Assembly: GCA_031178105.1 (NCBI GenBank)
Contig: JAPSJX010000014.1
Coordinates: 1-38,695 of the forward strand
Source of the DNA: Agrococcus sp.
GTDB taxonomy: Bacteria; Actinomycetota; Actinomycetes; Actinomycetales; Microbacteriaceae
Reading direction: 5' to 3'
DNA length: 38,695 nt
The first letter of the stretch is position 1; every line of letters begins with the position of its first letter. Below are positions 1 through 38,695 of this stretch, in pieces. A program made the position numbers and the translations under genes. The notes beneath the pieces are model-generated. The model made no database searches. It was not told where the DNA came from and worked only from the letters and a program-made list of their open reading frames with translations.

Positions 1-2
1 TT

Positions 3-290
3 TCCATCAAGCCGCTCGAGGACCGCATCGTCATCAAGCAGGTCGAGGCAGAGACGACGACCGCGAGCGGTCTCGTCATCCCTGACACCGCCAAGGAGAA
101 GCCCCAGGAGGGCGAGGTCGTGGCGGTGGGCCCCGGTCGCATCGACGACAACGGCAACCGCGTCCCGATCGACGTCGCCGTGGGCGACAAGGTGCTGTAC
201 TCGAAGTACGGCGGCACCGAGGTCAAGTTCGGCGCCGACGAGTACCTCGTGCTCTCGGCTCGCGACGTGCTCGCCATCGTCGAGCGCTGA
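3..290 (+). CDS. groES: Co-chaperonin GroES (5' truncated by window edge)
   Basis: Frame 3 reads [46 protein letters not shown]...[35 protein letters not shown], the typical GroES sequence. Confidence 0.97.
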
Positions 291-310
291 CGCACGACCG
301 ATCCCGTCGG

Positions 311-335
311 CGGCGCCCCCTTCGTGGGGGCGCCG
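311..335 (+). terminator. Rho-independent-like terminator after groES
   Basis: Perfect 10-bp stem CGGCGCCCCC / GGGGGCGCCG with 5-nt loop, followed by tcgtcttt. Confidence 0.75.
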
Positions 336-360
336 TCGTCTTTCGTCCCGGAGGAGAGCC

Positions 361-1275
361 ATGAGCGAGCAGCGCACGAGGTCCGGCCTCTGGTACGCCG
401 TCTTCGCGTACACGTTCTGGGGCGTCGTGCCCGTCTACCTCCAGCTCACGAAGGGCATCGACGGCTTCGAGCTGATCGGCTGGCGCGTCATCGCGTCGGT
501 CGCGGTGGCCTTCGGGCTCGTCGCGATGACGCGCGGCTGGGGGCGCCTGCGGGGCATCCTGCGCAGCCGGCGCGACACGTGGACGCTCGTGATCGCGGGC
601 CACGCCGTGCTCATCAACTGGACGGCGTTCATCGTCGGGGTGCTCTCCGACCGCGTGCTCGAGACGAGCCTCGGCTACTTCCTCAACCCGCTGGTGAGCG
701 TCGTGCTCGCCGTGCTCTTCCTCGGCGAGCGGCTCCGGCCCGTGCAGTGGGTCGCGGTCGGGCTCGGCGCCGTGGGCGTCCTCGTGATGATCATCGGCTA
801 CGGCGAGGTGCCGTGGATCGGGCTCACCGTCGCCCTGTCGTTCGGCGTCTACGGCCTCATCAAGAAGCGCGTCGGCGGTTCCGTCGATGCGCTGTCGGGC
901 TTCACGGTCGAGACCGTCGCGGCGCTGCCCGCGTCGCTCGTCATGCTCGCCGTCGCGATCGGCATCAACGGCGTCACGGTGGGTGCGAACGGCGCCGCCG
1001 GCGTCTGGGGCACGGTCGGCATCGGCCTCGTCACCGCGATCCCGCTCCTCGCGTTCGCGTCCGCCGCGCGCCGCATCTCGCTCGTCGCGCTCGCGTTCAC
1101 GCAGTACCTGGCGCCGATCATCTCGTTCCTCTTCGGCGCGTTCGTCATGCTGGAGCCCATGCCGCTCGAGCGCTGGATCGGCTTCGCGCTCGTGTGGGCG
1201 TCGCTCGCGCTCGTCTCGCTCGACCTGCTCGGCCGCCACATGCGCAGGCCGCGCGCGGAGCCGCTCGCGGCGTGA
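361..1275 (+). CDS. rarD: RarD / EamA-family transporter
   Basis: 304 aa multi-TM protein; YAVFAYTFWGVVPVYLQLTKGIDGFELIGWRVIASV is RarD-like; RBS ggaggag upstream. Confidence 0.88.
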   Translation: MSEQRTRSGLWYAVFAYTFWGVVPVYLQLTKGIDGFELIGWRVIASVAVAFGLVAMTRGWGRLRGILRSRRDTWTLVIAGHAVLINWTAFIVGVLSDRVLETSLGYFLNPLVSVVLAVLFLGERLRPVQWVAVGLGAVGVLVMIIGYGEVPWIGLTVALSFGVYGLIKKRVGGSVDALSGFTVETVAALPASLVMLAVAIGINGVTVGANGAAGVWGTVGIGLVTAIPLLAFASAARRISLVALAFTQYLAPIISFLFGAFVMLEPMPLERWIGFALVWASLALVSLDLLGRHMRRPRAEPLAA

Positions 1276-1287
1276 CGCGCCCGGTCG

Positions 1288-2418
1288 TCAGACCGTCTCG
1301 GGCCGCTTCTGGCGGAACATGCGCGCCGGTCGGTCCTCGCCGTCCCACACCTGCACGATCCCCCACGCGACGGCCGCGACGGGCACCGACAGCACGGCGC
1401 CGACGATGCCGCCCAGCACGGTGCCGATCGTCAGCGCGATGAGGATGACGAGCGCGTGGAGGCGCAGCGACCGGCCCATCACCACCGGCTGGAGGAAGTT
1501 GCCCTCGAGCTGGTTGACCAGGACGACCGCGCCGAGCACGACGAGCGCCACGACGGGCCCGTTCGCCACGAGGGCGACGAGCGTCGCGAGCGCGCCCGCG
1601 ATCGTGGCGCCCACGAGCGGCACGAAGGCGAGCAGGAAGACGAGCACCGCGAGCGGCAGGGCGAGCGGCACCTGCGCGAAGGCGAGCACGGCGCCGATGC
1701 CGATCGCATCGACGGCGGCGACGACCGCCGTGCCCCGCACGTAGCCGCCCAGCGTCTCGACCGTCTTCGTGCCGATGCGCTTGCCGCGCGCGTAGCGCTC
1801 GCCCTCGAACGGGCGGAGGAGGAACTCCCAGATGCGCGGCCCGTCCTTGAGGAAGAAGAAGAGGACGACCACCATGAGGGCGAACCCGGTGAGGAAGTTC
1901 GCTGCGGCGGCGGCGCCCGCCGCTGCGCCGGAGCCGAACTGCGCGCTGGTCGCGAAGTCGACGACCGCGTCGCGCGCCTGCTGGACCTGCTCGTCGGTCG
2001 GCGCGATCGGCAGGGTCGAGACCCAGTCGATGACCCGGTCGACACCCTCCGTGGCCCGGTCGACGAGCTCGCCGAGCTGCGACCGGACGGCGTTGACGAT
2101 GAGCCAGACGACGCCGCCGAGCAGGAGGACGATCGCGAGCAGCGCGACCGCGGTCGCGAGCCAGCTGGGCATGCCGCGGCCGCGCATCCACCGCAGGGCG
2201 GGCGCGAAGGCGGAGGCGAGGATGAGGGCGATCGTCACGGGGATCATGACGAGCGTGAGCTGGGTCATCGCGAAGACGACCCCCGCGACGGCGACCACGA
2301 CGATGATGCCCTGCAGCGCCCTCGTGGCGAAGCGGCCGAAGGTGTCGTTCCAGACGGCCGGCGTCCTCGGCTCCGTGACCTCGACCTCGGTCGTGCCGCT
2401 GCGCTTCGTCAGTCCCAT
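1288..2418 (-). CDS. AI-2E family transporter (PerM/YdiK-like permease)
   Basis: 376 aa; multiple TM segments, FFFLKDGPRIWEFL and GNFLQPVVMGRSLRLHALVILIALTIG motifs typical of the family; RBS ggaggg upstream of ATG. Confidence 0.87.
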   Translation of the reverse strand: MGLTKRSGTTEVEVTEPRTPAVWNDTFGRFATRALQGIIVVVAVAGVVFAMTQLTLVMIPVTIALILASAFAPALRWMRGRGMPSWLATAVALLAIVLLLGGVVWLIVNAVRSQLGELVDRATEGVDRVIDWVSTLPIAPTDEQVQQARDAVVDFATSAQFGSGAAAGAAAAANFLTGFALMVVVLFFFLKDGPRIWEFLLRPFEGERYARGKRIGTKTVETLGGYVRGTAVVAAVDAIGIGAVLAFAQVPLALPLAVLVFLLAFVPLVGATIAGALATLVALVANGPVVALVVLGAVVLVNQLEGNFLQPVVMGRSLRLHALVILIALTIGTVLGGIVGAVLSVPVAAVAWGIVQVWDGEDRPARMFRQKRPETV

Positions 2419-2568
2419 GCCCGTCCCTCCGCTGTGACGGCAACGGTACTCGCGGCCGCCTGCGGGTGCGCCGTGCCGGCCCTATCGCACGCTCACCGCC
2501 CGGGCGTCCGTGCATCGACTCAGGAGTCGCCCAGGAGTGGGTCGACCTGTCGCTCGTGCGCCAAGACC

Positions 2569-2584
2569 GTTACCAGGACGTAAC
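2569..2584. promoter_or_regulatory. Candidate GlnR-type box upstream of livK (GTTAC-n6-GTAAC)
   Basis: GTTACcaggacGTAAC, inverted repeat with the spacing of the actinobacterial GlnR consensus (gTnAC-n6-GnAAC), about 90 bp upstream of the livK start. Confidence 0.4.
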
Positions 2585-2591
2585 GCGGATG

Positions 2592-2605
2592 GGCCGAATT
2601 CGGCC
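2592..2605. promoter_or_regulatory. Perfect 14-bp palindrome in the livK promoter region
   Basis: GGCCGAATTCGGCC lies just upstream of a -10-like TACTGT (2617-2622). Confidence 0.4.
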
Positions 2606-2671
2606 ATGGGCTCGCCTACTGTTGTGCCAACACGCGTACCAGCGCGTCCTCCATAGGAATCTAGGAGCACA

Positions 2672-3961
2672 ATGCAGTCCTTCCTCCGCACCAAGGGGCA
2701 GCGCCCCCGTCGTGCCGCAGCGCTCGGCGCCGCAACCGCCGGCATCCTCCTGCTCGCAGCCTGCTCGGGCGGCGGCGCGCCGGCCCCGTCGGGATCCGCA
2801 GGCGGATCAGAGGCCCCGACCGAGGCCGCGACCGAGGTCGACACGTCGTTCGTCGTCGGCACGATCCTGCCGCAGACGGGCAACCTCGGCTACCTCGGCC
2901 CGCCCGAGTTCGCGGGCGTCGACCTCGCCGTAGCCGACCTCGCGGCCGCCGGCTTCGAGTTCGACGTCACGGTCGAGCACCGCGACTCCGGTGACACGAC
3001 GACCGACATCGCGACGCAGTCGGCAGGCGAGCTCATCTCCGCCGGCGCCGACATCGTCGTGGGCGCTGCTTCCTCCGGCGTGTCCTTCACGTTCATCGAC
3101 CAGCTCATCGACGCGCAGGTCGTCCAGATCTCGCCCGCCAACACCTCGCCCGACTTCTCGGACTACGAGGACGACGGGTTCTACTGGCGCACCGCCCCGT
3201 CGGATGTGCTGCAGGGCCGCGTGCTCGGCAACCTCATGACGTCGGACGGCGCCGCGAACGTCGCCTTCATCACGATCAACGACCCGTACGGCACGGGCCT
3301 CGAGGAGAACGCTCGCATGGCCGTCGAGGCAGCGGGCGGCACCGTGACAGGGAGCGTCCTGTACAACCCGGGCGACACGAACTTCACCACGCAGGTGCAG
3401 GAGATCATGGCGGGACAGCCCGACGCGATCGGCATCCTCGCCTTCGCTGAGACGGCGCAGATCGTGCCGGCGCTCGTGACGCAGGGCTTCCCCGCATCGG
3501 GCATGTACTTCGTCGACGGCAACCTCTCGAACAGCTACAACTTCCCCGAGGGCACGCTCGACGGCGCGAAGGGCACGCTCCCGGGCAACCCGGCCGACGA
3601 CACGTTCCGCGAGCGGCTGCTCGAGCAGGACCCGAACCTGCAGGACTACTCGTACGGTCCGGAGTCCTACGACGCGGTGATCCTCGCGGCGCTCGCCGCT
3701 GCGACCGGTGGCAGCGCCGATTCGGTGACGATCCGCGACAACATGCAGGCCGTCTCCACCGAGGGCACGAAGTGCACCGAGGTGGCCGAGTGCCTGCAGC
3801 TCATCGCCGACGGCGAGGACATCGACTACGACGGCCCCTCGGGCCCGATCGAGTTCGACGAGAACGGTGACCCCACCGAGGCGTACATCGGCATCTACCA
3901 GTACGGTGCCGACAACAAGTACACCTTCCTGACGTCGGAGTTCGGCTCGCTCAACGAGTGA
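2672..3961 (+). CDS. livK: ABC transporter substrate-binding lipoprotein, branched-chain amino-acid (LivK/HAAT) type
   Basis: 429 aa; lipobox LLLAACSGG, Peripla_BP_6-like fold (GTILPQTGNLGYLGPPEFAGVDLAV...), RBS taggag. Confidence 0.88.
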   Translation: MQSFLRTKGQRPRRAAALGAATAGILLLAACSGGGAPAPSGSAGGSEAPTEAATEVDTSFVVGTILPQTGNLGYLGPPEFAGVDLAVADLAAAGFEFDVTVEHRDSGDTTTDIATQSAGELISAGADIVVGAASSGVSFTFIDQLIDAQVVQISPANTSPDFSDYEDDGFYWRTAPSDVLQGRVLGNLMTSDGAANVAFITINDPYGTGLEENARMAVEAAGGTVTGSVLYNPGDTNFTTQVQEIMAGQPDAIGILAFAETAQIVPALVTQGFPASGMYFVDGNLSNSYNFPEGTLDGAKGTLPGNPADDTFRERLLEQDPNLQDYSYGPESYDAVILAALAAATGGSADSVTIRDNMQAVSTEGTKCTEVAECLQLIADGEDIDYDGPSGPIEFDENGDPTEAYIGIYQYGADNKYTFLTSEFGSLNE

Positions 3962-3978
3962 CCTGAGCGACGCGCACG

Positions 3979-4006
3979 AGAGGGCCCCGCTCCGGCGGGG
4001 CCCTCT
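3979..4006 (+). terminator. Terminator of livK
   Basis: GAGAGGGCCCCGC tccg GCGGGGCCCTCTTC stem-loop. Confidence 0.85.
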
Positions 4007-4055
4007 TCGTGTGTCCGCAGCCGGTGACCCTGGCCGCGTGCGGGGGACCGCACGA

Positions 4056-4089
4056 AAGGAGGGGCCCCGCCGCAGCGGGGCCCCTCCTT
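4056..4089. terminator. Terminator of the convergent livFGMH unit
   Basis: Perfect 15-bp stem AAGGAGGGGCCCCGC / GCGGGGCCCCTCCTT with cgca loop, just downstream of livF on the - strand. Confidence 0.85.
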
Positions 4090-4103
4090 CGTCCCGGGTC
4101 GGG

Positions 4104-4883
4104 TCAGACGGCCGGGTCGACCGTCGGCTGCGACGACGTGCGCGCCTTGTCCTCGACGTCGGTCGCGAGCGTGCCGAGGTAGAGCTGGATCACCTTGGGG
4201 TCGTTGAGCATCTCGCGGCCCGTGCCCGTGTAGGCGTCCGTGCCGTGGTCGAGGACGTACGCGCGGTGCGAGATCTGCAGGCAGCGGCGCGCGTTCTGCT
4301 CGACCATGACGATCGTCACGCCGTGGCTGTTGATCTCCGCGACGCGCAGGAACGTCTCGTCCTGCCGCACGGGGCTCAGGCCCGCGCTCGGCTCGTCGAG
4401 CAGGAGCACCGCGGGGTCCATCATGAGGGCGCGACCCATCGCGACCATCTGGCGCTCACCGCCCGAGAGGCTCCCGGCGCGCTGACGCCGGCGCTGCACG
4501 AGCTCGGGGAAGAGTCCGCCGACGAACTCGAACCGCTCCTTGAACAGCTTCGGCTGCTGGAAGACGCCCATCTCGAGGTTCTCCTCGATCGTGAGCGAGG
4601 GGAACACGTTGTTGTTCTGCGGCACCATGCCGACGCCCTTGCCGACGAGCCGGTCGGCCTTGAGCCCGGTGATGTCGTCGCCGTGCAGCAGCACGCTGCC
4701 CTCGCGGATGTTCACCTGGCCGAAGACGGCCTTCAGCAGCGTCGACTTGCCGGCACCGTTGGGGCCGATGATGCCGATGAGGTCGCCCTGGTTGGCGACG
4801 ATGGAGCAGCCGTTGAGGATGTTCACGCCGGGGATGTAGCCGGCCACGAGCTCGTTGACCTCGAGCACGGGGGTGGGGGTCAT
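4104..4883 (-). CDS. livF: ABC transporter ATP-binding protein, LivF type
   Basis: Walker A GPNGAGKST, signature LSGGERQ, Walker B VLLLDEPSAGLSP. Confidence 0.92.
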   Translation of the reverse strand: MTPTPVLEVNELVAGYIPGVNILNGCSIVANQGDLIGIIGPNGAGKSTLLKAVFGQVNIREGSVLLHGDDITGLKADRLVGKGVGMVPQNNNVFPSLTIEENLEMGVFQQPKLFKERFEFVGGLFPELVQRRRQRAGSLSGGERQMVAMGRALMMDPAVLLLDEPSAGLSPVRQDETFLRVAEINSHGVTIVMVEQNARRCLQISHRAYVLDHGTDAYTGTGREMLNDPKVIQLYLGTLATDVEDKARTSSQPTVDPAV

Positions 4884-5923
4884 CGCTGTGCCTCCTGGTC
4901 GTCGGCGTCCGTCGCGCGTGCGGGCGGCGCATCCGTCGGCTGCGCGACGGACGCGCCGCGGCCGGTCGTGCGGCGGGCGGTCGCGTCGGGAGCGACGGTC
5001 GCGCCCGCGTCGGCGTCCTCGTGGATCTGCTCGACCTGCTGGTTCGTGAGCGTGCCGAGGTCGGTGTCGTGGTGCGCCCCGAGGTACGCGTCGACGACCG
5101 CCTTGTTCTGCATGATCGTCTCGGGCGGGCCCTCGGCGACGACCTTGCCCTCGGCCATCACGATCACCCAGTCGGAGATGTGGCGCACCATGTGCATGTC
5201 GTGCTCGACGAACAGCACGGTCATGCCGTCGTCCTTGAGCCCCCGCACGTGGTCGAGCAGCGACTGCGTGAGCGCGGGGTTCACACCGGCCATCGGCTCG
5301 TCCAGCATGACCAGCGTCGGCTCGCTCATGAGCGCCCGCGCCATCTCGAGCAGCTTGCGCTGCCCGCCGGAGAGCGATGCGGCGTAGTCCTCGCGCTTCT
5401 CGTCGAGCTTGAAGCGGGCGAGCAGGTTGTCGGCCCGCGCGGTGTTGGCCTCCTCCTGCGCCTTCCAGAGCGGCTTGACGAGCGCTGCGAACAGACCCTC
5501 ACCGCGCTGGTCGCGGGCGCCGAGCAGCATGTTCTGGAGCACCGTGAGGCGTCCGAGCGACTTCGTCAGCTGGAACGTGCGCACCATGCCGCGCCGCGCC
5601 ACCTTGTGGCTCGGCACGTGCGCGAGCGACTGGCCCTCGAACGACCAGGCGCCCTTGTTGGGGCGGTCGAAGCCGGTGAGCAGGTTGAAGAACGTCGTCT
5701 TGCCGGCGCCGTTGGGGCCGATGAGCGCGGTGATCATGCCGCGCGGGATCTCGACGTGCTCGACGTCGACGGCGGTGAGGCCGCCGAACTGGCGGATGAC
5801 GCCGTCGGCGACGACGATCGGGTCGACCTTCTTGCAGCCCGGCCCGACGGGACCGTCGACGAGCGCATGCGTGGCCGGGGGAGTGGCGGGCGACGTCGCC
5901 TGCGGCGTGGTCGTGTCAGACAT
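4880..5923 (-). CDS. livG: ABC transporter ATP-binding protein, LivG type, with long disordered N- and C-terminal tails
   Basis: Walker A GPNGAGKTT, signature LSGGQRK, Walker B LVMLDEPMAGVNP; 4-bp overlap with livF. Confidence 0.92.
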   Translation of the reverse strand: MSDTTTPQATSPATPPATHALVDGPVGPGCKKVDPIVVADGVIRQFGGLTAVDVEHVEIPRGMITALIGPNGAGKTTFFNLLTGFDRPNKGAWSFEGQSLAHVPSHKVARRGMVRTFQLTKSLGRLTVLQNMLLGARDQRGEGLFAALVKPLWKAQEEANTARADNLLARFKLDEKREDYAASLSGGQRKLLEMARALMSEPTLVMLDEPMAGVNPALTQSLLDHVRGLKDDGMTVLFVEHDMHMVRHISDWVIVMAEGKVVAEGPPETIMQNKAVVDAYLGAHHDTDLGTLTNQQVEQIHEDADAGATVAPDATARRTTGRGASVAQPTDAPPARATDADDQEAQR

Positions 5924-6932
5924 GGAACGACAGCTCCTTCTTGTTGCCGAGGATGCCCTGTGGTCGATAGATCACGAGCAGCATCAGTGCGACGCCGATG
6001 AGCACGAAGCGGATCTGGCCGGCCTGCGAGCCGGACATCTCGCCGAACAGGCCCATGCCGTGCAGCAGGTTGATGACGCCGCCGGTGAACGACAGCAGCA
6101 CCCAGAACAGGATGGAGCCGAGCAGCGGGCCGAACACGGTCGCGGCACCGCCGAGCAGCAGCGCGGTCCAGATGTAGAACGTCATCGTGGTCGCGAAGTT
6201 GTCGGGCTGGACGGCGCGTGGCAGCACGAACATCACCCCCGCGATCGCTCCGAGCGTGCCGCCGAGCACGAGCGCCTGCATCTTGTAGCTGTAGACGTTC
6301 TTGCCCAGCGAGCGCACGGCGTCCTCATCCTCGCGGATGCCCTTGAGCACGCGGCCCCACGGGCTGCGCATGAGGAGCCACACGAGGACGAGGGCGACGA
6401 TCACGAGCGACCACGCGATGATGCGCACCCAGGTGTCGTATGCCGTGGCGGTCCACGGCCCGAACCCGTAGGTGGTGCCCGTGAGCGGGTTCATGGCGTC
6501 GAAGTCGCCCTTGTAGTCCTGACCGCGCAGTCCCTGCGAGCCGCCGGTGACGGCGGTGAGGTCCTGCGTGCGGACCGTGAAGCGGATGATCTCGGCAGCC
6601 GCGATCGTGACGATCGCGAGGTAGTCGCCGCGCAGCCGCAGCGTCGGGATGCCGAGGATGAGCGCGAAGGCGACCGCAGCCACGATCGCGACGAGCACCG
6701 CCGCGATGAACGACAGCCACGCGGGCCAGCCGAGCGTCGCCGTGGGGTCGGCCATCATCGTGAAGATCGCGAACGCGTACGCGCCGATCGCCATGAAGCC
6801 GGCCTGGCCGAAGTTCAGCAGCCCCGAGTAGCCGAAGTGGACGTTGAGGCCGATGGTCGCGAGCGCGAACGCCGCGGTCGTCGGAGAGAGGATCTCGCCT
6901 GCGGCGGTGTTGAGGATGGTGAGGAAGTCCAT
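5916..6932 (-). CDS. livM: Branched-chain amino-acid-type ABC transporter permease LivM
   Basis: 338 aa multi-TM; GLNVHFGYSGLLNFGQAGFMAIGAYA and GDYLAIVTIAAAEIIRF motifs. Confidence 0.92.
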   Translation of the reverse strand: MDFLTILNTAAGEILSPTTAAFALATIGLNVHFGYSGLLNFGQAGFMAIGAYAFAIFTMMADPTATLGWPAWLSFIAAVLVAIVAAVAFALILGIPTLRLRGDYLAIVTIAAAEIIRFTVRTQDLTAVTGGSQGLRGQDYKGDFDAMNPLTGTTYGFGPWTATAYDTWVRIIAWSLVIVALVLVWLLMRSPWGRVLKGIREDEDAVRSLGKNVYSYKMQALVLGGTLGAIAGVMFVLPRAVQPDNFATTMTFYIWTALLLGGAATVFGPLLGSILFWVLLSFTGGVINLLHGMGLFGEMSGSQAGQIRFVLIGVALMLLVIYRPQGILGNKKELSFHV

Positions 6933-6933
6933 G

Positions 6934-8346
6934 TCAGCCGATCCTTTCCTGACGACCGAGGATGCCCTGCGGTCGGAACAGCAGCACCAGGATGAGCACG
7001 AGCAGCGCGATCGCGTACCGGAGGTCGGGGGCGATGAACAGCGTCGAGACCTCGGTGACGAGACCGATGATCACCGCACCGACGAGCGCGCCGAACGCGC
7101 TGCCGAGGCCGCCGAGCGTGACGCTCGCGAAGAGCAGCAGGAGGATCGTGAACCCGACGTCCCATTTGATGTTCGCGCCGATGAAGTAGGTGTAGAGGAT
7201 GCCGGCGCCGCCCGTCAGCAGGCCCGCGAGCACCCAGACGATGCGGATGACGCGGTCGACGTCGATGCCGGATGCCGAGGCGAGGCTGGCGTTGTCGCTC
7301 ACGGCGCGCGTCGCCTTCCCGATGCGCGTGCGCGTCAGGAAGAGGCCGACCCCGACGAGCACGACGATCGCGATCACCGTGCTCACGATGTTCGAGGCGC
7401 GCATGAGCACGGGGCCGATCTCCACGACCGGGCCGCGATCGACGGAGAGGCCGTAGGTGCCGCCGCCGATGAGGAACTGGAAGAAGTACCGCAGCGCGAT
7501 CGAGAGACCGATCGTGACGATCAGCACCTGCACGAGGCCGACGCGCCGCCGGCGGAGCGGCTTGAAGATCGCCCAGTCGTGCATCCAGCCGAAGGCGGCG
7601 GAGGCGACGAGCGTGACGACGATGGCGATCCAGGCCGGCCAGTTCACGAGGGTGGTGGCCGCGTAGAAGACGACGCCGCCGAAGGTCAGCAGCTCGCCGT
7701 GGGCGAAGTTGTTGACGCCCGTCGTGCCGAAGATCAGCGTGATGCCGATCGCGGCGAGGGCGAGCAGCAGGCCGAAGTTGAGGCCGGAGATCACGCGGGA
7801 GAGCAGCAGCGAGCCGAAGTCGGTCGCGATGGCACCGGTCGAGGTCGCATCCGTGGGCTCCTCCCCGCCGCCCGTGGTCGGCTCACCGCTCGAGCCGCCG
7901 TCGCCGCCCGAGCCGCCGCCGGCCGGTGGTGCGGGGGCCGACTCGCCGAAGGGGAACAGCACGCCGACCGATGACGACCCGCCGACCTCGAACTCGCGGC
8001 TCTCGAACGACGGATCGCGGAGCGTCACGCCCTCCGGCAGCGTCGCGGTGTCGATCGAGACCGTGTACGTGCCTGTCTGCTGGATCGGCACCATCCAGCG
8101 CCCGTCGGCGCCGGTCGCGACGGTCTCGTCGACGCCGTTGCCGGTGACGGAGATCTCCACGCCCTCCAGCGGCGTCTGCCCGTCGCGGACGATGCCGTTG
8201 AAGTTGTAGGGAGCTGCCTGCTCGGTCATGGGCAGTGGGGCTGCCGCGACCGCGGTCGCACCACCCGCCACCATGCCCATGACGGCCAGGGCTACGGCGA
8301 TCGCTCGCCGCATCCCGCTCCGTCGCGGTCTGCTGGACGTCTTCAC
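6934..8346 (-). CDS. livH: Branched-chain amino-acid-type ABC transporter permease LivH with N-terminal signal peptide and carboxypeptidase-regulatory-like domain
   Basis: C-terminal LivH permease (GLNFGLLLALAAIGITLIFGTTGVNNFAHGELLTFGG); N-terminal MRRAIAVALAVMGMVAGGATAVAAA signal-like segment, then YNFNGIVRDGQTPLEGVEISVTGNGVDETVATGADGRWMVPIQQTGTYTVSID. GTG at 8346 chosen for its ggagg RBS; the ORF track extends to 8481. Confidence 0.85.
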   Translation of the reverse strand: MKTSSRPRRSGMRRAIAVALAVMGMVAGGATAVAAAPLPMTEQAAPYNFNGIVRDGQTPLEGVEISVTGNGVDETVATGADGRWMVPIQQTGTYTVSIDTATLPEGVTLRDPSFESREFEVGGSSSVGVLFPFGESAPAPPAGGGSGGDGGSSGEPTTGGGEEPTDATSTGAIATDFGSLLLSRVISGLNFGLLLALAAIGITLIFGTTGVNNFAHGELLTFGGVVFYAATTLVNWPAWIAIVVTLVASAAFGWMHDWAIFKPLRRRRVGLVQVLIVTIGLSIALRYFFQFLIGGGTYGLSVDRGPVVEIGPVLMRASNIVSTVIAIVVLVGVGLFLTRTRIGKATRAVSDNASLASASGIDVDRVIRIVWVLAGLLTGGAGILYTYFIGANIKWDVGFTILLLLFASVTLGGLGSAFGALVGAVIIGLVTEVSTLFIAPDLRYAIALLVLILVLLFRPQGILGRQERIG

Positions 8347-8426
8347 ATGTCCTCCATGCTGTGGGGCCGCGCAGGCACAAGGGAATGCGGTGCGCATGAT
8401 GCCCGTTACATCGGTGGGGAAACAGT

Positions 8427-10033
<1,607 letters not shown>

Positions 10034-10057
10034 CCTCGCGCCCGCGCGCTCATCGAG

Positions 10058-10121
10058 AGGTGCTCGCGCGGTCGGCAGGTGCCCGCCTGCGGGCACCCGC
10101 CGTCCCGTCGGGCACCTCTCG
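10058..10121. repeat. 64-nt imperfect palindrome, copy 1, upstream of the endonuclease-like gene
   Basis: AGGTGCtCGCGCGGTCGgcAGGTGCCCGCctGCGGGCACCcgccg...GGCACCTCTCG; outer arms CGAGAGGTGC (10054-10063) / GCACCTCTCG (10112-10121) perfect; inner GGTGCCCGC/GCGGGCACC perfect. Confidence 0.75.
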
Positions 10122-10186
10122 CGGTTGTCCACAGTGCGGGTAGCGGGTGGCGCGCGATCGGGCGTGCGCACGGCAGGGTGCGCGGC

Positions 10187-11092
10187 ATGGACATCCCGCT
10201 GCATGCGTCCGGCGTCGGCGACGGGCTCGTCCGGCTCGACCGCGACCCGCTCATGGAGCGGCTCCGGCGCGGGCAGTACGCGCCCGCGGATGCGCTCGCG
10301 GCCGCGAGCAGCGACGAGCGCTATCTCGCCTCGGTGCGAGCGGCCGTCGCAGCTCGGCCGGGTGCGGTCCTCGCGCGCGAGTCCGCGCTCGCGCTCGCGG
10401 GGCTGCCGTTCGGCAGGCCGACCGACGTCTTCACGATCGGTGATCCTGCCACCTCCGGATCGAAGGCCGGGGTGCGCAACTCGCACGTGCCCATCGCGGA
10501 GCAGGACACCGCCGTCATCGACGGGATGGCCTGCGCCTCCGTCGCGCACGCCCTCGCGGACATCGCGCGTCGCGGTGCGCAGCTCGATGCGGTCAGCGCG
10601 ACGGATGCGGCGCTGCGGCGCGCCGCTGTCTCCCGCGACGCGATCCTCGACGCCCTCACGCGCCAGGGGCCGCGCGGCCAGCGGCGAGCGCGCTGGGTCG
10701 TCGACTTCGCCGACCCGCGCGCCGAGTCGGTGGGGGAGTCGTGGAGCCGGGTGGTGCTCGCCCGGCTCGGCGCGCCGGCACCTGAGCTGCAGGCGCGCAT
10801 ACCGACCGTGACCATGGGCGACCGCTGGGTCGACTTCCGCTGGCTCCGCCCCGGGCGTCGCCCGCTCGCCGGCGAGTTCGACGGCTTCGTCAAGTACGGC
10901 GTGATCGCCGAGTCGCGCGGCTCGACGGGCGCCAAGGCGCTGTTCGACGAGAAGCGGCGCGAGGATGCGATCCGCTCGAGCCACGACGTCGCGCGCTGGG
11001 TGTGGGGCGACCTGCTGGGGACACCCGGGCTGGCGCGGATCCTGGCCGCGGCGGGGCTCGAGCTCGGCCAGCCGCGCTGCGCGCGATGGTGA
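10187..11092 (+). CDS. Uncharacterised protein, AbiEi/DUF559-like, with probable PD-(D/E)XK nuclease-fold C-terminus
   Basis: 301 aa; ESVGESWSRVVLARLG ... VDFRWLRPGRRPLAGEFDGFVKY ... FDEKRREDAIR resembles actinobacterial Vsr/DUF559-like proteins. Confidence 0.6.
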   Translation: MDIPLHASGVGDGLVRLDRDPLMERLRRGQYAPADALAAASSDERYLASVRAAVAARPGAVLARESALALAGLPFGRPTDVFTIGDPATSGSKAGVRNSHVPIAEQDTAVIDGMACASVAHALADIARRGAQLDAVSATDAALRRAAVSRDAILDALTRQGPRGQRRARWVVDFADPRAESVGESWSRVVLARLGAPAPELQARIPTVTMGDRWVDFRWLRPGRRPLAGEFDGFVKYGVIAESRGSTGAKALFDEKRREDAIRSSHDVARWVWGDLLGTPGLARILAAAGLELGQPRCARW

Positions 11093-11096
11093 CGAC

Positions 11097-11160
11097 AGGT
11101 GCCCGCGCGGTCGAACGGTGCCCGCAGGCGGGTACCGCTCGACCGCTCGGGGACCTCTCG
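11097..11160. repeat. 64-nt imperfect palindrome, copy 2, directly after the endonuclease-like gene
   Basis: AGGTGCCCGCGCGGTCGaaCGGTGCCCGCagGCGGGTACCGcTCGACCGC...GGGGACCTCTCG; ungapped alignment to copy 1 with about 50 of 64 identical by eye; nested arms GCGGTCGA/TCGACCGC perfect. Confidence 0.75.
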
Positions 11161-11239
11161 GCATTTCGGGCGGCGCTGCGCCACGCGAGCGTGCTCGGGC
11201 GCTGAGCGTCCCTCGCTCCCTGCGGGATAGGCTGGGCGG

Positions 11240-12364
11240 GTGACGGAGATCGAGATCGGCCGCAGCAAGCGCGCCCGCACCGGGTACGGCTTCGACGACA
11301 TCAGCATCGTGCCGTCACGGCGCACGCGCGACAGCGACCTCGTCTCGCTGCAGTGGCAGATCGACGCCTTCAAGTTCGAGATCCCGGTCATGAGCGCCCC
11401 GACCGACTCGGTGACGAGCCCCGCCACGGCGATCGCCCTCGGTCGCGCCGGTGGCGTGGGCGTGCTCAACCTCGAGGGCGTCTGGACGCGCTACGACGAC
11501 CCCGAGCCGCTGCTCGCCGAGATCGCGCGCCTGCCCGCCGACCTCGCGACGAGCCGCATGCGCGAGATCTACGCCGAGCCGATCAAGCCGGAGCTCATCC
11601 GCGACCGGCTCGCGCAGATCCGCGACGCCGGCGTGCCCGTCTCGGGCAGCCTCAGTCCGCAGGCCGTGCAGGAGCACTACGAGACGGTGCTCGCGGCGGG
11701 CGTCGAGCTCATGGTCATCCGGGGCGCGACGGTGAGCGCCGAGCACGTCTCGGCCGAGCGCGGCGCACCGCTCAACCTCAAGCAGTTCATCTACGAGCTC
11801 GACGTGCCCGTCGTGGTCGGCGGCGTCGTCACCTACACGGCCGCCCTCCACCTCATGCGCACGGGCGCGGCCGGCGTGCTCGTCGGCTTCGGCGGCGGCG
11901 CGGCGTCGACGAGCGAGAGGGTGCTCGGCGTGGCAGCCCCGATGGCGACGGCTGTGAGCGACGTCGCCGCGGCCCGGCGCGACTACCTCGACGAGTCCGG
12001 CGGCCGCTACGTGCACGTCATCGCCGACGGCTCGCTCGGCACCTCCGGCCAGGTCGTCAAGGCGCTCGCGTGCGGCGCCGACGGCGTCATGCTCGGCACC
12101 GCGCTCGCGCGCGCCACGGATGCCCCCGGCCGCGGCTGGCACTGGGGCCCGGAGGCGCACAACCAGAAGCTGCCTCGCGGCAACCGCGTGCAGGTCGACC
12201 AGGTCGGCCCGCTCGACGTCGTGCTGAACGGACCGTCACCGGTCGCGGACGGCACGGCGAACATCATGGGCGCGCTGCGCAAGGCGATGTCGACGACCGG
12301 CTACAAGGATCTCAAGGAGTTCCAGCGGATCGACGTGGTCGTCGAGAGCAGCCCGCCGCGCTAG
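11240..12364 (+). CDS. guaB3: GuaB3-family IMP dehydrogenase-related protein
   Basis: 374 aa; EIEIGRSKRARTGYGFDDISIVPSRRTRDSDLVSLQWQIDAFKFEIPVMSAPTDSV; IMPDH-like barrel without CBS domains. Confidence 0.92.
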   Translation: MTEIEIGRSKRARTGYGFDDISIVPSRRTRDSDLVSLQWQIDAFKFEIPVMSAPTDSVTSPATAIALGRAGGVGVLNLEGVWTRYDDPEPLLAEIARLPADLATSRMREIYAEPIKPELIRDRLAQIRDAGVPVSGSLSPQAVQEHYETVLAAGVELMVIRGATVSAEHVSAERGAPLNLKQFIYELDVPVVVGGVVTYTAALHLMRTGAAGVLVGFGGGAASTSERVLGVAAPMATAVSDVAAARRDYLDESGGRYVHVIADGSLGTSGQVVKALACGADGVMLGTALARATDAPGRGWHWGPEAHNQKLPRGNRVQVDQVGPLDVVLNGPSPVADGTANIMGALRKAMSTTGYKDLKEFQRIDVVVESSPPR

Positions 12365-12399
12365 ACCGCCCGCCCGGGCGCCGCATCCAAGGAGGATCC

Positions 12400-14184
12400 A
12401 TGGCTGAGACCACCAACAGCGTGAGTCGGTCGAGGAAGCTCGGCCCCGAGGAGCGCGCCGCGGCGATCGCCTCGCTCCGCGAGCGCGAGGTCGACGTGCT
12501 CGTGATCGGCGGCGGCATCGTCGGCACCGGCGCGGCGCTCGACGCCGTCACCCGGGGCCTGCGTGTCGGGCTCATCGAGGGGCGCGACTTCGCCTCCGGC
12601 ACGTCGAGCCGCTCGTCGAAGCTCATCCACGGCGGCATCCGCTACCTCGAGCAGGCGAACTTCGGGCTCGTCCGCGAGGCGCTCATCGAGCGCGGCCTGC
12701 TGCTGCAGCGGCTCGCACCGCACCTCGTCAAGCCCGTGCGCTTCCTCTACCCGCTCACGACCCCGGTGGTCGAGCGCGCGTACATCGGCGCCGGCATGGC
12801 GATGTACGACGCGTTCAGCTACACCGGCTTCATGAAGCCGGGCGTGCCCATGCACCGGCACCTCTCCAAGAAGCAGATGCTCAAGGAGATCCCGTCGCTC
12901 GACCCGAACGCGCTCGTGGGCGGCCTCACCTACTACGACGGCCAGGTCGACGACGCCCGCTACGTCGCCGAGCTCGCGCGCACCGCGTCGTTCTACGGCG
13001 CGCACGTCGCCAGCCGCGTGCGGGCGGAGGGCTTCCTCAAGGTGGGGGAGCGGGTCGTCGGCGTGCAGGCGCACGACTACGAGACCGGCGAGCTGTTCGA
13101 GATCCGCGCCAAGCAGGTCGTGAACGCGACCGGCGTGTGGACGGGCGACACCCAGGCGATGGTCGGCGCGCGCGGCGAGTTCAAGGTGCGCGCGTCGAAG
13201 GGCGTGCACCTCGTGGTGCCGCGCGACCGCTTCCACTCGTCGATGGGCCTGCTGCTGCGCACCGAGAAGAGCGTGCTCTTCGTCATCCCGTGGGGCCGGC
13301 ACTGGATCATCGGCACCACCGACACCGACTGGGAGCTCGACAAGGCGCACCCGGCGGCGACGGCGGCCGACATCGACTACATCCTCGACCACGTCAACTC
13401 GGTGCTGTCGATGAAGCTGACGCGCAGCGACGTCGAGGGCGTCTACGCGGGCCTGCGGCCGTTGCTCGCCGCGAGCGACGGCGGATCCACCGCCAACCTC
13501 TCGCGCGAGCACTACGTCTCGCACACCGTGCCGGGCCTGGTGCTCATCGCGGGCGGCAAGTGGACGACCTACCGCGTGATGGCGAAGGACGCGATCGACG
13601 AGGCCGCGAGCGCGATGGACGGCAAGGTGCCGGACTCCTGCACCGAGCAGATCCCGCTGCTCGGGGCCGTCGGCTACCGCGCGGCGTGGAACAAGCGCGC
13701 GAGGATCGCACGCGCGTTCGGCGTGCACAAGCACCGGATCGAGCACCTGCTGAACCGCTACGGCACGCTCACCGACGAGGTGCTCGACATCATCCGACAG
13801 CAGCCGGAGCTCGCGGAGCCGCTGCCGGGGGCCGACGACTACATCGGCGCCGAGGTGCGCTACGCGTGCACGCACGAGGGCGCACTGCACCTCGACGACG
13901 TGCTCGCGCGCCGCACCCGCATCTCGATCGAGTCGTGGGACCGCGGCGTCGCCGCCGCCCCCGTCGCGGCGCGGATCATGGCGGATGCGCTCGGCTGGGA
14001 CGAGGCGAGGGTGGAGAAGGAGATCAACACCTACAACAAGCGCGTCGCAGCGGAGCTCGCCAGCCAGGAGCTGCCGGACGACGAGTCGGCCGACCGGGCC
14101 CGGCTGGAGGCGCCCGAGATCGTGCCGCTCGGGGCGCTCCCGACGGCGAGCGCGGTGGGCACCCGCCCGGAGCCCGCCGCCTGA
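12400..14184 (+). CDS. glpD: FAD-dependent glycerol-3-phosphate dehydrogenase
   Basis: GGGIVGTGAALDAVTRGLRVGLIEGRDFASGTSSRSSKLIHGGIRYLEQ; GlpD C-terminal domain; RBS aaggagga. Confidence 0.95.
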   Translation: MAETTNSVSRSRKLGPEERAAAIASLREREVDVLVIGGGIVGTGAALDAVTRGLRVGLIEGRDFASGTSSRSSKLIHGGIRYLEQANFGLVREALIERGLLLQRLAPHLVKPVRFLYPLTTPVVERAYIGAGMAMYDAFSYTGFMKPGVPMHRHLSKKQMLKEIPSLDPNALVGGLTYYDGQVDDARYVAELARTASFYGAHVASRVRAEGFLKVGERVVGVQAHDYETGELFEIRAKQVVNATGVWTGDTQAMVGARGEFKVRASKGVHLVVPRDRFHSSMGLLLRTEKSVLFVIPWGRHWIIGTTDTDWELDKAHPAATAADIDYILDHVNSVLSMKLTRSDVEGVYAGLRPLLAASDGGSTANLSREHYVSHTVPGLVLIAGGKWTTYRVMAKDAIDEAASAMDGKVPDSCTEQIPLLGAVGYRAAWNKRARIARAFGVHKHRIEHLLNRYGTLTDEVLDIIRQQPELAEPLPGADDYIGAEVRYACTHEGALHLDDVLARRTRISIESWDRGVAAAPVAARIMADALGWDEARVEKEINTYNKRVAAELASQELPDDESADRARLEAPEIVPLGALPTASAVGTRPEPAA

Positions 14185-14220
14185 CGCCGGTCCGGCGACG
14201 GAGCGGCCGGTAGGATCGGG

Positions 14221-15075
14221 GTGCAGATGAGCACCCCCCTCCCCACCTTCCGGCAGGTCGCGACGCGGCCTCGCTGGATCGGCGTGCTCGTCGCCTGCCT
14301 GGCCGTCGCCGGGCTCTTCGCACTGCTCGGCCAGTGGCAGATCGCGCGCGCCGTCGAGCAGGGCCAGGCCGACGAGCGCGACACCGAGACGGCGGTGCCG
14401 CTGACGAGCGTCGCCGAGCCCGGCTCCACCCTCACGACCGAGGCGGGCGGGCGGATGGTCGCGTTCACCGGCGAGTGGGTGCCGGAGGACTTCGACACGC
14501 TCGCGGGCCGGAAGCAGGACGGGCGGACGGGCACGTGGGTGATCGGCCGCGTGCTCGTGTCGCCGGATGGCGCTGAGCCCGTCTCCCTGCCCGTCGCGAT
14601 CGCCTGGTTCGAGGATCCGACTGCTGCGCAGGCGCTCGTCGACCGGCGCGCGGGCGGCGATGGCGGCGATGGCGGCGACGGCGACCTCGTGGGCAGGCTG
14701 ATGCCGTCGGAGGCGCCGACGCAGGGCGACATCCGCACGGACGCCGCCGAGGCGATGAGCGTCGCGGCCCTCATCAACGAGTGGGAGGCGTACGACGGCC
14801 GCGTCTACGGCTCGTACGCGATCCTCGACGCCGCGTCGGCCGACGCATCCGGCGCGCTCGTCGACGGCGGCGAGCCGATCGTCTCGTCCCGCCCGGTCAC
14901 CGACACGCAGCTCAACGCCCTCAACATCTTCTACGCGATCGAGTGGGTCGCGTTCATGCTCTTCGCCTTCTACCTCTGGTACCGACTCGTGAAGGACGCG
15001 CTCGAGCGCGAGGTCGAGGCCATCGAAGATGCAGCGGAGGCCGCCGCAGCGGGCGGCGACGCGGCCCGCGGATAG
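14221..15075 (+). CDS. SURF1 family cytochrome oxidase biogenesis protein
   Basis: 284 aa with N- and C-terminal TM segments; [27 protein letters not shown] start and [25 protein letters not shown] end are SURF1-like. Confidence 0.8.
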
Positions 15076-15084
15076 GCTGGAGAC

Positions 15085-15605
15085 GTGCCGAGACCGATCG
15101 AACAGCTGCCCCAGATCCGCACGGCCATCACGTCCTACCGCGTGATGTCGTGGGTCACGGGCATCTTCCTGCTGCTGCTCGTGGCGGAGATGGTGCTCAA
15201 GTACTCGCCCACGCACGTCGAGCTCTTCGCATTCGGCGCGAGCGGCCCGCTCGCGCTCGAGGCGGTCGTGCCCGGCGCCGGCTGCCAGTGGTACTCGCTC
15301 TTCGTGCCCGGCGGCATGGGCTGCGAGATGACCTCCCTCGGCGACGGCGTCAACATCTCGCTCGGCATCCTCATCGCGCACGGCTGGATCTACGTGGTCT
15401 ACCTCTTCGCCTCGTTCCGCCTGTGGAGCCTGCTCCGCTGGCCCTTCACGCGCCTGTTCGCCATGGCGCTCGGCGGCGTCGTGCCGTTCCTCTCGTTCTT
15501 CGTCGAGCGCCCGATGCACCGGACCGCGCTCGCCGACCTCGCTCGACTGGAGGCCCAGCGGGCCGCCCGGTCGGCGGCCGCGCCCGCTCCCACCGCCTCG
15601 GAGGC

Positions 15606-15609
<4 letters not shown>
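15085..15609 (+). CDS. DUF3817 domain membrane protein
   Basis: [26 protein letters not shown] ... [46 protein letters not shown]. Confidence 0.8.
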
Positions 15610-17180
<1,571 letters not shown>

Positions 17181-17278
17181 TCGCCCCGTAGGTCGCGCGA
17201 CGAGGCCGACCCGGACCTCGCCGGCGCGGAGGACACCCGCGCGGGCGGGGCGCGGCCGCGGGGAGTAGCGTCGACCGC

Positions 17279-17983
17279 ATGGGTGCTGGGCAGTCGCGCG
17301 AACGCTCGGCCCGGGCGGCCGCGCTCTGGCTGCTCGTGATCGGCTTCGTCGCGAGCGCGATGGTGAGCCTCGCCCCCGCGAGCTTCCTGCAGGCTCGGCT
17401 GCGCTTCGCCTGCGAGCGCTCGGGCGGCGACTGGATCTGCGACGACGGAGCCGCGCTGCTGTGGCCCGCGATCGCCGGCACCGCGCTCGGCGCGCTCGCG
17501 CTCGGCGGCGTCGCGCTGCTCATCCGCGCCACGTGGGACCGGGCGCGGCTGCGTGCCGAGTGGCTCGGAGCCATCGCGATCATCGGCGTGCTGCCGACGC
17601 TCGTGCTCCTCGCGCTGCTGCTCTGGGACGCCATCGCGCACGACGCGTCCGGCGTCGTCCTCGATGCCAGCCGGGTCGCGATGTGGGCCGAGCGCGCGAT
17701 GCTCTCGGCGCTCGCGACGCTCGCGGCAGGCATGCTGGCGGCGAGCGGGCTGCGGATGCGCGCGCGCGGCAGGCCGCGCCGCATCGCCTTCGTCACGCTC
17801 GTGCTGGCGCTCCTGCTGCTGCTCCTCTCGGCGGCGATGTCGTCGCTCGGCACGCTGCCCTCCGGGATCGTCGCGGCGGCGTCGATCGGGGCCGGCTGGT
17901 ACGTCGCGGCAGGAGCCTGGCCCACGAGCTCGAAGCAATCCGGCGCGGATGTCGATCCGGATCGTTCCCGATCGACGCCCTGA
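17279..17983 (+). CDS. Hypothetical multi-TM membrane protein
   Basis: 234 aa ORF with about four hydrophobic segments and Microbacteriaceae-like codon usage. Confidence 0.6.
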   Translation: MGAGQSRERSARAAALWLLVIGFVASAMVSLAPASFLQARLRFACERSGGDWICDDGAALLWPAIAGTALGALALGGVALLIRATWDRARLRAEWLGAIAIIGVLPTLVLLALLLWDAIAHDASGVVLDASRVAMWAERAMLSALATLAAGMLAASGLRMRARGRPRRIAFVTLVLALLLLLLSAAMSSLGTLPSGIVAAASIGAGWYVAAGAWPTSSKQSGADVDPDRSRSTP

Positions 17984-18098
17984 GTGAGAGGGTCGACCGA
18001 CGACCTAAACACGCGAGGAGTCCCACCGTGAGCGCGGCCGCACGGCCCTGCTCGACCGCGCGGCCGCCGGCCGCTGACGCGTCCTGCCGTGCGCGGTG

Positions 18099-18136
18099 GA
18101 GCGATCAGGCGTGCACGGAGCGATCAGGCGTGCACG
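18099..18136. repeat. Perfect 19-bp tandem duplication across the hydrolase stop codon
   Basis: (gagcgatcaggcgtgcacg)x2. Confidence 0.9.
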
Positions 18137-18927
18137 GAGCGGCAGAAGTCGCGCACGGCCGTGCTGAACGCATCCGGGCGGTCGAGGTTGCTGAGGTGGC
18201 CGCAGTCCGGGATCACCGCGAGCGACGCGTCGGGGATCGCGCGCTCGAACTCTTGGGCGACGCGCAGCGGTGAGCGGCCGTCGTGCTCGCCCCACACGAG
18301 CAGCGTCGGCACGGCGATGCGCGACAGCAGGTCGCGCTGGTCGGTCGACGCCATGATCGACAGCTGGGTCCGGAGCGTGGCAGGGCGCGCTGCCGCCGCC
18401 AGCTCGCGCAGGAGGTCGAGCTGCTCGGCCGGCGGCTCCCCGGAGAAGAGTCCCGGCGCGAAGGGCTCCCGCGCCTCGCCGTCCCGCCCGCCTCGCGGCG
18501 CGCGCAGCTGCGCCCGCGCTGCGGTCACCCTGGCACGCAGCTCAGGCTCGGGCAGCGAGCCCTTCCAGCCCGCATAGGTGTCGGCGAGCACGAGCGCGGT
18601 GACGAGGCGCGGATGCCGCCGGTACAGCTCGAGGACGACCGTGCCGCCCCACGAGATGCCGCCGACCGTCGCCGGCCCGCCCGTCGCCTCGATGAGCGCC
18701 GCGAGGCAGTCGGCGTAGTCGTGCAGCGAGAAGCCCGGCGGGATGTCGGAGGAGCGGCCGGATCCCGGTTCGTCCCACGCCACGACCGTGCACGCATCCT
18801 TCAGGCCGCCGAGCTGCGGTCGCCACGCGCGGCTGTCGTCGCCGGCGCCGTGCACGAGCACGAGCGGCGGCCCCGAGCCCTCGCGGTCGAACGCGATGTC
18901 GACGCCTCGGGCGCGGATCGTCTCCAC
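18124..18927 (-). CDS. Alpha/beta-fold hydrolase
   Basis: PPLVLVHGAGDDSRAW, nucleophile elbow GGISWGGT, VPTLLVWGEHDGRSP, IPDCGHLSNLDRPDAF. Confidence 0.9.
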   Translation of the reverse strand: METIRARGVDIAFDREGSGPPLVLVHGAGDDSRAWRPQLGGLKDACTVVAWDEPGSGRSSDIPPGFSLHDYADCLAALIEATGGPATVGGISWGGTVVLELYRRHPRLVTALVLADTYAGWKGSLPEPELRARVTAARAQLRAPRGGRDGEAREPFAPGLFSGEPPAEQLDLLRELAAAARPATLRTQLSIMASTDQRDLLSRIAVPTLLVWGEHDGRSPLRVAQEFERAIPDASLAVIPDCGHLSNLDRPDAFSTAVRDFCRSVHA

Positions 18928-18979
18928 GCCGACAGCGTACTCCCGGGCGTCGACGGGCCGTGGCGGCTACCGTGGGAGG

Positions 18980-20269
18980 GTGACGACCACGGCGACGACC
19001 GGCCTGACCGAGGAGCGCGTGCTGCAGCTGCGCGCCGACTTCCCGATCCTCGCCGAGCAGCCGGCGGGCGTGCCGCTCGTCTACCTCGACTCCGGGGCGA
19101 CGAGCCAGCAGCCGCGGCAGGTGCTGGAGGCGGAGTGGGCCTTCCGCACCCGGCGCAACGCCGCCGTGCACCGTGGCGCGCACACGCTCGCCGCGCTCGC
19201 GACCGACGACTACGAGGTCGCGCGCGATCGCATCGCCCGCTTCGTCGGCGCACGCCCCACCGAGATCTCGTGGGCCATGAACGCGACGGATGCCCTCAAC
19301 ACCGTCGCCCTGTCGCTCGCGGCGGCCAACCGCGCGGCGGTCGTCGACCCGAGGCTCCGCATCCGCGAGGGCGACGAGATCCTCGTCACGGAGGCCGAGC
19401 ACCACGCGAACCTGCTGCCGTGGCAGCGGCTCGCTGACGAGACCGGCGCCACCCTCCGGTGGGTCGAGGTCGACGACGACGGGGTCTGGACGGCGGATGC
19501 GGCGCTCGCGGCCATCACCGAGCGCACGCGCGTGGTCGCGGTCGCGCACGTCTCGAACGTCACCGGCCTCATCGCGCCGGTCGAGCAGCTCGTCGCCGCC
19601 GCCCACGAGGCCGGCGCGCTCGTCGTGCTCGACGCGTGCCAGTCCGTGCCGCACCGGCCGGTCGACCTGCACGGGCTCGGCGTCGACGCGGCCGCGTTCA
19701 GCGGGCACAAGATGCTCGGCCCCGGTGGCATCGGGGTGCTCTATCTCGCCGAGGCGCTTGGCGCCGCGCTGCCGCCCGCGCGCGTGGGCGGCTCGATGAT
19801 CACGACTGTCACGATGACCGAGCACGAGTTCCTGCCCGCGCCGCAGCGCTTCGAGGCCGGCACGCAGCCGGTGTCGGCGATCGTGGGCCTCGCGGCCGCC
19901 GTCGACTACCTGGAGGGCGTCGGCATGTCCGCGATCGAGGCGCACGAGGTGGCGCTGGGCGAGCGGCTCGCGTTGGGGACGGCCTCGATCGACGGCGTGC
20001 GGCTCGTCGGCCCGCGGCCGGGCGAGGAGCGAGCGGGGCTCGCGAGCGTCATAGTCGATGGTGTGCACGCGCACGACGTCGGGCAGCTGCTCGACGCCGT
20101 CGGCATCGCGGCCCGCGTCGGGCACCACTGCGCGCAGCCCTTGCACCGCCGGCTCGGCGTCGCCGCCACCACCCGCGCGTCCACCTACCTCACCACGACG
20201 GAGGCGGAGGTCGACCGCTTCCTCGACGCCCTCTCCGGCGTGCGCGCATACTTCGGGGCGGGGCGATGA
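18980..20269 (+). CDS. sufS: SufS-family cysteine desulfurase
   Basis: YLDSGATSQQPRQVLEAE, PLP-lysine SGHKMLGPGGIGVLYL, RVGHHCAQPLHRRLG. Confidence 0.93.
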   Translation: MTTTATTGLTEERVLQLRADFPILAEQPAGVPLVYLDSGATSQQPRQVLEAEWAFRTRRNAAVHRGAHTLAALATDDYEVARDRIARFVGARPTEISWAMNATDALNTVALSLAAANRAAVVDPRLRIREGDEILVTEAEHHANLLPWQRLADETGATLRWVEVDDDGVWTADAALAAITERTRVVAVAHVSNVTGLIAPVEQLVAAAHEAGALVVLDACQSVPHRPVDLHGLGVDAAAFSGHKMLGPGGIGVLYLAEALGAALPPARVGGSMITTVTMTEHEFLPAPQRFEAGTQPVSAIVGLAAAVDYLEGVGMSAIEAHEVALGERLALGTASIDGVRLVGPRPGEERAGLASVIVDGVHAHDVGQLLDAVGIAARVGHHCAQPLHRRLGVAATTRASTYLTTTEAEVDRFLDALSGVRAYFGAGR

Positions 20270-20721
20270 GCGACGCGCCGCGCGACCCGCTCGCCGGGCT
20301 CTACCAGGAGCTGATCCTCGAGCACGCGCGACGCCGCGAGGGAGAGGGCGCGATCGAGCCCTTCGACGCCGAGCGGTTCCTGCGGAACCCGACGTGCGGC
20401 GACGAGATCCGGCTCCGCGTGCGGCTCGACGGCGATGCGGTGGATGCGCTCGGCTGGGAGGGGCAGGGCTGCTCGATCTCGCAGGCATCGGCCTCGGTGC
20501 TCGCCGAGCAGGCGCCCGGCCTGTCGGTCGCCGAGGCGCGCGAGCGGATCGAGGCGATGCGCGCGCTGCTGCGCTCGCGCGGCGGGGTCGAGGCCGAAGA
20601 GGCGCTGCTCGGCGACGCCGTCGCGTTCGCCGGCGTCGCGAGGTTCCCGATGCGCGTGAAGTGCGCGATGCTCGCGTGGGTCGCGCTCGAGGAGGCGCTC
20701 ACCGAGCTCGACGCTCGCTGA
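20266..20721 (+). CDS. sufU: SufU-family iron-sulfur cluster assembly sulfurtransferase
   Basis: LYQELILEHARRREGEGAIEPFDAERFLRNPTCGDEI, GQGCSISQAS, RVKCAMLAW; 4-bp overlap with sufS. Confidence 0.92.
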   Translation: MSDAPRDPLAGLYQELILEHARRREGEGAIEPFDAERFLRNPTCGDEIRLRVRLDGDAVDALGWEGQGCSISQASASVLAEQAPGLSVAEARERIEAMRALLRSRGGVEAEEALLGDAVAFAGVARFPMRVKCAMLAWVALEEALTELDAR

Positions 20722-20792
20722 CGCCGCCCGCGACGGTACGTCGCGGCATGACCGGTGTGGTTCGCTATCTGATACCACCTTGGAGGTCAACA

Positions 20793-21782
20793 ATGTCCAG
20801 CACCACATCGGTCGGCGAGCGCATCGGGCGCTTCGCCGGAACCTGGTTCCCGCTCGTCGTCCTCGTCGCGGCGGCCGTCGCCATCCTCGTCCCGCAGGTG
20901 TTCCTGCCCATCGGGCCCTGGATCACGACGCTGCTCGGCATCATCATGCTCGGCATGGGGCTCACGCTGCAGCCCGTCGACTTCGCGGTGATCGCGAAGA
21001 AGCCGAAGGCCTTCGTCGTCGGCGTCATCGCCCAGTACCTGATCATGCCGCTCGCCGCGATCGGCCTCGCGCTCGCCTTCCAGCTGCCGCCGGAGCTGCT
21101 CGTCGGCGTCGTGCTCGTGGGCTCCGCGCCCGGTGGCACCGCCTCCAACGTCATGGTCTACCTGGCGAAGGGCGACACGGCCCTCTCCGTCGCGATGACC
21201 ACCGCGTCGACGCTCCTGGCGCCGGTGCTCACGCCGCTGCTCGTGCTGTGGCTCGCGGGCTCCTACCTGCCCGTGGACGCGTGGGGCCTGTTCCAGTCGA
21301 TCGTCTTCATCGTGCTGATCCCCGTCGTGGTCGGCGTGCTGCTGCGGATGCTGCTGCCGCGAGTCGTGAAGGCGATCCTGCCGTGGCTCCCGCTCGTCTC
21401 GGTGCTCGGCATCACGCTGGTCGTGCTCGCGGTCGTCGCGGGCTCGGCTGCGACGATCCTCTCCGTCGGGCTGCTCGTCGCGCTCGTCGTGATCCTCCAC
21501 AACGGCATCGGCTACGGCCTCGGCTTCCTGGCGGCGAAGGCCGTCGGGCTCGACGAGAGCGCCCGCCGCGCCGTCGCGATCGAGGTGGGGATGCAGAACT
21601 CGGGCCTCGCCGCCGGCCTCGCCCGCACGCACTTCACGCCCGAGTCGGCGCTGCCCGCCGCGATCTTCTCCGTCTGGCACAACGTCTCGGGCTCGCTGCT
21701 CGCCTCTTACTGGTCGCGGCGCCCGCCGCAGGCGGTGCCGGCCGCCGAGCGCGAGCTCGACGACCAGCCCGTCGCGAGCTGA
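20793..21782 (+). CDS. Bile acid:sodium symporter (BASS) family transporter
   Basis: LLGIIMLGMGLTLQPVDFAVIAKKPKAFVVGVIAQYLIMPLAA, GSAPGGTASNVMVYLAKGD, EVGMQNSGLAAGLA. Confidence 0.93.
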   Translation: MSSTTSVGERIGRFAGTWFPLVVLVAAAVAILVPQVFLPIGPWITTLLGIIMLGMGLTLQPVDFAVIAKKPKAFVVGVIAQYLIMPLAAIGLALAFQLPPELLVGVVLVGSAPGGTASNVMVYLAKGDTALSVAMTTASTLLAPVLTPLLVLWLAGSYLPVDAWGLFQSIVFIVLIPVVVGVLLRMLLPRVVKAILPWLPLVSVLGITLVVLAVVAGSAATILSVGLLVALVVILHNGIGYGLGFLAAKAVGLDESARRAVAIEVGMQNSGLAAGLARTHFTPESALPAAIFSVWHNVSGSLLASYWSRRPPQAVPAAERELDDQPVAS

Positions 21783-21800
21783 CCCAGCGACCCGACCGTC

Positions 21801-21831
21801 CGCCCCGCCGCCCGCTCAGGGCGGCGGGGCG
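21801..21831 (+). terminator. Terminator-like hairpin after the BASS gene
   Basis: CGCCCCGCCGCCC gctca GGGCGGCGGGGCG, perfect 13-bp stem. Confidence 0.65.
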
Positions 21832-21882
21832 TACTGCTGCGCCCAGCCCACCGAAGGAGCCGCGACGGCGCTGCGCCGGTCT

Positions 21883-21952
21883 TGCTCGTCGGCTCGACGG
21901 TGCTCGCCGACGTCGACGACGAGCGCTGCGTGCTGTCGAGCCGGGACGAGCA
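21883..21952. repeat. Nested imperfect inverted repeat in convergent intergenic region
   Basis: TGCTCGTC-GGCTCGAC ... GTCGAGCC-gg-GACGAGCA, interior also self-complementary. Confidence 0.55.
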
Positions 21953-21965
21953 GGTCGGGCCCGCA

Positions 21966-22001
21966 CGACGAAGGCCCCGGCGTGCGCCGGGGCCTTCGTC
22001 G
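21966..22001 (-). terminator. Terminator after the Bax inhibitor-1 gene
   Basis: CGACGAAGGCCCCGGCG tg CGCCGGGGCCTTCGTCG, perfect 17-bp palindrome. Confidence 0.8.
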
Positions 22002-22016
22002 TCGTTCGATGGGACG

Positions 22017-22988
22017 CTAGTTGTTCCCGCGGACGATCGCGATGATGCGGAGGATCTCGACGTAGAGCCAGATGATCGTCATCGTCAGGCCGAACGCCGC
22101 CGACCAGCCGTACTTCTTGTGCACGCCGCGCTTCACGCCCAACTCGATGCCTTCGAAGTCCATGACGAGCGAGTACGCGCCGAGCAGCACCGCGAGGCCG
22201 CCGAGCAGCACGCCCCACGGGATGCCGAACAGCGGGCTCGGCGCGGAGCGCATGCCGAAGGCGAGGTCGCCCGTGGCGCCGAACAGCATCATGCCGAAGT
22301 TCACGAGCGAGAACAGGCCGTAGCCGATCAGCACGATGAAGAAGATCTTGTTCATCCGGGGCGACGTGCGCACGATGCGGAACGCATACAGTGCGAGCGT
22401 CGCGGCGATCACGCAGGCAGTGGCGAGCAGCGCCTGGAAGATGATGCCGTCGAGGCCCATGCCGAACTCGAGGATGCCCGAGAAGCCTCCGAGGAAGAGG
22501 CCCTGAGCCGCCGCATAGGCGAGCACGAGCGCAGGGCTCGGCTCCTTCTTGAAGATGTTGACGAGCGCCAGCACGAAGCCGACGAGCGCGCCACCGTACG
22601 TCAGCACGAAGAAGGCCGGCGACGTGCCCGAGACGAACAGCATGCCGAGCGTGACGATGAAGCCGAGCGCGGTCACGCCGAGCGTGAGCGCCGTCTTCAT
22701 GATCACGCCGTCGTAGGTGAGGCGCTCGGTCTCGAGCGGCCCGGCCGACGGGCGGCCGAACTGCTGGTCGAGCTGCTCGGGCGTCGGGATGGCCGGCTGG
22801 CCGTACGGCTGCTGCTGCCCGTACGGTGCCTGTCCGTACGGTGCCTGCCCGTACGGTGCCTGCCCGTACTGGGGCTGGCCGTACTGCTGGCCGTAGGGCG
22901 CCTGCTGGCCGCCGGGGACAGCCTGCGAGGCGCGCTGCGCGTTCTCGGTGAACGCGGGCGAATTGCGGAACGCCGGGTTGCCTGCCAA
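22017..22988 (-). CDS. Bax inhibitor-1/YccA family membrane protein with PYGQ-rich cytoplasmic tail
   Basis: 323 aa; 7-TM-like body ending VMDFEGIELGVKRGVHKKYGWSAAFGLTMTIIWLYVEILRIIAIVRGNN; probable TTG start with ggag RBS; N-terminal YGQAPYGQAPYGQAPYGQ. Confidence 0.85.
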   Translation of the reverse strand: MAGNPAFRNSPAFTENAQRASQAVPGGQQAPYGQQYGQPQYGQAPYGQAPYGQAPYGQQQPYGQPAIPTPEQLDQQFGRPSAGPLETERLTYDGVIMKTALTLGVTALGFIVTLGMLFVSGTSPAFFVLTYGGALVGFVLALVNIFKKEPSPALVLAYAAAQGLFLGGFSGILEFGMGLDGIIFQALLATACVIAATLALYAFRIVRTSPRMNKIFFIVLIGYGLFSLVNFGMMLFGATGDLAFGMRSAPSPLFGIPWGVLLGGLAVLLGAYSLVMDFEGIELGVKRGVHKKYGWSAAFGLTMTIIWLYVEILRIIAIVRGNN

Positions 22989-23120
22989 GGGATCTGCTCC
23001 TGTCGGGAAGAACGGGTGGCCGCCCCGGTGGGCGGACGCGATCAGCGTATCCGGCGCGCCCAAGCATTTGCTGTGCCGCGGGGACGATTCGCCCAGGGCG
23101 CACACCACTAGGCTGGCGCG

Positions 23121-24092
23121 GTGCCAGCCACTCGCGTCATCGGGCACCGAGGTGCCTCGGGGTGGGCGCCCGAGCACACCGAGACGGCCGTGCGCCTGGC
23201 CGCAGCGCTCGGTGCGGACGCCGTCGAGCCCGACGTCGTCGCGACGCGCGACGGCGTGCTCGTGGTGCGGCACGACAACGAGCTGAGCGAGACGACCGAC
23301 ATCGCCGCCCGGCCCGAGCTGGCCGATCGGCGCCGCCGGCAGTCGATCGACGGCGTCGAGCTCGAGGGCTGGTTCGTCGAGGACCTGACGTGGGCCGAGG
23401 TCGCGACGCTCCGCGCCCGCGAGCGGCTGCCCGCGCTGCGCCCGCTCAGCGCGCGCCGCGACGACCTGGACGGCGTCCTCCGGTTCACCGACCTGCTCCG
23501 GATCGCCGGCGAGACGGGGCTCGACGTCGTCGCCGAGCTGAAGCACGCCACGCACCACGCATCCATCGGGCTGCCGCTGGACGCGCTGCTGGCGGATGCG
23601 GTGGCCGGCACCCACTGGGCGTCGAGCGGGCGGCTGGTCGTCGAGAGCTTCGAGGAGTCGGTGCTGCACGCAGTGCGCGAGCGCGGCCTGGAGGGCCGGA
23701 TCGTCTACCTCATGGCGCAGGACGGGACGGCGGCCGATCTGGTCGGCGACGGGGGAGCGCCGACCTACGCGCAGCAGCGCACCGACGCGGGGCTCGCGCA
23801 GCTCGGCCGCCGCGTCGACGCGATCAGCGTCGACAAGGCGGTGCTGTTCGACCGCGATGCGGGGCGGCTCGCGCCGAGCGACCTCGTCGAGCGAGCGAGC
23901 GCCGCCGGGCTGGGCACGATGACCTGGACCCTGCGGCCCGAGAACCGCTTCCTCGAGCCGGAGCATCGGCTCGGCGCGCACGACGCGGCGTGGGGCGACT
24001 GGACGACGGAGTGGGCGATGGTGGCGTCGCTCGGGCTCGAGGCCGTGTTCGTCGACCACCCGGATCTCTGGCGGCGACTGCCGAGCGGGTGA
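23121..24092 (+). CDS. Glycerophosphodiester phosphodiesterase family protein
   Basis: VIGHRGASGWAPEHTETAVRLAAALGADAVEPDVVATRDGVLVVRHDNELSETTD; GDPD catalytic motifs. Confidence 0.93.
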   Translation: MPATRVIGHRGASGWAPEHTETAVRLAAALGADAVEPDVVATRDGVLVVRHDNELSETTDIAARPELADRRRRQSIDGVELEGWFVEDLTWAEVATLRARERLPALRPLSARRDDLDGVLRFTDLLRIAGETGLDVVAELKHATHHASIGLPLDALLADAVAGTHWASSGRLVVESFEESVLHAVRERGLEGRIVYLMAQDGTAADLVGDGGAPTYAQQRTDAGLAQLGRRVDAISVDKAVLFDRDAGRLAPSDLVERASAAGLGTMTWTLRPENRFLEPEHRLGAHDAAWGDWTTEWAMVASLGLEAVFVDHPDLWRRLPSG

Positions 24093-24168
24093 CGGCCGCC
24101 CCGAGTCGCCAGTCGTCGTACTTCCGACGCGGCAGCCCGCGTCACCGGCGGCTCGTAGAATCGATCCG

Positions 24169-26562
24169 ATGAGCGACTTGTGGGGGCTGGACGACGAAGC
24201 CGCGGGAGACGGGCACCGCGGTGATGTGCAGCGGCCGTCGCCGATCGGCCCGCGGGGCGACACCATCCCCGACGAGCTGCTCGAGGGGCTGAACCCGCCG
24301 CAGCGCGAAGCGGTCGAGCACCGCGGTCCCGCGCTGCTCATCGTCGCCGGCGCCGGCTCGGGGAAGACGCGCGTGCTCACCCACCGCATCGCCGGGCTGC
24401 TCGCGACCCGGGAGGCATGGCCGAGCCAGATCCTCGCGATCACGTTCACGAACAAGGCCGCCGCCGAGATGCGCGAGCGCGTGGACCGCCTGGTCGGCGA
24501 GGAGTCGCGAGGCATGTGGATCCGCACGTTCCACTCCGCGTGCGTGCGCATCCTGCGCCGCGAGGCGGAGGAGTTCGGCTTCAAGCAGTCGTTCACCATC
24601 TACGACTCGGGCGACGTGCGCGCCCTCATCAAGCGGCTCATCAAGGAGCGCGGCGCCGACATCCAGGGCCTGACGCCCGGCGGCGTCTCCTCGCGCATCT
24701 CGATGGCGAAGAACGAGCTGCACGACGTCGACTCGTGGGCCCGCACCGCCAACCTCGAGAACCCCCTCGACGCGGCGTTCCTCGAGCTGTGGCGCGACTA
24801 CGACCGCGAGCTGCGGCGCGCGAACGCCTTCGACTTCGACGACCTCATCTCGCAGACGGTGTTCCTCTTCCGCGCGTTCCCGCACGTCGCGGCGCAGTAC
24901 CGCAAGCGGTTCCGGCACATCCTCGTCGACGAGTACCAGGACACGAACGCCGCGCAGTACGCGCTCATCCGCGAGCTGACCCAGCCCGTGTCGCGCACCG
25001 ACCTCCCGGAGCTGCGCGCCGATCTGCCCGGTGCATCCCTCACCGTCGTCGGGGACTCGGACCAGTCGATCTACGCGTTCCGCGGGGCCGACATCCGCAA
25101 CATCACCGACTTCGAGCGCGACTTCGCCGGCGCCCGCACGATCCTGCTCGAGCAGAACTACCGCTCGACGCAGAACATCCTCTCTGCCGCGAACGCCGTG
25201 ATCGGCAACAACTTCGACCGGCGTGCGAAGCGGCTGTGGACCGATTCCGGCGACGGCGACAAGATCGTCGGCTACACCGGCTACTCGGGCTACGACGAGG
25301 CGCAGTTCGTCGCCGACGAGATCGTCGAGCTGACGTCGGGCGGCATGTCGTACAGCGACATCGCGGTCTTCTACCGCACGAACGCGCAGACGCGCGCGCT
25401 CGAGGAGGTGCTGATCCGCACCGCCATCCCCTACAAGGTGATCGGCGGCACGAAGTTCTACGACCGCGCCGAGATCAAGGATGCGATGGCGTACCTGATC
25501 ACGGTCGCGAACCCGGCCGACCCGCTCAGCCTGCGCCGCATCATGAACGTCCCGAAGCGCGGCATCGGGCCGGCGACCGAGGCGGCGCTGCAGGCGTTCG
25601 CCGACGAGCACGAGATCACGCTGCGGGATGCGATGCGGCGCGTCGACGAGATCGCCCTCGGCCCGAAGGTCGCCGCGGCGATCACGGACCTCGCGGCGCT
25701 CCTCGACCACTGGTCGGCGCGGCCGGACGCGGATCCCGGCGAGCTGCTGCGCGACCTGCTCAGCCGCTCCGGCTACACCGACCAGCTGCGCCGCTCGACC
25801 GACCCGCAGGATGCCGCGCGGCTCGAGAACGTCGAGGAGCTCGTGGCGGTCACGCGCGAGTTCCGGCGCCAGAACCCGGGCGGCACCCTCATCGACTTCC
25901 TCACCGAGACCGCGCTCGTGGCCGCGGCGGACGAGCTGGACGACTCGGGCGGGCAGGTGTCGCTCATGACCCTGCACACCGCGAAGGGCCTCGAGTTCGA
26001 CGCCGTGTTCATCACGGGCATCGAGGAGGAGCTGCTGCCGCACCGCATCTCGGCGAACGAGCCGGGCGGCCAGGCCGAGGAGCGGCGGCTCTTCTACGTC
26101 GGCATCACGCGCGCGCGGCAGCGCCTGCACCTGTCGCTCGCGATGACCAGGGCGCAGTTCGGCACGGTCGAGCCTGCGGCCCCCAGCCGCTTCCTCGAAG
26201 AGATCCCGGCCTCCCTCATCGATTGGCGCACGCCGCCGTCGACCATGCGCCAGCCGTCGTCGCAGCGCGCCGTCGGGCGCTGGCGCGACGAGCCGCGCGA
26301 GTCGTTCGTGACGGGCTTCCGGGAGCCCAAGGCGCTGCCGAAGGCGCCGCCGAAGCAGTTCTCGAACACGATCACCGAGGTGCGCGACAACTCCGGGCTC
26401 GAGCTCGCACCCGGCGACCGCATCCGCCACAAGGACTTCGGCGAGGGTCGCGTGCAGGCCGTGACCGGCGCGGGGCCGAAGCGGATCGCCGAGGTGGTGT
26501 TCGGCGCTGCGGGCCGGAAGCGGCTGCTCATCAAGATCGCCCCGATCGAGAAGCTGGCCTGA
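24169..26562 (+). CDS. pcrA: PcrA/UvrD superfamily I DNA helicase
   Basis: LNPPQREAVEHRGPALLIVAGAGSGKTRVLTHRIAGLL, VDEYQDTNAAQY, GDSDQSIYAFRGADI, TLHTAKGLEFDAVFITG. Confidence 0.96.
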   Translation: MSDLWGLDDEAAGDGHRGDVQRPSPIGPRGDTIPDELLEGLNPPQREAVEHRGPALLIVAGAGSGKTRVLTHRIAGLLATREAWPSQILAITFTNKAAAEMRERVDRLVGEESRGMWIRTFHSACVRILRREAEEFGFKQSFTIYDSGDVRALIKRLIKERGADIQGLTPGGVSSRISMAKNELHDVDSWARTANLENPLDAAFLELWRDYDRELRRANAFDFDDLISQTVFLFRAFPHVAAQYRKRFRHILVDEYQDTNAAQYALIRELTQPVSRTDLPELRADLPGASLTVVGDSDQSIYAFRGADIRNITDFERDFAGARTILLEQNYRSTQNILSAANAVIGNNFDRRAKRLWTDSGDGDKIVGYTGYSGYDEAQFVADEIVELTSGGMSYSDIAVFYRTNAQTRALEEVLIRTAIPYKVIGGTKFYDRAEIKDAMAYLITVANPADPLSLRRIMNVPKRGIGPATEAALQAFADEHEITLRDAMRRVDEIALGPKVAAAITDLAALLDHWSARPDADPGELLRDLLSRSGYTDQLRRSTDPQDAARLENVEELVAVTREFRRQNPGGTLIDFLTETALVAAADELDDSGGQVSLMTLHTAKGLEFDAVFITGIEEELLPHRISANEPGGQAEERRLFYVGITRARQRLHLSLAMTRAQFGTVEPAAPSRFLEEIPASLIDWRTPPSTMRQPSSQRAVGRWRDEPRESFVTGFREPKALPKAPPKQFSNTITEVRDNSGLELAPGDRIRHKDFGEGRVQAVTGAGPKRIAEVVFGAAGRKRLLIKIAPIEKLA

Positions 26563-26593
26563 CGGCGTCGTCGATCCCCTGAGCGCGTGACTC

Positions 26594-26764
26594 CTACAGC
26601 GCCTGCGTCACCAGCAGCACCATCGCGACGAGCGTCAGCGCGGCCGCACCGACGATGATCGGGCGGAACCGGCGCGCCATCGTGCGCGGCGGCCGGTCGT
26701 CGTCGTAGCGCTCGAACCACGGGTCGAGCTCGGGCGGGACCTGCTCCTCGTCGTGCCTCTGCAT
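26594..26764 (-). CDS. Small single-TM hypothetical protein (56 aa)
   Basis: MQRHDEEQVPPELDPWFERYDDDRPPRTMARRFRPIIVGAAALTLVAMVLLVTQAL*; acidic N-terminus, basic stretch, one C-terminal TM. Confidence 0.6.
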   Translation of the reverse strand: MQRHDEEQVPPELDPWFERYDDDRPPRTMARRFRPIIVGAAALTLVAMVLLVTQAL

Positions 26765-26849
26765 GGCATCAGCCTCCCACCCCCGCCCGGCGGAGTCGAG
26801 CGGCGGCGACACGCTCGCCGACGACACATAACGTCACGCGATGTGCGCT

Positions 26850-26896
26850 CGTGGCACCCCTTCTGCCACGCTGATGTCAGACAGCGATCATGATCG
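26850..26896. promoter_or_regulatory. Two candidate operator palindromes upstream of the CMD/FecBCD unit
   Basis: CGTGGCA-ccccttc-TGCCACG (26850-26870) and CGATCATGATCG (26885-26896). Confidence 0.4.
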
Positions 26897-26913
26897 AGAC
26901 CGAAGGAGGGGCG

Positions 26914-28086
26914 ATGCCCACCACCCAGCGCGCGCGCTCGTTCGGCGATATCCTCGAGCTGCCCGACGCCGCCGAGCAGCTGCGACTCCACCGCCCGGAG
27001 GTCGAGGCGCACGCCGAGGCCGGCGTGAGCGCGCTCTTCGAGGAGCCGCAGCGGCTTCCCGCGACGGTGCTGCACGCGCTCGCCGCCCGCGTCGCGCGGC
27101 GCCAGGGCAGTGGACCGCTGTTCGACCACCACGCGTCGCGGGCGCTCGTCGACCCTGACGCCTCCGCTCTGCTGGCGGACGAGCTCCCACGGGACGACCG
27201 CCTGCGCGCCCTCGTCGAGCACGTCGACCTCATCACCGTCTCGCCCGCGCTCGTCGACCGCGACGATCAGCTCGTGCTGCCGCTCAGCGGCATCACCGCC
27301 GATGACGTCGTGCTCATCAGCCAGGTCGTGGCGCTCACGAGCTACCGCGTGCGCGCAGCGCACGGCTTCCAGCTGCTCGCAGACCAGGAGCCGAGCGCCA
27401 TCGCCGGCTACGAGCGCGCCACCGTCGCGCGGGGTCGCGCGCACCGGGTGCCGGACCGCACGACGTCCGGGCGTCCTGCGCCCACCGCCTTCACGCGCGA
27501 GGTGCTGCAGTGGGAGCCCTGGGTGCCGCCCGTCCCGGAGGACGAGCTCACCGAGCTGCAGGCGGCGTCGTTCGCGGCGAAGGCGACGCGCAACTCCGTG
27601 TACTTCCGGCTGCTCGCCCGCGTGCCCGGCGTGCTCCGCGCCCGCAGCGCGCTCGACAACGCCGTCTTCCAGGGCGAAGGCGGGCTGCCGATCGGCGAGC
27701 GCGAGCTCGCGGCGGCCGTCGCGAGCAAGGTGAACGACTGCATCTACTGCGCCTCCGTGCACGCTCGCAAGGCCGTGCACCAGACGAAGCGCGCCGACGA
27801 CATCGACCGGCTGCTCGCCGTGCGCCTCGAGCGCGACGGCGACTGGCTCGCATCCGATGTCGACCGGCTCGCCGACGGCCAGGACGCGCGCTGGAGCGCG
27901 ATCATCCGCTTCGCCGCCCGCCTGTCGACGCTCGTCCCGACCGCGACTGCCGACGACCTCGCCGAGCTCCGCGCCGTCGGGCTCGACGACCTCCAGGTCG
28001 CCGACCTCGTGCACGCCACAGCGTTCTTCGCCTGGGCCAACCGCCTGATGCTCAGCCTCGGCGAGCCGGCGCTCCCGGACGCCTAG
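26914..28086 (+). CDS. Two-domain carboxymuconolactone decarboxylase/AhpD-like (CMD) protein
   Basis: AhpD-type redox motif NDCIYCASVHARKAVHQ in the C-terminal domain; N-terminal domain with ARVARRQG / ISQVVALTSYRVRAAHGFQLL is CMD-like. ATG 26914 preferred for its gaaggaggggcg RBS over 26890. Confidence 0.75.
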   Translation: MPTTQRARSFGDILELPDAAEQLRLHRPEVEAHAEAGVSALFEEPQRLPATVLHALAARVARRQGSGPLFDHHASRALVDPDASALLADELPRDDRLRALVEHVDLITVSPALVDRDDQLVLPLSGITADDVVLISQVVALTSYRVRAAHGFQLLADQEPSAIAGYERATVARGRAHRVPDRTTSGRPAPTAFTREVLQWEPWVPPVPEDELTELQAASFAAKATRNSVYFRLLARVPGVLRARSALDNAVFQGEGGLPIGERELAAAVASKVNDCIYCASVHARKAVHQTKRADDIDRLLAVRLERDGDWLASDVDRLADGQDARWSAIIRFAARLSTLVPTATADDLAELRAVGLDDLQVADLVHATAFFAWANRLMLSLGEPALPDA

Positions 28087-28119
28087 ACCCCGCACCCGAA
28101 CCGCCAGGAAGGCACTCGC

Positions 28120-29205
28120 ATGTCCAGCACCATCACCCGCGCATCGGTCGCCGCCATCGCCGTCGCGGCGCTCGCGCTCACGGGCTGCGGCACCGTCACC
28201 GCGGCAGAGCCGACCGGCTCCGCCGCCGCAGAGGCCACCGAGATCGCCGTGACCGACGATCAGGGCCGTGAGGTCGTCATCGAGGGCCCCGTCGATCGCG
28301 CCGTCGTGCTGAACAGCTACGCCAACGAGTTCGTGCGCGCCATCGGCGCCGGCGATCGCGTCGTCGGCGTGGACCGCTCGTCGCTCAACCGACTGCCCTA
28401 CCTCGAGATCGGCGACGACGAGGTGATCGCGGAGGGCCTCGACCAGATCAACTACGAGGCCGTCGCCGCGCTCGAGCCCGACGTCGTCGTGCTGCCGCGG
28501 AACGCCGTGTGGCAGGAGGCCGAGGAGCAGCTCTCGAGCTTCGGGATCCCGGTCGTGGTCGCGACCGCATGGGACTACGCCGTCTTCGACGACACCGTCG
28601 ACCTGCTCGGCGAGGTGTTCGGCGCCGAGCAGGAGGCCGACGAGTTCCAGGCCTTCGCCGACGAGATCCAGGAGGTCGTGGCGGAGCGCGTCGAGGGTCT
28701 CGACACCGTGCCCGTCTACTGGGAGACCGCGGAGCCGTACCTGACCGTGCTCCCCGGATCCGGCTTCCACGCCATCATCGAGGCAGCGGGCGGCGAGAAC
28801 GTGTTCGCCGAGGCGGGCGGCGGCGACGTGCAGCAGGAGATCACCGTCGACCCGGCGGAGGTCGTGACCCGCGACCCTGCGATCATCGTGCACGAGTACG
28901 AGCCGAGCGCGACGCCCACGGAGCAGGGGGACTTCGACGCCACCCGCGCCGAGATCCTGGCACGACCGGGCTGGTCCGCGATCCGCGCCGTCGAGGACGA
29001 CCAGGTCTTCGTGGCCAACGGCTGGGCCACGAGCGCCATCGCGAAGGCGATCGGCGCGCTGTACCTCGCCACCTGGCTGCACCCCGAGGCGTTCGAGGAT
29101 GTCGACCCCGACGCGTACCTGCAGCGCTGGGTCGAGGACTTCCAGGGCACCGACTTCGCCGGGGTCGACGGCTACGTCAGCGCTGCCGGCGCGAGCGCGG
29201 GCTGA
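28120..29205 (+). CDS. FecB/FepB-type ABC transporter substrate-binding lipoprotein
   Basis: Lipobox LALTGCGT; DDQGREVVIEGPVDRAVVLNSYANEFVRAIGAGDRVVGVD; ARPGWSAIRAVEDDQVFV, typical of the class III periplasmic binding fold. Confidence 0.88.
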   Translation: MSSTITRASVAAIAVAALALTGCGTVTAAEPTGSAAAEATEIAVTDDQGREVVIEGPVDRAVVLNSYANEFVRAIGAGDRVVGVDRSSLNRLPYLEIGDDEVIAEGLDQINYEAVAALEPDVVVLPRNAVWQEAEEQLSSFGIPVVVATAWDYAVFDDTVDLLGEVFGAEQEADEFQAFADEIQEVVAERVEGLDTVPVYWETAEPYLTVLPGSGFHAIIEAAGGENVFAEAGGGDVQQEITVDPAEVVTRDPAIIVHEYEPSATPTEQGDFDATRAEILARPGWSAIRAVEDDQVFVANGWATSAIAKAIGALYLATWLHPEAFEDVDPDAYLQRWVEDFQGTDFAGVDGYVSAAGASAG

Positions 29206-29207
29206 GC

Positions 29208-30326
29208 GTGACGACCTCCATCGCCGCTGAGCGCGACGCCGGGACGCCCTCTCCCAGCGGGGGCGCTCCCGCGCCCCGCGCCGACCGGCTCCGGCGCCGC
29301 ACAGGCGCGTGGCGGCCGCTCGCGCTCGGCGCCGGTGCGGTCGCGAGCGCGATCGCGATCGTGGTCGCCGTGGGGATCGGCACGGCGGGCATCACACCGG
29401 GCGACGTGTGGCGCGCGATCGTGCTCGCGATCTTCGGCGGCACGCTGCACGGCGACTTCGCGCAGGCCTACTCGATCGTGACCGAGCTGCGGCTCCCGCG
29501 CACGCTCCTCGCGTTCGGAGCCGGCGCTGCGCTGTCGGTCGCCGGTGCGCTCATGCAGGGGCTGCTGCGCAACCCGCTCGTGAGCCCGTTCACGCTCGGC
29601 GTCTCGCCGGCAGCGGCATTCGGCGCGGCGCTCGCGATCACGCTCGCGGGAGCCCAGACGGTACCCGCGTGGGTCGTCATCCTCAGCGCGCTCGGCATGG
29701 CGCTCGCGGTCTCCGCCTTCGTCCTCTCGCTCGCAACGGCGAAGAAGATGGCGGTCGCGACGCTGCTGCTGCTGGGCATCGCCGTCACGCAGCTGTTCGA
29801 GGCGCTCACCTCGGCGCTGCAGTTCGCCGCGAACGAGAACACGCTGCAGGCGATCGTGCGCTGGACGTTCGGCTCCGTGAACGACGCGACCTGGAGCGAT
29901 GTGCAGGTCGTCTGGGTCGTGCTCGTGCTCGCGCTCCCGCTCGTGCTCTGGTTCGCGAAGGACCTCAACGCGATCGCGTTCGCGGGCGACGACGCGGCCA
30001 AGAGCCTCGGCGTCAACGTCGGCGCCCTGCGCGTCGGCCTCATCGTCGTCGCCGTGCTGCTCGCATCCGTCGTGGTCTCGTTCTGCGGGGTGATCGGATT
30101 CGTCGGCCTCGTCGGGCCGCACATCGCGCGCCTCGTGATCGGTGCCGACCACCGCTACCTGCTGCCGTTCTCGGTGCTCACAGGCGGCCTGCTGCTGCTG
30201 CTCGCCGACACCGTCGGCCGCACGGTGCTCGCTCCGGCCGTGATCCCGGTCGGCATCGTCGTCGCCTTCATCGGTGCGCCGATCTTCATCAACCTGATCC
30301 TCACGAGGAAGACGGCCCTGCGATGA
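29208..30326 (+). CDS. FecCD-family ABC transporter permease
   Basis: LRLPRTLLAFGAGAALSVAGALMQGLLRNPLVSPFTLGVSPAAAFGAALAI; GVIGFVGLVGPHIARLVIGADHRYLLPFS. Confidence 0.94.
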   Translation: MTTSIAAERDAGTPSPSGGAPAPRADRLRRRTGAWRPLALGAGAVASAIAIVVAVGIGTAGITPGDVWRAIVLAIFGGTLHGDFAQAYSIVTELRLPRTLLAFGAGAALSVAGALMQGLLRNPLVSPFTLGVSPAAAFGAALAITLAGAQTVPAWVVILSALGMALAVSAFVLSLATAKKMAVATLLLLGIAVTQLFEALTSALQFAANENTLQAIVRWTFGSVNDATWSDVQVVWVVLVLALPLVLWFAKDLNAIAFAGDDAAKSLGVNVGALRVGLIVVAVLLASVVVSFCGVIGFVGLVGPHIARLVIGADHRYLLPFSVLTGGLLLLLADTVGRTVLAPAVIPVGIVVAFIGAPIFINLILTRKTALR

Positions 30327-31105
30327 GCCTGCAGATCGATGACGTCCGCTTCAGCTACGGCAAGCACCTCGTGCTCGACGGCGTGAGCCTCGAGGTCGCC
30401 GAGGGCACCTTCTGCGCGCTGCTCGGCCCGAACGGCTCCGGCAAGTCGACGCTCACGAAGGTCGTCGCCGGCGTGCACCGGCCCGCGAGCGGCCGCGTCT
30501 CGTTCGGTGGCGTCGACGTGCTGGGCCTCGGCCGGCGCAGCCACGCGCGCCTGATCGGGTACGTCCCGCAGAGCGGCGAGGTGCCGTTCGACCTCACCGT
30601 GCGCGAGGCCGTGCTGCTCGGGCGCACGCCGCACTTCGGGATCGGCCCCGGCAGGTCCGACTGGGCGAAGGTCGACGAGGCGATCGCGCTGCTCGGGCTC
30701 GGCGAGCTCGAGGACCGCAGCCTGTCGGAGCTCTCGGGCGGACAGGCCCAGCGCGCGCTCGTCGCGCGCGCCCTCGCGCAGGACACCCGGGTGCTGCTGC
30801 TCGACGAGCCGACGAGCGCGCTCGACCTGCGCTACCAGATCGAGACGCTCCAGCTCGTGCGCCAGATCACGCGCTCCCACGGCATCACCGCGCTGATCGC
30901 GATCCACGACCTCAACCACGCCGGCCGCTTCTGCGACCAGGCCGTGCTGCTGCACCGGGGACGCATCCAGCGTGCCGGCACGCCGCAGGAGGCCTTCGAC
31001 GAGGCGGCGCTCGCGGCGATCTACGGGCTCGACGTCACGGTCGAGGAGCGAGAGGGCTACGTCGAGGTGCGGCCCGTCGTGCGCGAGATCGAGTACCAGA
31101 TCTGA
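30323..31105 (+). CDS. FecE/FepC-type ABC transporter ATP-binding protein
   Basis: Walker A GPNGSGKST, signature LSGGQAQ, Walker B VLLLDEPTSALD; 4-bp overlap with permease. Confidence 0.94.
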   Translation: MSLQIDDVRFSYGKHLVLDGVSLEVAEGTFCALLGPNGSGKSTLTKVVAGVHRPASGRVSFGGVDVLGLGRRSHARLIGYVPQSGEVPFDLTVREAVLLGRTPHFGIGPGRSDWAKVDEAIALLGLGELEDRSLSELSGGQAQRALVARALAQDTRVLLLDEPTSALDLRYQIETLQLVRQITRSHGITALIAIHDLNHAGRFCDQAVLLHRGRIQRAGTPQEAFDEAALAAIYGLDVTVEEREGYVEVRPVVREIEYQI

Positions 31106-33054
31106 TGCGACCGCACCGGTGGGACGCGGTCGTCGTCGGCGGAGGGCCGCGCGCGGTCGCGGTCGTCGAGCGCCTCACCGCACACGTGCGCCGCTCCGGC
31201 GGGCGCCCCGTCTCGGTCGCGATCATCGACGCCGTCGAGGTGGGCGCCGGGGCGACCTGGCGCACCGACCAGACCGAGCACTTCCTCAACAACACGACCT
31301 CGTCGCAGACGACGATCTACCCGGACGCGTCGACCGGCCTCGATGACGTGCCGGACGACGGCGAGACGCTCGTCGCCTGGGCGCGGCGAGTGGCGGTCGA
31401 GGGCGAGACGGCAGACCGCCCGTCGTGGGTCGTGCAGGAGGCTCGCCGCACCGATCCCGGCTCGTTCCCGTCGCGCCGGCTGCAGGGCGCCTACTACGTC
31501 GAGCAGCTGGACCGCATCGAGGCGCGCGGCGGTGTCGTGCTCGCACGCATCGTGGGGACGGTCGTCGACGTCGTGGAGGGTCCGGGCGCCGCCACCGTCG
31601 TGCTCAGCGACGGCATGCGCCTCGTCGCCGCCTCGGTCGTGCTCGCGCAGGGCATGGTGCAGTCGCGGCCGGACGCCGAGGTGCGCTCGCTCGCGGCGGC
31701 CGCGGATCGGCACGGCCTCGTCTACGTCGCGCCCGGGATGCCCTCGGAACGCGACTGGTCGGTGCTGCCCGCAGGCGAGGACGTGATCGTCCGAGGCCTC
31801 GGCGCGAACTTCTTCGACGTGGTCGCGGAGCTCACGGCCGGCCGCGGCGGCCGCTTCGAGCCGGTCGCGGACGATCCGCACGGCCGGCTGCGCTACCTGC
31901 CGAGCGGCCGGGAGCCGCGCCTCCACGCGGGATCGCGCCGGGGCATCCCGTACCGCAGCAAGGGCGACCTGAGCGCGCGGCAGGCCGCCGTGGGCCCGCG
32001 CTTCGCGACGGCCGCCTGGTTCTCGGAGCTCGGTGCGCGACCGGCCGGGTCGGTCGACTTCGGCGCGGAGGTGTGGCCGATGGTCGCTCGCGATCTCGCG
32101 CTCGCCGGCGCCGTCGCGACCGAGGCCCGACACCCGGGAGCGGTCGCCGGCGGCATCGAGGCGCTGGGCGCCGCGCTCGCGGAGCTGCCCCTGCCGACGA
32201 CGGCGAGCGCCGCCGCCCGCGACGCGACGCGCGCCGTCGACGCCGTGCTCGCCGCGCGCATGGCGCCCGAGCACCTCCTGCAGCTCGAGCACCTGCGGCG
32301 ACCGACGCTCGGCGAGCCGATCGATGCCCGGACCTGGGCGCGGATGGTGGAGCGGCTCGTCGTCGACGAGCTCGACAGCATCGCGAACCCCGCGACCAGC
32401 CCGCGGCAGGCGGTGAACCGCGCGATGGCGGTGCTGCGCGGGCCCGCGGCCGGGCTGGCCGCGTCAGGCGTGGTCGAGTGGGGCTCGCGCGTGCACGACG
32501 TGCAGGGCTGGTTCGACGCCGACGGGCTCTTCCTCGCCAGCGGTCCGCCAGCCGGGCGCACCCGCCAGGTGCTCGCGCTCATCGAGGCCGGCGTCGTGCG
32601 GCTCACCGGGCCCGAGACGACGGTCGCGGTGGAGGACGGGGCGTTCGTCGCGCGCTCGGCGATCACCGGCGCCGTCGTGCGCGCTCGCGCGCTCGCCGAG
32701 ACGCGCATGTCGAAGGGCCGAGTGCCCGACACCGACGACCCGCTGCTGCGGTCCCTGCTCGACTCGGGCCGTGCGCGCGTGCACGCGATGGAGGCGAGGG
32801 ACGGCGCCCGCGTGCAGAGCGCGAGCCTCGACGCCGTGCCCCCGTCGGCCGGGGCGCGGCTCGGTCTCGCGCTCGTCGACGGCGCGGGGGAGCCGTCCGC
32901 CCGCGTGCTCGTGCTCGGCATCCCGGCGCTCAGCACGCAGCCGGGCAGCGCCATCGGCGCATCGCCCGGGGTGCGCTCACCGCTGCTGGCCGGCGCCGAT
33001 CTCGCCGCACGGCGCGTGCTCGCGCTCGTGCCCGAGCCGCTGCTGCAGCCCTGA
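31105..33054 (+). CDS. Large FAD/NAD(P)-binding protein (NAD_binding_9-like)
   Basis: 649 aa; dinucleotide-binding WDAVVVGGGPRAVAVVERL; DQTEHFLNNTTSSQTTIYPD; 1-bp stop/start overlap (tgatg) with the ATPase gene. Confidence 0.75.
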   Translation: MRPHRWDAVVVGGGPRAVAVVERLTAHVRRSGGRPVSVAIIDAVEVGAGATWRTDQTEHFLNNTTSSQTTIYPDASTGLDDVPDDGETLVAWARRVAVEGETADRPSWVVQEARRTDPGSFPSRRLQGAYYVEQLDRIEARGGVVLARIVGTVVDVVEGPGAATVVLSDGMRLVAASVVLAQGMVQSRPDAEVRSLAAAADRHGLVYVAPGMPSERDWSVLPAGEDVIVRGLGANFFDVVAELTAGRGGRFEPVADDPHGRLRYLPSGREPRLHAGSRRGIPYRSKGDLSARQAAVGPRFATAAWFSELGARPAGSVDFGAEVWPMVARDLALAGAVATEARHPGAVAGGIEALGAALAELPLPTTASAAARDATRAVDAVLAARMAPEHLLQLEHLRRPTLGEPIDARTWARMVERLVVDELDSIANPATSPRQAVNRAMAVLRGPAAGLAASGVVEWGSRVHDVQGWFDADGLFLASGPPAGRTRQVLALIEAGVVRLTGPETTVAVEDGAFVARSAITGAVVRARALAETRMSKGRVPDTDDPLLRSLLDSGRARVHAMEARDGARVQSASLDAVPPSAGARLGLALVDGAGEPSARVLVLGIPALSTQPGSAIGASPGVRSPLLAGADLAARRVLALVPEPLLQP

Positions 33055-33083
33055 CGCGCGCCGGCGTCGGGCCGGTGAGACGC

Positions 33084-33115
33084 GGGAAGGGGGAGGCCAC
33101 AGCCTCCCCCTTCCC
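33084..33115. terminator. Strong intrinsic-terminator-like hairpin between convergent units
   Basis: GGGAAGGGGGAGGC caca GCCTCCCCCTTCCC, perfect 14-bp stem. Confidence 0.8.
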
Positions 33116-33124
33116 GGTCGTGCG

Positions 33125-34807
33125 TCAGCGGCTCGCGTCGTCGTCCCGACCGTCGGGACGGACGTCGCCGCGCTCCGCATCGCGCCGCACGATGGGCGTC
33201 GCGCGCGTCGAGAGACGACCGCGGTCGACCTCGGGATGCGGCTCGTGCGACTCGATCTCCTCGTCGAGGGTCGCGATCGCCGTCGTGTCGGCGGGCTGGA
33301 GCGATGCCTCGAACCGCGCGCGGCGGCGCTTCAGCCACAGCGCGAGGGCGATGATGAGCGCCATCACGACGTAGGCGACGATCGAGAACGGGCTCTGCAC
33401 GAGGTAGGCAGGATCGCCCTGGCCGATCTGCATCGCCTTGCGGAGCTGCTCCTCTGCCATCGGGCCGAGGATCGCGCCGACGACGAGCGGGGCGATCGGG
33501 AAGCCGAGCCTGCGCATGAAGAAGCCGAGCACGCCGAGCACGAGCAACACGCCGATGTCGAAGACCGTGAAGTTCGCCGCGTACGCACCGAGCCCCGCGA
33601 AGACCAGGATGCCCGCGTAGAGGTAGGGCCGCGGGATCTGCAGCAGCTTCACCCACATGCCCACGAGCGGCAGGTTCAGCACGAGCAGCAGCGCGTTGCC
33701 GATGAAGAGGCTCGCGATGAGCGCCCACACGAGCGTCGACTGCGTGTCGAACAGCCGCGGACCCGGCTGGATGCCGTACGTCTGGAAGGCGCTCAGGATG
33801 ATCGCCGCGGTGGCCGTCGTCGGGATGCCGAGCGTCAGCAGGGGCACGAGCACACCGGCGGCGGCTGCGTTGTTCGCTGCCTCCGGACCGGCGACGCCCT
33901 CGATGGCGCCCTTCCCGAACTGCTTGCGGTACTCCGGCTTCGCGACGCTGCGCTCCGTCGCATAGGAGAGGAAGGTCGCGACGTCCGCGCCGCCTGCGGG
34001 GATCGAGCCGATCGGGAAGCCGATCGCCGCACCGCGCAGCCACGACTTCCACGACCGCGCCCAGTCGGATCGGCGCATCCAGGTGCGCCAACCGCGGGTG
34101 ATCGGGATGATCGGGATCGTGCCGCCGCGCAGCCGCGAGCCGACGTAGAGCGCCTCGCCGAGCGCGAACAGGCCGACCGCCACGAGCACGACGTCGATGC
34201 CGTCGCCGAGCTGCGGGACGCCGAACGTGAAGCGCGACTGCCCGGTGAGGGTGTCGACGCCGATCAGGCCGATGAAGAGGCCGATCGACAGCGACACCAT
34301 GCCGCGCCACGCGCTGTCGCCCAGCAGCGCCCCGACTGTCAGGAACGCGATCACCATGAGCGCGAAGTAGTCGGACGGGCCGAGGCTGACCGCGAAGCGC
34401 GCGACGGTGGGCGCGAGGAGGGTCAGCAGCAGCGTCGCGATCGTGCCGGCGACGAACGACCCGATGGCGGCGGTCGCGAGCGCGGCGGCGCCGCGGCCGG
34501 CGCGCGCCATCTTGTTGCCCTCGAGCGCCGTCACGATCGACGCGGACTCGCCTGGCGTGTTCAGCAGGATCGAGGTGGTCGAGCCGCCGTACATGCCGCC
34601 GTAGTAGATGCCGGCGAACACGATGAACGCCGCGGTCGGCTCGAGCGCGTACGTGATCGGCAGCAGCAGCGCGACCGTCATGGCGGGGCCGATGCCGGGC
34701 AGCACGCCCACCGCGGTGCCGAGCAGCACGCCGAGCAGCGCGTAGAGGAGGTAGATCGGCTGCAGCGCGGTGGCGAAGCCCTCCAGCAGCAGGGTCCAGG
34801 TGTCCAT
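33125..34807 (-). CDS. tctA: Tripartite tricarboxylate transporter permease TctA
   Basis: [63 protein letters not shown]. Confidence 0.96.
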
Positions 34808-35358
34808 CAGAGGCCGATCCAGGAGGTGAGGGTGCCGGTGGGCGGCAGCGACAGGCCCAGCAGCGAGCCGAAGACGAGCTGGGTGATGATGCCGAGCGCG
34901 AGGCCGATGAGCACGGCGACCCACCAGCGCTTCGCGCCGAGCGCGAGCGCGGCCCCGGTGAACAGGATGGTGACGCCGAGCGGCCAGCCCAGCAGCGGGA
35001 TCGTGGCCATGAGCGAGAGGAAGCTGACCACGACGATGCCGGTCGGGATCCAGGCGGTGCCGTGCTCGAGGTCGATGTCCTCGCCGGCCTCTGCGTGGCC
35101 GTAGCTGCCGCGCAGCTGCCCGATCAGGACAGCGAGCGACGACAGCAGCAGCAGCCCGCCGACGGCGAACGGCACGACGCGGGCGCCGAGCGCGTTCGTC
35201 GAGCCAGGAGGCTCACGGATGGTGGTGGTGGTGACGATCACCGCGACGGAGAGCGCGACGAGCAGTCCGACGAAGATCATCGCCTCGATGCGCGCTGCCC
35301 GCGCACGCGCCGCGGCCGACGCGCCCTCGACGGGCGCGTCGGCCGTGGCGTCGCTCAT
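34807..35358 (-). CDS. tctB: Tripartite tricarboxylate transporter small subunit TctB
   Basis: 183 aa, four-TM, overlaps the tctA start and tctC stop; TctB-like. Confidence 0.85.
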
Positions 35359-36395
35359 TCGATGAGGCCGATCGTGCGCAGGGTCTCCTGGGTGACGGTC
35401 ACGTCCTCCTCGAGGAACGCTTCGAACTCGTCACCGGTCATGAAGGCATCCGTCCAGCCCTTGGTCTCGAGCGCCTCGGTCCACGCCTCCTGGCCGTGCA
35501 GCTCGGTGACGAGGTCGATGAGCGCGGTGCGCTCGGCGTCGGAGATGCCGCCCGGGGCGATGACGCCGCGCCAGTTCGTGACGGTGACGTCGATGCCCTC
35601 GTCCTGGATCGTCGGCACGTCGGGGAGCGCCTCGGCAGGCTCGGCGCTCGAGACGGCCAGGGCGCGCAGGTCGCCGGCCAGCACGGACTCGGAGAACTCC
35701 CCGACGCCGGAGATGCCGGCCTGCACGGTGCCGCCCAGCAGCATCGTGAGGGCCTCGCCGCCGCCGGAGTTGGCGATGTAGTTCAGCGTCGACGGCACCT
35801 CGGTCGCCTCGACGCCCGCCTCGCTCAGCAGCAGGCCCGCGAGGATGTGGTCGATGCCGCCCGCGGAGCCGCCGGTGACGGCGACGCCCTGGCCCTCGGC
35901 GACGATGGCGTCGAGGAGGTCCTGCAGCGACTGGTACTCCGAGTCGGCGGGCACGACGATGACGAGCGGCTCCTCGGTGAGCTTCGCGATCGGCGTCATG
36001 TCCTCGATGCGGTTCTCGGAGGCGTTCGTCTCGACGGCGCCGACCATGACGGACCCCATGACCATGAGGGTGTTCGGGTCGGTCTCGGTCGCGAGGCTCG
36101 CGAGGCCGACGGTGCCGCCGGCGCCGCCGATGTTCTCGACCGGCGCCGAGCCGACGAGGCCCGTCTCGGTGAGGACCCTGCTGATCTCGCGGGCCGTCTG
36201 GTCCCAGCCGCCGCCCGGGTCGGCGGGAGCGATGACGCTGACGTCCGTGATGGCCGCAGCCTCACCCTCCGCGCCCTCGGAGCCGCTCGGGGCGCCGCCC
36301 GTCGAGCACGCGGCGAGCGCGATGACTGCGGCTCCGGCGATGCCGGCGCGGGCGATGGTGGTCATGCGCGTGCTGCGCGCGGTGCTTCGGTGCAT
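35355..36395 (-). CDS. tctC: Tripartite tricarboxylate transporter substrate-binding protein TctC (Bug family)
   Basis: Lipobox VIALAACSTGG; VIAPADPGGGWDQTAREISRVLTETGLV, VENIGGAGGTVGLASLA; start at ATG 36395 with aggaggag RBS. Confidence 0.9.
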   Translation of the reverse strand: MHRSTARSTRMTTIARAGIAGAAVIALAACSTGGAPSGSEGAEGEAAAITDVSVIAPADPGGGWDQTAREISRVLTETGLVGSAPVENIGGAGGTVGLASLATETDPNTLMVMGSVMVGAVETNASENRIEDMTPIAKLTEEPLVIVVPADSEYQSLQDLLDAIVAEGQGVAVTGGSAGGIDHILAGLLLSEAGVEATEVPSTLNYIANSGGGEALTMLLGGTVQAGISGVGEFSESVLAGDLRALAVSSAEPAEALPDVPTIQDEGIDVTVTNWRGVIAPGGISDAERTALIDLVTELHGQEAWTEALETKGWTDAFMTGDEFEAFLEEDVTVTQETLRTIGLIE

Positions 36396-36491
36396 GGATC
36401 GCACGTCTCCTCCTTGAGCGCTCGGCACCGATGCCGAGTCGCGATCTGGTGCGACGCTAGTGGTCGCGGGCGGGTCCGCAGGCGTTGTGGT

Positions 36492-36546
36492 CGAAAGGTG
36501 CGTTTCGGTCGTTCTGGTCGGAGGCCGCTCCGCTGACCGGCGGCCT
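36492..36546. promoter_or_regulatory. Candidate operator region between tctC and the histidine kinase
   Basis: CGAAA-ggtgcg-TTTCG (36492-36507) and AGGCCGC-n11-GCGGCCT (36522-36546) inverted repeats in the divergent spacer. Confidence 0.35.
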
Positions 36547-36557
36547 ACCATGGTCGC

Positions 36558-38156
36558 GTGAGACGGGCGATGCGGCTTCGCACCCAGCTGGTGCTGCTCC
36601 AGAGCGCGATCATGCTCGTCGTCATCCTGGGCTCGGGAATCGCCGCCGCCTGGCTGCAGGAGCGATCGCTGCGCGATGCGTACCTCGACCGCATGATCGC
36701 CGTCGCGGAGTCGACGGCGGGGCTGCCGTCGGTCGTCGAGGCGTTCGACGACCCCGACCCCTCGGCCAGCATCCAGCCGATCGCCGAGACCGTCCGGGAG
36801 GCATCCGACGTGACCTACGTCGTGGTCACCGACGCCGACGGCATCCGCTACTCGCACCCGAACCCCGATCTGATCGGGGAGCGCGTGTCCACCGAGCCGA
36901 CCGCCGCGGAGTCGGGCGAGGTCTTCGTCGGCACGCAGACGGGCACGCTGGGCACCTCCTGGCGCGCGAAGGTCCCCGTGTTCGACGAGTCGGGCGCGCT
37001 GATCGGCCAGGTCTCCGTCGGCATCCTCGAGTCGGAGCTGCAGCGCGACTGGCTCAGCACCGTCTGGATCCTCGCCGCCTGCCTCGCGATCGCCGCGGTC
37101 GTCGGCGTCGTGCTCGCCTCGTGGGCGGCGTCCCTCGTGCGACGGCGCATCTACGGGGTCGAGCCGGAGGAGATCAAGTCGATGCTCGAGACCCGCAACG
37201 CGACGCTGCACGGCATCGGCGACGGCCTCGTCGTGCTCGACGAGCGCGGCGGGATCGTGCTGTGCAACGACGCCGCGCTCCGGCTGCTCGGCCGCGAGCC
37301 CGGCGCCGACCTCGCCGGCACGCCGGTGGCCGACGTGCTCGACGCGCCCATCGACCCGCTGCTCGCCGACTCGGGGGAGCAGCAGCTCGTGCTGGCCGGC
37401 GAGCGCAAGCTCGTCGCCCGCGCCGACCAGGTGGTGGTCGACGACCGCGCCGTCGGCACCGTGCTGATCCTGCGCGACCGCACCGAGCTCGACGCGGCGC
37501 TGCGCGATCTCGCCGGCGCCCAGGGGATGACCGAGACGCTGCGCGCCCAGCAGCACGAGTTCGCGAACACGCTGCACACCCTCGGCGGGCTGCTCGAGCT
37601 CGGCGAGGCCGACGCCGCCATGGCGGTGATCGAGCGTGCCGGGGCCGGTGGCGCGCTCGCCTCGCTCGAGCCGGCCACGGGCATCCTCGAGCTCGAGGTG
37701 GCCGCGCTGCTGCTCGCCAAGCGGGCGCAGGCGAAGGAGCGCGGGGTCGAGCTCGTCGTGCTGCCCGGGTCGACGCTGCGGCCGGCGGAGTCGGCCGGCG
37801 TGGCCGGCGACTGGCTCACCGTGCTCGGCAACCTCGTCGACAACGCGATGGATGCGTCCGGGGGCGGCCGCGTCGAGGTCGCGATCGATGACGAGGAGGT
37901 CGACGGCCGCCGCGTGGTGACGATCACCGTCGACGACGACGGCCCGGGGGTGCTCGAATCGCAGCGCGACGCCATCTTCGAGATCGAGGTCTCGACGAAG
38001 TCGCACGTCGCCGGCCTCGCCCGCGGCTACGGGCTCACGCTCGTGCGCCGCGTCGCCGAGCGACTCGGCGGCAGCGCGCACGTCGAGCCATCGCCGATCG
38101 GCGGCGCGCGCTTCGTCGCCCGACTGCCGGTCGTGCCGAGCGAGGTGCGCGCATGA
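36558..38156 (+). CDS. CitA/DcuS-family sensor histidine kinase
   Basis: N-terminal TM, extracellular PAS-like region, second TM, PAS (ETRNATLHGIGDGLVVLDERGGIVLCN), H-box LRAQQHEFANTLHTLGGLLELG, HATPase N-box GNLVDNAMDAS. Confidence 0.93.
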   Translation: MRRAMRLRTQLVLLQSAIMLVVILGSGIAAAWLQERSLRDAYLDRMIAVAESTAGLPSVVEAFDDPDPSASIQPIAETVREASDVTYVVVTDADGIRYSHPNPDLIGERVSTEPTAAESGEVFVGTQTGTLGTSWRAKVPVFDESGALIGQVSVGILESELQRDWLSTVWILAACLAIAAVVGVVLASWAASLVRRRIYGVEPEEIKSMLETRNATLHGIGDGLVVLDERGGIVLCNDAALRLLGREPGADLAGTPVADVLDAPIDPLLADSGEQQLVLAGERKLVARADQVVVDDRAVGTVLILRDRTELDAALRDLAGAQGMTETLRAQQHEFANTLHTLGGLLELGEADAAMAVIERAGAGGALASLEPATGILELEVAALLLAKRAQAKERGVELVVLPGSTLRPAESAGVAGDWLTVLGNLVDNAMDASGGGRVEVAIDDEEVDGRRVVTITVDDDGPGVLESQRDAIFEIEVSTKSHVAGLARGYGLTLVRRVAERLGGSAHVEPSPIGGARFVARLPVVPSEVRA

Positions 38157-38695
38157 GGCCGCTGCGCGCGCTCATCGTCGAGGACGATCGGGCGGTCGCG
38201 CTCGTCACCCGCAGGTTCGTGGAGCGGCACGGCGCGTTCGTCGTCGTCGGGGAGGCTGCCACGGGGCGCGCGGCGATCGAGGCGATCGAGGCGGTCCGGC
38301 CCGACCTCGTGCTGCTCGATGTGCACCTGCCGGACGCCTCCGGCATCGAGGTGCTGCGGGTCGCCCGCACGCGGGGCTTCGCCGGCGAGGTCGTCGCCGT
38401 CACCGCTGCCCGCGACCTCGAGACGGTCCGGGCGGCGCGCGCCTTCGGCGTGCGGCATTACCTCGTCAAGCCGTTCGGCCTGGAGGCGATGCGCGAGCGG
38501 CTGGTGGCGATCCGGGCCGAGCTCGAGCAGGCCGTTGCGCTGGGCGTGCGCGTGCTCGACCAGCGCGCCGTCGACGCGATGCTGCAGCCCTCCGACCGAC
38601 CGCGGCCTGCACCGGCGGGCTCGCAGCTCACGCTCGACCGCGTCGCCGCCCTGCTCGAGCGGCTGCCGGAGACCGCGAGCGCGGCCGAGATCGGG
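38153..38695 (+). CDS. CitB/DcuR-family response regulator (3' truncated by window edge)
   Basis: LRALIVEDDRAVALVTRRFVERH ... DLVLLDVHLPDASGIEVLRVART ... FGVRHYLVKPFGLEAMRERL; start overlaps the kinase stop. Confidence 0.92.
   Translation, partial: MRPLRALIVEDDRAVALVTRRFVERHGAFVVVGEAATGRAAIEAIEAVRPDLVLLDVHLPDASGIEVLRVARTRGFAGEVVAVTAARDLETVRAARAFGVRHYLVKPFGLEAMRERLVAIRAELEQAVALGVRVLDQRAVDAMLQPSDRPRPAPAGSQLTLDRVAALLERLPETASAAEIG

Follow-up and report, generated by a model that had tools for sequence, protein, structure and literature searches.

To our knowledge, REP sequences and their RAYTs are the only dispersed bacterial palindromes served by a dedicated enzyme. RAYTs define REPtrons (PMC3733652), occur in single copy and are apparently unable to move themselves (PMC3116915). 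The locus described here lies in a 38.7-kb window (the whole stretch of DNA that was analyzed) from the MAG of a soil-dwelling Agrococcus and resembles REP/REPIN-RAYT systems (PMC3116915, PMC3733652, PMC8266576) in that a single gene, hereafter the owner, stands between palindromes with many cognate copies scattered in relatives. Further likenesses to REP/RAYT are the presence of several distinct owners per genome, each of them single-copy, and the existence of polymorphic sites. The differences concern the enzyme, an AbiEi-like/PD-(D/E)XK protein instead of the Y1 HUH transposase that is a RAYT, and the palindromes: in place of GTAG-tagged REPs of 20 to 40 nt, we find nested dyads of 55 to 80 nt in actinobacteria with, in this subfamily, a 19-nt internal repeat, and the GTAG tag is absent from both copies that bracket the gene.

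The owner protein has described relatives of its own. Its N-terminal part is like the AbiEi type IV antitoxins, but unlike in AbiE systems there is no adjoining gene for an AbiEii nucleotidyltransferase toxin (the neighbors are guaB and guaB3), and the AbiEi-like part is followed by a nuclease core. An E-x-D-G core is common to the window protein and the families DUF559 (PF04480) and REase_MTES_1575 (PF18741). A weak structural likeness (Foldseek E above 1) links the nuclease core to EDxHD/Vsr-like homing endonucleases (I-Bth0305I) and to TnsA; unlike these, the owner is associated with no intron or inserted target gene, and TnsB/C partners are absent beside it. Within the open-access literature, which leaves most subscription papers and bioRxiv outside, we found work on REP/RAYT but no link of DUF559, AbiEi or PD-(D/E)XK proteins to dispersed palindromes, nor any account of flanking ones for DUF559 or REase_MTES_1575.

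Results

A gene between two matching palindromes at guaB

The features of the locus are as follows (positions are those of the window).

8468 to 10033, plus strand: guaB (IMP dehydrogenase), left neighbor (Pfam IMPDH, E 8.9e-154)
10054 to 10121, no strand: upstream palindrome (copy 1), 68 nt, ending 65 nt ahead of the ATG
10058 to 10067, plus strand: half-site 1 of copy 1 (AGGTGCTCGC)
10077 to 10086, plus strand: half-site 2 of copy 1 (AGGTGCCCGC), 19 nt past half-site 1
10089 to 10098, minus strand: half-site 3 of copy 1, inverted
10108 to 10117, minus strand: half-site 4 of copy 1, inverted
10187 to 11092, plus strand: owner gene, 301 aa, with AbiEi-like N-terminal part and PD-(D/E)XK-type core
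10253 to 10681, plus strand: AbiEi-like region, residues 23 to 165 (PADLOC AbiEi, E 4.9e-10; Foldseek 6y8q)
10730 to 11017, plus strand: predicted PD-(D/E)XK-like core, residues 182 to 277 (invariant E184, D216, E230, D232, K236 and E255)
11093 to 11160, no strand: downstream palindrome (copy 2), 68 nt, directly 3' of the stop codon
11097 to 11106, plus strand: half-site 1 of copy 2 (AGGTGCCCGC)
11116 to 11125, plus strand: half-site 2 of copy 2 (CGGTGCCCGC), 19 nt past half-site 1
11240 to 12364, plus strand: guaB3 (IMPDH-related), right neighbor (Pfam IMPDH, E 2.5e-40)

A first-pass annotation, made from the sequence alone, had described two like palindromes of 64 nt agreeing at about 50 of 64 positions, each of them folding into a long hairpin, around a gene between guaB and guaB3. 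This description holds: a repeat finder returned, close to that claim, two copies of 68 nt that align without gaps at 78% identity, and Pfam places IMPDH domains on both sides. Self-folding energies are −57.9 kcal/mol for copy 1 and −54.1 kcal/mol for copy 2 (z −8.3 and −7.8), and 0 of 200 dinucleotide-preserving shuffles folded as well as either palindrome. Five palindromes reach the cut-off in a scan of the whole window, and the bracketing pair are the two longest. The owner gene runs from its ATG at 10187 to its TGA at 11092, and copy 2 starts at the first base past this stop codon. In each left arm the motif AGGTGC (once CGGTGC) occurs twice, 19 nt apart (10058/10077 and 11097/11116), a feature that the first-pass annotation had missed. 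A search for RNA families at the locus returned no known family.

Two observations concern the surroundings. The gene guaB3 lies directly 3' of the window cassette and is absent within 1.5 kb at the other Agrococcus loci, and at L078, in another genus, an owner homolog also lies ahead of guaB3. At L037, L041, L042 and L129-L131, paired GACGCGATATATCGTGT-type dyads stand to the right of guaB, ahead of two genes that by eye look DUF4097-like and PadR-like; these dyads look like ordinary operators with no relation to the owner palindromes.

The owner protein

PADLOC models of AbiEi cover residues 23 to 165 of the window protein, and an AlphaFold2 model built on an alignment of 44 homologs (pLDDT 93.2) predicts a C-terminal PD-(D/E)XK-like core, an alpha-beta fold with conserved acidic residues. 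The earlier description of an AbiEi/DUF559-like protein with a PD-(D/E)XK C terminus was therefore right, and, where the absence of a nuclease fold had been raised as a counterargument, the model has this core together with catalytic-type residues (the six listed above) that are invariant across the 44 sequences. Such conservation fits a working nuclease. The top solved structure in Foldseek was the AbiEi antitoxin 6y8q (E 2.9e-3, nothing falling below 1e-3), followed by weaker matches of the PD-(D/E)XK type, namely, R2 retrotransposon proteins, I-Bth0305I, TnsA and 3hrl. A Pfam search with the window protein gave no family, DUF559 and REase_MTES_1575 included (below detection); distant owner paralogs do match these two families, and several of them clear the DUF559 cut-off. 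Three homologs (L057 to L059) had been suspected of premature stops, which was rejected since their stops are natural C-terminal ends, and we count these genes as intact.

Palindrome pairs accompany the gene family

Related proteins across the actinobacteria recurrently lie between matching long palindromes. Among 50 homolog loci (set 1; palindrome score of at least 15 within 300 nt of the gene), strong palindromes stood on both sides at 17, and all 17 pairs were alike; in the control, 172 genes in 400 kb of genome G021, 2 genes had palindromes on both sides and 1 an alike pair. For the second set, another collection of genomes supplied 80 loci, with up to 400 nt permitted upstream; it was mostly non-Agrococcus, with genera including Cryobacterium, Actinomyces, Microbacterium, Cellulomonas, Knoellia and Williamsia, and 10 Agrococcus loci overlapped set 1. 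Here, palindromes were present upstream at 36 loci, downstream at 40 and on both sides at 20, 18 of the pairs being alike, versus 0 of 157 neighboring genes with palindromes on both sides; at least one palindrome was found at 56 of the 80 loci, and about 30% lacked a strong palindrome under this rule. A third set, obtained by a profile search of six genomes, held mostly more distant DUF559-type paralogs (4 of its 30 loci belonged to the first family) and, with a slightly looser palindrome rule, showed alike pairs at 12 of the 30. The upstream and downstream copies match at a given locus, and their spelling varies from owner to owner.

Dispersed copies follow their owners

Eleven owner palindromes were searched jointly against 13 related genomes, with flanking copies counted and both strands taken once. 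Dispersed copies of a genome's own palindrome were common among these genomes, at no fewer than 15 distinct places in G049, at least 12 in G021 and at least 11 each in G026 and G027, and the likeness of the copies spanned the full 60 to 70 nt and reached 96%. The genome-wide search for copies that the first-pass annotation had proposed returned, for the MAG to which the window belongs (65% complete), nothing beyond the flanking pair except short matches, none of them in a hairpin. That annotation had also named, as a counterargument, a repeat scattered with no tie to the gene; the repeat is indeed scattered in relatives, yet its copies go with the gene family, each genome having a version of its own.

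This correspondence is specific. Seven owner palindromes from three genomes matched those genomes and the sister G017, with no match in G023 or in the three genomes that lack a close owner (G003, G012 and G015). In G001, two weak matches (E 2e-4 and 7e-4) were to a query palindrome from G004. Within Agrococcus, owner distance and palindrome distance go together (Mantel r 0.74, reached in 0 of 2,000 permutations, relatedness uncorrected), and where a genome has two or three owner paralogs, their palindromes are unrelated. The 18 palindromes found in 400 kb of G021 form four families that correspond to four owners of G021, with family-owner match scores of 26 to 70 versus 14 or less for shuffles; two of these owners have a palindrome on one side only.

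Other palindromes were seen in passing. In G017, palindromes of the type of A. terreus L066 lie at C1:1651403, 999361 and 1521332, no such owner was found in this genome, and they are possibly an orphan population. In G021, about 10 strong hairpins with GGTCGAGGCC-type stems are packed into 52 kb (C1:953493-1005362; L113-L116), several of them paired 250 to 600 nt apart and none matching the four tested owners, and another family of repeated hairpins (GTTGAGG...TCGGCCCGATGTGA) occurs at C1 809089, 927891, 1137627 and 1217150, its owner not having been found.

Orphan palindromes as in G017, and copies directly past a stop codon, a position frequent for REPs, would be expected if the palindromes were spread by something else, for example a RAYT or IS, and the gene were merely trapped between two of them. 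We give this explanation very little credit, since the Y1 transposase domain (PF01797) was found in none of the 14 carrying genomes by a search that was positive in 5 of 14 control genomes, and since one gene family is flanked repeatedly, with its own spelling per owner.

A common geometry of the palindromes

Behind the different spellings lies a common plan. Across 125 flanking palindromes, one half of an arm matches the other when displaced by 19 nt (identity 56% versus 29% in shuffled sequences, z 27), and in 68 of them the best internal repeat is at 19 nt; this repeat is mostly absent from the palindromes of the more distant paralogs. Among 25 copies of the G021-type family, the AGGTGC half-sites, four per copy, hardly vary, and the spacers do vary but with their complementarity kept: 15 pairs have changed on both sides, and 86% of cells are paired versus 28 to 43% when the spacers are slid, both figures being uncorrected for relatedness.

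Four half-sites set out by a constant 19-nt ruler would accommodate a bound protein, and the owner has an AbiEi-like N-terminal part and an upstream copy 65 nt ahead of its ATG. The palindromes may thus be operators at which an AbiEi-like regulator represses itself and a regulon at dispersed sites, the nuclease-like part serving for binding only. We consider this unlikely, since likeness over the full length of the copies goes beyond what independent operators would need, the spacers outside the half-sites remain complementary, the catalytic-type residues are invariant, and the gene has another copy on its downstream side.

Turnover of cassettes and copies

In Agrococcus, the owner gene is found next to guaB, in one orientation or the other, and much of the genus has it at this one chromosomal position. 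Five Agrococcus genomes (G005, G007, G011, G018 and G019) have a guaB site without the cassette, and among the three cassette-free intervals that were read, those of G019 and G011 contain a lone palindrome. Between G022 and G014, guaB is 96% and the owners are 94% identical; between G016 and G022, guaB is likewise 96% identical, the owners are only 51% identical and the cassette is inverted, which suggests that the cassette was replaced en bloc. When G021 is compared with G009, several of the dispersed copies have no counterpart at the corresponding site, and some of these absences may be losses; base-exact insertion junctions were sought in the same comparison and given up, the spacers being too diverged (the species are ~92% identical). 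The polymorphic sites, cassette-free sites and swapped and inverted cassettes indicate turnover. The empty sites for which the first-pass annotation had suggested looking thus exist; as to its possible small mobile unit, the gene mostly keeps its one chromosomal place and is swapped or inverted there. In G007, whose assembly is 8% contaminated, the guaB region is present twice in opposite orientation on one contig (C3:264463 and C3:128930), which may reflect a genuine duplication or an artifact of assembly.

Cassette-free guaB sites, and a cassette replaced between species whose guaB is 96% identical, are also what a homing-type element might leave behind: the nuclease, whose core weakly resembles the EDxHD enzyme I-Bth0305I and DUF559 folds, would cut cassette-free alleles, and repair would copy the cassette into the guaB site, the dispersed palindromes being by-products or decoys. 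This appears improbable, as it explains neither the many cognate palindromes elsewhere nor why owners at many unrelated loci have a palindrome on each side. AbiEi relatives are present in a defense-system library, and the palindromes could accordingly mark "self" DNA or serve as decoys for a defense nuclease that attacks incoming DNA. Such a role predicts protection, not long paired copies that appear and vanish between sister species, and a search for plasmid or phage vehicles gave three weak plasmid matches and zero phage matches; we regard it as highly improbable.

Discussion

In our view, the locus is best explained as a REP/RAYT-like system of owner and palindromes with an unrelated nuclease, to which we assign a probability of roughly 60%. 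The first-pass annotation had already likened the layout to REP/RAYT units while noting that the nuclease fold differs, and dispersal, cassette-free sites and the PD-(D/E)XK-like model lend support to it. We infer that the owner nuclease binds, cleaves and copies or mobilizes its palindromes. The gene would be the owner of a non-autonomous palindrome family. Recognition of the cognate palindrome would fall to the AbiEi-like N-terminal part of the protein, which probably acts as a dimer or a dimer of dimers and would read four half-sites, that is, a motif present twice per arm, 19 nt apart, with a spacer that is kept complementary. The PD-(D/E)XK part may then cut DNA at or beside the palindrome, either as a duplex or as an extruded hairpin, and repair or replication would copy the palindrome into a new site. 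We propose that copies accumulate in this way, with the gene staying at one place between two of them, and that each lineage and paralog has its own spelling because owner and palindrome change together. The two bracketing copies may, furthermore, allow the cassette to be inverted or exchanged as a block.

With slightly less assurance than for the locus itself, we favor the broader proposal of a widespread, RAYT-independent class of palindrome-spreading systems in actinobacteria, in which AbiEi-like/DUF559-type PD-(D/E)XK owners multiply their cognate palindromes, on a 19-nt ruler in this subfamily and with repeated changes of specificity. If this is true, a second, unrelated family of enzymes follows the logic of REP and RAYT, and the arrangement would have arisen more than once. 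Actinobacterial proteins annotated as DUF559 or AbiEi-like would gain a role, and they would provide a set of natural specificities in DNA recognition, each with its own site, that lend themselves to direct tests.
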